Assembly (NCBI RefSeq): GCF_034092465.1
Contig: NZ_CP139303.1
Location: 1,144,865 to 1,208,864, forward strand
Origin: Prochlorococcus sp. MIT 1223
Lineage (GTDB): Bacteria; Cyanobacteriota; Cyanobacteriia; PCC-6307; Cyanobiaceae
Direction: 5' to 3'
Length of the DNA stretch: 64,000 nucleotides
In this document: positions 1 through 64,000 of the stretch, piece after piece
How the letters are laid out: the number at the start of each line of letters is the position of its first letter
Position numbering within the stretch: position 1 is the first letter of the stretch
The notes under the pieces: generated by a model
The model's input: the letters and a program-made list of their open reading frames with translations, nothing else
What the model was told of the DNA's origin: nothing
Databases searched by the model: none
Translations under genes and position numbers: made by a program

Positions 1-803
1 CCAATCCAATTTCCTGTTTTGATAATTGATGTTTGGTCAAATCCAACCTTGGTGGCTAGCTCAAAACCATTTTCACCAATAACAAAAATTAAATCTCCTG
101 AGAAATTACAATCATCACATCTTGTTCGTAAATCATCAATGATTTTTTTCAATTGATCTGGAGAAGCACTGGTTTGGACTTGAGCCTGTGTCCCAATCAA
201 AGCAAGACCTTCTACTACTCCAAAAGCACTATTACTTGTTCTCTCAGCTAATTCCTTGCCTTGTGGGAAAACAATTTCTAAGTTCAAAGAAAATCCTTTA
301 GGAACCAAATCTCGAATATTCAAATTCAGCAATTCATAAGTAAAGGTTGAAATTGACGGTTTGCCTGTAGAAATATGTCTACCAAAGCCAAAACCAGGAA
401 CCAAGTTTAACCAAGAATTAATCTCATCAGAATTTTTTCTGCTCTTTAACAATTCATGATTTTTCTGAAATTGGACCAGAGCCCATATCTCCATACCTCT
501 AGTAATATCTAGCACTTCTCCAGGGTCAGAATAGTTAATTGCTAAAGCTTTATTTCCATGATCAATCAAAGAGGTTGATTGAACTGGTATTGATATTTTT
601 TCTTGAGTATTAGGTAGTCTAATCAGTTGATCAGGTTCAAAATCATTCCCCAACAAAACTTGGGTAGCCGCTTTAGCAGCTGCTACAACCCAAACAGGGA
701 GAGTAAATCCTTTCTCAACTGTAGAAAAATGATTAATAACTGAAAAAACTCCAAAATACTTTTTAGTATGTTTAATTTTGGACCTCGAGACTATGCAGGA
801 CAA
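1..803 (-). CDS. cbiD: Cobalt-precorrin-5B C1-methyltransferase (CbiD), C-terminus cut by left edge
   Basis: The minus strand is open from about position 803 to the window edge. My translation contains CbiD-like stretches: TLPVWVVAAAKAA near the N-terminus, then LDITRGMEIW, LAERTSNSAFGVVEGLALIG, ASPDQLKK and VIGENGFELA. CbiD methylates C1 of cobalt-precorrin-5B in anaerobic B12 (pseudocobalamin) synthesis in the cytoplasm. Roughly 250 residues are visible of about 370 expected, so the C-terminal third lies off the window. The start is unresolved: no ATG or GTG precedes the conserved block, the only in-frame common start is TTG at 803, which would overlap the divergent aminotransferase, and an ATT lies at 776. 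The family call is firm; the start is not. Confidence 0.85.
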   Translation of the reverse strand, partial: MSCIVSRSKIKHTKKYFGVFSVINHFSTVEKGFTLPVWVVAAAKAATQVLLGNDFEPDQLIRLPNTQEKISIPVQSTSLIDHGNKALAINYSDPGEVLDITRGMEIWALVQFQKNHELLKSRKNSDEINSWLNLVPGFGFGRHISTGKPSISTFTYELLNLNIRDLVPKGFSLNLEIVFPQGKELAERTSNSAFGVVEGLALIGTQAQVQTSASPDQLKKIIDDLRTRCDDCNFSGDLIFVIGENGFELATKVGFDQTSIIKTGNWI

Positions 804-1935
804 ATTAACCCTGATGATCCCGGGCCCTACTCCTGTGCCAGAGAGAGTACTAAAAGCATTGTCTCAGCACCCAATAGGACATCGTAGCCCTGAATTTCAA
901 GGTATTACCAAAAGGACTAATGAGTTACTTAAATGGTTACATCAAACAAGTCAGGATGTCTTGACAATTGCTGGTAGTGGAACAGCTGCAATGGAGGCAG
1001 CAATCATTAATACCCTTAGTAAAGGAGATAAAGTTATTTGCGGGGAAAATGGAAAGTTTGGAGAACGTTGGGTCAAAGTCGCACAATCTTTTGGATTGGA
1101 AGTAGAAGTTATAAAAGCTGAATGGGGGAATCCTTTAGATCCTGAACAATTTAGAAAAGCACTTGAAGCAGATGCAGAAATAAGAGCAGTAATTGTCACC
1201 CACTCAGAAACATCAACGGGTGTAATAAATGATTTGAAATCAATTTCGAATCACGTACAAAAACATAAAAATGCATTAATTATTGCGGACTGTGTAACTA
1301 GTCTTGGGGCATGCAATGTACCCATGGATGAATGGGGAATAGACGTTATAGCTTCAGGATCGCAAAAAGGATACATGATGCCTCCGGGTTTGAGTTTTGT
1401 AGCCATGAGCGAAAAGGCATGGGAAGCAAATAAAAGATCTAATTTGCCAAAATTTTACTTAGATCTAAGTTCTTATCAAAAAACAATTTCAAAAGACAGC
1501 ACACCTTTCACACCATCAGTAAATCTATATTTTGCTTTAGAAGCTTCACTAACCATGATGCAGGAAGAAGGACTAGAAGTTATTTTTAAAAGACATGAAC
1601 GTCATAAAAAAGCTACTCAAGCTGGGATCAAAGGTATGGGTTTAAATCTATTTGCAGCAGAAGGGCATGGAAGTCCATCTATAACTGCAGTGGCACCACA
1701 AGACATTGATGCAGAGAAGATCAGAAAAATTGTTAAAACTAAATTCGACATATTGCTTGCTGGCGGACAAGATCACCTAAAAGGAAAAGTTTTCAGAATA
1801 GGACACCTTGGATTTGTAAATGATAGAGACATAATTACAGCAATAGCAGCTATTGAAAGTTCTCTGGAAAGTCTAAACTTGTTAAAAAAACCTATAGGTA
1901 GCGGTATAGCAGCAGCCTCCAAGGAGCTTAATTAA
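793..1935 (+). CDS. Class V aminotransferase (alanine/serine-glyoxylate type)
   Basis: This is a PLP enzyme of the alanine-glyoxylate / serine-pyruvate aminotransferase family, often labelled 'soluble hydrogenase small subunit' in older cyanobacterial annotation. It probably transaminates glyoxylate in photorespiration. The N-terminal MIPGPTPVPERV and HPIGHRSPEF are family hallmarks; AGSGTAAMEA binds the cofactor phosphate, and the Schiff-base lysine is in SGSQKGYMMPPG. About 380 residues is the normal length. I prefer the ATG at 793, which puts the conserved block 7 residues in; a TTG at 778 would add five residues. It diverges from cbiD with almost no room for two promoters. The exact amino donor cannot be told from sequence. 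Confidence 0.9.
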   Translation: MQDKLTLMIPGPTPVPERVLKALSQHPIGHRSPEFQGITKRTNELLKWLHQTSQDVLTIAGSGTAAMEAAIINTLSKGDKVICGENGKFGERWVKVAQSFGLEVEVIKAEWGNPLDPEQFRKALEADAEIRAVIVTHSETSTGVINDLKSISNHVQKHKNALIIADCVTSLGACNVPMDEWGIDVIASGSQKGYMMPPGLSFVAMSEKAWEANKRSNLPKFYLDLSSYQKTISKDSTPFTPSVNLYFALEASLTMMQEEGLEVIFKRHERHKKATQAGIKGMGLNLFAAEGHGSPSITAVAPQDIDAEKIRKIVKTKFDILLAGGQDHLKGKVFRIGHLGFVNDRDIITAIAAIESSLESLNLLKKPIGSGIAAASKELN

Positions 1936-2026
1936 CTTATAAAGTCAAAATATAAATTAAATATTTGAGTTGATTTAATGTAAATAATAGACATCAAGAA
2001 ATTAATATTAGTTAGGGCTCTTCAGT

Positions 2027-2449
2027 TTATGCTGCAATGCTTTCATCTTTTTCTTCTTCCCAATTTTGCTCAGAATCATTTTCAACAGTAGGTGATTCTA
2101 AAATCTCTATTTGTTCAGAATCTGCATGATCAACATTTAACAACTTGTTTTCATTTGACTGTAATTCACCCTCACTTAATGACTGCTCTGCGAACTCAAG
2201 AATTGGAGAAGGTTCTTGTTCTTCCTCGTAAGACCCTTTCAGCAAGTCTTGGCAAACCTTTATTTGTTGATCTATACCGTCTAACATTTGAATCTCATTT
2301 ACAGGCAATTCAGATTGAGATTGATCTAATTGCAATTCTATTGCCTCAAAACGCTGTTCCAACTTGATCAATCTTTGCGATAAAGCAGTAATTGTTTGTG
2401 CCAAATCTTCCGTAGTGCGAGTAATTCTGAAAGAACAATTAGAATCCAT
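2027..2449 (-). CDS. Conserved hypothetical coiled-coil, acidic C-terminus
   Basis: A 140-residue protein with no recognised enzyme motif. Residues about 10-60 form a heptad-like helical stretch (ITALSQRLIKLEQRFEAIEL) that should make a coiled coil. The rest is strongly acidic and low in complexity, rich in Glu, Ser and Asn. There is no signal peptide or membrane segment. I recall similar short proteins starting with an RITRTTEDLA-like block in marine picocyanobacteria, so it is probably a real gene. It faces the aminotransferase tail to tail and has a 549-bp gap upstream. The function is unknown; a structural or adaptor role is only a guess. Confidence 0.65.
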   Translation of the reverse strand: MDSNCSFRITRTTEDLAQTITALSQRLIKLEQRFEAIELQLDQSQSELPVNEIQMLDGIDQQIKVCQDLLKGSYEEEQEPSPILEFAEQSLSEGELQSNENKLLNVDHADSEQIEILESPTVENDSEQNWEEEKDESIAA

Positions 2450-2764
2450 TAAAAAATCAAGAACTTACACTGATGACAACACATAGATGAAGAATGCTCA
2501 AGTGTTAGTTAAATCCCTGACAAAAACTTGTATACAAAAATAACTTATGTGCTAAAAGGACTTCGAGAGCAACCTTAAAAATTGTTATAGGTACTCTTTT
2601 CAAATCTATTATTGGATTTAATTATAGACCTAAGCCTTGATTGAATGTATCTGGAAAAGCCATATGTTTAAGCGAATACAAATTACAAGAGCAATCTCAT
2701 AAGTTAAAATTATAAGTGTGTGAGCTTGAATTTAAGAATTGATAAAACTTTGTTCCTCTCAGCT

Positions 2765-2782
2765 TTATTAGAGGCCTAATAA
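2765..2782. repeat. Perfect inverted repeat, hairpin
   Basis: TTATTAG, a 4-base AGGC spacer, then CTAATAA form a 7-bp stem with a tetraloop. There is no T-run on either side, so a simple intrinsic terminator is unlikely. It may be part of a small RNA fold or an operator. Confidence 0.35.
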
Positions 2783-2847
2783 GCAATTATAGTAAAAGCT
2801 ATGGGTACTCAAGCATAAGAATTTTACGCTATGATTGCAAGGTTCTA

Positions 2848-2940
2848 ATGCATAAACATAAAATCAGAAGTCATCTCATACGCTTCGCTAAAGCAGTTCA
2901 ATTAAAATTACAAGTTTTTCACGATTTAATAAAAAAATAA
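2848..2940 (+). CDS. Candidate 30-residue basic peptide
   Basis: An ATG frame of 30 codons ends at a TAA at 2938-2940. A CAAGG sequence lies 5-6 bases before the ATG, a better ribosome site than many confirmed genes here have. The peptide is rich in Lys, Arg and His (MHKHKIRSHLIRFAK at the start) and could form an amphipathic helix. It may be a chance frame in AT-rich DNA. Confidence 0.2.
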   Translation: MHKHKIRSHLIRFAKAVQLKLQVFHDLIKK

Positions 2941-2998
2941 AATACTAGCAAAATCTCTATATATAGATACTATATGGCTACATGAGTACTAGACCACA

Positions 2999-3412
2999 AT
3001 GCGTAAAATTTTTAATCTCTCTTGTCTATCATTATCAATAATTCTTGGTAGTTTAAGCGCTTTGAATAACAAAGCATATGCAAGCGTAACAACAGGATCA
3101 GATATTTATTGCACTATGCGCCAAGGAGGCAATAATCATGAAAAAAGTTGGATAGCTGCATACACTAATATAAAAAAACAAAGGTCAGGTTTTTTTAAAA
3201 CATCACCAAAACAAGCTGCAAATATGATTGTAGAACAAGTTGTTGCTGATACAGAAAAATACGAAGAATGTATCCCTTTTCTAGGAGATTTGTACACAAG
3301 TAAGGTCACACCAAAGCCGAAAGATAGTATGGAAAGTATGACAACAGATCCCGAGATTTTAGAATACTCTCCCTCAAAAGGAGAGTATAAAAATGATCGA
3401 TACAGTTATTAG
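2999..3412 (+). CDS. Small exported conserved hypothetical protein
   Basis: A 137-residue protein with a clear signal peptide: MRK, then a hydrophobic stretch of about 18 residues, ending in a cleavage-like AYA-S near residue 28. The mature part has motifs such as IYCTMRQGGNNHEKSW and KTSPKQAANMI, with two or three cysteines (YC, EECIP) that could make a disulfide in the periplasm or lumen. The last 30 residues are polar and probably disordered. I recall relatives in other marine picocyanobacteria (possibly the DUF6554 family, not certain). No activity can be assigned. The start is the only suitable ATG, with no clear ribosome site. Confidence 0.7.
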   Translation: MRKIFNLSCLSLSIILGSLSALNNKAYASVTTGSDIYCTMRQGGNNHEKSWIAAYTNIKKQRSGFFKTSPKQAANMIVEQVVADTEKYEECIPFLGDLYTSKVTPKPKDSMESMTTDPEILEYSPSKGEYKNDRYSY

Positions 3413-3588
3413 GATGAGTTTAAAATTAGCTATATTAATATGAATAGAAATGAATCAATAAAGTTATCTCTATATATGAACCTCAGGTCAAGAATAATCT
3501 TTGAAAATAATAAAATCGGAAGATATAAGTAAAAAAATATTGACTTGTTCATTAAGCAAGGCAAAATTAAATTAATTAAGCGACTCAT

Positions 3589-3990
3589 ATGCAAAACAGG
3601 GACGCAGTTTTCCTAGAAGATTTCTGTCCTAAACTACGTGATCGACAATGGAGAAAATCACTTCATACCTTTACTGGAAAAAGTTGTATTTATTGTGGGA
3701 AGAATTCAGAATCAATAGACCATATTCTTCCAAAAAGCAAAGGGGGGTTAAGCAATACAGAGAATTGCGTACCGGCTTGCCTCTCCTGCAATGGTGACAA
3801 GTCTGATATGGAAGCATTCGAATGGTATAGAAAACAACAGTTTTACGATCCAAGAAGGGCAATGGCGATAAGAGCTTGGACAGAAGGGGATATAAGATTG
3901 GCATTACGTTTGCTGCAATGGACAGAACCTCAAAATTCAAACAAAGCATCAAACAGATCCAACCAAGATCTGACTCTCCAAGTCGCTTGA
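3589..3990 (+). CDS. HNH endonuclease family protein
   Basis: A 133-residue protein with a compact HNH domain. CIYCGK and CLSCNGDKSD supply the two zinc-binding CxxC pairs, and IDHILPKSKGG plus TENCVPAC carry the His-Asn core of the beta-beta-alpha metal fold. HNH domains nick or cut DNA using a divalent metal. The rest (FYDPRRAMAIRAWTEGDIRLALRLLQW) is conserved in picocyanobacterial relatives as I remember them. It stands alone, with no methylase, integrase or toxin partner beside it, so a housekeeping DNA role is more likely than restriction. The reading frame stays open for 66 codons beyond the TGA. Confidence 0.85.
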   Translation: MQNRDAVFLEDFCPKLRDRQWRKSLHTFTGKSCIYCGKNSESIDHILPKSKGGLSNTENCVPACLSCNGDKSDMEAFEWYRKQQFYDPRRAMAIRAWTEGDIRLALRLLQWTEPQNSNKASNRSNQDLTLQVA

Positions 3991-4191
3991 GATTGCTACC
4001 AAACGCTGCAGGCTGATGGAGAATTATACTTTTCACAAATTGAAGCCAATTGTTCTGGGCTATCAGGAACGGAACAAATAGCAACAAGAATGAAAATAGA
4101 AGGAACAAAAAAAATGATCCTTAATGAATCGCCAATTGTGTTTCTTAAGCACGCTTTCTCATCACTAACAACAGTCGACCTGGCTACTTGA
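3991..4191 (+). pseudogene. Open frame continuing after the HNH stop; possible gene remnant or unannotated ORF
   Basis: Directly after the HNH stop the same frame is open for 66 codons, ending at TGA 4189-4191. It has no ATG until codon 34 (4090), so as a gene it would need a rare start. The translation is not low-complexity (ADGELYFSQIEA, LNESPIVFLKHAFSSL). I recognise no family. It could be a degraded gene, a tail lost by a stop mutation, or chance. The antisense frame at 3996-4223 is equally unconvincing. Confidence 0.25.
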
Positions 4192-4244
4192 ATCCTTAAA
4201 CAAGAATCAACCATCACCAACATGCAAGTAATACATTTGTACCA

Positions 4245-5150
4245 ATGCTAGAAGCAGTTGTCAACAGATTTCCTAAATTGCCTGCAGGAACAAAGATTCT
4301 TGTTTTCGGGGGAGGCTTTAGCGGGCAACACTTTGCAAAATTAGGACGCAGGCTTGGGGCGGAAGTACTTTGCAGTCGTCGTACAAAAGACAAAATTGGT
4401 ACTGATTTTGTTTTCGACAGCACTAAAGCTGAATTACTTTCAGATCATGTCCTAAGTGGTACAACACATATACTTAGCTGCATTCCTCCAGACGAAAATG
4501 GACAAGATCCTGTACTTAATTCTCTAAAAGGATTTTTGCAACAACTTCCTTTGAAATGGGTCGGCTATCTATCAACAACTGGCGTATATGGTGATTCAAA
4601 AGGTGAATGGGTCGACGAATCAACTACTCCTTACCCCAATCAACTTAGAAGCAAAAGAAGATTAGAGTGTGAGCAACAGTGGCAAAAATCTGGATTACCT
4701 GCACAAATCCTGCGCTTACCAGGAATTTATGGTCCTGGGAGGTCGGCCTTTGAAAGTATTATTCAAGGGAAGTGCAGACTTATTAATAAACCTGGGCAAA
4801 TATTTTCTAGAATACATATAGATGATATTGCAGGGGCTGCTATACATTTATTACTCTTAGCAAATAAAGGAATTAAACCAGAAATTATAAATATTTCAGA
4901 CAACTTACCAAGTACAAATATTGATGTATTGAATTTTGCCGCAAAATTAATTAATTATTCATTACCGCCTGAAGAAGAATTTGAATTTGCATCAGCAACA
5001 ATGAGTCCTATGGCTCTTTCATTCTGGAAAGAAAACCGAAGAGTTTCTAATAAACTACTTTGTAAGGGCCTTAATTACTCTTTAGTTCATCCTGACTACA
5101 GATCAGGCCTTAAAGAATGTTTATTAACTTTAAACAATGATGTGAAATAA
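4245..5150 (+). CDS. NAD-dependent epimerase/dehydratase-like SDR protein
   Basis: A 301-residue extended/atypical SDR protein. The N-terminus has a Rossmann ILVFGGGFSGQHFA, which departs from classic GxxGxxG, and it lacks a proper YxxxK: LSTTGVYGD supplies the Tyr region and RSKRRLECEQQW follows. This resembles the YeeZ-type atypical SDR group, often annotated as nucleoside-diphosphate-sugar epimerase. Residues about 155-200 (LRLPGIYGPGRS and HIDDIAGAAIHLL) are typical of the SDR C-terminal half. The substrate is unknown. It is followed 55 bp later by pdxA on the same strand, possibly cotranscribed. Confidence 0.8.
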   Translation: MLEAVVNRFPKLPAGTKILVFGGGFSGQHFAKLGRRLGAEVLCSRRTKDKIGTDFVFDSTKAELLSDHVLSGTTHILSCIPPDENGQDPVLNSLKGFLQQLPLKWVGYLSTTGVYGDSKGEWVDESTTPYPNQLRSKRRLECEQQWQKSGLPAQILRLPGIYGPGRSAFESIIQGKCRLINKPGQIFSRIHIDDIAGAAIHLLLLANKGIKPEIINISDNLPSTNIDVLNFAAKLINYSLPPEEEFEFASATMSPMALSFWKENRRVSNKLLCKGLNYSLVHPDYRSGLKECLLTLNNDVK

Positions 5151-5205
5151 CTTGTAAATATTCCTTAAATTTATTTATTAAAAGCTTTCCTTAAAGTAAA
5201 ACAAT

Positions 5206-6231
5206 ATGAAATCTAAACTTCCTATTATAATCTCAACTGGAGATCCTGCTGGAATTGGAATAGAGATAATACTAAAATCACTTTACTCATTAGAATCGTC
5301 AACACAAATAGATGTTGTATTAGTGGGGTGCAAGAAAAGTATTGAATTAGCTCATAGAAGACTTATTGATAAAAAGGAGAATGTAGTTACTGACCTATCG
5401 AAAATTGAAATAATAAATATTCCATTAAAAACAAAGATTGAATATGGCAAGCCTACTGAAATTACTGGAAATGCAAGTTTTAAGTATTTAAATCATGCAG
5501 CAAGTTTAGTCATGCAAAAAAAAGGAAGGGCATTAGTTACAGCACCCATAGCAAAGTTTGCCTGGCATAAAGCAGGGCATCTTTATGATGGTCAAACAGA
5601 ACTTCTAGCAGAATTAACAAACACTAGAGATTATTCAATGCTTTTTACGGCTAAGTCTCCGGTTAATGGATGGAGGTTAAATACTTTATTAGCAACAACA
5701 CATATACCAATAAAACAAGTTCCTGAAGATCTAAATACAGAAAAAATAATTTCTAAATTAGATAGTCTTTTAAACTTTTGTCAGAGATTTAAACATAGTC
5801 CAAAATTAGCAATCGCAGGTTTAAACCCCCATGCCGGGGAAGAAGGTCACATTGGCAACGAAGAAAAGAATTGGCTATCATTCGCAATTAATAAATGGCG
5901 AGACAATCACCCTGAAATAGTCCTGGATGGCCCACTCCCACCTGACACATGTTGGCTTTCTGCTGCCAAGTCATGGGAAGAAAATACTAATTCATTGGCA
6001 CCAGATGGATTATTAGCGCTTTATCATGACCAAGGGTTAATAGCAGTCAAATTAATTGCTTTTGACTATGCCGTTAACACGACTTTAGGATTGCCATTTA
6101 TTAGAACATCTCCTGATCATGGAACAGCTTTTGATATAGCTGGAAAAGGAGTTGCAAATCCTAATAGCATGTTAGAAGCAATTAAAACAGCATGGGAATT
6201 ATCAAATAAACCTAATCCTAAACAGGCTTGA
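5206..6231 (+). CDS. pdxA: 4-hydroxythreonine-4-phosphate dehydrogenase
   Basis: PdxA oxidises 4-phosphohydroxy-L-threonine in the DXP-dependent pathway to pyridoxal phosphate. The 341-residue length is normal. Visible hallmarks are STGDPAGIGIEI at the N-terminus, VTAPIAKFAWHKAGH (substrate lysine and histidine), GLNPHAGEEGHIG, LPPDTCW and ALYHDQGLIAVK with the metal histidine, and RTSPDHGTAFDIAG. The gene ends tail to tail with accB, overlapping it by 14 bp. A well-conserved enzyme with no odd features. Confidence 0.96.
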   Translation: MKSKLPIIISTGDPAGIGIEIILKSLYSLESSTQIDVVLVGCKKSIELAHRRLIDKKENVVTDLSKIEIINIPLKTKIEYGKPTEITGNASFKYLNHAASLVMQKKGRALVTAPIAKFAWHKAGHLYDGQTELLAELTNTRDYSMLFTAKSPVNGWRLNTLLATTHIPIKQVPEDLNTEKIISKLDSLLNFCQRFKHSPKLAIAGLNPHAGEEGHIGNEEKNWLSFAINKWRDNHPEIVLDGPLPPDTCWLSAAKSWEENTNSLAPDGLLALYHDQGLIAVKLIAFDYAVNTTLGLPFIRTSPDHGTAFDIAGKGVANPNSMLEAIKTAWELSNKPNPKQA

Positions 6232-6724
6232 CTCTCATCAAAACTTGGCCAAATTCAACTGGTGTGCCATTTTCAACCATGATTTCTATAATTTCTCCAC
6301 CCACCTCAGATTCCAATTCATTCATCAATTTCATAGCTTCAAGAATGCAAACTGTCTGACCGACCGCAACACGAGTTCCAACTTCAACAAAAGGAGGATC
6401 ATCTGGAGATGGTGCCCTATAAAAAGTTCCAACCATTGGTGCAGTAACTTCTAAGAGGTCTGTTCTGGAACCAGGAGAAGGGGGAGGGTCAATAGACGGG
6501 CTTAAGGTACTCCCTGGTTGAGTCTCTTGAGTTAATGGAGGAGCAACCTGTTGTTGTGGGGAGGTTGCAATTGTTGATTCAACTGTATTGAAAGAAGAAG
6601 TTGTGAGATTTCGCTTGATTTCCAAGCAAAAATCTTCTCCTTCTAATCGAAATTCATTGATATCACTATCAGCCAAAGTGGCTAATAAGCGATGCAATTC
6701 ATCATGATCAAGTTGCATAGTCAT
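6218..6724 (-). CDS. accB: Biotin carboxyl carrier protein of acetyl-CoA carboxylase
   Basis: AccB carries biotin between the carboxylase and transferase of acetyl-CoA carboxylase, the first step of fatty acid synthesis. The biotinylated lysine is in [10 protein letters not shown] near residue 131. The 168 residues comprise an N-terminal helix, a Pro/Ser/Thr/Gln-rich linker (about 45-90) and the biotinyl domain starting at [13 protein letters not shown]. Its ATG overlaps the efp stop as ATGA, so the two are translationally coupled, as in other cyanobacteria from memory. Confidence 0.96.
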
Positions 6725-7284
6725 TGGTTCTCACGACCTAAATAACTGTCATTACGAGTATCAACTCTTATCTTCTCACCAATTGAAATAAATAAAGGCA
6801 CCATAACTTGAGCTCCTGTCTCAAGTATTGCAGGTTTTGTGCCTCCTGTAGCAGTATCACCCTTGACTCCTGGATCAGTTTCTTTGATTTCTAGAACAAC
6901 AGAGTTCGGAAGTTCAACCTCTAAAGGCTTGTCATTCCAGGTGACTACATTAACTTCCATACCTTCTTTAAGGTATTTCCGACTGTCACCGATTTGTTCA
7001 GCAGTCAGTCTCGTCTCCTCATAACTTGACATATCCATAAAAACATAATCACCTGTCTCCATATAAGTATGTTGCAAAGTTGATTTCTCAAGAATTGCTT
7101 GAGGAATCATCTCTCCAGCTCTAAAAGTTTTTTCTACAACATTCCCCCCTTGTACTGACTTTAATTTTGTACGAACAAAGGCAGAGCCTTTTCCAGGCTT
7201 AACATGTAGAAATTCAACTACTCGCCAAACAGCACCATCTAATTCAATAGTGGTGCCAGTGCGGAAGTCGTTACTTGAAATCAT
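6721..7284 (-). CDS. efp: Translation elongation factor P
   Basis: EF-P relieves ribosome stalling at polyproline. The 187-residue length and three beta-barrel domains fit. The tip loop [12 protein letters not shown] holds the lysine that is modified in some bacteria; no EpmA/EpmB modifying enzyme lies in this window. [11 protein letters not shown] and the C-terminal domain ending in [13 protein letters not shown] are typical. It is first in an efp-accB unit, with ppi diverging 63 bp away. Confidence 0.97.
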
Positions 7285-7347
7285 TTCCGCAAAACTTACC
7301 TATGAATCATAAGACTGTGCCAAAGTCATGCAAAAGTTCACTTTGAT

Positions 7348-8424
7348 ATGGCAAAACAATTTTTTTTGTTTTTGTTGGCTATAGCTCTTATTCCAGGAGG
7401 GTTTTTCTTTAATAAGCAAGCAATAGCAAGCTTACCTCCAGGAAATCGTGTAAAAGATCCCTACGCAATTCTAAGAAATTCATTACCAATAGAACAAAAA
7501 GATCTCAGAGAAGTTCAAAATCAACTTGAAGAAACCAGTGATGCACTAAGAGGAAGTCGTTGGCCCACAATTAGTAAAGCAACCTCAAGAAGCAAATTTG
7601 TAATAAATAATAAAAAAAATCAAATCCTGCAATCCCTTCCTGAATCCAAAAAGAACAAAGGCGAAGCAATTCTCTCCTCGCTCAAAAATCACCTAGATGA
7701 TTTAGCAGAAGAAGCTAGTGAAAAAGATAAATCAAGTTTTATTGAAAGTCGCAAACAAAGTCTTCAGGAGATTGGTGAATTGGAATCACTAATCGTAAAA
7801 GATGAATTCCCATATGAAATTCCGGCGAAATATGACAATCTTCCAAGGCTTCTTGGAAGAGCAAGCGTTGAAATTAATACAACCAAAGGAAACATGACTG
7901 CAATAATCGATGGATATAATGCGCCTTTGACTGCAGGATCATTCATAGACTTAGTTCAAAAAGGTTTTTACGACAAATTACCAATCAATAGAGCAGAAGA
8001 GTTTTTTGTTTTGCAAACAGGCGATCCTGAGGGTGATGCAATAGGTTACTTAGATCCAGAAACAAATAAAGATAGGCTTGTTCCTCTAGAAATAAGAATT
8101 CCTGGACAAAAAGAGACTATTTATGAAAATTCTTTTGAAGAACTTGGGCTTTATACCGAAAACCCTGTTCTTCCATTTGCAACATTAGGAACTCTAGGTT
8201 GGGCTCATTCGGACAAAAATCTAAATGATGGTTCATCTCAATTTTTCTTTTTTCTATATGAAGCAGAACTCAATCCTGCTGGAAGAAATCTGATTGATGG
8301 AAGATATTCAGCATTTGGTTATGTTGTAGAAGGAGAAGAAATACTTAGCAAACTAGAAATTAAGGATCGAATTAATTCCATAAAAGTTTTAAATGGATCA
8401 GAACGCTTTAAAAAACAAGCATAA
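7348..8424 (+). CDS. Lumenal cyclophilin-like protein (CYP38/TLP40 type)
   Basis: A 358-residue exported protein. A signal peptide covers residues 1-28 (FFLFLLAIALIPGGFFF then IASL). Residues about 35-165 are a helical domain (PYAILRNSLPI, then KDLREVQNQLEE) like the PsbQ-like helical part of plant CYP38/TLP40, and residues about 170-350 a diverged cyclophilin barrel (VEINTTKGNMTAIID, GFYDKLPINR, LQTGDPEGDAIGY, GSSQFFFFLYE). Plant CYP38 aids photosystem II assembly in the thylakoid lumen and has little isomerase activity. Here too the canonical catalytic FHR is changed to INR. The role is inferred from homology. It lies 11 bp before thiL. Confidence 0.85.
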   Translation: MAKQFFLFLLAIALIPGGFFFNKQAIASLPPGNRVKDPYAILRNSLPIEQKDLREVQNQLEETSDALRGSRWPTISKATSRSKFVINNKKNQILQSLPESKKNKGEAILSSLKNHLDDLAEEASEKDKSSFIESRKQSLQEIGELESLIVKDEFPYEIPAKYDNLPRLLGRASVEINTTKGNMTAIIDGYNAPLTAGSFIDLVQKGFYDKLPINRAEEFFVLQTGDPEGDAIGYLDPETNKDRLVPLEIRIPGQKETIYENSFEELGLYTENPVLPFATLGTLGWAHSDKNLNDGSSQFFFFLYEAELNPAGRNLIDGRYSAFGYVVEGEEILSKLEIKDRINSIKVLNGSERFKKQA

Positions 8425-8435
8425 GGAGTAAAAGA

Positions 8436-9416
8436 TTGATTGAAACTATTGCAGAGCTTGGGGAAATAGAAGTTCTTAATCGACTAAAAGAATTTATGGA
8501 TAATGGTCAAATAGATGACGACACAGCATTAATTAAAGAATCAAATAAAAAACTACTTATTAATACTGATTTACTCGTAGAAGATGTTCATTTCAGTTCG
8601 CAAACATCATCTCCAGAAGATATAGGTTGGAAAGCAATAACTACAAATCTTTCAGACCTTGCCGCAAGCGGAGCACATCAATTCCTTTACATAACAGTAG
8701 GTCTAGTTGCACCACCTTCAACTCAATGGAAATGGGTTGAAGGTGTTTATAAAGGAATGACAGTAGCGTTACAGAAATTTGGCGGGAAAATAATTGGAGG
8801 TGATTGCTCAAAAGGTGAACAAAAAATAATTTCAATTACGGCAATAGGAACATTAGGCATTCTTAGGCTTCATAGATCATTTGCTTTGCCTGGAGATTAT
8901 CTTCTAACCAGTGGCCCACATGGTCTTAGCAAGCTTGGTCTTGAATTACTTACCTCAAAAGATGACAAAAAACTAGGAAAAGTTCAAAGCTCTTTAAAGA
9001 TGCAAGCAATTAATGCACATCAAAGGCCTAATCCGCCCATCAAAGCCCTTAAAAAGCTTGAAGAATGCAAACCAATACATTTGCCTTGGAGAGCAGCTGG
9101 AACAGATAGTAGCGATGGATTAATAGAGGCTATCAAAGGTATATGCACAAGCAGCAGATGCCAAGCAATAATTGATCCATTATCGCTTCCCAGACCTTTT
9201 GAATGGCCTAAAGGTGATCAATGGGACAATTGGTGTCTTGCCGGAGGCGAAGATTACCAGTTGGTAGTAAGTCTTCCAGAAGAATGGGCAAATGCATGGT
9301 TAAAGACAATGCCTTCCGCTAAAAAAATAGGCAAAATCAGAAAAGGTAATCCTCAAGTTTATTGGGAAAACGGAAAAGCCATTAAGCTTTCATGTCAAGG
9401 CTTTAAGCACTATTAA
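8436..9416 (+). CDS. thiL: Thiamine-monophosphate kinase
   Basis: ThiL phosphorylates thiamine phosphate to thiamine diphosphate with ATP. The AIR-synthase/PurM-like fold shows in DDTALI, NTDLLVEDVHF (metal-binding Asp), LAASGAHQFLYIT, GGDCSKG and GTDSSDGLIEAI, and AGGEDYQLV in the C-terminal half. The length of 326 is normal. The start is TTG at 8436, supported by AAGGAG at 8422-8427 a short distance upstream; no in-frame ATG precedes the conserved ELGEIEVLNRL. It follows the cyclophilin gene closely, so is probably in its operon. Confidence 0.93.
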   Translation: MIETIAELGEIEVLNRLKEFMDNGQIDDDTALIKESNKKLLINTDLLVEDVHFSSQTSSPEDIGWKAITTNLSDLAASGAHQFLYITVGLVAPPSTQWKWVEGVYKGMTVALQKFGGKIIGGDCSKGEQKIISITAIGTLGILRLHRSFALPGDYLLTSGPHGLSKLGLELLTSKDDKKLGKVQSSLKMQAINAHQRPNPPIKALKKLEECKPIHLPWRAAGTDSSDGLIEAIKGICTSSRCQAIIDPLSLPRPFEWPKGDQWDNWCLAGGEDYQLVVSLPEEWANAWLKTMPSAKKIGKIRKGNPQVYWENGKAIKLSCQGFKHY

Positions 9417-9427
9417 ATATAACTGTT

Positions 9428-10450
9428 TCACTTCCAATTCTTAGCAACTATTTCAGCAAGATCTACTACTCTTTGACTATAGCCCCACTCATTATCGTAC
9501 CAAGCGACAACCTTTATTAGGTTATCTCCGATTGCCATCGTTAAATCTGTATCAACAATTGTGGATTCATTCGTACCTGCATAATCACTTGAAACTAAAG
9601 GTAAATCACCGTATTTAATGATTCCTTTCATGGAACCTTCAGATGCATTTTTTAATACAGAATTTACTTCTTGAGCAGTAGTAGCTCTAGATGATTCAAA
9701 AACAAGATCAACTGCAGAAACATTTGGAGTAGGAATTCTCATGGCAATTCCTGTCAACTTACCTTTCATTTGTGGATAAACTAAAGCAACTGCTTTTGCG
9801 GCTCCTGTAGAAGTTGGAACTATATTCATCGCAGCAGCACGAGCTCTGCGAAGATCACGATGACTGTTATCAAGAATCCTCTGATCACCCGTATAGCTAT
9901 GAATTGTGGTCATCAAACCTTTATTGATGCCAAAAGATTGATCTAATACTTTAACTATGGGAGCAAGGCAATTTGTTGTACAGCTTGCATTACTAAGAAT
10001 TTTAAAATCGTCATGGCGATATTGATCAGCATTAACTCCAACAACATAAGTTCCAACTCCATCTCCTTTCCCAGGAGCAGTGAGAATCACTTTCTTAGCA
10101 CCAACTTCAAGATGCTTACTAGCTCCAACGTCAGTATTAAAAACTCCGGTTGACTCAATTACTAAATCAATTCCCCATTCTTTCCATGGCAAATTAAGAG
10201 GATTTCTATCGGAAAAACATTTAATTGTTTTACCATTAATTACAAATGTATCGTCTGTGTAATCAATCTCAGCGTCTTTGATTTGCCCAAGAATTGAATC
10301 ATACTTCAATAAATGAGCATTGGTCTTAGGGTCTGAGGTGACGTTAATACCAACTACTTCAAGATTTGTGTTGGAGCCTCTGCTTAACCAACAACGCATG
10401 AAATTACGACCGATTCGGCCAAATCCATTTATCGCAACACGCAAGGTCAT
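9428..10450 (-). CDS. gap2: Glyceraldehyde-3-phosphate dehydrogenase, Calvin-cycle type (Gap2)
   Basis: A 340-residue GAPDH. NAD(P) binding is at [15 protein letters not shown], the catalytic cysteine at [12 protein letters not shown] near residue 155, and the histidine in [30 protein letters not shown] closes the protein. Length and sequence fit the cyanobacterial and plastid Gap2/GapA type that uses NADPH in photosynthetic carbon reduction, rather than glycolytic Gap1; this is inference from memory of the family. It is a single gene facing the end of thiL, with a GC-rich leader just upstream. Confidence 0.95.
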
Positions 10451-10500
10451 ACTAAAAGCGGCTTAACCGCGAAACGTTAGGTAGGCCGCCGATCATACAG
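10451..10500 (-). promoter_or_regulatory. GC-rich leader with small hairpin before gap2
   Basis: Next to the gap2 start is a patch much richer in G and C than surrounding noncoding DNA. It includes a 4-bp stem GCGG/CCGC (10458-10470) with a 5-base loop only a few bases from the ATG, and a GGCCGCC run at 10484-10490. No Shine-Dalgarno sequence is seen. A structured 5' UTR is plausible, not shown. Confidence 0.3.
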
Positions 10501-10639
10501 ACAGAAGTTCGTTTTTTGCCAATAAATACGCAACATTGAATTGTTATTGGAAGAAAAAACACAATTCAGACCCAAAAATCTAGAAGAATGAGCCTCTAGA
10601 TGAAGAGAGAGGTATCTTTCAATCGTCAGTCCAAAAAGT

Positions 10640-12070
10640 GTGAGAAGCATTTTTTCCAAAAAATCTCATATCCACTTCATAGGTATTGGTGGTATTGGTA
10701 TGTCAGCAATTGCGTTGGTTCTTGCTAAACGTGGATTTTCAGTCTCAGGTTCTGACAAACAAATCAATTCTCAGGTTGAAAGCTTGATCGCAGAAAATAT
10801 CACTATTTTCAAGAATCAAGAGAAAGAAAATATTACAAAAATTTGCTCTGGAAACAATCTATCTCCAGTGGTTGTTACTAGCACAGCAATTCCTGAGAAC
10901 AATCCTGAACTTCAAGAAGCAAAGAAAGCCAAGTTAAATATCTTGCATAGATCAGATATTTTAAATGATTTAGTAAAAAATCAACCTTCTATTCTTATTG
11001 GAGGAAGCCATGGGAAGACAACTACAAGCACTGTAATTTCAACTTTATTAGCTCTTTGCAAAGAAGATCCAACTTCTATAATTGGTGGAATAAATCCCTA
11101 TTATAATAATAATGCGCATTCAGGATTAGGGAAATTTCTAATCGCTGAAGCAGACGAATCAGATGGTTCAATTATTAAATTTAAACCCGAAATAGGTCTT
11201 TTAACTAATCTTGATCTTGATCATACTAATTATTATGCAAGTATTGAATCATTAATAGAAACGATGCAACATTTTGGAGAAAATTCTAAAACATTACTTG
11301 CAAATTATGATTGCCCAAAAATTAGAGAGAACTTTAATGCAAAAAAGTGGTGGTCAACAAAAACGATTAAAGGAGTTGATTTTTCTGGAATACCCATAGA
11401 GCAAAAAAGTGATAGAACAATAGCTAAATATTATGAAAACGAAGAGTATCTAGGCGAATTAAATATTCCTATAGCAGGATTACATAATTTAAGTAATGTA
11501 ATTGGTGGAATTGCTGCATGCAGAATTGCTGGTATTCCTTTTAAGAGGTTGGAATCAAATGTTATAAACATTCAATCTCCTGGTAGAAGATTTGAATTTA
11601 GAGGAATATGGAAAGGAAGAAAGATTTATGATGACTATGCACATCATCCCAAAGAAATAGAAGCAGCTTTATCTTTAGCACGCTTATTAGCTGATAATGA
11701 AATTAAAAATAATGATACTCAAAACTGTAAAATTATATCTGTTTTTCAACCACACCGCTTTAGCAGAACAAAAGTATTTTTAAAAGATTTTGCGAAATCA
11801 CTTTTAAATAGCGATTGTATTATACTAGCTCCAATATATGATGCAGGAGAAATAGAGATTGAAGGAGCAAGTAGCCAGCTCTTAGCTAATTCAATAAGAA
11901 TGATCAATCCATCTATGTCAGTATTAGTTGCAACTGATTTTGAAGAAATAATTAATTTAATAAAGCAAAAAACTTTAGAAGGTGATTTAGTAATAAATAT
12001 GGGGGCTGGAAATATTAATAAGGTTTGGACAGAATTAAACAATTTAAACTATGATCCATTAAATAATTGA
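10640..12070 (+). CDS. murC: UDP-N-acetylmuramate-L-alanine ligase
   Basis: MurC adds the first amino acid to UDP-MurNAc in peptidoglycan synthesis, in the cytoplasm. The N-terminal domain has [14 protein letters not shown], the ATP loop is [11 protein letters not shown] near residue 121, EADESDGS and LDLDHTNYY are family blocks, and [12 protein letters not shown] with [10 protein letters not shown] mark the C-terminal half. The start is GTG at 10640; the length of 476 is normal. It leads directly into murB, overlapping by four bases. Confidence 0.96.
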
Positions 12071-12978
12071 ATATCTTGATTGAGAGCATAGATCTAAAGA
12101 TTCATAATCAAATTAATTTATCAAGTTTTACAAGCTTGAAAATAGGAGGTCCTGCTGAATGGCTAAGTGAACCAAGAAATATTAATGAACTGCATAAACT
12201 AATCTCTTGGGCAAAAAACAAAAAAATTCCTAGCAGAGTTATTGGAGCAGGTTCAAACCTATTAATAAGTGATCGGGGCCTAGATGGCTTAACAATATGT
12301 ACGAGAAAAATGCATGGTGGAGATATAAATCACAAAACAGGAAAAGTCATGGCACTTAGCGGAGAATCTTTACCAAGCCTTGCGAGAAGAGCTGCCAATG
12401 CAGGACTTCATGGATTGGAATGGGCAATTGGAATCCCTGGAACAGTTGGAGGTGCAGTTGTAATGAATGCTGGTGCTCAAGGGTCCTGCATTGCAGAAAA
12501 AATTATTTCTGCAGAGGTAATGCCATTGATAGGAGGCACATTACAAAAACTTGCTAAAAAAGACCTGTTATTTTCTTACAGAAATAGCCGACTACAAAAA
12601 GAAGAATTAATTGTCTTGTCTGCCCTTTTTCAACTAGAACCTGGCCATAATCCCAAAGAAATTAATAAAAAAACAGATGAGATTTTAAATCATCGAAAAA
12701 ATACACAGCCATACCATTTGCCAAGCTGTGGAAGTGTATTTAGGAACCCAGAGCCTCATAAAGCGGGTTTTTTAATAGAACAGCTTGGATTGAAAGGTAC
12801 CAAATCAGGGGGAGCTGAGATCTCCAAATTACATGCAAACTTTATAGTCAATACCTTGAACGCTTCTGCTGAAGACATTCAAAAATTAATCTCGATGATA
12901 CAAATAAAAGTTAAAGAAAAACATGGTTTTTTACTGCATCCGGAAGTAAAGCAACTTGGTTTCAAAAGAAACGAGTAA
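12067..12978 (+). CDS. murB: UDP-N-acetylenolpyruvoylglucosamine reductase
   Basis: MurB is an FAD enzyme that reduces UDP-GlcNAc-enolpyruvate to UDP-MurNAc, just before MurC. FAD-binding [38 protein letters not shown] and SCGSVFRNP (active-site Ser/Cys region) are clear. The likely start is TTG at 12067 overlapping the murC stop as TTGA, which would couple translation; a second TTG lies at 12076. The 303-residue length fits a type II (no extra Tyr loop) MurB. Confidence 0.95.
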
Positions 12979-13002
12979 TGTAAAAATTAGCAAATTAAAA
13001 AA

Positions 13003-13356
13003 ATGGCTGGATTCGGATTACCAAATTTTGGACAACTAACCGACGCATTTCGGAAAGCTCAACAAATCCAACAAAATGCTCAAAAACTTCAAGAAGAACT
13101 TGAAGTAATGGAGGTAGAAGGGAAAAGTGCTGATGGCAGAACTAGTGTTTGGCTTTCAGGAAACCAACTCCCATTAAAAGTGAGGATAGATCCAACTGTT
13201 CTAGCCGAAGGCAAAGAAGTTACTGAGAGCTCATTTTTAGATGCTCTGAAATCAGCACATGAAATATCTACAACAACAATGAAAGAAAGAATGGAAGAAC
13301 TTACTGGTGGATTAAAACTTAATTTACCTGGTCTTAATAGTGAAGATCAGGAATAA
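13003..13356 (+). CDS. ebfC: YbaB/EbfC nucleoid-associated protein
   Basis: A 117-residue member of the YbaB/EbfC family, small dimeric DNA-binding proteins that coat or shape the nucleoid. It has the N-terminal helix [20 protein letters not shown] and the beta-rich core [17 protein letters not shown]. It is 24 bp behind murB, probably in the same transcript. Its 3' end overlaps the rsgA 3' end by 23 bp. Confidence 0.93.
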
Positions 13357-14269
13357 TTATTTCATCTAAGCATTTTAAATAATAAGAATACCTGGGCCAG
13401 TTCTTATTCATTTTGCATCCAGGCTCATCACGATGCAAACAATCCCTAAATTTACAATCTTTTCCATTAGTTTGAATTCTAAACTCAGGGAATAAATTAG
13501 CTAATTTTCTTGCCTCTATTCCTAATTCTGGTCTATTAAAACCTGGCGTATCCGCAACATAACAGCCTTTGACTAATGAAAACAATTCAACATTTCTAGT
13601 TGTATGCCTACCTCTTTGCAACTTCTTTGATACAGACGATATGGAAATCGATTTATCCGGAAGTAACAACTTAATCAAACTACTTTTACCGACACCTGAA
13701 GGACCACACAAAACTGACAATTTAGATAATTTTAATTTATTTAATAAATCTACTGTGCCCATTCCAGTGATTGTAGAAAATAAAATAGGTTTATAGCCCC
13801 ACTGTTCAATCATTTTTTTATATGAAAGTAATTCATCAGATGAAATCAAATCAGATTTAGATAAGACTAAAGATACATTTAGACCTGTTCTTTCTGCTGT
13901 AATTAAAAACCTACTTGCTTGATCAAGATTTAAAGATGGTTCTGAAACTGAAATAAATACAAAAATATCAGAAACATTTGCAACTGGAGGCCTCTTAAGA
14001 AAGCTAATTCTTTCTTTTACACCATAAATAACACCTCTCTTTTGTTCCAAATCTATACTTTCTACAAACACTCTATCCCCTACATTAACTTCATAACCTT
14101 CATATTTCATTTTACTTCTTTGAGTACATAAAATGCGAATTGGATTAACATTATTCTCACTGTAATTTAGCAAAGAAGTATCTAATTTAATTGGCTCAAT
14201 CTCTACAATTAAATAATTAGCTTTTAATGAAATAACAAGCCCTTCGGCTTTTTTTAAATCAACTATCAA
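13334..14269 (-). CDS. rsgA: Small-subunit ribosome biogenesis GTPase
   Basis: RsgA is a circularly permuted GTPase that helps 30S maturation. The G motifs run in permuted order: LSKSD (G4), then [10 protein letters not shown] (P-loop, about residue 190) and DTPGF (G3). An OB-fold precedes them, and the C-terminal zinc-binding part is [16 protein letters not shown]. The 311-residue length is normal. Its start overlaps the end of the TusA-like gene by 11 bp, so it is the last gene of a grpE-dnaJ-tusA-rsgA run. Confidence 0.95.
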
Positions 14270-14507
14270 GACGATTAATTAATAACGTTAAAAACTCTTT
14301 GGTTTCATAAATAATTTTGACATTATGTCCAGATTTAGAAAGACCAGAAATAATTGTTTCTTCTGGCTCTCCTCTATCAATATCTACTTGCAAAAATTCT
14401 TGATTGTTTAATTTTTCTAAAGTCAAATTACAACGTACAAAATTCAACGGACATGGAGTACCACGTAAATCAAGATGTTCAATTAAAGAATTATTTTCTT
14501 CTATCAT
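14259..14507 (-). CDS. TusA/SirA-like sulfur carrier protein
   Basis: An 82-residue protein with the TusA-family signature LDLRGTPCPLNFVR, in which the Cys of the CP motif would carry a persulfide sulfur. Bacterial TusA takes part in tRNA thiolation and sulfur trafficking; the partners in cyanobacteria are not settled. It abuts the dnaJ stop with no gap and overlaps rsgA. No extra domain is present. Confidence 0.88.
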   Translation of the reverse strand: MIEENNSLIEHLDLRGTPCPLNFVRCNLTLEKLNNQEFLQVDIDRGEPEETIISGLSKSGHNVKIIYETKEFLTLLINRLDS

Positions 14508-15635
14508 TTAATTATTTCCAAATAATCTAGCGAACAAACCACTTTTATGATGATGATGTTGAGGACCTCTAGCTGAATGATGACTTGCTAATTGTTCGAG
14601 CAAAATCTTTTCTTCCTCAGAGAAACGGCTTGGTAATTGAACATTTACAGTAATAGATTGGTTACCTCTTGCTACCGGATTTCCTAATTTAGGAATACCT
14701 TTATTTTCCAAAGTAAGCACAGAGTTTGGTTGGGTACCAAGAGGAATATTGAGTTTAATAGGACCATCAACTGTTTCTACCTCAATAGTGTCGCCTAAAA
14801 TAGCTTGTAGATAACTTATCTTAATTTCAGAAAAAATTGTCAGTCCATCTCTTTTTAATTTTGGATGGCTCTTAACTTTAATAAAGACATATAAATCACC
14901 AGAGGGTCCTCCTCTTAATCCAGCATTACCTTCGCCAGTTACTCTTAAACGAGTTCCAGTATCTACACCTGCAGGAATATTAATACGAAGTTTTTTCCTT
15001 ATTTGTTTAACACCTTTTCCACTACACGAAGAACAGGGGTCTGAAATTATTTGACCAGAACCATTACAAGTCGGACACTCTGCTACTTGTGTAAAACTTC
15101 CAAATGGCGTTCTTGTTGCTCTGCGAACTTGACCAGCTCCTCCACAGGTATTGCAATTTGATGGTCCACTCCCTGGTCTTGATCCACTGCCTTGACAAGA
15201 ATCACAAGCTTCTAAATGAGGAATTTTAATTTCTTTTTCTTGGCCAAAAACTGCTTGATTAAATTCAACTGTTAAGTCATAACGTAAATCGTCTCCTTGT
15301 TGCGGACCTCTTCTCTGAGAGCGTCCTGAGGTAGGTCCTACTCCTCCAAAACCACTAAAAAATGTTTCAAACAAATCACCAAAACCACCCATGTCTCCCA
15401 TATCAGGCATACCCCCGCCACCAAGGCCTGCTTCACCAAATTGGTCATACTGAGCTCGCTTTTGAGGATCACTTAAGACTTCATAAGCCCTGCCAATTTC
15501 TTTAAAACGATCTTCAGCACCAGGTTCCTTATTAATGTCAGGGTGAAATTGACGTGCCATTTTTCGATAAGCACTTTTTAAAGTGTCTTGATCGGCATTT
15601 TTCCCAACGCCTAATAAGTCGTAAAAATCAGCCAT
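14508..15635 (-). CDS. dnaJ: Chaperone DnaJ
   Basis: A type I Hsp40. The J domain is at residues 1-70 with HPD in RQFHPDINK; a Gly-rich linker [16 protein letters not shown] follows, then four zinc repeats [24 protein letters not shown] and CSSCSGKG (about 143-212) and the substrate domains. The C-terminus carries an uncommon His-rich stretch [15 protein letters not shown]. It works with DnaK and GrpE; grpE lies 39 bp upstream on the same strand. Confidence 0.96.
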
Positions 15636-15674
15636 TAGATCTTTAACATGTCTTGAAGAAAAGCTTGCATTTAA

Positions 15675-16454
15675 TTAATCTGGTAGATTTCCAGATTCTC
15701 CTGTGTCATCACCATTATCAACAAGATTAGAACTTTCTTCTGACTTAGATGACACATCAGAAGATGGGCCAGGGCCCATAGATACTTTTACCAGTGCATG
15801 TCTAATAACACGCCCTTCTAAGTGATATCCCCTTTGCAACTCCTCAGTAATAATATCCTCAGAATGTTCCTCACTTGGCTCACGAAGAACAGCTTCATGA
15901 AGATTTGGATCAAATTGCTGGCCTACAACTTTCATTGGAGCAACTCCTAATTTTTTCAATACTTCAACAAGTTGTTTATACAAGCCTTGATAACTTCTAT
16001 GAAGAGTTTGTGCTTCTTCTCCTTCAGGAGTTAATTGCTGTCTAGCTCTCTCAAAATTATCAATCACAGGCAACACCTCACTTAAAGTATTACAAGTTAA
16101 TTGGATGCGAAGATCATCGTTATCACGAGTTTGTCTTTTTCTAAAATTGTCAAAATCAGCTGCAATTCTTATATATTGACTTTTTAATGTCTCATGTTCT
16201 TTTTTTAATGTCTCATGTTCTTTTTCTAATTGCTCTAAACGCGCTTCAGTATCTGCAATTTGACTAAATTGACTTTTAGAATTTTGCAAATTTTCTAGAT
16301 CTTCAGTTTTAGGCCCATCTGGAGAAACAGAAGTGCTTGATTCTTCAGAGTTATGAGCATCTTTTGGCAAATCAGTATTTGAATTGGTATTTTGCTCCAC
16401 GTCCGAATGATTGTTTTGACTGTCTTCTTGATGGTTATTCACGTCTGAGCTCAT
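15675..16454 (-). CDS. grpE: Nucleotide exchange factor GrpE
   Basis: GrpE releases ADP from DnaK. The core appears from about residue 95 on ([21 protein letters not shown], then [11 protein letters not shown] and [18 protein letters not shown]-like blocks). The N-terminal 60 residues and the C-terminal 25 are Ser/Asp/Glu/Asn-rich and probably disordered, which makes it long at about 259 residues. I prefer the ATG at 16454 to a TTG one codon before. The long helix contains a perfect 21-bp tandem duplication. Confidence 0.94.
16181..16222 (-). repeat. Perfect 21-bp tandem duplication inside grpE
   Basis: Two exact 21-base copies (16181-16201 and 16202-16222) encode adjacent copies of [14 protein letters not shown] in the long N-terminal helix of GrpE. 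Seven residues is exactly one coiled-coil heptad, so the duplication lengthens the coil by about 1 nm without changing its register. Confidence 0.95.
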
Positions 16455-16529
16455 CAAATTAACAAGATTATTATCTATGTTGAATGTTTAATGATCTATG
16501 CACAAGCTGCGGAAGCCCACACCTATAAA

Positions 16530-17036
16530 TTAATTATTTAATTTAAAGTTAAGAGCTACTCCATTATTGCAATAACGCTTACCTGTTGGCTTAGGACCAT
16601 CCTCAAATACGTGACCTTGATGACCTCCACAGCGGCTGCAATGATATTCAGTACGAGGAACGATTAATTTAAAATCTAATTTTGTCTCTATTGCATTAGG
16701 TAAATGATCCCAAAAGCTTGGCCATCCTGTGCCACTGTCAAATTTTGTCTGAGATGAAAACAAGGCCAAATCACAGGCAGCACAATGAAAAGTTCCTTCT
16801 CGCTTTTCTTCATTAAGCAAACTTGTAAATGGTCTTTCAGTTCCTTCTTTTCTAAGAACGGAATAAGCTTCTGGAGAAAGTCTTTTTTTCCAGTCTTCGT
16901 TACTCAATTCCCAATTATTTTCTATAGATTTAAAAGAAGCAGAAGCTGATTTTGCTTGAAAGAAAAATCCCATGAAACTAGTACAGAAAATAATGATTGC
17001 TTCTCTACGACTAAAAAAGAAAAACCTGTTTTGCAT
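16530..17036 (-). CDS. msrB: Exported peptide-methionine (R)-S-oxide reductase
   Basis: MsrB repairs oxidised methionine (R-sulfoxide). Zinc is held by CAACDLAL and CSRCGGHQGH; the catalytic cysteine is in GKRYCNNGVALNF, and SGTGWPSFW is the family block. The N-terminus has a twin-arginine-like SRREAIIIF followed by a hydrophobic stretch and SASASF, indicating export through Tat to periplasm or thylakoid lumen. At 168 residues it is a full domain plus a signal of about 33. Thylakoid versus periplasm cannot be told. Confidence 0.93.
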   Translation of the reverse strand: MQNRFFFFSRREAIIIFCTSFMGFFFQAKSASASFKSIENNWELSNEDWKKRLSPEAYSVLRKEGTERPFTSLLNEEKREGTFHCAACDLALFSSQTKFDSGTGWPSFWDHLPNAIETKLDFKLIVPRTEYHCSRCGGHQGHVFEDGPKPTGKRYCNNGVALNFKLNN

Positions 17037-17102
17037 CGCAGAATAAGAGAGTATGAAATTCTATCTAAATAAAACTTCAATCGGCTAAAGGAGTAATAAA
17101 AA

Positions 17103-18098
17103 ATGTTTAGTCAAAATTCATCTTTAATAACAGAGGCTTACAAATTTAGCGTTGCTCCAATGCTTGATTGCACAGACAAGCACTTCAGAGTTCTAATGCG
17201 ACAAATAAGTAAACGAGCTTTGTTATATACAGAAATGGTTGTTGCACAAGCTTTACATCACAACGATAACAAAAAAAAATTTTTAGATTTTGAATCAATA
17301 GAACATCCAATATCACTTCAAGTAGGAGGGGATAATCCTAAGCTTTTATCCGAAGCAGCTGAGCTTGCTCAAATATGGGGTTACGACGAAATCAATCTAA
17401 ATATCGGATGTCCTAGTCAAAAAGTCCAATCGGGTAATTTTGGAGCATGTCTTATGGCTCAGCCAGAAAAAGTAGCCGAATGTGTAAAAGCAATGACTCA
17501 AGCATCTGACTTACCAGTTACTGTTAAGCATAGAATTGGAATTGATAATGAAGAAGGTGAATTATTTCTAATAAATTTTGTAGATAAAGTATCAGAAGCT
17601 GGAGCTCAAAGATTTTCTATCCATGCAAGAAAAGCATGGCTTAAAGGGTTAAATCCAAAAGAAAATAGAACAGTCCCACCTCTTGAATATGAAGTGGTTT
17701 CTAAGCTTAAAGAAGATAGGCCAAACCTATTAATAGAACTAAACGGGGGGTTAAACACACTAAATGATTGTTTAGCCGCTCTTAAACAATTTGATGGAGT
17801 AATGGTAGGAAGAGCTGCCTATAAAAATCCACTCTTGTGGAAAGAAGTAGATGCAATAATTTATAAAGAAAAACCTAAGGAAATCAATGCCTATAAAGTT
17901 TTAAAAGGGATGATTCCATATGTAGAAAGACATCTTTATATGGGAGGAAGATTATGGGACATCACGAAACATACAGTTAATCTTGTACAAAACGTTCCTG
18001 GAGCTAAAAGCTGGAGACACAAAATTACTCAAGAATCACAAAGGAAGGATGCAGGAATTGATATTTATCTAAAAGCTATTGATCTACTCAAATTTTAA
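17103..18098 (+). CDS. dusA: tRNA-dihydrouridine synthase, DusA type
   Basis: An FMN enzyme that reduces uridines in the tRNA D-loop. The hallmarks are SVAPMLDCTDKHFRVLMR, NLNIGCPSQKVQSGNFGACLM with the catalytic Cys, TVKHRIG, FSIHARKAWLKGLNPKENR and VGRAAYKNPLLW. These fit DusA (U20/U20a) rather than DusB/C. Its 331-residue length is normal. A GGAG lies just before the start region (AAAGGAGTAATAAAAA). It stands alone, converging on the RNA-binding protein gene. Confidence 0.95.
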   Translation: MFSQNSSLITEAYKFSVAPMLDCTDKHFRVLMRQISKRALLYTEMVVAQALHHNDNKKKFLDFESIEHPISLQVGGDNPKLLSEAAELAQIWGYDEINLNIGCPSQKVQSGNFGACLMAQPEKVAECVKAMTQASDLPVTVKHRIGIDNEEGELFLINFVDKVSEAGAQRFSIHARKAWLKGLNPKENRTVPPLEYEVVSKLKEDRPNLLIELNGGLNTLNDCLAALKQFDGVMVGRAAYKNPLLWKEVDAIIYKEKPKEINAYKVLKGMIPYVERHLYMGGRLWDITKHTVNLVQNVPGAKSWRHKITQESQRKDAGIDIYLKAIDLLKF

Positions 18099-18125
18099 AC
18101 TTAAAAAAGAACTCATTAAATATAT

Positions 18126-18872
18126 TTAACCTTCTGCACCACCATAATCAGAGGTTGTGTCGTCAGCCGGAGCTCCTCTTCTTCTTCTGCTGCGACCCTC
18201 TTGATCGTCAGATTCAACAGACGATGATGCTCCATAACTTCTATCCTCCCAGCCTTTAGCTCCAGAATCTCTTTCAGCGGAGCCATCTGCTGAAGCAGAA
18301 GGACCGCCGTAACCGCCACCGCCATAGCCGCCGCCGCTGTTGTTGTTATAGCCGCCGCCGCCATAGCCGCCGCCGCTGTTGTTATAGCCACCGCCATAGC
18401 CGCCGCCGCTGTTGTTGTTATAGCCGCCGCCGCCGCCATAACCGCCGCCGCTGTTGTTATAGCCGCCGCCACCGCCATAGCCGCCGCCGCCGCTGTTGTT
18501 ATAGCCACCGCCGCCGCCATAACCGCCGCCGCTGTTGTTATAGCCGCCGCCGCCGCCATAGCCACCGCCACCGCCATAGCCGCCACCGCCGCCGCCATAG
18601 CCGCCGCCGCCTCTTCTAGGGCCGCCGCTTCCACGAGGTTCAGCTTTATTAATACGTAATGGTCGACCCATCAATTCTGCTCCTTGTAGAGCCTCAATGG
18701 CAGATGCTTCGACTGACTCATCTGCCATCTCAACAAAAGCAAAGCCTCTTTTACGCCCTGTGTCTCGTTCTAAAGGTAGAGAACAGTTAGTTACTTCCCC
18801 AAAAGGAGTAAACAACTCAACTACATCTTCCTGCTCAGCGCGGAAAGGCAAGTTACCAACAAAAATACTCAC
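18126..18872 (-). CDS. Glycine-rich RNA-binding (RRM) protein
   Basis: One RRM covers residues 1-80, with RNP2 IFVGNLPF and RNP1 KRGFAFVEM intact. A long Gly-rich region (about 88-195) of YGGGGGYNNSGGG-like units follows, then an acidic/Arg patch (GRSRRRRGAP). Cyanobacterial Rbp proteins bind RNA and are often cold-induced; in some species they localise mRNAs at the thylakoid. With 248 residues it is longer than the common 85-110-residue Rbp, because of the repeats. An alanine-rich frame on the same strand is only a shadow of the GGN repeats. Confidence 0.93.
   Translation of the reverse strand: MSIFVGNLPFRAEQEDVVELFTPFGEVTNCSLPLERDTGRKRGFAFVEMADESVEASAIEALQGAELMGRPLRINKAEPRGSGGPRRGGGGYGGGGGGYGGGGGYGGGGGYNNSGGGYGGGGGYNNSGGGGYGGGGGYNNSGGGYGGGGGYNNNSGGGYGGGYNNSGGGYGGGGYNNNSGGGYGGGGYGGPSASADGSAERDSGAKGWEDRSYGASSSVESDDQEGRSRRRRGAPADDTTSDYGGAEG
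18301..18612 (-). repeat. GC-rich glycine-codon tandem repeat in the RNA-binding protein gene
   Basis: The stretch is made of imperfect repeats of GCCGCCGCC, CTGTTGTTATAGCC and CCATA in plus-strand reading, encoding GGG, YNN(N)S and YGG blocks. Its GC content is far above the rest of the window. Copy number should vary between strains by slippage. Confidence 0.9.
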
Positions 18873-18907
18873 TTGAATCGTGGACCAAAAAATAAATGTG
18901 CCTGAGA

Positions 18908-18950
18908 GGCTTTTAAAAAGCCAAATTTAATGATTCAAAAGAAGAATCAT
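18908..18950 (-). terminator. Two hairpins between argH and the RNA-binding protein gene
   Basis: In the direction of argH and the RNA-binding gene, ATGATTC/GAATCAT (7-bp stem, 7-base loop, 18930-18950) comes first and is followed by TTAAATTT. Then GGCTTTTTAAAAGCC follows (18908-18922). The first could end argH transcripts or both could structure the 5' UTR of the RNA-binding gene. Neither has a strong T-run. Confidence 0.35.
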
Positions 18951-18997
18951 CTCACAAATTATTCTAATACTTTGAACCTACAAAAAGAGTAAAAGAA

Positions 18998-20377
18998 TTA
19001 TTTAGCAAGCTTGGACCGCCATACAACCAACTGTTCCTTAACAAGACGAAAGCCTGTTCCACCTTGACTAGTCCTAGAAGCAACAACATTCTCGGGCAAA
19101 AGTTTTGTATAGATATCTTGAGAAACTGATGGATGAAATTCTTGCCATTTTTCAAGAGTTAAGTCTTTCAATAAAATATTTTGCTCTAAACAATACTTAA
19201 CAAGTGCTCCAACCAACTGATAGGCCTCCCTAAATGGTACTCCTTTTATGACTAAATAGTCTGCAACATCAGTCGCATTAGAAAAATCCGAAATAACAGC
19301 TGCAGACAATGAATCTCTAGAAAATTCTATTCCTTCTTCAAATAATATTGTCATTGCATTTAAACAATTATCAACTGTTAAAACTGTATCGAAAAGAGCT
19401 TCTTTGTCCTCTTGAAAATCCTTATTGTAAGCCAAAGGCAATCCTTTTATCATCGTTAATAATGCTTGTAAATGTCCAAAAACTCTTCCAGACTTACCTC
19501 TTATTAGTTCAGGAACATCTGGATTCTTTTTTTGAGGCATAAGGCTACTGCCTGTTGCACATCGATCTGTAAGTTTTACAAATGAAAATTCTTCTGAAGA
19601 CCATAAAATTAATTCTTCCGATAACCTGCTTAAATGAGCCATAATTAATGATGCTGAAGAAACAAATTCAACAACAAAGTCTCTATCACTTACTGCATCT
19701 ATACTATTATTGCAAATATTCTCAAAGCCTAAAGTCTTAGCTGTTAAGTACCTATCTATCGGTACCTTTGTTCCTGCCAATGCTGCTGCACCTAAAGGAC
19801 AAGTATTCACTCTTCCTCTTACATCTAATAAACGTTCTCTATCTCTTTCAAGCATCTCAATATAAGCTACTAAATGATGAGCTAACGATACAGGTTGAGC
19901 TCTTTGTAAATGAGTATATCCAGGTATTATTGTATTTAAATTTTCTTCTGCTTGATTTAATAAAATTAACTGAAATTTTTTAACTTGATCATCTAATCTA
20001 TCTATTTTTTTCCTTAGCCATAATCTTAAATCTGTCGCAACTTGATCATTTCGACTTCTTCCTGTATGCAATTTTTTTCCAATATCTCCAATTTTATTAA
20101 TCAATCTATGTTCAACTGCAAAATGAACATCCTCATCATCTACTCCTGCTTTAAAACTACCTCTATGATATTCAATGAGAATTTCCTTAAGTCCTTCTTC
20201 AATCAGTTTTGCCTCTTTACTCGTAATTACTTTTGTCTCAGCCAGCATTTTTGCATGTGCTATTGAACCTTCTATATCTTCATTTAAAAGTTCAATATCA
20301 AAATTAATAGACGCATTAAATACTTTTATAAAGGGATTCAGACCCTTCTCAAACCTATCACTCCATGCTTTAGTCAA
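18998..20377 (-). CDS. argH: Argininosuccinate lyase
   Basis: ArgH splits argininosuccinate into arginine and fumarate. The superfamily signature [12 protein letters not shown] is intact, as are [25 protein letters not shown]-like [12 protein letters not shown] and DRDFVVEF. The 459-residue length is normal. The start is TTG at 20377; no ATG or GTG lies in frame before the conserved [14 protein letters not shown]. Its partner argG is at 49.6 kb in this window. Confidence 0.96.
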
Positions 20378-20427
20378 ATTTAAATCCCTCAGATACTTAT
20401 CTACTAAAGCAACTTGCTAAAAAGTTG

Positions 20428-21837
20428 TCAGTGGTGAATTTTTCTTATGTTAGGAAGAGTTATATCTTCATTAACTTTTAAGACAACCATAGAGGCATCA
20501 TCTTGTAGGTGCTGCCCTATTCCTACAAAACTATCTAAACGTTTAAAAAGCTTATCTAAAATTGGTTTTGCACTTAAACCTTGAACTGCATATTCACTCA
20601 AGAGATGAATTAAACGAACTTCATCAAAACGTTCGCCTGTAAGACCTTGTGCCTCAGTTACTCCATCTGTGTAATACAAAAGAATATCCCCTGGTTCAAG
20701 AATAGTTTCACCGCAAACATATTCTGCGTCAGGTTGAAGTCCAATTAATAAGCCAGGTGAATCCAATCTAGATATTGCTTTTGTTGCAGCTCTCCAAAGT
20801 AATGGAGGGTTATGAGCAGCGTTGGCAAATCTTAATTTCCTAGACCTCGGATCATAATCAGAATAAAAAAGAGTAACAAAGCGATGAGATTGAGCCAAAT
20901 CATCAAGTGCTAACTGATTTAAGTCATGAAGGATCTGATTCGGTGGTAATCCACTAATTACCTCAGCTCTCAACATTCCTCTAAGCATTGTCATCAATAA
21001 ACCAGCTGGAATTCCTTTGCCCATTACATCTCCAATAACAAAAGACCATTGGCCTCTTTCTCTTCTTCTACCTAATAATTCAGGCCTGGTCGGCATAAAA
21101 TCGTAGTAGTCGCCTCCTACCTGAAATGCAGGCCGACAAAGAGCAGCTAATTCAATACCCTCAATCATTGGACATCTGTCAGGAAGTAATTGCGCCTGTA
21201 TTTCCGCTCCAATGCTTAATTGCCTATCTAAACTTTCATGTCTTCTAATCTCTTGAATAACCAAATCATTTTCAATTGCAACTCCTGTTAAATCAGCAAC
21301 TAATTGAACATGCTGTCGATGAATATCACTCCAGAAACAGTTTTTTTGAGTATTAAAAATATATATTCTTCCTCTAACTCTGCCTCTAGCTATTAATGAA
21401 GTAGTGAAAACTCCTGAATCTGAAAAATGACTTTGAAAAAAACTATCTAATAAAGCTAATTGATTCTCGTCAAATGCAAACCCTTCCTTCTTTCCAGGAT
21501 CAAATACAGATAATTGTCTAACTAGTTCCTGAGAATCATCATTTGAAGATAAATGAATTTGTTCTCTCCAAACTCGTCCATCTTCATGAAATGGAATTAA
21601 GCAACATCCTTCAACTCCAATTAGTTGAGTTATAACAACTGGGACAAATTCCAAAAACCTGCTCAAATTGGTAAAACTTCTTAGAGCAAATCCCAATGAA
21701 GATAACAATTCTTGATTTCGTTTTTGTTCTCTAGATAAACTATCTAATAATTCTCTAAATGATGAGGAAGGAGAAAATAATTGGGCATTGCTCAATGAAG
21801 AGTTTTTTATATTTAGTGGAAGTCGTTTATTTGGCAA
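20428..21837 (-). CDS. GAF-like plus PP2C (RsbU/SpoIIE-type) serine phosphatase
   Basis: A 469-residue regulatory protein. Residues about 30-190 look like a GAF sensor domain (SLGFALRSFTNLSRFLEFVP onward). The C-terminal PP2C-type phosphatase has LLPDRCP, VGGDYYDF, VIGDVMGKGIPA, NAAHNPPLL, YYTDGVTEAQ and DDASMVVL, with the metal-binding Asp residues in place. Such proteins dephosphorylate anti-sigma antagonists; no RsbW/RsbV partner is visible here, so the target is unknown. It lies 50 bp before argH on the same strand. Confidence 0.88.
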   Translation of the reverse strand: MPNKRLPLNIKNSSLSNAQLFSPSSSFRELLDSLSREQKRNQELLSSLGFALRSFTNLSRFLEFVPVVITQLIGVEGCCLIPFHEDGRVWREQIHLSSNDDSQELVRQLSVFDPGKKEGFAFDENQLALLDSFFQSHFSDSGVFTTSLIARGRVRGRIYIFNTQKNCFWSDIHRQHVQLVADLTGVAIENDLVIQEIRRHESLDRQLSIGAEIQAQLLPDRCPMIEGIELAALCRPAFQVGGDYYDFMPTRPELLGRRRERGQWSFVIGDVMGKGIPAGLLMTMLRGMLRAEVISGLPPNQILHDLNQLALDDLAQSHRFVTLFYSDYDPRSRKLRFANAAHNPPLLWRAATKAISRLDSPGLLIGLQPDAEYVCGETILEPGDILLYYTDGVTEAQGLTGERFDEVRLIHLLSEYAVQGLSAKPILDKLFKRLDSFVGIGQHLQDDASMVVLKVNEDITLPNIRKIHH

Positions 21838-21896
21838 TTACAAACAACCTAAGAATTCAAAAGGTAGCAAAATTTGGCAAAAGAGTCTTTAGAAAA

Positions 21897-23210
21897 TCAA
21901 CGTTTTGCCAATAGAGCTTCAACAAATTCAAAACTATTAAAAGGCCTTAAATCTCTAATACCTTCACCTGCACCAATAAATCGAATAGGTAATTTTGCTT
22001 CTGATGCAATTGCTAATGCAACTCCTCCTCTGGATGAACCATCAAGTTTCGTGATAACTACACCTGTTAATTGAGCTGATTTAGCAAATGCCATGGCTTG
22101 TCTAAGACCATTTTGCCCTTGACTTGCATCTAAAACCAAAAGAGATTCAACCTCAGCATTTGGAGATAATCTGTCAATTATTTTTCTAATCTTTTCTAAC
22201 TCATCCATAAGATTATTTTTTGTTTGTAATCTTCCTGCTGTATCTACTAATAATAAATCGACATTCTTTGAGCTAGCTGCTCCTATAGCATCAAAAACAA
22301 CAGCCGCAGGGTCAGCATTGGCTGTTTCATTAGCAATTAAAGGTACAGAGCTTTTTTTTGCCCAAACTCTCAATTGCTGTACTGCTGCTGCTCTAAATGT
22401 ATCTGCTGCTGCTATTAAAGCTGAATATCCACTTCTAACTGCAAGGTTAGCTAACTTTCCTAATGTAGTTGTTTTTCCAACTCCATTAACACCAACAAAT
22501 AACCATATATTTAATGTATTCTTCTCGGGAACTAATAATTCCTTTTCAGAAGATTTTATTGGCTCATCTAATATTTCTCGCAATTTCTCTTTTAAGAAAT
22601 TTAATCCTTCTTCTGCTCCCAAAACTTCCTCGTTTAGACGGGTACGCAAAGCCGCTAAGATTTTATCCGTCGCATCTATACCTGCATCTGCTTTTAAAAG
22701 TAACATTTCCAAGTCATCAACTACTTCAGGCGTTAAAGGATCGTCTCCAAATTTATCAAGTAAATCAGTTACAAACTCTTTTCGAGTCTTTTCTAACCCA
22801 TCTTTTAATCTACCGAGCCAATCAATTTCTTCTAATGAGATGTCAGCAGATTTTTTCCCTTGGGCAGCTAAAATATCTGCTGACCAAGTAAAGTCATTAT
22901 CAAAATCACCAAGAGTCGGCTCTTCATTAACTGAGGGATCTACTTCTTCAACTCCAATATTTGAAGGCTTCGATAAAACCTCATTGTTGCCAGACAGTTC
23001 AATTTCTTCTTTTTGAATAGAAATTTTAGTTTCTACTGATTTATCTTTTATTTTTTTCTGATTTTCTGCTATTTCTTCCTTTCGTTTTTGTTGTTGTTCT
23101 TTTAACCTTTCATATGCATCTTTTGCCCAATCTAATGAGTTTTCAGATTCTTCATCCAATATATTTTTAGAAGAGTCTAAGTTTTTACGCTTAAATTCAT
23201 CGTAAGTCAT
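21897..23210 (-). CDS. ftsY: Signal recognition particle receptor
   Basis: FtsY receives SRP-ribosome complexes at the membrane. The NG domain starts near residue 145; G1 is GVNGVGKTTTLGKLA, followed by AADTFRAAAVQQL, DTAGRLQTKNNLM and TKLDGSSRGG. The N-terminal A domain of about 140 residues is charged, Glu/Lys-rich and partly coiled coil. Its ATG overlaps the nusB stop by one base (TAATG), so the two are coupled. Confidence 0.95.
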   Translation of the reverse strand: MTYDEFKRKNLDSSKNILDEESENSLDWAKDAYERLKEQQQKRKEEIAENQKKIKDKSVETKISIQKEEIELSGNNEVLSKPSNIGVEEVDPSVNEEPTLGDFDNDFTWSADILAAQGKKSADISLEEIDWLGRLKDGLEKTRKEFVTDLLDKFGDDPLTPEVVDDLEMLLLKADAGIDATDKILAALRTRLNEEVLGAEEGLNFLKEKLREILDEPIKSSEKELLVPEKNTLNIWLFVGVNGVGKTTTLGKLANLAVRSGYSALIAAADTFRAAAVQQLRVWAKKSSVPLIANETANADPAAVVFDAIGAASSKNVDLLLVDTAGRLQTKNNLMDELEKIRKIIDRLSPNAEVESLLVLDASQGQNGLRQAMAFAKSAQLTGVVITKLDGSSRGGVALAIASEAKLPIRFIGAGEGIRDLRPFNSFEFVEALLAKR

Positions 23211-23845
23211 TATTTTAGATTTAAAGACATATTATCTTGTAATTTCCTTAAAATGCCATTAATCATTTTTCTACCTTGTTCATCACTATAACGATTAGCT
23301 AAATTAACAGCTTCATTACAAGCTACAGCAACAGGAATATTTAAATTATTTAAGTCAACAAAAGCAATCCTTAAAATATCTCGATCAATTCTAGGAAGTC
23401 TCTTTAAGCGCCAACCTTCCATAACATTATCAATGTTTTGATCAATATGAGAAAACTTATTTAAAATAAGATTTACTCTATTAATTGCTCCAAACCTAAT
23501 TTCCTCGTGATCACTTAATGATATTAATCGTGTTAGATCAATTGTTTCCTCAAGACTGTTTAATATAAGTTCTCCTTTTTTTAAACTATTAGTCAAGTGT
23601 TTTCGAACTATCTGATTTGAAGATTTATCAAACTCTTTTAATTCACTATCATTTAATTCTTCATAAGCAATTTCTAATAGGTTAGCGCAGTCCGCCAACT
23701 CTTCTTTCCAATGATTTGTTAAAGTGTCTAATGCTTTATTTAAAACTTGTTCAATAGAAAAATTTTTATTGACTTTAATTTGATTTTCTTCCATTTGTCC
23801 TAACAGTAATAAAGCAAGTTCTCTTGAAACAGATCTAGATTGCAT
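23210..23845 (-). CDS. nusB: Transcription antitermination factor NusB
   Basis: NusB is an all-helical RNA-binding factor for rRNA antitermination. The N-terminal SRELALLLLGQME and the C-terminal DRDILRIAFVDL, VAVACNEAVNLANRYSDEQG and NGILRKL are typical. At 211 residues it is longer than E. coli NusB (139) because of a middle insert, as in other cyanobacteria from memory. It precedes ftsY with a one-base overlap. Confidence 0.93.
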   Translation of the reverse strand: MQSRSVSRELALLLLGQMEENQIKVNKNFSIEQVLNKALDTLTNHWKEELADCANLLEIAYEELNDSELKEFDKSSNQIVRKHLTNSLKKGELILNSLEETIDLTRLISLSDHEEIRFGAINRVNLILNKFSHIDQNIDNVMEGWRLKRLPRIDRDILRIAFVDLNNLNIPVAVACNEAVNLANRYSDEQGRKMINGILRKLQDNMSLNLK

Positions 23846-23868
23846 GATTTTATATTTTACTGGTGAAA

Positions 23869-24615
23869 TTATGTATTTGAAGAAGAAGTATTAGTCGAAG
23901 CAGATTTCAATTGTGAAAATAAACTGGAAAATGTTGGATTAGTAGAGTTACTTCTTTCATCTGGATTAACAATTCCTGCGGAGATAATAGTTCTAAAAGC
24001 ATCCTCTACTGATATATTTAAATCTTTTACAGAATCTTCTGGAACCAATGTATACCAGCCAGTAGTTGGATTAGGTGCAGTAGGGATAAAAACACTAAGC
24101 AGGGTTGCCTCTAGTTCAGGTTGTAGAGAAGGGCCTACTACTCCCGTAACAAAACCTACGCTAAACAAACCTTCTCGAGGATACTCTACTAAAACAACAC
24201 GCCTAAATCTTGTTGAATTATCTTTTAAAAACGTTTCCAATAATTGCTTAAGCGTTTTATAAATAGAACCTGCTAAAGGTATACGAGATAAAGTACCTTC
24301 ACCAAACTCCAACAAGAATCGACCAACAAAATTTCTAGCCATCAAACCAATTAGCAATATTCCCAACAATGGAACTGTCAAACCCAAAGTTAAATTAATT
24401 AGATCCTGGAGAAGAGGGTTAAGGGTTATGAAAGGATTTAACTGTTTAGGAATGGACGTTAAAAACGCCAAAACAAAACGACTGAATATTGTGGAAAGCC
24501 AAATAGTGGTGGCCAATGGGATGACAACCAAGAGACCAGCTATAAGGTCATTCTTAAGATCTTGCTGGAGCCTGGAAGCCAAAGGAAGGTCTTGTCTTTG
24601 AGAGGATTGCACCAA
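23869..24615 (-). CDS. DUF502 membrane protein
   Basis: A 248-residue protein with two hydrophobic segments near residues 25-50 and 65-95 (AGLLVVIPLATTIWLS and LLGILLIGLMARNF). The rest includes GTLSRIPLAGSIYKTLKQ, VVLVEYPREGLFSVGFVTG and FIPTAPNPTTGWYTLVP, which are DUF502 hallmarks. The family is widespread and of unknown function. It is 23 bp upstream of nusB on the same strand, a gene order I recall from picocyanobacteria. Confidence 0.9.
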   Translation of the reverse strand: MVQSSQRQDLPLASRLQQDLKNDLIAGLLVVIPLATTIWLSTIFSRFVLAFLTSIPKQLNPFITLNPLLQDLINLTLGLTVPLLGILLIGLMARNFVGRFLLEFGEGTLSRIPLAGSIYKTLKQLLETFLKDNSTRFRRVVLVEYPREGLFSVGFVTGVVGPSLQPELEATLLSVFIPTAPNPTTGWYTLVPEDSVKDLNISVEDAFRTIISAGIVNPDERSNSTNPTFSSLFSQLKSASTNTSSSNT

Positions 24616-24825
24616 TATTGGGTCTGATGCGTTGTTCTATATATACTATTTAAACAAATAATGAATTTAAATGTAAGTTGATGGATCTTACTAACCAATT
24701 TAAAATTTGACTATTAAATGTTTTACAAGCAGCCACCCATTGATTTTAATAAGAAAAAGAATCCTAAATCAAGTAAAATTTCTTTTATAAAACAAAATAA
24801 AACTAGTCTTTTCAAAACTTAAATT

Positions 24826-25782
24826 GTGAAGATCAATAATTTCAATCAATATCAACTCAGTAAAATTCTAAAAGAAAAAGCAAAAGAAGAAGGATTTGAA
24901 CCAGTTGGTATAGCAAGAGTGCCTGGTAGCTCTCGAATCAAACTAAGAACAGCAGCTTTAGAAAGATGGCTGGAAGCTGGTAATTATGCAGACATGAATT
25001 GGATGAATGCCCCTAGAAGAAAAAATATAGAAACACTTTTAGAAGGTATTAGTAGTGTAGTTGCTGTAGGTCTTAATTACTATGTAGATAAAGAACAAAA
25101 TCCAGAAACCATGCAAATTGCTAGATTTGCATGGGGTAATGATTATCACAAAGTGATAGAGAGAAAACTCAAAAGAATTGGGAAATGGCTTAAAAAAGAA
25201 AGGCCTGATTGTAATTGGAAAGTTTGTGTGGATTCAACCTCTTTACTTGAAAAAGCATGGGCGGAAGAAGCCGGGATAGGTTGGATTGGGAAACATTCCA
25301 ACGTAATAAATTCAAAAAATGGTTCTTGGATAGTTTTAGGTTTTTTACTATGCACTGAACCTCTAACACCAGATGAACCTGCTAAACCTCTATGTGGCAA
25401 ATGCGAGAAATGCATTGATGCATGCCCTACAAACGCAATAACAGAACCATTTGTAATCAATGCAAATAAATGCATTACATATCACAATATAGAAAACAGA
25501 AATCTAAATTTGCCAAAAGAAATTGTTGATTCAATGGGTAATTGGATTGCAGGTTGTGACATATGCCAAAATATTTGTCCTTGGAATACAAAAGAAATTG
25601 AAAGCAGTAAAGACCCTGAAATGCAACCAAAAGAATGGATTATGAATTTAACTAATCAACAAATTTTTAATTGGAGTGATGAAGATTGGAAGCAAATTCT
25701 TGTTGGGTCAACTCTAAAAAGAGTAAAGCCTTGGATGTGGAGAAGAAATGCTAATGCTATAAAAGAAAAAGAAGAAAACTAA
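24826..25782 (+). CDS. queG: Epoxyqueuosine reductase
   Basis: QueG carries out the last step of tRNA queuosine synthesis using cobalamin and two 4Fe-4S clusters. Cluster motifs are CGKCEKCIDACPTNA and CDICQNICPWN. WGNDYHKVI and AGIGWIGKHSN are family blocks. The start is GTG at 24826, and the 318-residue length is usual. It needs B12, which fits with cbiD at the left edge. The TPR gene follows 11 bp downstream. Confidence 0.95.
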   Translation: MKINNFNQYQLSKILKEKAKEEGFEPVGIARVPGSSRIKLRTAALERWLEAGNYADMNWMNAPRRKNIETLLEGISSVVAVGLNYYVDKEQNPETMQIARFAWGNDYHKVIERKLKRIGKWLKKERPDCNWKVCVDSTSLLEKAWAEEAGIGWIGKHSNVINSKNGSWIVLGFLLCTEPLTPDEPAKPLCGKCEKCIDACPTNAITEPFVINANKCITYHNIENRNLNLPKEIVDSMGNWIAGCDICQNICPWNTKEIESSKDPEMQPKEWIMNLTNQQIFNWSDEDWKQILVGSTLKRVKPWMWRRNANAIKEKEEN

Positions 25783-25793
25783 TTAAATAAACC

Positions 25794-26678
25794 ATGAGAT
25801 CAAAAAGAAATAATAATTTAATATTATTAACTTATTATATTTTAATAAGCCTAGTATCTATTAATGTTAGAAAGCCAGTATTAGCTTTTACTCCAGCTGT
25901 ATATGAGCCAAATATCAAAGAAATGAAAAATAAAAGTAAAGGTTTTGGCGAAATTGCAGCACAGTTATTATATTTCGGTGAAAACAAGAAAGCGATTCAA
26001 GTAGCAAATTTGGCTGTTAAACTAAACCCAAAAGAAGAGAAGCTCTGGGGAATATTAGCAGAAGCTCAAATGAGAAGCAAAGACTTAATTTCAGCAAGAA
26101 ATTCTTTAAAACAAGCGCAAATATTGAACCCAGGAGAAGCAGTTTATTATTTTAAAGAAGCAAGTATAGATTTTGAAATAAATAAAATAAATAATTCAAT
26201 ACATCTAATAGAAATAGGTTTATCTATAGATCCTAAAAACCCAAATGGATACTTTCAATTAGGAAATTCTAGAATGAGGCTAAAAGAATACAAAAAAGCT
26301 CTTTTAGCATTTGAAAAAGCAAATGATCTTAAACCTACCTTTTGGCAATCTATTAATAATCAAGCATTAGTGCTATACGAAATTAATTCCAAAGAAAAAG
26401 CAATCAAATTATGGGAAAAAGTCATTGAACTTAATGCTGATGCAGAACCAATGCTTGCTTTAGCTGCTGCAAAATATCAAAAAGACAACAAAGATAAAAA
26501 ATCTATTGATTTTGCCAAAAAAGCTTTATTAAAAAGTCCCATTTATGTTCATAAAAGTCATCAAAAAGATCAACTATGGGGAGATGAACTTCTAAAAGCC
26601 GCCAATGAACTGTTTAAAGCTCCTGAACTAAAAAAAGCAGTTTCTCAAGCAATTGCTAATTCAAGGATAAAAGATTGA
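25794..26678 (+). CDS. Exported TPR protein
   Basis: A 294-residue protein with a signal or anchor stretch at residues 8-30 (LILLTYYILISLVSI) and then about four to five tetratricopeptide units (AIQVANLAVKLNPKEEKLWG, NSIHLIEIGLSIDPKNPNGYF, ALLAFEKANDLKPT, AIKLWEKVIELN). TPRs bind other proteins; the partner is not known. It sits 11 bp after queG and 79 bp before the gyrA-like gene, in the same order as I remember near dnaN in other Prochlorococcus. Confidence 0.88.
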   Translation: MRSKRNNNLILLTYYILISLVSINVRKPVLAFTPAVYEPNIKEMKNKSKGFGEIAAQLLYFGENKKAIQVANLAVKLNPKEEKLWGILAEAQMRSKDLISARNSLKQAQILNPGEAVYYFKEASIDFEINKINNSIHLIEIGLSIDPKNPNGYFQLGNSRMRLKEYKKALLAFEKANDLKPTFWQSINNQALVLYEINSKEKAIKLWEKVIELNADAEPMLALAAAKYQKDNKDKKSIDFAKKALLKSPIYVHKSHQKDQLWGDELLKAANELFKAPELKKAVSQAIANSRIKD

Positions 26679-26757
26679 TGATAATAAAAAAAGATTGTTG
26701 TAAGAGAGATTGATCAGTAACCTGAAAAAAGTGAGGCACTCTTATTCCTAAATCTGG

Positions 26758-29229
26758 ATGGCTGGAGAGCGCCTAAATTCAATTTCCCTGCATCAAGAGA
26801 TGCAGCGCTCTTACCTCGAATACGCGATGAGCGTAATCGTTGGAAGAGCTTTGCCTGATGCAAGAGATGGCTTAAAGCCTGTCCAACGGCGCATTTTATT
26901 TGCAATGCATGAATTAGGTCTAACTCCTGATAGACCATTCAAAAAATGTGCTCGTGTGGTTGGCGACGTACTAGGTAAATATCACCCTCATGGAGATCAA
27001 GCTGTATATGACGCACTAGTCAGACTAGTTCAAGATTTTACGTGTAAGCATCCAATACTTGATGGTCACGGCAACTTCGGATCAATAGACGATGATCCAC
27101 CTGCAGCAATGCGATATACGGAAACTCGATTAGCAGAAATTTCTAGTGAGTCCATTCTCAAAGAAATAGACGAAGAAACAGTTGATTTTTCTCCAAACTT
27201 TGATGGATCACAACAAGAGCCAAATGTATTACCTGCTCAGCTTCCCTTCTTGATCCTCAACGGATGCTCAGGGATAGCAGTTGGTATGGCTACAAGTATT
27301 CCTCCACACAATCTGAATGAAGTTGTAAATGGGTTACTTGAATTAATTAAAAACCCTGATATGCCAGAGGAGTCATTAATTAAACTAATACCAGGCCCAG
27401 ATTTTCCGACAGGTGGAGAAATATTGCTGAGTAGTGGAATTAGAGAAACCTATACAAAAGGAAAAGGAAGCATTGTAATGAGAGGTATAGCGCATATTGA
27501 AGAAGTAAATCCAGGAAAAGGTAAACATAAAAGAAATGGAATTGTAATAACAGAATTGCCATACCAAATAAGTAAATCTGGTTGGATTGAAAAATTAGCC
27601 GAACAAGTAAATGATGGAAAAATAACTGGAATAGCAGATATAAGAGACGAAAGTGATAGAACTGGTATGAGAATATTAATAGAAATAAGAAGAGATTCTG
27701 ACCCTGAAAAAATACTTAAAGAGTTATATAGAAAGACAAATTTACAATGCAATTATGGTGCAATTTTACTTGCTCTGGTGAACGGACAACCAGTGCAATT
27801 ATCTCTTAAAAGATTATTAATTAACTTTTTAGAGTTTAGAGAATCAACAATCGTAAGAAGAACAAATAACTCTTTAAGAAAAATCTTAAAAAGACTTGAA
27901 ATAATAGAAGGGCTGATTAAAGCACTAAAAAACCTAAGACTTGTCATAAATACTATTGAAGAAGCCAAAGATGTAAGTATAGCTAAAAATAATTTAATGA
28001 TAAAATTAAAGATAAATGAAAAGCAAGCAGATGGGGTTTTGTCAATGCCATTAAGAAGGTTAACTGGACTTGAGAAACAATCTTTATACTCTGAATTAGA
28101 AGAATTAAAAGTATCTAAAAAGGATTTAGAGCTAATACTAAAAAATAGGAACGAATTATTAAAGTTAATGAGCTTAGAGTTTAAAGAATTAAAAAAAAGA
28201 TTTGGTCAAAAAAGAAAAAGTAAATTAATAAAAGGTGGAGATCAATTAATAGCAGAAAGAAATGCTAATCTAAGGCCAAATAAAGAGCTACAAAGGAAAC
28301 AAGCTTTAGAAGCTTTGCCTAAAGATGGACTTTTAGCCATCCAAAATAATAATGTAGTAAGAGTAATTAATCGTAAATCCATACACAAACTAAAACTAGA
28401 TGAAAATATTCCATTATCAAAAGAGAATTTCCAAACAAAAATATTAATTGAAGCTAATGATAAAACAAAAATTTTGGCAATAACTGTGAATGGGAAAGTA
28501 GCCCTTTTACGTTGGGAGTTTATTGGTCTAAAAACTTCTGAGGTTACTAACCTAGTCCCAACAGGATTAGAAGAAGAAAAAATACTAAAATTAATTCCTA
28601 TTACTGAAAATAAAAATCAAAGTCTTGGACTATTGACTTCAGATGGAAGATTTAAAAGAATAAGTATAAAAGAAATTCTAGAAATTTCCAGTAGATCATC
28701 AACAATACTAAAGTTAAAAGAAAAAGTAAAAGTAATATCTGCAATCTTATGTGATGATAATGATGATTTATTTATAACTACTAGTATAGGAAGATTATTG
28801 AAAATAAAAATTAACGAAAATGATTTACCTATAACAGGAAAGTTAGCTCAAGGAGCACATATAATTAGTCTATTTCCAAGTGAATCAATTGGTAGTTGTT
28901 ATACTTCAAAACAATCTATAGAGAATAAAATTATTATAATGTCTAGCGATGGTAATTGTATAAAGATAAAAACCGATCTAATAAGAAACTGTGAAAAAGG
29001 TGACATAGGAATAATGTTATCGTCCATTAGTCATATAAAAGAATTTAAGGATAAACAATTGTTTGTTTTCAATTCAAATAGTGGCTGCATTATTAAAACT
29101 AATATGGAAAACTACACTCAAATTTCAAAAGATGAATTAGTAAAAATACAATCTAATGAATTCAATAGAAAATTTATACCTTTAATTGAAGGAGAAGTAA
29201 TAGATAATATAAAAAATATAATTGTATAA
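26758..29229 (+). CDS. DNA gyrase / topoisomerase IV subunit A-like protein
   Basis: An 823-residue type IIA topoisomerase A subunit. The winged-helix and tower parts are complete: [45 protein letters not shown] and catalytic tyrosine in [10 protein letters not shown] (residue about 122). The C-terminal half has beta-pinwheel blades, but no QRRGGKG-like GyrA box is seen where it is expected. That box drives DNA wrapping by gyrase, so this may be the ParC-like second A subunit that cyanobacteria carry near dnaN. I leave the symbol empty for that reason. It converges on purF. Confidence 0.9.
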
Positions 29230-29235
29230 AGTAAG

Positions 29236-30696
29236 TTATGAAAGATATTCCATTTCTACCCAATTCAAATACTCCTCTGTTACGTCGCCAGTTATATAAT
29301 TACCAGTAAAGCAAGATAAATCTAAATCTTTAATATTAGATTCATAAGTAATGGCTTTTTGCAAGTTTTCAATATTCTGATAAACAAGTTTATCTATGGA
29401 TAATTCAAAAGCTATTTCTGATATTGATTTGTTATAAGCTATTAATTCGTTTCTACTAGGCATATTAATACCATAAATATGAGGGAATCTAATTGGAGGT
29501 GCCGCAGAAGTAAAAATTACTTTATTGGCTCCAGCACCCTTAGCCATTTGAACTATTTGCTGTGAAGTTGTTCCGCGAACAATTGAATCATCAACTATAA
29601 GTACATTTTTGCCCTTGAATTCCGTACCCATAGCATTTAATTTTTGTCTTACAGACTTTTTTCGTAACGATTGGCCCGGCATTATAAATGTTCTGCCAAC
29701 ATACCTATTCTTAAAAAAACCTTCTCTATATTCTATCCCCAATTGTTTGGCAACCTGCATAGCAGCTGGACGAGAAGAATCAGGAATCGGCATAACAACA
29801 TCTATTTCGCCTAAAGTAATTTCTTTCCTAATTGTTTCTGCTAATAAATTGCCCATTCTAAGTCTTGCTTCATAAACAGAAATTCCATTCATAACAGAAT
29901 CTGGTCTAGCCAAATAAACATATTCAAAGGAACAAGGAAAAAGTTTTGGATTTTGGGCACATTGTAAAGAATATAAATCTCCAGATGGAGTGATAAAAAT
30001 AGCTTCTCCAGGTTCTACATCTCTAATTATCTCATAATCATTATTTTCTAAAACAAGAGATTCACTTGCTACTATCCACTCATTTAATGAATTTAATTTA
30101 GAAACCCTCTTACCAATAACTAATGGTCTTATGCCAAATGGATCTCTAAAAGCTACTAGTCCATGACCAGCTATTAATGAAATAGCAGCATAAGATCCTT
30201 TTACTCTTTTATGAACTAATTTAATTGCTTCAAATATATTTTCAGGAGAAAAATTCTTTCCTTGTGTTACATGCTGAAGTTCTGTAGCAAACACATTTAA
30301 AAGCATCTCCGTATCACTAGATGAATTCGTATGTCTACGATCATCGTTAAAAAGTTCTTTTTCTAATTGCCTTGTGTTAGTAAGATTTCCATTATGTACT
30401 AAAACAATTCCATATGGTGCATTAACGTAAAAAGGTTGTGCTTCTTCTTCTCTATCAGCTGCACCTTTTGTTGCATATCTAACATGTCCAATACCAATAT
30501 TTCCACGTAAACTTCTCATATCTCTTGTTCTATAAGCTTCTCGGACCTGACCTTTTGACTTATGTAAATGAAAAACACTATCATCCATTGTGACTATACC
30601 AGTCGAATCTTGACCTCGATGCTGTAGCAATAGCAAACTATCGTAAATCTGCTGATTTACTTGATCTTGGGAAACGACACCTACAATTCCGCACAT
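29236..30696 (-). CDS. purF: Amidophosphoribosyltransferase
   Basis: PurF makes phosphoribosylamine from PRPP and glutamine, the first step of purine synthesis. The catalytic cysteine follows the initiator Met (MCGIVGVV); HNGNLTN and DPFGIRPLVIG are glutaminase blocks, and the PRPP loop is VLIVDDSIVRGTT in the C-terminal half. It has the normal length of 486 residues, 63 bp after purL on the same strand. Confidence 0.97.
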   Translation of the reverse strand: MCGIVGVVSQDQVNQQIYDSLLLLQHRGQDSTGIVTMDDSVFHLHKSKGQVREAYRTRDMRSLRGNIGIGHVRYATKGAADREEEAQPFYVNAPYGIVLVHNGNLTNTRQLEKELFNDDRRHTNSSSDTEMLLNVFATELQHVTQGKNFSPENIFEAIKLVHKRVKGSYAAISLIAGHGLVAFRDPFGIRPLVIGKRVSKLNSLNEWIVASESLVLENNDYEIIRDVEPGEAIFITPSGDLYSLQCAQNPKLFPCSFEYVYLARPDSVMNGISVYEARLRMGNLLAETIRKEITLGEIDVVMPIPDSSRPAAMQVAKQLGIEYREGFFKNRYVGRTFIMPGQSLRKKSVRQKLNAMGTEFKGKNVLIVDDSIVRGTTSQQIVQMAKGAGANKVIFTSAAPPIRFPHIYGINMPSRNELIAYNKSISEIAFELSIDKLVYQNIENLQKAITYESNIKDLDLSCFTGNYITGDVTEEYLNWVEMEYLS

Positions 30697-30759
30697 ATTA
30701 AAAAAAGCTAGTAAAACTTTTTAAGAAATTATTTAAATATAAAATTTTCAAGGCAAAAT

Positions 30760-33156
30760 TTAAAACTTATTATTAATTCTACTTGAAAGAGAATTTTCAA
30801 AAGCAAATCTTAACTTTGATATAGGAATATCTACTAATGAACAATTATTTTGAGTAATAAATAAATGATTTACCTTTTGAACAACTCCTAGTTTAGTTAA
30901 ATTAATGTCTTTAGACCTACTATTATTAAATTCATTTACTAAAGAACTAATATTTTTTTGATTAGAAGGGGAGACACTAATTATAATTCTTGCTCCTCCT
31001 TCAGCAAATAACAAACGATCAATACGTGAATTTAATGAAGGAAGGTTTATTTTAGCACCATATTTTGAAGAAATAGAACACTCAGATATAGCAATTGCTA
31101 TACCTCCATCACTCACATCATGAGCTGATTCAATATAACGTTTAGAAATAGCTTCACGTAAAAAAGCTTGAACTTGCTTTTCTAAATCTAAATCAATTTC
31201 AGGAGGTCTACCTGTTATTAATTCATGAATAAATTCTAAATAAGCCGATCCAGAAAGGGTTACTCTACTATCTATTTTATTATCAAAAGGTAAACCTAAT
31301 AAATAAATTATATCTTGGTCATTTTTCCATGATGGAGTACAAATATTATTTAAATCATCCAATAAACCAACCATTCCAATAATTGGAGTTGGTTGTATTG
31401 GTTTAACTGTATTATCTATTTCTTTAGTTTCATTATACAACGAGACATTTCCTCCAATAACTGGTGTCTCCATTTTTCTACATGCAATAGATAATCCTTC
31501 ACAAGATGAAGCTAACTGCCAAAAACCTATTTCATTTTGAGGAGAAGAAAAATTTAAATTATCAGTAACAGCAAGGGGTAAAGCTCCTACACAACTAATG
31601 TTTCTAGCAGCTTCTGCAACTGCGGCCATACTTCCTCTTGCTGGGTCTAAGTAAACCCATCTATTAGGACAATCAACAACAGCAGCAATTCCTTTGTTGC
31701 TATTTTTTGTAGAATTAGAATCGTCCTGTGAACGAATCCTTATAATTGCAGCATCAGCTAAACCTGGACCTAGAACTGTATTAGATTGAACTTGATAGTC
31801 ATATTGATTATAAATCCAACTTTTTGAAGCAATGGAAGGGGAGTCTAATAAATTTAGTAAAATTTGATTCCAAGAAATTAATTTATCTTTTTTATAAATG
31901 CCCTTCAAAGTTTCTTTATCTAATAAACTTTCGGTCCATTTCCAATGATTTTGAATAAATTTAGGAGGCTCTTTTAATACACTATGTTTTTCTACAGGTG
32001 TATCATCAGCTAATGCTGTCGTTGGAACATCTGCAACTATTTGTTTATTATGAATAACTCTTACTCTCTTTTCTGGAATAACTTTTCCAACAATAGAAGC
32101 ATAAAGCCCCCATTTAGTAAAACGATTCATCAACTTAGACTCTAAACCAGGTTTAACAACAAAGAGCATCCTTTCCTGTGATTCTGATAAAAGAAATTCA
32201 TATGCAGTCATCCCTTTCTCTCTAGCTGGTACAGAGTCAAGATCTAATTCAATACCTACATCTCCTTTGGCTGCCATTTCAGATGAACTACATGTAAGAC
32301 CAGCTGCTCCCATATCTTGTGCTGCTATTACATCCCCAGCCTTAAAAGCTTCTAAACATGCTTCTATAAGACCTTTTTCAAAAAACGGATCTCCAACTTG
32401 TACAGCAGGTCTATCATCATAAGAAGAATCAGTAAGTTCCGCACTAGCAAAACTTGCACCACCCATTCCATCTCTACCTGTTGTATTACCTACATAAACA
32501 ACAGAATATCCAATACCTTTGGCTCCAGAACAAACAATATCTTGTGTTTCCATTAAGCCTATAGCCATTGCATTAACTAAAGGATTTCCTGAATAGCTTT
32601 CATCAAAAACAACTTCTCCTCCAACTGTAGGTACTCCTACACAATTTCCATAATGAGCAATTCCTGAAACTACTCCCTGTATTAAAGATATATTCTTTTC
32701 CTTATTTAAAGGGCCAAATCTTAGAGCGTTTAATATTGCAATAGGACGTGCACCCATAGTAAAAATATCTCTTAGAATTCCTCCTACACCTGTTGCAGCT
32801 CCTTGAAAAGGTTCTATAGCTGAAGGGTGATTGTGACTTTCTATTTTAAAAACTAATCTATCTCCATTTCCAATATCTATAACACCTGCATTTTCACCTG
32901 GACCAACTAATACATGAGGTGCTTTTGTTGGAAAATTTTGTAATAAAGGTCTAGAATTTCTATAACAACAATGTTCAGACCACATTACTCCAAACATTCC
33001 TAACTCAGTTCTATTTGGAGCTCTATTTAATCGTTGACATATTTCAACAAAATCTTCTTCTTTTAATCCTTCTTTAATTAAAGCTTTTACAATATCATAA
33101 TCACAAGTAAATTCGTTGGAATTTAAAATATTTAGAAAATTATCACTCTGTGTCAT
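30760..33156 (-). CDS. purL: Phosphoribosylformylglycinamidine synthase, subunit PurL
   Basis: PurL turns FGAR to FGAM with ATP and ammonia supplied by PurQ in complex with PurS (neither is in this window). The 798-residue length is that of the small, PurQ-dependent type. Key blocks are [66 protein letters not shown] and [14 protein letters not shown]. It follows the PRC-barrel gene by only 3 bp, pointing to one dnaN-PRC-purL-purF transcript. Confidence 0.97.
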
Positions 33157-33159
33157 AGA

Positions 33160-33915
33160 TCAAATCCAAGGGTCAGAATCATTATTATTTGACTTATTAT
33201 AAGACTCTGTAGGGTCTAAATCATATTGTAGTTCTTTGTTTTCATAATTACTTCTAACATTATCAAAACTATCTTTTGTATTTGAAAAACCTATGGTTCT
33301 ATCTTCCCAGGGAGATTCTTCTAACCATCCTTCTAATTTATTAGTTGCAACATTAGTAATATCTTGAATTTGATTTCTCCAGCCTTTACTTTTCTTTAAA
33401 ATTTCTTCTTTAACACTTGCTCTTAACAAAGGAAGATCATCTAGGGAGTTTAAATTAGACAAAATCATACCTGGCTGTTGATCCTTAATATGATCTATTT
33501 TTAATGACCAACGACTAGAACCTGGTATTCTAGGATTACTTCTAGAAACAAGATAATATAATATTCTGCCAGAATTATAATTAAAAACTAAATCTACTAA
33601 AGTAGCTATTTTAAGTCCATTCTTATTTAAAAGAGTTGTGTTTATCAAAGAAGGAATTCTATCTAAAGTAGGTTGGTCAGAAACAGAAGGCAATCCTTTA
33701 ACATAAATAAATTCATTTGATATTTTCTTTAACTGATCAAGCCTCCAAACTTCCTTATGAAGATTTAAAGAAGAAGTACTAGTTACCCATCCCAAAACCC
33801 TATGAACAGGTGGATGCATCCAAACCATATATCCTTTACCATGATCTATACCTTGATCACACCTAACAATTAGCTGTGAAAAATCAGATAATAATATATT
33901 ATTTAGATTAACCAA
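33160..33915 (-). CDS. PRC-barrel-like conserved protein next to dnaN
   Basis: A 251-residue soluble protein. A PRC-barrel-like block lies at about residues 35-125 (VHRVLGWVTSTS, KGLPSVSDQPTLDRIPSLIN, KIATLVDLVFNYNSGRILYYLVSRSNPRIPGSSRW). The last 100 residues are polar, ending in Asn/Ser/Asp repeats and probably disordered. PRC barrels in RimM bind ribosomal protein. It is known to me only as a cyanobacterial conserved gene beside dnaN, with no assigned function. It is 1 bp from dnaN and 3 bp from purL. Confidence 0.8.
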   Translation of the reverse strand: MVNLNNILLSDFSQLIVRCDQGIDHGKGYMVWMHPPVHRVLGWVTSTSSLNLHKEVWRLDQLKKISNEFIYVKGLPSVSDQPTLDRIPSLINTTLLNKNGLKIATLVDLVFNYNSGRILYYLVSRSNPRIPGSSRWSLKIDHIKDQQPGMILSNLNSLDDLPLLRASVKEEILKKSKGWRNQIQDITNVATNKLEGWLEESPWEDRTIGFSNTKDSFDNVRSNYENKELQYDLDPTESYNKSNNNDSDPWI

Positions 33916-33916
33916 T

Positions 33917-35050
33917 TTAACTTCTGATTTGAACAGGCATTACTAGGTATATAAATTTTAATTCTTCTGAAACTGGTGAAAAAATTGCAGGTGTTGTAGG
34001 TGAATTACATTTTAAAATTACTTCTTCAGAAGAAATAACTTTTAAACCTTCAAGTAAATATCTTACATTAAAAGCTATTTGATCTATATTTCCATTTGTT
34101 TTTACGGGTATTGATTCAGAACCACTTCCTACATCTTGAGCGTCTGCACTTATTAAAACAGTATTATTATTGTTCGTTAATTTAATAATATTATTATGCT
34201 GATCGGCTAAGACAGCTACTCTTTCTAAGGATGCAATAAAATCCAAGCGATTAAATTGAAGTTCATTTGAAAATTCGTCTGGTATCAATTGTAAATAATT
34301 AGGATAAATTCCATCTAATGTCCTAGTAGTAACTATTTGGTCTGAAGCCATAAACACTACTTGACCTTGATCTGAAAAGAAACTTATAGATTCAGCATCT
34401 TTACAACTACCTATAAACCTTTCAACTTCTCTCAAAGATCTTGCAGGAAGAGTTAATGAAAAATTTTCTTCATTATCGTTATCTAAAATATTTGATAAAT
34501 TAAAAACAGCCAATCTATGACCATCAGTTGCAGCCGCCTCAAAAGAAGAACTTTTAAAATTTAAATTAACACCTGTTAAAAGTTGTTTAGCTTCATCATT
34601 ACTACTCGCAAAAAGAGTAGACCTTAAAGAATTAACAAATTCAGAGGCATTTAATTTAATAGAATTGCCACTTTCTACTAAAGGTAGATCAGGAAAATCA
34701 TCTGAAGGCATTCCTCTAACTTGATAAGTGCCAGATTTGCTTTTCAGTGAAACCATCTCACCGTTTTCATCAGTTTCAAAAACTACAGGTGATTCATTTG
34801 ATAATTTTGAAATAATTTCTACTAATAATTTTGCAGGAAGTGTTATTGCACCACTAATTTCGACTGAAGCAGTTAAAAAAGTCTGAATACCAAGGCTTAA
34901 ATCAAATCCTGTTAAACTTAAGCGATTTGTACTTTGGTCAGCTGTTAAGAGGACATTAGCCAAAATAGGGTGAGTTGGTTTTGTAGCTACAGCCCTACTC
35001 ACCAACTGGAGAGCAGAGTTCAAATCAGTTTGAGAACAAGTAAGTCTCAT
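33917..35050 (-). CDS. dnaN: DNA polymerase III beta sliding clamp
   Basis: DnaN is the ring that holds the polymerase on DNA. Three repeated clamp domains in 377 residues are seen: MRLTCSQTDLNSALQLVSRAV at the start, LPARSLREVERF in the middle and the C-terminal YLVMPVQIRS. GHRLAVFNL and FVNSLRSTLFASSNDEAKQLLTGV are strong family blocks. It reads away from the presumed origin just upstream and starts a closely packed run to purF. Confidence 0.96.
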   Translation of the reverse strand: MRLTCSQTDLNSALQLVSRAVATKPTHPILANVLLTADQSTNRLSLTGFDLSLGIQTFLTASVEISGAITLPAKLLVEIISKLSNESPVVFETDENGEMVSLKSKSGTYQVRGMPSDDFPDLPLVESGNSIKLNASEFVNSLRSTLFASSNDEAKQLLTGVNLNFKSSSFEAAATDGHRLAVFNLSNILDNDNEENFSLTLPARSLREVERFIGSCKDAESISFFSDQGQVVFMASDQIVTTRTLDGIYPNYLQLIPDEFSNELQFNRLDFIASLERVAVLADQHNNIIKLTNNNNTVLISADAQDVGSGSESIPVKTNGNIDQIAFNVRYLLEGLKVISSEEVILKCNSPTTPAIFSPVSEELKFIYLVMPVQIRS

Positions 35051-35427
35051 TAAATAAAAAAATTGAGAACCTTAAAGGCGATAACTAAGGATTTCATAGC
35101 TATTTCAGAAGCGCAATACCCTTAAAAAAATCGATATCTTTGTTTTCTTTTTCTAATTCTATTTCAAAGAAAATATATGAATAGTAGTAGTAGAAGCTGA
35201 GGAAACTGTGGAAATTACCCATAAAGCATTGGTAAGACTACTCTTTATGGAATCATTGTATGTTGAAAAAAAAAATTAAAAGTTAAAAAACAAACCTTTT
35301 CCACAAAAAATTATATGTGTGAAAAATCTTAGAAAATAAATAATTCAAGTTTTTGCCTTTTCTCCACAAAAAATGAACTAAACAATATTTAAACTCCACA
35401 GACACTTTTTTTTTTGACCACTTCTTT
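35051..35427. other. Putative chromosomal replication origin (oriC)
   Basis: A 377-bp gene-free gap between dnaN and thrC, where the origin of Prochlorococcus genomes is placed from memory of their dnaN-first numbering. It has several DnaA-box-like 9-mers: 35207-35215 (minus, ATTTCCACA), 35297-35305 (plus, TTTTCCACA), 35318-35326 (minus, TTTTTCACA), 35360-35368 (plus, TTCTCCACA) and 35392-35400 (plus, AACTCCACA). A long A run at 35265-35275 and a T run near 35406-35415 could serve as unwinding elements. It must also contain the dnaN promoter. Confidence 0.75.
35297..35305 (+). promoter_or_regulatory. Best DnaA box
   Basis: TTTTCCACA, the form reported for cyanobacterial DnaA boxes as far as I recall, just after an A/T-rich run. 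It is the strongest of five box-like sites in the gap. Confidence 0.6.
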
Positions 35428-36534
35428 TTAAAGTTTCATTGCTTTGACTACGTCATTAATAGTTGGATCTAAATTTGTATGGAATATTGCATCATTATTA
35501 TTAATTGCACAATCTGGGTCTTTTAACCCATTTCCAGTTAACACACAAACGATTGTGGAATCTTTTGGTACTTCTCTTTTAAGTTTTAATAGTCCAGCTA
35601 CGGAGGCTGCACTGGCAGGCTCGCAAAAAATACCTTCCTTTTCTCCCAGTAATTTATATGCTCTTATAATTTCTTCATCAGTTATTGCTAGAAACTTCCC
35701 ATTGCTTTCTTTTTTCACTTTTAATGCTTTTTCCCTATTTACAGGATTACCAATTCGTATAGCCGTAGCTATTGTTTGAGGTTCATGTATTATTTTTTCA
35801 TGAACTAGTGGAGCTGAACCGCTTGCTTGAAATCCCAACATTCTTGGTAACTTATCTGACCTCTTATGTTTAAAATATTCTTGAAATCCCATCCAATAAG
35901 CACTGATATTTCCTGCATTTCCCATAGGGATACATAACCAATCTGGTGCATTTCCTAATGACTCAATGATTTCAAAAGCCGATGTTTTTTGCCCTTCTAA
36001 TCTGAATGGATTTACAGAGTTAACTAAAGTTACAGGATATTGAGTAGATATTTCTCTTACTATATCTAATGCTTTATCAAAATTACCATTTATAGAAATA
36101 ACCTCTGCCCCGTATACAAGTGCTTGAGCTAATTTTCCTTGAGCAACATATCCTTCTGGAATTAAAACAAATGCTCTCATGTTTCCTCTTTTTGCATATG
36201 CTGCTGCAGAAGCTGAAGTGTTTCCAGTACTTGCACAAATAACAGCTTCACAATTATTTTCTTTTGCTTTGCTTATTGCCATAGTCATTCCTCTATCTTT
36301 AAATGAACCTGTAGGATTTAGACCGTCGTATTTAACATATACTTTTACATTTTTTCCAATTTCTTCTGATACAGATCTTATATAAATTAACGGTGTTGCT
36401 CCTTCTTGAAGAGTTATTATTGGTGTTTTTTCACTTACTGGTAACCATTGCATATAAGCTTCGATTAAACCAGGCCAGGTTTTGTGAACAGTATTTTTCT
36501 TAAATGAATTTTTTATAGTTTTGATAAAAGACAT
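35428..36534 (-). CDS. thrC: Threonine synthase
   Basis: ThrC makes threonine from O-phosphohomoserine using PLP. The Schiff-base lysine is in NPTGSFKDRGMTMA near residue 81; ASTGNTSASAAAYAKRG, the phosphate-binding PMGNAGNISAYW, and VCVLTGNGLKDPD are family blocks. The 368-residue length fits the short, plant/Bacillus-type enzyme. It reads toward the origin and is 1 bp from the DUF1400-like gene. Confidence 0.96.
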   Translation of the reverse strand: MSFIKTIKNSFKKNTVHKTWPGLIEAYMQWLPVSEKTPIITLQEGATPLIYIRSVSEEIGKNVKVYVKYDGLNPTGSFKDRGMTMAISKAKENNCEAVICASTGNTSASAAAYAKRGNMRAFVLIPEGYVAQGKLAQALVYGAEVISINGNFDKALDIVREISTQYPVTLVNSVNPFRLEGQKTSAFEIIESLGNAPDWLCIPMGNAGNISAYWMGFQEYFKHKRSDKLPRMLGFQASGSAPLVHEKIIHEPQTIATAIRIGNPVNREKALKVKKESNGKFLAITDEEIIRAYKLLGEKEGIFCEPASAASVAGLLKLKREVPKDSTIVCVLTGNGLKDPDCAINNNDAIFHTNLDPTINDVVKAMKL

Positions 36535-36535
36535 T

Positions 36536-37111
36536 TTAAATAGAATTAATGTTTTTAAGTTTGTCTAATGGAGATCCACTAAAAAATTCTACAAGATCAT
36601 TCATTGATTCAACTTTATTAATAACTTTACTTAAAGCTGAATAATTAATAGCTATATTTTTATTTGGATAGGATTTTAAAAATTGAATTAAATTTATTCT
36701 TCCATTTCCTTTTACTATTCCATTAATTAAAGCTGCTCTTATCGCCGGAACACTTATTGATTTATTTTCTACTTTATTTGGATAGATTATTTCAGCTACT
36801 CTCGATAAAATAACGGAACCTATCTTACTATTTATAAGTTTACTTGTAAGTACTAGAGGAGCTTCGTACTCTTGGTTTAACAAGTCAGAAATTTCATCTT
36901 TATTTTGATTAGTTAGCTTTATAATTTTTTTTAATGAACCTTTCAGTTTTTTTGTTTTTGCTAGATGATCTAGTGATTCAACTGATATTGATCTACTTAA
37001 TATACCTTTATAAATTATAATATTCTCTGCACAATTAACTTTTTCACAATAAATAAATGAATTGATTGTCATCAAACAACTTATAGTTAAGGAGGTAAAA
37101 AGGAACTTCAT
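36536..37111 (-). CDS. Exported DUF1400-like protein
   Basis: A 191-residue protein with an N-terminal signal (FLFTSLTISCLMTINSF). The body has IIIYKGILSRSISVESLDHLAKT and then helical segments, with AIRAALINGIVKGNGRINLIQFLKSYPNKNIAINY, matching the DUF1400 domain that precedes alpha/beta hydrolases in cyanobacteria. Here it stands alone without the hydrolase part. It begins right at the ABC1 kinase stop and is 1 bp before thrC. The function is unknown. Confidence 0.75.
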   Translation of the reverse strand: MKFLFTSLTISCLMTINSFIYCEKVNCAENIIIYKGILSRSISVESLDHLAKTKKLKGSLKKIIKLTNQNKDEISDLLNQEYEAPLVLTSKLINSKIGSVILSRVAEIIYPNKVENKSISVPAIRAALINGIVKGNGRINLIQFLKSYPNKNIAINYSALSKVINKVESMNDLVEFFSGSPLDKLKNINSI

Positions 37112-38962
37112 TTAGACTTCTACTCCTGCAGCAATTTTTACTAACCTGACCATACCTTTTTCACTCGTTTTTTTGAAAACGTCTAAGCCCATTTTTCTTG
37201 TTACAGGCTCCTTAATTATTCTTGGTATCTTTTTGAAAAACATTCTTTTTTTGAAGCCAGGAATAACATTAACAATGTTATTTACTTTATTATTAGTCTT
37301 TAGATTTAATTTATAATTATTTAATGATTTTTCAATGGTTTTTGATCTTAGTTTTACTGGTAAACCATGATTTATTTTTTGAATAGCACCCCAACTCAAT
37401 CTATCTAACTTTTCTGCGATTATTTTTACTATTTCATTTCTTAAAACAAGTCCTTTTTCAGAAAAGATAAAATTAATTATTTGATCTAGTAAATCATCAA
37501 TATTTAATTCAGCTTCTAAAGTCGCACTTCCAATCAAGTCTTCAAGTCTTTCCCACATAAAAGCATTTTTATCAAATAACATTTCTTTTAGACTTTCTCT
37601 TAAGCCCGGGTCTTCATCTTCTATTAATCTTTTAGCAAAGTAAGGATAAGCTGCTCCTAAGATTTTAAATTTTGGATCAACACTTAAGGCTATCCCTTCT
37701 AGAGTTATTAGAGATCTAATGATTAAGGCATAATAAGGTGGGAGTTGGAATGGAAATTTATACATTACACCGGATAAATCATCGGTCACACGTTTAAAGT
37801 CCATTTTATTCACACCTACTTTTACAGCTTTACTAAAGACTTTTTCAAAAGCAGGAACAATAGGTTCTAAATTGACTTCTCGTGGTAAAAACCCAAGCTC
37901 AACAAAATCTTTAGATAATTTATCAAAATTCTTATTAACTAAATGTACTACAGCTTTTATAAGTCCAGTCCTAGATTCTTTTGTTACGTTGCTCATCATT
38001 CCAAAATCTAAATAACATAATTTTCCATTCTTTAAGGCTAAAATATTTCCTGGGTGAGGATCTGCATGGAAAAAACCGTGCTCTAACAATTGTTGTAGAC
38101 TACAACTAACTCCTATCTCAATCATTTCTTTAGGCTTGAAACCTAATTCTTTTACTTTTTCGATATTTGTTAGTTTTACACCGTCAATCCATTCCATTGT
38201 TAGTACTCTTCTACTTGTTACTTCTCTATATATTTTAGGAACAGCAATTTGTTCATTATGCTTGTGCAACTCTCTAAATCTTTCTGCATTGTCAGCTTCA
38301 TTTAAATAATCCATTTCTTCAAATACTCTTTTACCTAATTCATCTATTAATGCGACTAAGTCACTTCGAATAAGTTTAATATTAGCTTTTAGCCAATATG
38401 CAATGTTTCTTACTATATATAAATCAAGAGTGATTTGCTCTCTTAAACCTGGCCTTTGAACTTTTACTGCAACTATATGCCCATTCTTTAAAATTCCTTT
38501 ATGCACTTGTCCAAGTGATGCAGCAGAAATAGGTTCTTTTTCTATTTTTTCAAAGATATCGTGAATTTCTACATTTAAATCTTGTTCGATACATGCCATT
38601 GCTAGATCTCCATCGAACCCTGGAAGTTGATCTTGAAGTTGGGCTAGTTCTTCTAGGACTAATTGTGGTACAACATCGGGCCTTGTTGAGAGAGCTTGTC
38701 CCGCTTTTATAAATGCTGGGCCTAGCTTTACTAATAAATTTGTAAACTCTTTTGATCGATCACGTGCTTTTTCTTGATCTTTAAGTACACCAATAGTTTT
38801 CTCCCAAAAAATTTTCCCAAGAAACAGTGCAATTGGAATTAATGTTTGCCAAAGTCTTGTTAAAAGTCGACTTGGGTTTCTTTGATATATTCTTCTTATT
38901 GCTTCAGGGTCATATTCCAGTAGGCCTGCTGCCTCAATAAAATCATTTACTTCGTCTGCCAT
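37112..38962 (-). CDS. ABC1/UbiB/ADCK-family atypical kinase
   Basis: A 616-residue UbiB-like protein kinase-fold protein. The family's KxGQ motif appears in AFIKAGQALSTRPDVVP, the Ala-rich loop in EPISAASLGQVHKG, then IVAVKVQRPG, HADPHPGNILAL and YLDFGMMSNV as catalytic and metal blocks. Relatives act in quinone or prenyl-lipid metabolism and plastoglobule function. A membrane-near C-terminus is possible. It is divergent from recN with 78 bp between. Confidence 0.92.
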   Translation of the reverse strand: MADEVNDFIEAAGLLEYDPEAIRRIYQRNPSRLLTRLWQTLIPIALFLGKIFWEKTIGVLKDQEKARDRSKEFTNLLVKLGPAFIKAGQALSTRPDVVPQLVLEELAQLQDQLPGFDGDLAMACIEQDLNVEIHDIFEKIEKEPISAASLGQVHKGILKNGHIVAVKVQRPGLREQITLDLYIVRNIAYWLKANIKLIRSDLVALIDELGKRVFEEMDYLNEADNAERFRELHKHNEQIAVPKIYREVTSRRVLTMEWIDGVKLTNIEKVKELGFKPKEMIEIGVSCSLQQLLEHGFFHADPHPGNILALKNGKLCYLDFGMMSNVTKESRTGLIKAVVHLVNKNFDKLSKDFVELGFLPREVNLEPIVPAFEKVFSKAVKVGVNKMDFKRVTDDLSGVMYKFPFQLPPYYALIIRSLITLEGIALSVDPKFKILGAAYPYFAKRLIEDEDPGLRESLKEMLFDKNAFMWERLEDLIGSATLEAELNIDDLLDQIINFIFSEKGLVLRNEIVKIIAEKLDRLSWGAIQKINHGLPVKLRSKTIEKSLNNYKLNLKTNNKVNNIVNVIPGFKKRMFFKKIPRIIKEPVTRKMGLDVFKKTSEKGMVRLVKIAAGVEV

Positions 38963-39040
38963 ATTTTATGGCGGTAGAGCTCTACCCCCTTCTAATTTCC
39001 TAGTAGTCTAGCTACCGTTTAGTCGGTTACTTAGATAAAT

Positions 39041-40726
39041 GTGCTCAGAAGCCTAAGAATTAAGAATATTGCTCTTCTTAAGAGCCAAGATATTCTATTT
39101 AAAAAAGGTTTCACAGTTATTACTGGTGAGACAGGTTCAGGAAAATCAATACTTTTGGATTCAATTGATCTTTTATTAGGTGGCCAATTAACAGCGGGCA
39201 CAAGACTTTTTGTACCAAACAAAGAAATGTGCTCTATAGAAGCAATTTTCTCTTTAACAGAACCTTTAAAAAAATTGTTAAAAAATCTTTCAATAGATTA
39301 TGAAAATAATGAAGTTTTAATTACTAGAGAATGGCGTTTTAATGAAGGTCGTGCCACAAGCCGAAGTCGAATAAATGGGATTTTTATTAATAAAAATCAG
39401 TCTCTTCAAATACGTAATTCTTTGATTGATTTTACTTTTCAAGGATATTCATATAAATTGAACTCTCCATCACAACAACTTGATTGTTTAGATGCAGCAG
39501 GACATACATTATTGGGAAAAGTAAAATCACAAGTGTCTTTAAGCTGGAATAATTGGGTTAGATTAAGAGATGAATTAAAAATTATTAATAATAAATTTGA
39601 TTTGATTAAAATCAAACATCAAGAAATGGAAGAATGTTTAGATGAGTTAAATAAGGCAGATTTGACCGAAGACAATGAAATTACAAAACTTAAAATTGAA
39701 CAAGATAGATTAGTTAATAGTGTTACTCTTAAATCTTCTATAGAAAAGATATTATTTATATTAAAAGAAGGGACAGATCAAATTCCTTCTTTATATGATC
39801 AACTTTCATTATGTTCCCATGATTTAAAAAATTTGCTTCAATATGACAATACAGTAGAAACTCATAATGAAGAATGTCTAAATCTTTTAGACAATTTTAA
39901 TCGGTTTACTGTTTCATTGGAGTCCTATTACTCTACTTTAGATGCAGATCCGGGAAGACTTGAAGAGGTTCAAATAAGATTAAACTTTCTTAGAAGCTTA
40001 GAAAAAAAATATAATATGGACCTTTCACAATTGATCCACAAAAGAGATCAAATACTTGAAGAGTTATATAATATTGACATTAAAAATACTGTTGATCAGT
40101 GTTCTAAAAAAGAAGAATTAGCAAGATTAGAAAGAGATAAGAATAATTCTTTATTATCTGATTTAAGGAAAAAAATTGCTCAAGAATTTGAGACAAACCT
40201 TATGAAGGCTCTTAGACCATTAGGTTTGTTAAATGTCCGCTTCAAAATTCAAATTGATGCCAATGAACCTAATCAAAGCGGATCAGATTCTGTCAGATTT
40301 TTGTTTTCGGCTAATCCAGGAGAAAAGATGCTTCCAATTGAACAAATTGCTTCTGGAGGAGAAATGTCAAGATTCATATTGGCCTTAAAAGCAACCCTTG
40401 CTTATAGAGAAACATCAAAAATTTTTATCTTTGATGAAATTGACTCTGGTGTCAGCGGAAAAGTGTGTGAAGCAATTGGGAAGTTATTAAAGGATTTGTC
40501 TAAAAATGGCCAGGTATTGTGTGTAACACATCAGCCAATTGTTGCGGCAGCGGCTGACCACCACCTTTGTGTAACTAAGTCTGTAAACGGAGGAATTACT
40601 AGCTCTAACGTCAAAGATCTTAATAATCTTTCTGATCGACAAAAAGAATTAGCAGAGCTTGCTGGAGGAGAAATTCACGATGCATCTCTTTATGCGGCCA
40701 GCTTGCTGGAACAACAAGTAGCTTAA
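39041..40726 (+). CDS. recN: DNA repair ATPase RecN
   Basis: RecN is an SMC-like ATPase for double-strand break repair. Walker A is GETGSGKSILLDS (about residue 31), the signature is ASGGEMSRF and Walker B IFIFDEIDSGVSG, with HQPIVAAAADHH near the end. A coiled coil occupies the middle. It starts at GTG, giving MLRSLRIKNIALL. It is followed 44 bp later by uvrA, so repair genes are paired here. Confidence 0.95.
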   Translation: MLRSLRIKNIALLKSQDILFKKGFTVITGETGSGKSILLDSIDLLLGGQLTAGTRLFVPNKEMCSIEAIFSLTEPLKKLLKNLSIDYENNEVLITREWRFNEGRATSRSRINGIFINKNQSLQIRNSLIDFTFQGYSYKLNSPSQQLDCLDAAGHTLLGKVKSQVSLSWNNWVRLRDELKIINNKFDLIKIKHQEMEECLDELNKADLTEDNEITKLKIEQDRLVNSVTLKSSIEKILFILKEGTDQIPSLYDQLSLCSHDLKNLLQYDNTVETHNEECLNLLDNFNRFTVSLESYYSTLDADPGRLEEVQIRLNFLRSLEKKYNMDLSQLIHKRDQILEELYNIDIKNTVDQCSKKEELARLERDKNNSLLSDLRKKIAQEFETNLMKALRPLGLLNVRFKIQIDANEPNQSGSDSVRFLFSANPGEKMLPIEQIASGGEMSRFILALKATLAYRETSKIFIFDEIDSGVSGKVCEAIGKLLKDLSKNGQVLCVTHQPIVAAAADHHLCVTKSVNGGITSSNVKDLNNLSDRQKELAELAGGEIHDASLYAASLLEQQVA

Positions 40727-40770
40727 TAGGTTAAAAACTCTTTAGAATAAAAACTTATATTTTTTCCCAC

Positions 40771-43713
40771 ATGGGAAGCTCTAAAAACAAGTCTGAACAA
40801 AATCAATTAAATGACGTTCCCTTGGAAGAGGTAATACGTGTTAGAGGAGCTCGACAACACAATCTTAAGAATGTTGATCTAACTCTTCCTCGGAATAAAT
40901 TGGTTGTTTTTACTGGGGTGAGTGGCAGCGGTAAAAGTTCTTTAGCTTTTGACACTATTTTTGCTGAAGGACAACGAAGATATGTAGAAAGCCTTTCTGC
41001 TTATGCAAGGCAATTTTTGGGTCAAGTAGATAAACCTGACGTTGATGCTATTGAAGGTTTATCTCCGGCAATTTCTATTGATCAGAAATCAACAAGTCAT
41101 AATCCAAGATCAACAGTGGGAACTGTTACTGAAATCCAAGATTATTTGAGATTATTATTTGGTCGTGCTGGGGATCCCCATTGTCCACAATGTGAAAGAC
41201 CAATTACTCCTCAAACGATTGATGAGATGGTTGATCAAATACTTACTTTGCCAGAAGGCACTCGTTATCAATTACTTGCTCCAGTAGTTCGTGGTAAAAA
41301 AGGAACTCATGCAAAGCTTTTATCTGGTTTGGCTGCAGAAGGTTTTGCTAGAGTAAGAATTAATAAAGAAGTTAGAGAATTATCTGACAATATTGAGCTT
41401 GATAAAAATCATTCGCATTCCATAGAAGTTGTTGTTGATCGTTTAATTGCACGAGAAGGAATACAAGAACGTTTAAGTGATTCCTTAACTACGACCTTAA
41501 AAAGAGGAGATGGTTTGGCTTTGGTAGAGGTTGTACCGAAAAAAAATGAGGAATTACCAGAAGGTCTTGAAAGAGAAAGGTTGTATTCAGAGAATTTCGC
41601 ATGTCCTGTTCATGGTGCTGTTATAGAAGAACTTTCACCAAGGTTATTCTCATTTAATAGTCCATATGGTGCGTGCTCCGAATGTCATGGTATGGGCTAT
41701 TTGAAGAAATTCACTGCAGAAAGAGTGATCCCTGATCCTTCTTTGCCGGTTTATGCTGCAGTTGCTCCATGGAGTGAGAAAGATAATTCTTATTATTTTT
41801 CTTTATTATATTCAGTCGGTGAGGCTTTTGGGTTTGAAATTAAGTCTTGTTGGAAGGATTTAACGCCGGAACAAATACAAATCCTATTACATGGAAGCGA
41901 GAAATCAATATTGATAAAAGTTGATAGTAGATATAGCAAAAGCTCAGGTTTTAAAAGACCTTTTGAGGGTATTTTACCTATTCTTGAACGACAACTAAAT
42001 GATGCAAATGGTGAATCAATAAAGCAGAAATTAGAAAAATATTTAGAATTAGTACCTTGTGAGAGTTGCTGTGGAAAACGATTGTGCCCAGAAGCACTAG
42101 CTGTTAAAATTGGACCTTATTCAATAACAGATTTAACTTCAATTAGTGTTTCCGAAACACTTGAACATATAGAAAAGTTGATGGGTGTTAGTGAATCGAA
42201 GAAATCTTCACCTTTGCTAACTTCTAGACAAATACAAATAGGCGAACTCGTATTACGAGAGATTCGTTTGCGATTGCAATTTTTGCTTGATGTAGGTCTT
42301 GATTATTTGAGTTTAGATAGACCTGCAATGACACTTTCTGGAGGAGAAGCTCAAAGAATTCGTTTGGCTACCCAAATAGGAGCTGGCTTAACAGGTGTTC
42401 TTTATGTGCTTGATGAACCAAGCATTGGTTTGCATCAAAGAGATAATGATCGTTTATTATCTACATTAAGGAGATTGCGTGACTTAGGAAATACATTAGT
42501 TGTTGTAGAACATGATGAAGATACAATTAGAGCTGCGGATTATTTGGTAGATATAGGTCCAGGTGCTGGAATTCATGGAGGCAAAATAGTTGCTAAAGGT
42601 TCTATAGACGATGTCTTAACTGCAAAGGATTCTCTTACTGGTGCTTATTTAAGTGGGAGGTCTTCTATACCTACACCAATTAAACGTAGAAAAGACGGGT
42701 CAAGACATTTACGGTTAATCGACTGCCAACTAAATAATTTAAAAAATGTTTCTGTGGACTTCCCTTTGGGACGTTTGGTTTCTGTTACTGGTGTCAGTGG
42801 CAGTGGTAAAAGTACTTTAATTAATGAGTTGCTGCATCCAGCTCTTAGTAATTCTTTGGGACTCAAAGTTCCTTTTCCTAAGGGCTTAGGTGAATTAAGG
42901 GGGTCACATTCTATTGATAAGGTTATTGTTATAGATCAATCTCCGATTGGGCGAACGCCTCGTTCCAACCCTGCTACTTATACAGGTGCTTTTGATCCTA
43001 TACGACAGGTTTTTGCGGCATCTATTGAGGCAAAGGCTCGTGGTTATCAGGTTGGTCAATTTAGCTTTAACGTAAAGGGAGGTCGTTGTGAAGCATGTAG
43101 AGGCCAAGGGGTTAATGTTATTGAAATGAATTTTTTACCTGATGTCTATGTTCAATGCGACGTATGCAAGGGAGCTAGATTTAATAGAGAGACATTACAA
43201 GTCAGATATAAAGGATACACAATTTCAGATGTTTTAGAGATGACTGTTGAACAGGCTGTAGAGGTCTTCTCTACACTTCCTCAAGCAGCAGATAGATTAC
43301 GTACTTTATTAGATGTTGGCCTTGGCTATATTAAATTGGGACAACCCGCTCCAACACTTTCTGGTGGAGAAGCCCAAAGGGTTAAATTAGCTACTGAGTT
43401 ATCTCGTCGTGCAACAGGTAAAACACTTTATTTAATTGACGAGCCAACTACGGGACTTAGTTTTTTTGACGTTCATAAACTGATGGACGTTATTCAGAGA
43501 TTAGTAGATAAGGGAAATTCAATTATTGTCATTGAACATAATCTTGACGTAATTAGATGTTCCGATTGGATTATTGATATGGGCCCAGAAGGTGGAGATA
43601 AAGGTGGTGAAATTATAGCTATTGGAACTCCTGAGGATGTTGTTAATAATTCTTCAAGTCATACCGCTCGTTATTTAAAAAAGGTCCTGTCTATACACCC
43701 TCCTAAAAAATAA
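40771..43713 (+). CDS. uvrA: Excinuclease ABC subunit A
   Basis: UvrA finds DNA damage for nucleotide-excision repair. It has two ABC ATPase halves: GVSGSGKSSLAFDTIF with later LSGGEAQRIRLA and LYVLDEPSIGLH, then GVSGSGKSTLINELL with LSGGEAQRVKLA and LYLIDEPTTGLS. The second zinc module is CEACRGQG with CDVCKGARF. The first has CPVH in place of CxxC, with CSECHG as its second pair, a form I recall from other cyanobacteria. 980 residues is normal. Confidence 0.97.
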   Translation: MGSSKNKSEQNQLNDVPLEEVIRVRGARQHNLKNVDLTLPRNKLVVFTGVSGSGKSSLAFDTIFAEGQRRYVESLSAYARQFLGQVDKPDVDAIEGLSPAISIDQKSTSHNPRSTVGTVTEIQDYLRLLFGRAGDPHCPQCERPITPQTIDEMVDQILTLPEGTRYQLLAPVVRGKKGTHAKLLSGLAAEGFARVRINKEVRELSDNIELDKNHSHSIEVVVDRLIAREGIQERLSDSLTTTLKRGDGLALVEVVPKKNEELPEGLERERLYSENFACPVHGAVIEELSPRLFSFNSPYGACSECHGMGYLKKFTAERVIPDPSLPVYAAVAPWSEKDNSYYFSLLYSVGEAFGFEIKSCWKDLTPEQIQILLHGSEKSILIKVDSRYSKSSGFKRPFEGILPILERQLNDANGESIKQKLEKYLELVPCESCCGKRLCPEALAVKIGPYSITDLTSISVSETLEHIEKLMGVSESKKSSPLLTSRQIQIGELVLREIRLRLQFLLDVGLDYLSLDRPAMTLSGGEAQRIRLATQIGAGLTGVLYVLDEPSIGLHQRDNDRLLSTLRRLRDLGNTLVVVEHDEDTIRAADYLVDIGPGAGIHGGKIVAKGSIDDVLTAKDSLTGAYLSGRSSIPTPIKRRKDGSRHLRLIDCQLNNLKNVSVDFPLGRLVSVTGVSGSGKSTLINELLHPALSNSLGLKVPFPKGLGELRGSHSIDKVIVIDQSPIGRTPRSNPATYTGAFDPIRQVFAASIEAKARGYQVGQFSFNVKGGRCEACRGQGVNVIEMNFLPDVYVQCDVCKGARFNRETLQVRYKGYTISDVLEMTVEQAVEVFSTLPQAADRLRTLLDVGLGYIKLGQPAPTLSGGEAQRVKLATELSRRATGKTLYLIDEPTTGLSFFDVHKLMDVIQRLVDKGNSIIVIEHNLDVIRCSDWIIDMGPEGGDKGGEIIAIGTPEDVVNNSSSHTARYLKKVLSIHPPKK

Positions 43714-43884
43714 ATTTTTATTATGAATGAATTTAATCGATAATTTTTATAAATATAACTTAGCATTTTTAAAAATAAAAAATCTTTTCTTCTTTTATAA
43801 TCTCTCTAATCGCCTATAGCCATTGCCTTTTCTTTGATTTCTTATTATCCAGGGCTAAATCCGTTATCTTTTCTTAAGTTTTAA

Positions 43885-43929
43885 ATGGCTCGAAATGACT
43901 TAAGGATGCAGAAGTTTATGGAGATGTGA
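43885..43929 (+). other. Possible short upstream ORF before sucrose-phosphate synthase
   Basis: A 14-codon ATG frame (MARNDLRMQKFMEM) ends at TGA 43927-43929, one base before the SPS ATG. The SPS ribosome site (GGAG at about 43919-43922) lies inside it. It could couple translation or be chance. Confidence 0.2.
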
Positions 43930-43930
43930 G

Positions 43931-46060
43931 ATGGGCTTACAACTCCTACATTTGAATATTCACGGATTAATCCGTTCACATGACCTTGAATTGGGACGTG
44001 ATGCAGATACAGGAGGCCAGACTCTTTATGTATTAGAGCTAGTTAAGGGATTAGCGTCTCGCCCAGAAGTTGAAAAAGTTGATTTAGTTACACGTTTAAT
44101 TCAGGATAGAAAAGTTTCTTCTGATTATTCTCAGAGCAAGGAGTTTATTTCTCCAGGTGCTTCAATCTTAAGATTTCCTTTTGGACCTAAACGTTATATC
44201 CGAAAGGAATTGTTGTGGCCATATTTAGACGATTTAGCAGATTTATTAGTTAATCATCTTCAAGAACAAGACAGACTTCCTGATTGGATTCATGCTCATT
44301 ATGCAGATGCTGGTTACGTAGGAGCTTTAATTAATAGACGATTGGGTATTCCACTTGTTTTTACAGGACATTCTCTAGGACGGGAAAAACAACGAAGGAT
44401 GCTTGCTGCGGGTGTTGACTATGATCAAATCGAGCAAAATTTTTCTATAAGTCGTCGTATTGAAGCAGAAGAATTAGCTTTAGCTCATTCTAATTTAGTA
44501 ATTACGAGTACCCAACAAGAAGCTGATCATCAATATTCCCGTTATGGCAAATCAGGATCTCAATGTATAGAAGTTATTCCTCCTGGTGTTGACTCTAAAC
44601 GATTTCATTCAACCCATATAGCGACTGAGACCCAGGCAGTTGACGATTTATTAGATCCTTTTCTTCGAGATATTTCTTTGCCTCCTCTTTTGGCTATTTC
44701 AAGAGCCGTACCAAAAAAGAATATTCCTGCATTGGTTGAAGTTTATGGACGTTCTTCTGTTCTTAGACAAAGGCACAATCTTGTTTTGGTTTTAGGTTGC
44801 CGTGAGGACTCGCGTCAATTAGACAAGCAACAAAGAGATGTTTTCCAGCAAATTTTTGATTTAGTTGATCGATATAATTTATATGGGAAGGTTGCATACC
44901 CTAAACACCATCGTCGCGATCAAATACCTTCAATTTATCGATGGGCATCTAATAAAGGAGGATTGTTTGTAAATCCTGCGCTAACTGAACCTTTTGGTTT
45001 GACTTTGCTTGAAGCAGCGGCCTGTGGTTTGCCTATGGTGGCGACTGATGATGGAGGTCCAAGAGATATATTAGCTAGCTGTAACAATGGGCTACTTGCG
45101 GATGTCTCAGATTTAGAGTCTTTACAAGATACTCTTGAAATAGCAGGATCCAAGAATAGTAAATGGATTACTTGGAGTAATAATGGAATTGAAGCGATTT
45201 CACGACATTTCACTTGGGACGCACATGTTTGTAATTACATAGCCTTAATGGAAAGACGTCTTAAAGATGTTCAAAATAGAAGTTGGATTATTGGAAACCA
45301 GCATAAAATAAATCCTTTAGGCCAAAGATTGTTATTTTTAGATTTGGATAGCAATCTAGAAAAACCTGATGGCGATAGTTTATCGTTATTAAGAAATGGA
45401 CTTGCAAAAGAAAACTCGAAGGTCATAAACAAATTAGGAGTTTTAACTGGACGTTCTCTTAAATCAGCTAGATATAGATTTTCGGAATTACATTTACCTG
45501 ATCCATCTGTTTGGATTTGTAGAGCTGGTACTGAGATTTATTATCATCAAGAAAGTCAAGAAGATATATTCTGGCAATCATCTATTTGTATTGATTGGGA
45601 TCGAGAAGGCGTAGAAAATGCTCTGTCTGAGTTAACCGATTATTTAGAACCTCAACGAATAGAGCAACAAAGTGAATACAAGTTGAGCTATTTGGTTAAA
45701 CAGCCAGATGAATCAATTTTACCTTTAGTGAGAAAACGATTAAGGCAAAATGGGTATGCAGCAATGCCTTATTTGCGTTGTCATTGGTATTTAGATGTTG
45801 TTCCTTTAAGGGCTTCTAGAGCTGAGGCTATTAGATATTTGGCGATACGTTGGGATTTGTCATTAGAGCAAGTATTTGTAGTAGCAAGCCAACAAGGTGA
45901 TGCAGAATTGATCACAGGTTTAACAACGACTCTTGTACCGGCTGAGCATGATCCCTCGTTAGATGGATATAGGTCCCAAAAACGAGTCTATTTTGCGTCT
46001 AAGTCTCAGGATGGATTAATTAAAGGATTTAATCATTATCGTTTTTTTCTCAACCGTTAG
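43931..46060 (+). CDS. sps: Sucrose-phosphate synthase with degenerate phosphatase-like tail
   Basis: A GT-B glycosyltransferase joins UDP- or ADP-glucose to fructose-6-phosphate to give sucrose phosphate, a compatible solute in marine cyanobacteria. Residues 1-460 are the transferase: MGLQLLHLNIHGLIR, ELGRDADTGGQTLYVLEL, VFTGHSLGREK, and TEPFGLTLLEAAACGLP with E353 and E361. Residues about 465-709 are HAD/SPP-like: LDLDSNLEK (D471, D473) but no T, and the GDSGND motif is replaced by SQQGDAEL. The tail probably does not hydrolyse. The 3' end overlaps purT by 11 bp. Confidence 0.93.
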   Translation: MGLQLLHLNIHGLIRSHDLELGRDADTGGQTLYVLELVKGLASRPEVEKVDLVTRLIQDRKVSSDYSQSKEFISPGASILRFPFGPKRYIRKELLWPYLDDLADLLVNHLQEQDRLPDWIHAHYADAGYVGALINRRLGIPLVFTGHSLGREKQRRMLAAGVDYDQIEQNFSISRRIEAEELALAHSNLVITSTQQEADHQYSRYGKSGSQCIEVIPPGVDSKRFHSTHIATETQAVDDLLDPFLRDISLPPLLAISRAVPKKNIPALVEVYGRSSVLRQRHNLVLVLGCREDSRQLDKQQRDVFQQIFDLVDRYNLYGKVAYPKHHRRDQIPSIYRWASNKGGLFVNPALTEPFGLTLLEAAACGLPMVATDDGGPRDILASCNNGLLADVSDLESLQDTLEIAGSKNSKWITWSNNGIEAISRHFTWDAHVCNYIALMERRLKDVQNRSWIIGNQHKINPLGQRLLFLDLDSNLEKPDGDSLSLLRNGLAKENSKVINKLGVLTGRSLKSARYRFSELHLPDPSVWICRAGTEIYYHQESQEDIFWQSSICIDWDREGVENALSELTDYLEPQRIEQQSEYKLSYLVKQPDESILPLVRKRLRQNGYAAMPYLRCHWYLDVVPLRASRAEAIRYLAIRWDLSLEQVFVVASQQGDAELITGLTTTLVPAEHDPSLDGYRSQKRVYFASKSQDGLIKGFNHYRFFLNR

Positions 46061-47234
46061 TTTTGTTTTTAGAGTTGATTAGTGTTACTAAGCTTGCTGA
46101 CTTGTCTGCTTTTTGTTTCGCATGATTAATATCTTCACCAGTTGCTAAGACTACACCCATACGTCTATTTTCTTTTGCACTAGGTTTTCCAAAAAGAAAC
46201 AATTGAGTACCTTCATAATTCAACGCCTTATCTACTCCTTCATAGTTAATACTATCCATTATACTTTCTGCAAGAATAACTCTGCTTGCTCCTGCTTCTT
46301 TTCTAATAATTTTGGGTATAGGCAATCCTAGGATAGCTCTTATATGTAGTTCAAATTCATTTAAATTCTGAGTGATAATAGTAACTAGACCCGTATCATG
46401 TGGTCGAGGTGATAATTCAGAAAAAATCACTTCTTCACCACGAATAAAGAATTCGACTCCAAAAATCCCAAAACCGCCTAGCTTATCTGTTACTTGTTTT
46501 GCCATTTGTTTTGCTTCTTCTAACAATGGCTGTTTCATTTTGGCAGGTTGCCAGCTGCATTGATAATCACCGTTAGCTTGTTCATGGCCAATAGGGTCGC
46601 AAAATAATGTAGGACCATTTTCTTGCCGAATAGTGAGTAGTGTTATTTCGAAATCAAACTCAATAAATTCTTCTATAATTACACAATTAGAGTGTCCTCT
46701 GGATGCTTCCATAGCAAAGTCCCAACCTTTTATTAAATCTTTTTTTGTTTTCACCAAACTTTGACCTTTTCCAGATGAACTCATTATTGGTTTAATTATT
46801 AATGGGTATTGGAAATAATTAGATTTCTCTTCAAGTTCAATTTTGTTATTTGCATATTCGAATTTAGCGGTTTTTAGCTTTAATTCTTTAGAAGCTAGAT
46901 TTCTAATTTTATCTCTATTCATTGTTATAGCTGTTGCTTGTGCATTAGGAATTACCTTGACACCTTTTTTTTCAATTTCAATTAATGTTTCTACATCAAT
47001 CGCTTCTATTTCTGGAACTATTATGTCAGGCTTTCTTTTAAAGATTATATCTTTAAGTTTATTACCATCATTCATATCTAACACTTCAGCTACGTCTGCA
47101 ACTTGCATTGCTGGTGCATTTGGGTATCTATCACATGCTATTACTTTGCATCCCAGTCTTTGAGCTGCTATTGCAATTTCTTTCCCAAGTTCCCCACTCC
47201 CAAGGAGTAAGATTGTTTTAGGTAAAATACGCAT
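46050..47234 (-). CDS. purT: Formate-dependent phosphoribosylglycinamide formyltransferase
   Basis: PurT is an ATP-grasp enzyme that formylates GAR with formate and ATP, a folate-free version of the PurN step. The N-terminal LLLGSGELGKEIAIAAQRLG, EIEAIDVETL, the ATP part MSSSGKGQSLV, VEFFIRGEEVIFSELSPRPHDTGLVT and QLFLFGKPSA are hallmarks. Its 394-residue length is normal. It ends tail to tail with sps. Formate may come from PurU at 55.9 kb. Confidence 0.96.
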   Translation of the reverse strand: MRILPKTILLLGSGELGKEIAIAAQRLGCKVIACDRYPNAPAMQVADVAEVLDMNDGNKLKDIIFKRKPDIIVPEIEAIDVETLIEIEKKGVKVIPNAQATAITMNRDKIRNLASKELKLKTAKFEYANNKIELEEKSNYFQYPLIIKPIMSSSGKGQSLVKTKKDLIKGWDFAMEASRGHSNCVIIEEFIEFDFEITLLTIRQENGPTLFCDPIGHEQANGDYQCSWQPAKMKQPLLEEAKQMAKQVTDKLGGFGIFGVEFFIRGEEVIFSELSPRPHDTGLVTIITQNLNEFELHIRAILGLPIPKIIRKEAGASRVILAESIMDSINYEGVDKALNYEGTQLFLFGKPSAKENRRMGVVLATGEDINHAKQKADKSASLVTLINSKNKTNG

Positions 47235-47273
47235 CTTAAAAAACGTTTCTTTCAGGTTAGATTTTGATAGAGA

Positions 47274-47519
47274 TTAAATCTCTTCAGAAATTAATAATAA
47301 TTGCTTATATGGCGACTCTTCATTAATAAATCCCCAATGTGTAAATATTTTAGGATCAGAATGCATGATTAATTGTTTCTTTTCTTTGATTGTTAGAGAA
47401 AATCCCTCAGCAGCTAATTTTCTCATTAATCTCGCTGACTCTTCAAACCTTGAAGCCATTGCATCTAGTGAAGTGCAATCACTAGTAAGGCCGGTTTCTT
47501 TCCAGGTGAAATAATTCAT
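47274..47519 (-). CDS. Small conserved hypothetical protein
   Basis: An 81-residue soluble protein. After MNYFTWKETGLTSDC it has a helix SLDAMASRFEESARLMRKLAAEGFS, then SLTIKEKKQLIMHSD and a Trp-Gly turn. No membrane segment and no known motif. Its composition is ordinary and it is 12 bp after mraY on the same strand, so it is probably a real picocyanobacterial gene. The helix hints at a dimer or a protein partner. Function unknown. Confidence 0.7.
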   Translation of the reverse strand: MNYFTWKETGLTSDCTSLDAMASRFEESARLMRKLAAEGFSLTIKEKKQLIMHSDPKIFTHWGFINEESPYKQLLLISEEI

Positions 47520-47531
47520 TAACTTTTATCC

Positions 47532-48650
47532 TTATAATGTAGAGCTTATTAAAAGACCCATCCATATTAGGACTAGATTGGTTAGCCAGAAATATTTGAC
47601 TATTTGAGCTTCTTTGTTTCCTTTTAATTCATAGTGATGGTGCAAAGGGGACATTAAAAATAATCTTTTCCCTTTCCCATAAAATTTTTTAGTTATTTTA
47701 AAAGTACAAACTTGTAAAATTACGGAAATTGATTCAGCTACAAAAACTCCTCCCATTAATAGTAAAGCGAATAAACTATTAGTTAATAAAGCAACCCCAC
47801 TTAAAGCTGCTCCCATAGAAAGAGATCCTGTGTCACCCATAAAAACTTTGGCAGGGTTTTTGTTATGAAAAAGAAATCCAAGCCAACTACCAGCCATCAC
47901 TATACAAAAATAAGGAATTGAAAAATCGTTGTAATTCTCTCTGAGGATTAATTGTATGCTTATCCCTGTAAAAACTAACCCTCCACATCCAGCGGCTAGT
48001 CCATCTAGTCCATCCGTTAAGTTCGTTGCATTACTCTCTGCAAGTATTACAAATAAGCACAAAGGGATTATTAATAATCCTATTTCATAAGAATAATTTA
48101 AAAATAAATAGACATTCGAATTAATCCAATTTTCTGTTATTCCAACTTTTAAAAATAAAGACCCAATTGTTGCTTGTAGAAATAATTTATACTTTGCCGA
48201 TAAACCTATATTTGTATTTTTTATTAAACTTTGACTATCATCAATTAATCCAATTAGCATAAATGCAATTGTTAACAAGCTGAGCAGCAAAATCTGATTA
48301 TAATTAGCATTATTAATATTAATTAAATTGGCGATTAAAAGAGCTGTAGGAACTATTAAAAGTCCTCCCATAGTTGGGGTGCCAGCTTTTTTTAGATGAT
48401 TTTGAGGACCTTCTTGCCTTATTATTTGTTTAAATTGAAAATTTTTTAATACTAATAATCCATATTTTGTTGCTAATCCAGAAAGAGTAGTTGATATAAT
48501 TAGCAAACAGCTAAGTAAACTGCTTGCGGTAAATAAGTCTGTTAGTACACATGCGGTAAAAACTATGAATAATAGAAAAATAAAAGATATATTATTTTTA
48601 TCTTTAAACCAATAAGTTATATTAGTTATTTTTTCAGATAAGGTCTTCAA
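47532..48650 (-). CDS. mraY: Phospho-N-acetylmuramoyl-pentapeptide transferase
   Basis: MraY transfers phospho-MurNAc-pentapeptide to undecaprenyl phosphate, making lipid I in the plasma membrane. About ten membrane segments are visible. Key blocks are GTPTMGGLLI, the Asp-rich LIGLIDDSQSL, NATNLTDGLDGLAAG, FMGDTGSLSMGAAL and SPLHHHYELKG, with the catalytic Asp and His present. The 372-residue length is normal. It links to murC and murB in this window. Confidence 0.96.
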   Translation of the reverse strand: MKTLSEKITNITYWFKDKNNISFIFLLFIVFTACVLTDLFTASSLLSCLLIISTTLSGLATKYGLLVLKNFQFKQIIRQEGPQNHLKKAGTPTMGGLLIVPTALLIANLININNANYNQILLLSLLTIAFMLIGLIDDSQSLIKNTNIGLSAKYKLFLQATIGSLFLKVGITENWINSNVYLFLNYSYEIGLLIIPLCLFVILAESNATNLTDGLDGLAAGCGGLVFTGISIQLILRENYNDFSIPYFCIVMAGSWLGFLFHNKNPAKVFMGDTGSLSMGAALSGVALLTNSLFALLLMGGVFVAESISVILQVCTFKITKKFYGKGKRLFLMSPLHHHYELKGNKEAQIVKYFWLTNLVLIWMGLLISSTL

Positions 48651-48692
48651 CTTAAAGTACTTACTAATCCGGGAAAAAATTTCATATACGAG

Positions 48693-48971
48693 CTATTCTT
48701 CCCATTCTTCTTCAGAGCTTTCATCTTCGTCCGTTTTATAGTCTTCTTTTTCGCCCATTAGTGCAGAGAGCTCTTCTTCTTCGATAGTACTTACTTCTTG
48801 ATCTGCTGAATCTTCATCTGCGACTAGACGACCAGTTGATTCAAGCCAAGATAATAAATCTGGTTCTTCTCTTAATGGTAAAACTGGTGCTGGTTCTGTT
48901 CTGCCATAACGAGTTAGAGCTGGATTGATTTCATCTAATGCACTTAGGTCGATTTTTTCAAGATTGGCCAT
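48693..48971 (-). CDS. DUF3134-family protein
   Basis: A protein of about 92 residues. The conserved part is NPALTRYGRTEPAPVLPLREEPDLLSWLESTGRL, known to me as DUF3134 in cyanobacteria, with no known role. The C-terminal third is almost purely acidic (EEEELSALMGEKED, then Asp/Glu/Ser). I chose the inner ATG at 48971 giving MANLEKIDL; a longer frame to 49001 adds ten residues not seen in relatives from memory. Confidence 0.8.
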   Translation of the reverse strand: MANLEKIDLSALDEINPALTRYGRTEPAPVLPLREEPDLLSWLESTGRLVADEDSADQEVSTIEEEELSALMGEKEDYKTDEDESSEEEWEE

Positions 48972-49030
48972 TACTGAATGTCGAGACCGACTAACTAACA
49001 TAATGCATTAAGTATAGGTTTATTTCTTTT

Positions 49031-49228
49031 GTGTCCCTAAAGACTTCTTTAATTTTGCTGATTTGGGGCATTGCTTTGCTTACAAGCTTTGCTTTTAGAT
49101 TTTGGGGCTTCATTCATCCGGATTCCTTTTTAATAAGACCATGGCTGATTTTTTTACTTCTTTTTGGCCCTTCATTTGTAATTGCTTTTGGGATATTTGT
49201 TTTTGGCTTTCGTGAAGCAGACAATTAA
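49031..49228 (+). CDS. Small membrane protein with two predicted helices
   Basis: A 65-residue, very hydrophobic protein starting at GTG. Two membrane segments are seen, about residues 4-24 (TSLILLIWGIALLTSFAF) and 38-60 (PWLIFLLLFGPSFVIAFG). The short Arg/Phe/Trp-rich loop RFWGFIHPDSFLIRP lies between them. I do not recognise the family. It precedes another small membrane gene and argG on the same strand, and diverges from the DUF3134 gene. Confidence 0.6.
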   Translation: MSLKTSLILLIWGIALLTSFAFRFWGFIHPDSFLIRPWLIFLLLFGPSFVIAFGIFVFGFREADN

Positions 49229-49296
49229 TAATTAATGTTTTGGTCTGTTAACTAAGAGCAGGTTCTATTAGATTAAAAATCTTACATACTCTGGCT

Positions 49297-49500
49297 TTGA
49301 ATTTTTTTCTATGCTTATTTGCTTTTATTAGCAATGCAGATGCAGCAGATGGCTTTGTATTTGGAAAGCATATTGAAACTTGGTTGATTTATACACTTGT
49401 TGTATTGGGATTGACTTTATTTGGTTATATGGCTGTTTGGGGCCTAGGTATTTTGCGAGATTTGAAATCTGGTCAGTCTATTAAGCAGCCTTGGGACTAG
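49297..49500 (+). CDS. Small membrane protein with signal-like N-terminus
   Basis: A 67-residue protein with a likely TTG start at 49297. The first 19 residues look like a signal peptide ending in NADA-A; residues about 29-53 form one membrane helix (WLIYTLVVLGLTLFGYMAVWG). The C-terminal end is polar with KQPWD. I do not know the family. The topology fits a single-pass thylakoid or plasma membrane subunit, unproven. It lies upstream of argG. Confidence 0.55.
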   Translation: MNFFLCLFAFISNADAADGFVFGKHIETWLIYTLVVLGLTLFGYMAVWGLGILRDLKSGQSIKQPWD

Positions 49501-49592
49501 TACTTTTGTAGTTATTTTCGATTCTTCTCTTTCTTATGCATACTTTCTAGTGTTTAAAAGTTTAAACTTTTTGATAGGTGAATAATTTAAGC

Positions 49593-50798
49593 ATGGTTAA
49601 AAAGGTTGTACTTGCTTATTCAGGCGGGGTTGATACGAGTGTTTGTATTCCTTTTTTGAAAAATGAATATGGTATTGAGAATGTAATAGCCTTTGCTGCG
49701 GATCTAGGGCAAGGAGATGAACTGGACGCGATTAGAGACAAAGCATTGTTAGCAGGCGCTTCTGAATCTCTTGTTGGTGATTTAATTCAGCCTTTTATAA
49801 AAGATTTTGCTTTTCAAGCTATTAGAGCAAATGCTCTGTATGAAGGCCGTTATCCATTGTCTACAGCATTAGCAAGACCACTGATTGCTAAGCATTTGGT
49901 TGATGTGGCAAGAAAATTAGGGGCTGATGCTGTTGCGCATGGATGTACAGGAAAAGGGAATGATCAAGTTCGCTTTGATTTAGCCATAGCGACCCTTGCT
50001 CCTGATCTGAAGGTTTTAACGCCAGCAAGAGAGTGGGGAATGAGTAGAGAGGAAACTATTGCATATGGTGAAAAATATGGAATTTCTGCTCCCGTTAGCA
50101 AGAAATCTCCTTATTCAATTGATTTAAATCTTTTAGGAAGGAGCGTAGAAGCAGGACCTCTTGAAGATCCTTTTGTTTGTCCACCAGAAGAAGTATTTGA
50201 TATAACTTCTTCCATAGAAGAAGCACCTGATCAACCAGAGGATATTTTGATTGGTTTTGAAGAAGGTAATCCAGTTTCGATTAATGGAGTTTCTTTAGAC
50301 CCTGTTGAATTAATGCGCAAGGCGAATTTGATTGCAGGAATTCATGGCTTTGGACGTATTGATATGATTGAAAATAGAGTGGTTGGAATTAAAAGCAGGG
50401 AAATTTATGAAACCCCTGGATTATTACTGTTAATACGTGCACATCAAGAATTAGAAAGCCTAACATTACCAGTTGATGTTATTCGTACGAAACAAATGCT
50501 AGAAATAAAATGGGCTGAATTGGTATACCAAGGACTATGGTTTAGTGCCTTAAAGGATGCTATAGATGGTTTTTTTGATCGAACTCAAAATGATGTAAAT
50601 GGCTTTGTAAAGATCAGACTATTCAAAGGTAATGCAACAATTATTGGAAGAAAATCTAATACCAGTTTATATGTTTCCAATATGTCTACTTATGGAAGTG
50701 ATGATAACTTTAAGCATAATGCTGCAGAAGGATTTATTTATATCTGGGGTTTGCCTAACAGGTTATGGGCGATGAGAAAAAAACAAAAAAATAAATAA
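49593..50798 (+). CDS. argG: Argininosuccinate synthase
   Basis: ArgG joins citrulline and aspartate with ATP, giving argininosuccinate for ArgH. The ATP loop [15 protein letters not shown] opens the protein; [27 protein letters not shown] and [14 protein letters not shown] follow, with [12 protein letters not shown]-like [16 protein letters not shown] in the middle. I prefer the ATG at 49593, giving [12 protein letters not shown] and about 401 residues; a GTG at 49578 would add five. It abuts the rpsF 3' end. Confidence 0.95.
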
Positions 50799-51275
50799 TT
50801 AGCTATCTTTTTCCTTTTTAGACTCTTCAGTTGCTTTGGCTTCAGTCTTTTTTTCTTCTTCTTTTTTTTCTACACCTTTGTCATCTGCCTTTTCTTCAAT
50901 TTTTGCTTCTTCTTTTATTTCTTTTGTCTCTTCATCTTTCTTTTCCTCAACTTGTGTATTCGCTTTAGGCGTTGGAAGTGGGCCTTCTTGCTTAACAGTC
51001 AAATAACGAATAACATCTTCGCTTAATCTCATAGCTTTCTCCAGAATAGCTACTTGTTGGCCATTACCTTGATGACTTAATTGAACATAAATCCCCTCTT
51101 TATGCTTTGAGATTGGATATGCAAGTCGTCTTTTGCCACGCATTTGACTATCAAGAACCTGCACCTCAGCTTTTTTTAGAAGATCTGTATATTTGCTCAA
51201 ATGACTTTCTACTTCGTCTTCAGGAATATCCGGACGAAGGATGTACATTGTTTCGTAATAGGTTGGATCAGACAT
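50799..51275 (-). CDS. rpsF: 30S ribosomal protein S6 with long charged tail
   Basis: Residues 1-100 are a normal S6: [41 protein letters not shown] and [13 protein letters not shown]6 binds 16S rRNA with S18. After about residue 105 there is an added tail of around 50 residues almost wholly made of Glu, Lys, Asp and Ala, low in complexity. S6 is commonly 95-135 residues, so this is long. No rpsR or ssb neighbour is present. It converges on argG with no gap. Confidence 0.95.
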
Positions 51276-51355
51276 AATTAAAGATTCCGACAGGGACTAA
51301 GGGCTCTTTTAATTGAGCGACGGATCTACCAGCTTATATCTTGATGGTCATTATT

Positions 51356-51817
51356 TTAAATTTGGATTTTGACAGCCTCACTAATTAGTGGAAGATCCGG
51401 CTCCTTTCCTTGTACGCATTCAAATACACAAAAGATAACTATTGCTAGTATTGAAATAAGAATAGTGCTCGAAAGCGTTCTAATTAAAAGACTACTCCCA
51501 ACAGATTGAGATAAAATTTCGAAGATAAAACTTATAATTATTAATGAAATATTAATAAGTATTGCTTGCATAGCATTATATTTAATAAAATATGAAAACT
51601 TAGGATTTCTAACTACCGCGAAAATAAGAAGAATAAATATCAATAAGCTTCCAAATGGAATTATTCTTTCAAGAATTATTATCGGTAATGCAGGCAAGAA
51701 TAAGAACTGAATGAAAGAAAAATCATTAATTAAGTATCTTCCAAAAGGTATAGCATCACTTAATGGAAGCATGTAGATAAAACTACTAAAAACTTTTTCC
51801 CAAAAACTTTTCACCAT
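51356..51817 (-). CDS. Tic20/Ycf60-like membrane protein
   Basis: A 153-residue protein with four predicted membrane helices: around residues 35-52, 54-73, 82-105 and 117-137. The YMLPLSDAIPFGRYL block and SYFIKYNAMQAILINI resemble cyanobacterial Tic20 homologues (Ycf60). In plastids Tic20 is a protein import channel; the bacterial role is unclear. It is 20 bp after aroE on the same strand. Confidence 0.75.
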   Translation of the reverse strand: MVKSFWEKVFSSFIYMLPLSDAIPFGRYLINDFSFIQFLFLPALPIIILERIIPFGSLLIFILLIFAVVRNPKFSYFIKYNAMQAILINISLIIISFIFEILSQSVGSSLLIRTLSSTILISILAIVIFCVFECVQGKEPDLPLISEAVKIQI

Positions 51818-51836
51818 ATCTTTGATTTTGCTGTAA

Positions 51837-52733
51837 TTATTTATTCAAATATTTTAGTGCAGCTTGTCTCATAACTTCCGTTGGAATTTTCTCTATACCA
51901 CTCCATAATTTTAATGATGCAGCCCCTTGCTCAATCAGCATTTCCAAACCATCGATTGTTTTGCAATTCTTTTTTGCACCATTTCTTAACCAATCAGTTG
52001 GCTTTGGTGTGTAAATCAAATCATAAAGAGTAGTGCTCTCTTTGAGGTTGTTCCAAATTTTTGGACCCAAAGGCATTTTCTGAGATGATTTTGTATTTTG
52101 AAACATGCCAACTGGCGTTGTGTTGACTATTAGATCAGCATTTTTAATATGTTGCTCAATTTCTTCATCTTCTTCAGACAGTCCTATTATTTCAATTGAT
52201 TGATTTCTATTTAACATAAGTTTTGGTTCCATTTCTTTTATAAATTCTTTTACTTTATATTTATTCCTAGAAACTATAACAAATTGTTCAAAGTCCAGCA
52301 GCTTTGCTCCTATTAAAACAGCTCTTGCACTACCTCCACATCCTAATATTATCACTTTTTTCTTTTTCCAATCTCTATCTTTTAAAGGAGCTATAAAACC
52401 GTCTATATCTGTGTTGGAACCATTCCAAGCACCTTTTCTATTTGCTACTAGTGTATTGACCGCGCCAATTTGCTGCGCTGTTGAAGTTACTTTTTCACAT
52501 AGCATTATCGCTTCTCTTTTATGCGGAATGGTGATATTTAATCCGACACATTCCATTTTAAGTAAGGCATTTGTAACTTCTTTAAGATCTTCAGGTTTAC
52601 AAGGTATTGCTAAATAAGACCAATCAAGATTCATTTCTGAAAAAGCAGCATTATGAATAACAGGAGAGATTGAATGCCTGACTGGGTTACCTAGTACGGC
52701 TACAAGTTTTGTTTGACCTGAAATTGTGCTCAT
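51837..52733 (-). CDS. aroE: Shikimate 5-dehydrogenase
   Basis: AroE reduces 3-dehydroshikimate with NADPH in aromatic amino acid synthesis. The key parts are GNPVRHSISPVIHNAAF, LNITIPHKREAI with the catalytic Lys, GAVNTLVA, NTDIDGF, the Rossmann loop GCGGSARAVL and NTTPVGMF. The 298-residue length is slightly long but usual in cyanobacteria. It diverges from dnaK2 across a GC-rich region. Confidence 0.95.
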   Translation of the reverse strand: MSTISGQTKLVAVLGNPVRHSISPVIHNAAFSEMNLDWSYLAIPCKPEDLKEVTNALLKMECVGLNITIPHKREAIMLCEKVTSTAQQIGAVNTLVANRKGAWNGSNTDIDGFIAPLKDRDWKKKKVIILGCGGSARAVLIGAKLLDFEQFVIVSRNKYKVKEFIKEMEPKLMLNRNQSIEIIGLSEEDEEIEQHIKNADLIVNTTPVGMFQNTKSSQKMPLGPKIWNNLKESTTLYDLIYTPKPTDWLRNGAKKNCKTIDGLEMLIEQGAASLKLWSGIEKIPTEVMRQAALKYLNK

Positions 52734-52754
52734 TGATTTTTTGTTTGATGATCA

Positions 52755-52812
52755 GGATGCGTAGCTGTTCGGGAACCACGCCTCGCCTCTAAGTGGGCTC
52801 TCTGACGAGGAT
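52755..52812 (+). promoter_or_regulatory. GC-rich, possibly structured leader before dnaK2
   Basis: This patch is far richer in G/C than other gaps. It contains GCGT/ACGC (52759-52762 with 52777-52780) enclosing GTT-CGGG-AAC, then CCTCG/CGAGG (52781-52785 with 52806-52810). Two adjacent stem-loops in the dnaK2 leader are plausible. No CIRCE operator is seen. It could instead belong to the aroE leader on the other strand. Confidence 0.35.
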
Positions 52813-52850
52813 ATCTCTGTTAATGAAAGATGCATTCATTTAGGAGCTAG

Positions 52851-55848
<2,998 letters not shown>

Positions 55849-55879
55849 GGATTTAATCAGTGTTTATTTTTAAGCAGAG

Positions 55880-56818
55880 ATGTTTGGAATCACTAGTAAT
55901 TTTATCTCCTTATTTGGCACTAGATGCTATGAGCGAGAGAATGAAATTTTAAATCTAAAATACTTGAACTCGACGAGTGTAATTTTGCAATTCATTTGCC
56001 CGGATCGACCAGGTTTGGTCAGTGAATTATCTGGATGGGTTGCTAAAAATAATGGAAATATATTTCATGCAGATCATCATACTGACTTAGGAGCGGGTCT
56101 TTTCCTGAGTCGAATTGAATGGGATCTAGCAGGTTTCTCTATAGAAAGAAATCGAATCAGGAAAGAAATAGGCATTTTATCTGAAAAGTTAAATGGAAAA
56201 GCACAATTAAATTTCTCTGATGAAATTCCAAAGGTAGCTATTCTTGTTAGCAGGCAAAGTCATTGTTTATTAGATTTACTGTGGAGAGCTAGTAGTCGAG
56301 AGTTGAAAATGGAAGTCCCTCTTGTAATTTCAAATCATCAAGACTTAGAAAATTTGTGCAATGAATTTCATATCAACTTTAAATATGTGCCTGTGGATCC
56401 TCAAAATAAACGTCAAAGTGAGAAGATAATATTAGATCTTCTTTTAGAACATGATATTCAAATCACAATTTTAGCTAAATATATGCAAATTTTAAGTAGC
56501 GATTTTTTAGAGCAAATTTCTTCTTGTATTAATATTCATCATTCTTTTTTACCAGCTTTTAAAGGTGCTCAACCATATCATCAGGCCTGGGATCGTGGAG
56601 TAAAACTTATAGGAGCAACCGCACATTATGTCACTAAAGATTTAGATGGAGGGCCAATTATCGAACAATCCGTAGCTCAAGTTAGTCATCGAGATGAAGT
56701 AGCAGATTTAGTTAGAAAAGGACGAGATTTAGAGCGTATAACTCTTGCGAATGCTGTGAGATTGCATTTATGTAGACAAGTAATGGTTTATCGCGGAAGG
56801 ACTGCGGTATTTGCATGA
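55880..56818 (+). CDS. purU: Formyltetrahydrofolate deformylase
   Basis: PurU hydrolyses 10-formyl-THF to formate and THF. An ACT domain (ILQFICPDRPGLVSELSGW and GNIFHADHHTD) is followed by the hydrolase: VAILVSRQSHCLLDLLWR, LAKYMQILS, NIHHSFLPAFKGAQPYHQAWDRGVKLIGATAHYV and DGGPIIEQ. The His and Asp residues are present. The start may be the ATG at 55880 or a TTG at 55961 (residue 28); I keep the ATG although 27 extra residues are unusual. The end overlaps ictB (ATGA). Confidence 0.93.
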   Translation: MFGITSNFISLFGTRCYERENEILNLKYLNSTSVILQFICPDRPGLVSELSGWVAKNNGNIFHADHHTDLGAGLFLSRIEWDLAGFSIERNRIRKEIGILSEKLNGKAQLNFSDEIPKVAILVSRQSHCLLDLLWRASSRELKMEVPLVISNHQDLENLCNEFHINFKYVPVDPQNKRQSEKIILDLLLEHDIQITILAKYMQILSSDFLEQISSCINIHHSFLPAFKGAQPYHQAWDRGVKLIGATAHYVTKDLDGGPIIEQSVAQVSHRDEVADLVRKGRDLERITLANAVRLHLCRQVMVYRGRTAVFA

Positions 56819-58125
56819 TAAAAATTGATAGAGCACATATCGTTCAATCACTTTCTACTAATCGTGTAGGTAGTTACTTCTTTCAATTTGGCCTTTTCCT
56901 ACTTCCATCAAGTGCTTTATTAGGATCAATCTTTTTATTAAGTTCTAGTTTTATAAAACCTTGTCATAGAGAGATTTCCTTTTGGGAAGACAAATGGAAT
57001 TATTTATTAATATCAACTGCGCTTTTAATGATAATTGGATGTTTTCATGCGTATTCAGGGACTTTGGCTTGGCTTGGACTGGCTAATTGGATTCCTCTTT
57101 TTTGGTGTTTTTGGGGATTTCAACCTTATCTTCGGACTCCAGACTTAAGAAGACGTTCAGCATATTGCTTGATTCTTGGTACTGTACCTCTTTTGATTAC
57201 CGGATTTGGAGAGTTATGGCTTGGTTGGGATGGTCCTTGGCAAACATTTAATGGTTTGATTATTTGGTTTATTAGTGCTGGTGGTGAGCCGGAGGGACGT
57301 TTATCAGGTTTATTTGAGCATGCTAATTATGCTGCTGCTTGGTTAGTAGTAGTTTGGCCATTGTCTTTAGCTGCCTTGATTCAGCCTTTCTTAAATTTAA
57401 GGAAACGAAGTTTTGTATTTTGCTTCGTCATGGCAGTTTTTATTGCACTTGTCATGACAGATTCTCGAAATGGTTGGGGAGGATTAATATTCGCTATTCC
57501 TTTTGTATTAGGACCTATTAATTGGACTTGGTTCTTACCTTTATTTTTTATCATCTTATTACCAATTGCTTTGGCAGTACTTCCAGGAATTGATACTGGT
57601 CTTCAAGAATTAGCAAGAAAAATTGTTCCAAAACATCTGTGGTCTCGCTTAAATGATATGAGATTTGTTGACTCTAGACCAATTGAAGGAACTCGTCTTG
57701 CTCAGTGGAATGTTGCTTTTGGACTTATTAAAGATAAACCTTGGTTCGGTTGGGGTGCCGCAGCTTTTTCAGTTTTATATCCGATACGTAAAGGTTTGTG
57801 GCATGGACATGCGCATAATTTGCCTATTGAATTAGCTGTATCTCATGGATTGCTCGTTTCTATATCTATTGTGGGAATGGTAGCTTCTTTGTTAATCATT
57901 GCTTTGCTGCGTGGTGTTTTAGTAGTTAATCAAAATCGAAATATAGACAATGATAATTTAAGTTTTGATAGAGCATGGTGGACATCTACTTTTTTACTTG
58001 TTTGTTTTCATGGTACGGATATGCCTTTTTTTGATAGTCGCATTAATCTTGTTGGATGGGTTTTATTAGCAGGGTTAAGATCTTTAATATATTCACAAAA
58101 GCTAGAATCAAGAAATAGAGCTTAA
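56815..58125 (+). CDS. ictB: IctB-like O-antigen ligase family membrane protein
   Basis: A 436-residue polytopic protein with around ten membrane helices and the O-antigen ligase/polymerase Wzy_C type loop (FGLIKDKPWFGWGAAAFSVLYPIRKGLWHGHAHNLPIELAVSHG). IctB was first linked to inorganic carbon accumulation in cyanobacteria; whether it is a carbon transporter is disputed, and a glycan ligase role is equally possible. The start ATG overlaps the purU stop as ATGA, so the two are coupled. Confidence 0.85.
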   Translation: MIKIDRAHIVQSLSTNRVGSYFFQFGLFLLPSSALLGSIFLLSSSFIKPCHREISFWEDKWNYLLISTALLMIIGCFHAYSGTLAWLGLANWIPLFWCFWGFQPYLRTPDLRRRSAYCLILGTVPLLITGFGELWLGWDGPWQTFNGLIIWFISAGGEPEGRLSGLFEHANYAAAWLVVVWPLSLAALIQPFLNLRKRSFVFCFVMAVFIALVMTDSRNGWGGLIFAIPFVLGPINWTWFLPLFFIILLPIALAVLPGIDTGLQELARKIVPKHLWSRLNDMRFVDSRPIEGTRLAQWNVAFGLIKDKPWFGWGAAAFSVLYPIRKGLWHGHAHNLPIELAVSHGLLVSISIVGMVASLLIIALLRGVLVVNQNRNIDNDNLSFDRAWWTSTFLLVCFHGTDMPFFDSRINLVGWVLLAGLRSLIYSQKLESRNRA

Positions 58126-58164
58126 AGGGTTATTCTTTTACTTCCATTGAAGATATTTATTAAT

Positions 58165-59508
58165 TTATTTATATTCTATTTTTTGATCAAGTTCCATTCT
58201 TATTTGTCTTTCATAAATTGATGATTCATTGAATATCCGTGCAATGACAAAACTAGTTATACAAGTAATTAAAATAGGTTTTAATATAAGAAGATCCTTA
58301 GTCAAAGCAAAAGCTAGAAACATTGCTGTTATAGGTGTTCTTGAACAAGCAGATATAAATCCGCCCATTCCAGCAAAGACATAGGTGCTAGGTATATGCC
58401 CAGTAAATAGTTCGATTGAATTCCCACAAGCTAGGCCAATTGATCCTCCTAGAATTAACATTGGATAAAACAAACCACCAGGTGCGCCTGAAGCTGCAGC
58501 TATTCCTGTACTAATAAACAAAACAATAAATGTGCCTAATGCCATTGATATTGTTGCTTCACCTTCGGCAATTAAATTTTGCAGTCCTCCTAAGTGGTGA
58601 AAATCTTCAGGAAGGAAAGAGAATATCCCACCAAGGACAATTCCACTCAAGACCATTCTTAAAACAAGTTTATTCCCAAACCAAATATGTCCTTGTTTTT
58701 TCATTATGAGGAGGTAACGGCAATATATTTCTGCTAGTACACCAATTATTATTCCTAATATGATTAAGTAGCCTAGATCGATAGGAAGGAAGTCTACAGA
58801 GGGCGAATACTCTCGCTGCAATTGAAAACCTAAAACATTATCAAAACCTCCAGCTTTAGGGTCTAGACCAATACTTTGCAATACATCCGCCCAGGTATCA
58901 GCCCAAAAAGTTGTGACTACTACTAATAGGAGAACTATAGGCTTGGCCGAATTTAATAATTCTTCTATCGCGTAAATGAACCCTCCTATTGGGGCACTGA
59001 AAATTGCTGCGATTCCTGCCCCGCCACCAGCGGCGACAATTACGCGTCTAAATGCTACAGGAGCTTTCAACCATTGAGCCATTTGCCATGCGACAGAGCC
59101 ACCCATTTGAACTGAGGGACCTTCTGGTCCTAATGGAAAACCACTTCCTATCGCAACAATTCCTGCAAATAATTTCACTAGACCAACTTTTAATCCCATA
59201 GGTACAGGCTTATGTCGCAAAAAAGCAATTATTTGACTAACGCCGGAACCGCTTGCAGCAGGAGCAATCTTAGCTATTAAGAGTCCAGAGATAAGACCTC
59301 CCATTCCGCCAAGAGTTGGCAGAATAAACCAGACAGGGAATTTCTCAAGAAGGTTTAATCTCCAATCATCTAAGGCATGAACGCCTGTTTTAAAAAGAAC
59401 TCCAGTTAATGCTGCACCTAGACCGGTAAGTGCTAAAGCACAAATAACTACAAACCATCGTTGTTGTAATAATCTACGAATACTCCGATTAGATATCTCA
59501 GCCATCAT
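58165..59508 (-). CDS. ClC-family chloride transporter
   Basis: A 447-residue ClC protein without CBS domains. SGSGVSQ is the first selectivity motif, GFPLGPEGPSVQMGG holds the gating glutamate, APIGGFIYAIEELL has the pair of Glu including the inner proton site, and GAPGGLFYPMLILGG is the GxFxP-like segment. With both glutamates present it is likelier a Cl-/H+ antiporter than a channel; this is inference from CLC-ec1. The start is a double ATG. It is 4 bp after acnB. Confidence 0.9.
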   Translation of the reverse strand: MMAEISNRSIRRLLQQRWFVVICALALTGLGAALTGVLFKTGVHALDDWRLNLLEKFPVWFILPTLGGMGGLISGLLIAKIAPAASGSGVSQIIAFLRHKPVPMGLKVGLVKLFAGIVAIGSGFPLGPEGPSVQMGGSVAWQMAQWLKAPVAFRRVIVAAGGGAGIAAIFSAPIGGFIYAIEELLNSAKPIVLLLVVVTTFWADTWADVLQSIGLDPKAGGFDNVLGFQLQREYSPSVDFLPIDLGYLIILGIIIGVLAEIYCRYLLIMKKQGHIWFGNKLVLRMVLSGIVLGGIFSFLPEDFHHLGGLQNLIAEGEATISMALGTFIVLFISTGIAAASGAPGGLFYPMLILGGSIGLACGNSIELFTGHIPSTYVFAGMGGFISACSRTPITAMFLAFALTKDLLILKPILITCITSFVIARIFNESSIYERQIRMELDQKIEYK

Positions 59509-59512
59509 CTAA

Positions 59513-62110
59513 TTAACTTTCAAGAACTTGACTTTTGATTTTTCCTTGGGAATTATCTATGTGCCCTTCATTTTCAAATCCGGGAATCTCATTGAAATTT
59601 AAGTATCTATATACTTCATTTGAAATGGGTTCGATTCTTTTTGCTGCAATCGACTGATATTCATTAGGCGTTGGAATATATCCAAGTAAAGCACATACTG
59701 CTGCTAATTCTGCACTACCTAAATATACTTGTGCTCCTTTACCTAGTCGATTATTGAAATTACGAGTACTAGTTGAAAATACTGTTGTATTATCGTCTAC
59801 CCTAGCTTGGTTACCCATGCATAAGGAGCAGCCTGGCATTTCCATTCGGCTTCCGGCATTTTCGAAAATTTTATAATAGCCTTCTTGTTTTAATACTTCT
59901 TCGTCCATTCTAGTAGGTGGACAAATCCATAATCTTGCTTTCGCTTTACCTGCTCCTTCTAGTATTTTTGCGGCTGCACGATAATGTCCAATATTCGTCA
60001 TACAAGACCCAATAAATACTTCATCAACAGAATCACCAGCAACTTCACTTAGTAGTTTGACGTTATCAGGATCATTAGGACAGGCAAGAACTGGCTCTAT
60101 TAATTCATCGAGATTAATCTCTATTTTTTCTGAGTACACAGCATCTTTATCAGCTTTTATTAATTGTGGATTAGCCAACCATTCTTCCATTGACTTAATT
60201 CGTCTATTAATTGTTTTGTGATCTTCATAGCCTCTACTAATCATATTTTTTAATAAGGAGACATTACTTCTTAAATACTCTCTAACTGTTTCTTCTGAAA
60301 GTTGAATAGTACATCCTGAACATGATCTTTCTGCGCTTGCATCAGTTAATTCGAATGCTTGTTCAAGCTTTAGATTAGGTAGTCCTTCTATTTCCATTAT
60401 TTTTCCATTAAATACATTTATTTTGTTTGCTTTTTCTACTGTTAAAAGTCCTTTCTGGATAGCTGTCCATGGTATTGCGTTGACTACATCTCGTAGGGTG
60501 ATTCCTGGTTTTAGAGAGCCTTTGAAACTGACTAAAACTGATTCAGGCATATCCAGAGGCATTGCACCTATTGCTGCTGCAAAGGCTACTAATCCCGAGC
60601 CTGCAGGAAAAGAAATACCTAATGGAAATCTTGTATGACTATCTCCACCAGTTCCCACGGTATCTGGCAGTAGCATTCTATTTAGCCAACTATGAATTAT
60701 TCCATCTCCTGGACGAAGTGCAACGCCACCTCTTTCAGAGAAGAAATCAGGTAACTCTTTTTGCGTTTTTATATCAACAGGTTTTGGATATGCGGCAGTA
60801 TGACAAAAGCTTTGCATTACTAAGTCTGCGGAGAAACCTAGACAAGCTAGTTCTTTCATTTCGTCTCTAGTCATTGGCCCTGTTGTATCTTGACTGCCTA
60901 CTGTGGTCATGACTGGTTCACAATTTGTTCCAGGTAAAACACCACTCAAGCTACAAGCTTTTCCCACTATTTTTTGAGCTTGAGTGTAACCGTGAGAAGG
61001 TTTTGTAGGCTGGCTTGGTCTAGTGAAAATATCAAGAGGATTTAGACCTAATCGTGTTCGTATTTTGTCTGTTAATGCTCTTCCAATCATTAATGGAATA
61101 CGTCCACCTGCTCGAACTTCATCACTGATTGTGCTCGGTTTTAAATTAAATTTTGTTATTGAATTGTTATTGCTGGAATTATTTCTAATTACTCCTTCAT
61201 TTGGTTGAATTGTGATGATATCTCCGTTTTTCAAGCTAGTAACATCACATTCGATTGGTAATGAACCTGCATCTTCAGCAGTATTAAAAAATATTGGAGC
61301 AATTTTTCCACCTAAAATTACTCCTCCTGATCGTTTGTTTGGTATGTAAGGTATATTTTTTCCTATATGCCAGAGTACTGAATTAATTGCTGATTTCCTT
61401 GAACTACCTGTTCCAATAACATCTCCTACATATGCAATTGGATATCCTTTTTTCTTTAAATCTTTAATTTGTTCTAATGCGTCAGGAATTCTATTCTCAA
61501 GCATTGCCAGAGCATGTAAAGGAATATCTGGACGTGTCGTAGCATGAGTGGCTGGAGATAGATCGTCAGTATTAGTTTCCCCATCAACTTTGAATACAGT
61601 TACAGTAATTTCATTTGGTAATGCTGGTTTTGATGTAAACCATTCTGCTTTTGCCCAACTTTGAATGACTTTCTTTGCAAAAATATTAGTTTGAGCTAAC
61701 TCTATTATTTCATTTACTGTGTCATAAACTAAAAGAATGTGACTCAAATTATTAGCTGCGCAGTTTGCGAGCTTTTCATTTTTATTTTCTAGTATTTCGA
61801 CTAAAGCAGACACGTTATAACCACCAACCATCGTTCCTAAAAGATCTATTGCTTCTAATGGAGTGACATTTTCTGTTTTTGTGGAGCCTTGGGCTACTGC
61901 ACTTAACCATGAAGCTTTTACATACGCAGCCTTGTCAACTCCAGGGGGTATACGATTTTTTAAAAGGTTCAGAAGAAAATCAAGATTATTTTTGTCAGGA
62001 GCTTGCTCTAGCAAAAAAGTAAGCTCTTGAACTTGTTCAGCAGTTAATGGAAGCGCTGGAATACCTAGCTTTTCTCTCTCTGAAGCTGATTTAAGATAAT
62101 TGGTTAGCAT
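59513..62110 (-). CDS. acnB: Bifunctional aconitate hydratase AcnB
   Basis: AcnB isomerises citrate to isocitrate with a 4Fe-4S cluster. Ligand cysteines are in GSCMTNIGHYRAA and GCSLCMGNQARV; SFCHTAAYPKP, GTGGDSHTRFPLGIS and GDVIGTGSSRKSAINSVLW are active-site blocks. The N-terminal HEAT-like domain (EREKLGIPALPLTAEQ on) is the AcnB-specific part. The 865-residue length is normal. It diverges from the DAHP synthase gene across 118 bp. Confidence 0.97.
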   Translation of the reverse strand: MLTNYLKSASEREKLGIPALPLTAEQVQELTFLLEQAPDKNNLDFLLNLLKNRIPPGVDKAAYVKASWLSAVAQGSTKTENVTPLEAIDLLGTMVGGYNVSALVEILENKNEKLANCAANNLSHILLVYDTVNEIIELAQTNIFAKKVIQSWAKAEWFTSKPALPNEITVTVFKVDGETNTDDLSPATHATTRPDIPLHALAMLENRIPDALEQIKDLKKKGYPIAYVGDVIGTGSSRKSAINSVLWHIGKNIPYIPNKRSGGVILGGKIAPIFFNTAEDAGSLPIECDVTSLKNGDIITIQPNEGVIRNNSSNNNSITKFNLKPSTISDEVRAGGRIPLMIGRALTDKIRTRLGLNPLDIFTRPSQPTKPSHGYTQAQKIVGKACSLSGVLPGTNCEPVMTTVGSQDTTGPMTRDEMKELACLGFSADLVMQSFCHTAAYPKPVDIKTQKELPDFFSERGGVALRPGDGIIHSWLNRMLLPDTVGTGGDSHTRFPLGISFPAGSGLVAFAAAIGAMPLDMPESVLVSFKGSLKPGITLRDVVNAIPWTAIQKGLLTVEKANKINVFNGKIMEIEGLPNLKLEQAFELTDASAERSCSGCTIQLSEETVREYLRSNVSLLKNMISRGYEDHKTINRRIKSMEEWLANPQLIKADKDAVYSEKIEINLDELIEPVLACPNDPDNVKLLSEVAGDSVDEVFIGSCMTNIGHYRAAAKILEGAGKAKARLWICPPTRMDEEVLKQEGYYKIFENAGSRMEMPGCSLCMGNQARVDDNTTVFSTSTRNFNNRLGKGAQVYLGSAELAAVCALLGYIPTPNEYQSIAAKRIEPISNEVYRYLNFNEIPGFENEGHIDNSQGKIKSQVLES

Positions 62111-62228
62111 TGCTTATTTTATTTATTTAATTTTATGTTGCGTGTAGATAGATGCCGAATTGCAAGTGAGAAGTGTATTCATATTGTATTTTCCTTAATC
62201 TTATTGTGTTGATGAAGGAAAGCATTCA

Positions 62229-63299
62229 ATGAGTCTTGCATCAGATCTTCCTCTGATAGATAACACAGCAGATCTTCATGTGGTTGAGACACGTCCTTTA
62301 GTGCCTCCTATTTTGCTTCATCAAGATTTACCTATTGATAAGAAAGCGGTTGAGATTGTTACTCAAACACGTAAAAGGATCCAATCTATCCTTCAAGGTA
62401 CTGATAATCGAATCCTTGTGATTGTCGGACCTTGTTCTGTTCATGATATAGAAGCTGCTAAGGATTACGCTGAGCAGCTAGCGGTTTTGAGGAATCGTTT
62501 TCAAGACAAGCTTGAAATTGTAATGAGAGTGTATTTTGAAAAACCTCGTACGACAGTTGGATGGAAAGGATTAATAAATGATCCTCATTTAGATGGTTCA
62601 TATGACATTAATACAGGTTTAAGAAGAGCTCGTTCATTGCTTTTGGATTTATCAAATATAGGTATGCCAGCAGCAACAGAATTACTAGACCCTGTCGTTC
62701 CTCAATACATAGCAGATTTAATAAGTTGGACTGCAATTGGTGCTAGAACTACAGAAAGTCAAACTCATAGAGAAATGGCATCTGGGTTATCAATGCCAAT
62801 AGGTTATAAAAATGGAACAGATGGAACTGTTAAAATTGCCGCTGATGCTATGCAGGCTGCATCTAGACCGCATCATTTTTTAGGAATTAATCAAGAAGGG
62901 TCTGCGTCAATTGTTACCACGACAGGCAATCCAGACGGTCATATTGTTTTAAGAGGAGGAGCTAAAGGAACAAATTATCACCTTGATGCAGTAGTTGAGG
63001 CAGCCGTAGAATTAAATAAAGCAGGTCTGATAGATCGAGTAATGGTTGACTGTAGTCATGGGAATTCAAATAAAGATTATCGTCGTCAGTCTGAAGTCCT
63101 TCGAGCTGTTGCTACTCAGATTAGTCAAGGTTCAAAACATATTATGGGAGTAATGATTGAAAGTCATCTTATTGAAGGTAATCAGAAACTGTGTGCAGAT
63201 TTGTCCCAACTCAAATACGGTCAAAGTGTTACTGATGCATGCATTAATATTCAAATGACAGAAACCTTATTATCTGAATTGGCGGCTGTAGTCAAATAG
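62229..63299 (+). CDS. 3-deoxy-7-phosphoheptulonate synthase, class I (AroF/G/H)
   Basis: It joins PEP and erythrose-4-phosphate, the first step of the shikimate pathway. The key parts are IVGPCSVHDIEAAKDYA, MRVYFEKPRTTVGWKGLINDP, AATELLDPV, GARTTESQTHREMASGLSMPIGYKNGTDG and DCSHGNSNKDYRRQ. The 356-residue length fits the feedback-regulated E. coli AroF/G/H type; which amino acid inhibits it cannot be told here. aroE is at 51.8 kb. Confidence 0.95.
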   Translation: MSLASDLPLIDNTADLHVVETRPLVPPILLHQDLPIDKKAVEIVTQTRKRIQSILQGTDNRILVIVGPCSVHDIEAAKDYAEQLAVLRNRFQDKLEIVMRVYFEKPRTTVGWKGLINDPHLDGSYDINTGLRRARSLLLDLSNIGMPAATELLDPVVPQYIADLISWTAIGARTTESQTHREMASGLSMPIGYKNGTDGTVKIAADAMQAASRPHHFLGINQEGSASIVTTTGNPDGHIVLRGGAKGTNYHLDAVVEAAVELNKAGLIDRVMVDCSHGNSNKDYRRQSEVLRAVATQISQGSKHIMGVMIESHLIEGNQKLCADLSQLKYGQSVTDACINIQMTETLLSELAAVVK

Positions 63300-63318
63300 T
63301 TAATTTTAAATGTGTTAT

Positions 63319-63984
63319 TTAATTACTAATCATCAATACCCACAATGAAGAGACTCCTAATGGAACTGTTAAGTTATCAATGCCCCTAAAGCTAATTTGT
63401 TCAAGTAGCACAGCTATAGCAGTGATTATTAATAATTTTAATGGATCGAAAAATTCTCCGGTTAGATAAACCATTATTGAAAGCACTAATCCACTTACTA
63501 TTCCCATAGTTAAAGTTCCTGCGGTGGATTTATTTTGACCAAAAATCAGCCAAGTAGGAGATTTCAACCCTTTCCCGATTAATCCTGCCAAACCATCACC
63601 TAGAGCCATAATTAGAACCCCTGCTGTTACTGCCGCTGAATTATTAGGCCAAAATAAAATAATTAACAAAGTTATACTTATACCGTAGAAAATAGTTCCA
63701 TAGCTTTTCCTTTCAATATCTTCCATGCTAGATATTATCCTAAATCGATGATTAATATATAAAGCTAAGGAGATAGAAGCACAGATAAATATCGCAAGTT
63801 CTTTGCTAACTTCTATTAACCATGCAAAAGGAATGATAGGTCCGCTACCAATATGAATTATCTTTCGAACTAATTCTTTATTATTAGGAAATTTCTTTTG
63901 ACAAATCCATGAAATTATAAAAATAATGATTAACCATGTAAAAATTACAACTATAAGATTGACGTTTGCCAAACTATTCCTCAA
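63319..63984 (-). CDS. Phytol/dolichol-kinase-like membrane protein, start near or beyond right edge
   Basis: A 221-residue protein with six or seven membrane helices. RKIIHIGSGPIIPFAW, IMALGDGLAGLIGKG and GQNKSTAGTLTMGIVSG match the VTE5/slr1652 phytol kinase and related CTP-dependent lipid kinases, which make phytyl phosphate for tocopherol or recycle chlorophyll phytol. The common start in frame is TTG at 63984; the frame stays open to the window edge, so the true start may lie outside. It ends 20 bp after the DAHP synthase stop, tail to tail. Confidence 0.85.
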   Translation of the reverse strand: MRNSLANVNLIVVIFTWLIIIFIISWICQKKFPNNKELVRKIIHIGSGPIIPFAWLIEVSKELAIFICASISLALYINHRFRIISSMEDIERKSYGTIFYGISITLLIILFWPNNSAAVTAGVLIMALGDGLAGLIGKGLKSPTWLIFGQNKSTAGTLTMGIVSGLVLSIMVYLTGEFFDPLKLLIITAIAVLLEQISFRGIDNLTVPLGVSSLWVLMISN

Positions 63985-64000
63985 GCAGCTCGTTGATGTG

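Follow-up and report, generated by a model that had tools for sequence, protein, structure and literature searches.

Does replication of the Prochlorococcus sp. MIT 1223 chromosome start in the gap between dnaN and thrC, and which of its bases would then be the first to open? The gap lies in a stretch of 64,000 nucleotides (the whole of the DNA analysed, here called the window) within one contig of 1,795,922 bp, and an earlier note on this DNA had put it forward as a candidate replication origin. In the accessible passages of a 2010 study (PMC2836286), Prochlorococcus origins located by GC skew are flanked by dnaN and the threonine synthase gene, with DnaA boxes nearby; TTTTCCACA boxes and a dnaN neighbour are standard for cyanobacteria in the available parts of PMC4674748 and of the DoriC 10.0 paper (PMC6323995). 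Because this location has been in print since 2010 and the DnaA-box/DnaA-trio basal unwinding system (BUS), the type of element seen here, is known, the window's origin belongs, as far as those partial texts go, to a known kind; it is an ordinary member, described here more exactly than in the prior passages. The notable part of this analysis is not the origin of the window but the pattern at trio centres across its relatives.

The gap and its neighbours

Open reading frames and Pfam domains confirm that the gap of 377 bp lies between dnaN and thrC and is therefore placed beside dnaN, as are other dnaN-linked cyanobacterial origins (Table 1). The name thrC is that of the earlier note and fits the published gene order. 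That note had seen no gene or tRNA in the gap, which holds: no tRNA was found in 33000–38000, and no Rfam match reached the gathering score in 34500–36000. The nearest named relatives in a dnaN search, among the two loci returned, were Prochlorococcus single-cell genomes, 77% and 61% identical.

Table 1 Features of the predicted origin and its flanks (window coordinates)
Feature	Position	Strand	Basis or remark
dnaN, DNA polymerase III beta clamp	33917..35050	-	Pfam PF00712, PF02767, PF02768
dnaN–thrC intergenic gap, predicted oriC	35051..35427		Open reading frames, Pfam, no tRNA or Rfam match, skew changepoint
AT-rich tract adjoining the trios, candidate first-melting site (DUE)	35141..35190		Melting predicted
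Two more NAN triplets (TAT, GAA) extending the trio run	35176..35181	+	Published NAN rule
Four perfect DnaA-trios, TAG x4 (3'-GAT-5' away from the boxes)	35182..35193	+	
4 bp between boxes and the four conserved trios (AAG + C)	35194..35197	+	AAG is itself a NAN triplet
DnaA box 2 of tandem pair, GTTTCCTCA	35198..35206	-	Two mismatches; slot -13
DnaA box 1 of tandem pair, ATTTCCACA	35207..35215	-	One mismatch; slot -22
DnaA box TTTTCAACA	35261..35269	-	One mismatch; conserved slot about -75
DnaA box TTTTCCACA	35297..35305	+	Exact; conserved slot about -112
DnaA box TTTTTCACA	35318..35326	-	Conserved slot about -133
DnaA box TTCTCCACA	35360..35368	+	Conserved slot about -174
Doubtful DnaA box AACTCCACA	35392..35400	+	Three mismatches; position about -207
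thrC, threonine synthase-like PLP enzyme	35428..36534	-	Pfam PF00291 only

Strand composition switches inside the gap

The earlier note had proposed cumulative GC skew as a check, which proved weak: mean GC skew is -0.007 to the left and +0.023 to the right, and the best raw-GC split falls about 180 kb away. On a 20-kb grid, raw GC skew placed the switch best near C1:1,360,000 and strand-corrected GC skew near C1:1,100,000–1,140,000, both shallow, and GC skew was dropped as a locator. As it is shallow and splits elsewhere, we located the switch by T–A skew, comparing T with A at fourfold-degenerate sites and separating the gene-strand effect, in a 464-kb sample made up of the window and 20 stretches of 20 kb, with long open reading frames called by a simple script. 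The replication part of this skew is negative in all 11 pieces left of the gap (mean -0.106) and positive in 12 of the 13 to its right (mean +0.099); the sole exception is the piece opposite the gap, where a terminus would be expected. Inside the window, a single changepoint fits best at 35250 (support 34750–35500, 6,327 sites), and dnaN on the left and thrC on the right, both on the minus strand, have opposite T–A values (0.21 and -0.17). The strand-composition switch of a dnaN-linked cyanobacterial origin is thus present in T–A skew. The accessible text of PMC2836286 describes the same position and nearby boxes; the present account adds trios, slots and a box list, and places the switch by T–A rather than GC skew.

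In many bacteria the origin lies near dnaA, and the record of this chromosome begins at that gene: the dnaA frame starts at base 54, and the dnaN–thrC gap is about 616 kb away. An origin near dnaA is nevertheless extremely improbable here: T–A skew keeps its sign across dnaA (+0.104 and +0.108), and one paper, in the portion available, reports that Prochlorococcus has no DnaA box close to that gene.

A cluster of DnaA boxes

Five CCACA/TCACA-type 9-mers in both orientations within about 195 bp had been reported in the earlier note; they are there (ATTTCCACA, TTTTCCACA, TTTTTCACA, TTCTCCACA and AACTCCACA) and span 194 bp. The CCACA/TCACA core occurs five times in the gap, against 0.73 expected, a count reached in none of 2,000 shuffles. 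When up to one mismatch to TTTTCCACA is allowed, the 377 bp hold five sites against 0.28 expected, and none of 2,000 dinucleotide shuffles reaches five; this count takes in TTTTCAACA and leaves out the weak AACTCCACA. Allowing up to two mismatches leaves a weaker excess (8 against 3.1, p 0.012). The gap therefore holds a cluster of TTTTCCACA-type boxes above chance, as other dnaN-linked origins do. Over the full 64-kb window there is no enrichment (38 sites against 32.5, with 38 reached in 17 of 100 shuffles), so what stands out is the clustering in the gap.

The accessible texts on the dnaN-linked origins of S. elongatus PCC 7942, Anabaena PCC 7120 and Cyanothece 51142 describe the same dnaN neighbour and box consensus; the gap differs from them in that it has a single exact TTTTCCACA, its other sites being degenerate. 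At least two exact copies occur within 900 bp of dnaN in 36 of 44 loci from other cyanobacterial families, against the one in the window. The density of exact TTTTCCACA is uninformative as evidence, the genome having 20 copies and 35 of the reversed control pattern. Outside the window, two pairs of exact TTTTCCACA copies in opposite orientation, 188 and 45 bp apart (G000, C1:574452/574640 and C1:1493883/1493928), are possibly other DnaA-binding sites.

Tandem boxes beside DnaA-trios

The earlier note had named the box at 35297–35305 as the best copy. An exact TTTTCCACA does stand there, but the core of the site is at 35176–35215, which that note had missed: two abutting DnaA boxes (35198–35215) beside TAGTAGTAGTAG (35182–35193). 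On the plus strand the 40 bases run TAT GAA TAG TAG TAG TAG AAG C, then TGAGGAAAC, then TGTGGAAAT; read from the opposite side, they give a strong box, an abutting weaker box, a short spacer and 3'-GAT-5' trios. Under the published BUS rules, the box may differ from the consensus at no more than two positions, the spacer may not exceed 16 bp, and three or more NAN triplets are needed. Here the co-oriented tandem boxes have one mismatch (ATTTCCACA) and two (GTTTCCTCA), and seven NAN triplets follow the strong box after a 10-bp spacer. When up to three mismatches are allowed, the genome has a single copy of the window's module sequence.

Beyond the trios lies an AT-rich tract. By nearest-neighbour stability over 40 bp, 35151–35190 is less stable than 98.3% of window positions; two other stretches of the gap, 35251–35290 and 35311–35350, reach 96.7–96.8% on the same measure. 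In the accessible parts of PMC8287927, PMC6669920 and PMC10721633, the BUS of B. subtilis and S. elongatus shares the co-oriented tandem boxes and short spacer, as well as the 3'-GAT-5' trios, the AT-rich tract beyond them and separate distal boxes. The difference, as far as those texts extend, is that most family loci have four conserved trios after a 4-bp spacer and that GC-rich relatives have either A or C at the trio centre. The module at 35176–35215 is the one that should open the DNA.

Elsewhere in the window, isolated TAGTAGTAG and CTACTACTA runs (57344–57352 and 58917–58925) lie inside long open reading frames, have no box with up to one mismatch in the surrounding 2 kb and are probably due to chance.

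Conservation within the family

We compared 63 dnaN upstream regions of the family (62 relatives and the window), a non-random set of best dnaN matches and chosen genera. It derives from 64 regions, less L006, which duplicates L003; loci whose gaps were cut short by a contig start (L008, L016, L027, L032, L060, L064, L068–L072, L076–L078 and L080) were left out, as was the split gene L082/L083, and L082, G018 (L080) and G101 (L016) were examined separately. The thrC gene lies upstream on the same strand in 61 of the 63 loci, the other two having no thrC within 1,200 bp.

By our reading, the module is present upstream of dnaN in 62 of the 63, with the first trio 121–210 bp from dnaN (L073 excluded). 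In 61 loci, two boxes and four trios together score above the 99th percentile for shuffled gaps; below it are L062 (score 18), in which the elements can still be read, and L073 of genome G019 (score 12). Across 36 groups (34 genus codes plus two named single-cell genomes, of which one belongs to the genus of the window), mean pairwise identity is 0.80 for the trios, 0.78 and 0.66 for the boxes, 0.46 for the 4-bp spacer and 0.33 immediately ahead of the boxes; because boxes and trios were themselves scored to find the register, their high values are partly built in.

Distal boxes played no part in setting the register, and their slots recur: -133 in 24 of the 36 groups, -76 and -113 in 17 each and -174 in 15, against a maximum of seven groups in any slot under random rotation (500 trials). 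The five sites of the window with up to one mismatch stand at -22, -76, -112, -133 and -175. Position -207, that of the doubtful AACTCCACA, has such a site in just 5 of the 36 groups. As the loci are related by descent and were not randomly drawn, these counts are not independent; they describe conservation, not probabilities.

Several one-contig family records start 173 bp before dnaN (C1:1–174), a few bases from box 1 of the module, and the L223 record starts inside that box. On one 19-kb contig of G242, two equal-score dnaN copies stand on opposite strands (C19:4388–5542 and 13646–14800), owing either to the assembly or to an inverted duplication.

Other cyanobacterial families

Of 44 regions upstream of dnaN from other families, some sharing a genus, 34 carry the module by our reading, typically as TTTTCCACA, NTTTCCACA, 4 bp and CTACTACTACTA. 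Three loci (L116, L119 and L121) have tandem boxes with no trio run at the usual distance, and seven (L114, L115, L128, L130, L149, L150 and L152) have no module within 900 bp upstream of dnaN. Six of these seven have no site with up to one mismatch in the 900 bp, and L128 has boxes without a module; the origin of these seven cyanobacteria may lie elsewhere. Given its presence in 34 of 44 loci, the box and trio module looks old in the phylum on this sequence comparison, in line with the in vitro activity reported for S. elongatus; there, according to the accessible text, the BUS works in vitro, with DnaA-dependent strand separation that requires boxes as well as trios, and oriC is near dnaN.

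These loci also bear on another reading of the boxes, as a DnaA-responsive control region of dnaN or a DnaA-titrating site, with replication starting elsewhere. The array does sit directly upstream of dnaN, and DnaA acts on promoters too in other bacteria, according to the available parts of the literature. We regard this reading as very unlikely, since the sampled whole-chromosome T–A skew switches inside the gap, the trio element is known to act in opening, and the module stands as far as 300–640 bp from dnaN in 11 of the 44 loci. Moreover, the only promoter-like match in 34950–35550 lies within thrC, and this count of one is below the shuffle mean of 2.4. The predicted oriC array may control dnaN as well.

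A lineage with no dnaA match

Genome G019, the source of L073, keeps the dnaN–thrC neighbourhood, with a gap of 150 bp (about 2650–2800) that holds no box with up to one mismatch and no trios; an exact 9-mer stands just beyond the gap, inside thrC. With a looser pattern, G019 gave one two-mismatch match far from dnaN and the reversed control also gave one, so that match was set aside as chance. G019 is also alone in lacking a dnaA match among the 238 family genomes searched with completeness of 90% or more and contamination of 5% or less, and a search of the genus around it returned G019 itself and no other; the joint absence of array and dnaA is thus that of one draft genome. T–A skew on its contig 1 is weak, with a left mean of -0.028 (9 of 11 pieces negative), a right mean of +0.035 (6 of 9 positive) and a remnant beside dnaN (-0.110 and +0.096). 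G039, a control with the module, has the full T–A pattern (10 of 10 negative, 9 of 10 positive), at about 35% GC against about 49% in G019, so that the control is not GC-matched. In the accessible text of PMC7198777, dnaA loss in cyanobacteria is linked to irregular skew, and the weak skew and missing dnaA of this one draft fit that link.

A dnaA match is missing in eight further genomes, and the five examined (the others being G081, G100 and G236) all keep the module by our reading; missing assembly is therefore the likely explanation in those five. In G008, dnaA (C15:8821–10194) carries one in-frame TAG, and dnaN matched in two pieces.

G019 also helps to weigh a third reading, in which the gap is a decayed ancestral origin and replication, no longer dependent on DnaA, begins at scattered sites, as it does in some other cyanobacteria. 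Replication without DnaA is described for several cyanobacteria in the parts of that literature available, and the boxes of the window are imperfect. Its four trios are perfect, however, and the skew sign holds at the sampled distances, whereas the relative without a dnaA match differs in both gap and skew; a relic is scarcely credible.

Taken together, the T–A changepoint, the conserved box and trio module, the fixed box offsets in 36 groups and the joint absence of array and dnaA in one lineage agree. They support the replication-origin reading of the earlier note, and the gap is very probably a DnaA-dependent chromosome origin (oriC).

Proposed opening of the duplex

The dnaA gene of this genome is full-length and encodes a DnaA with domains I, III and IV (Pfam). 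In our reading of an alignment to chain 8btg, the B. subtilis residues for single-stranded DNA capture, N187, I190, I193, R202 and E228, align with N201, I204, I207, R216 and E242, all five identical by our count. We suggest that domain IV of DnaA would bind the two abutting co-oriented boxes at 35198–35215 and that the AAA+ domains would polymerize from this platform onto the plus strand (35182–35196), each pair of subunits taking the 3'-GA-5' dinucleotide of a trio. The duplex would then open into the AT-rich tract, toward dnaN, and helicase would load, with two forks leaving in both directions. The boxes at about -75, -112, -133 and -174 may form a distal cluster that raises local DnaA and feeds the site; B. 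subtilis also requires a distal box subregion, according to the accessible part of PMC6669920.

Trio centres shift from A to C in GC-rich relatives

In the available text of PMC10721633, B. subtilis DnaA subunits take two bases per trio, with Asn187 contacting the amine of the central A; C can replace this A in vitro and outdoes G or T in vivo. A 2021 survey, in its accessible passages, suspected the existence of trios without a central A. We examined 128 family loci, deliberately enriched in GC-rich genomes and registered without using trio centres. The trio strand has 374 A, 128 C, 7 T and 3 G at the 512 centres, so that 128 of the 138 departures from A are C. C centres occur in 21 genera, T and G centres in three each. 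Adenine thus does not hold every trio centre in GC-rich relatives; the window itself is canonical. Departures climb with GC (rank correlation of GC with intact centres, -0.86 in 36 groups), and trio 1, nearest the boxes, retains A in 125 of the 128 loci.

GC pressure alone would be expected to make A to G on the trio strand at least as common as A to C. Other positions on the same strand were counted for comparison: the T positions of box 2 have 303 T, 69 A, 12 C and no G, those of box 1 have 406 T, 65 A, 26 C and 15 G, and G exceeds C (186 against 117) in the 12 bases past the trios. The box 1 and flanking counts temper the result at the centres: the trio strand may have a mild general lean to G, although one much smaller than the imbalance of 128 to 3 at the centres. 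By parsimony on a dnaN tree of 50 loci, 26 of 30 centre changes are between A and C of the trio strand, and changes at the third base of the trios are mostly transitions (18 of 24); the tree is a quick one with some weakly supported branches, and parsimony ties were broken at random.

We consider it rather probable, with appreciable room for doubt, that natural trios follow an 'amine rule', 3'-G(A/C)N-5' rather than 3'-GAN-5', in which rising GC swaps the central A for C in picocyanobacterial origins and the trio nearest the boxes nearly always keeps A. Besides adenine, cytosine is the base that carries the exocyclic amine gripped by DnaA. We found no report of A to C in natural trios in the accessible text of PMC8287927, PMC10721633, PMC6669920, PMC6323995, PMC10225481, PMC13220808 or PMC8235120, in a search whose scope excluded most subscription papers, preprints and supplements.

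Implications

Although GC skew in this genome is too weak to reveal the predicted origin, the site is narrowed here to some dozens of bases, and those expected to melt are named. The lineage in which neither dnaA nor the array was found offers a natural comparison for DnaA-independent replication. If the trio-centre pattern is as proposed, BUS searches that require a central A undercount origins in GC-rich genomes, and the pattern suggests how to find the trios that such searches miss. A laboratory result from B. subtilis, C in place of the central A, would then become a pattern that evolution appears to have used repeatedly.
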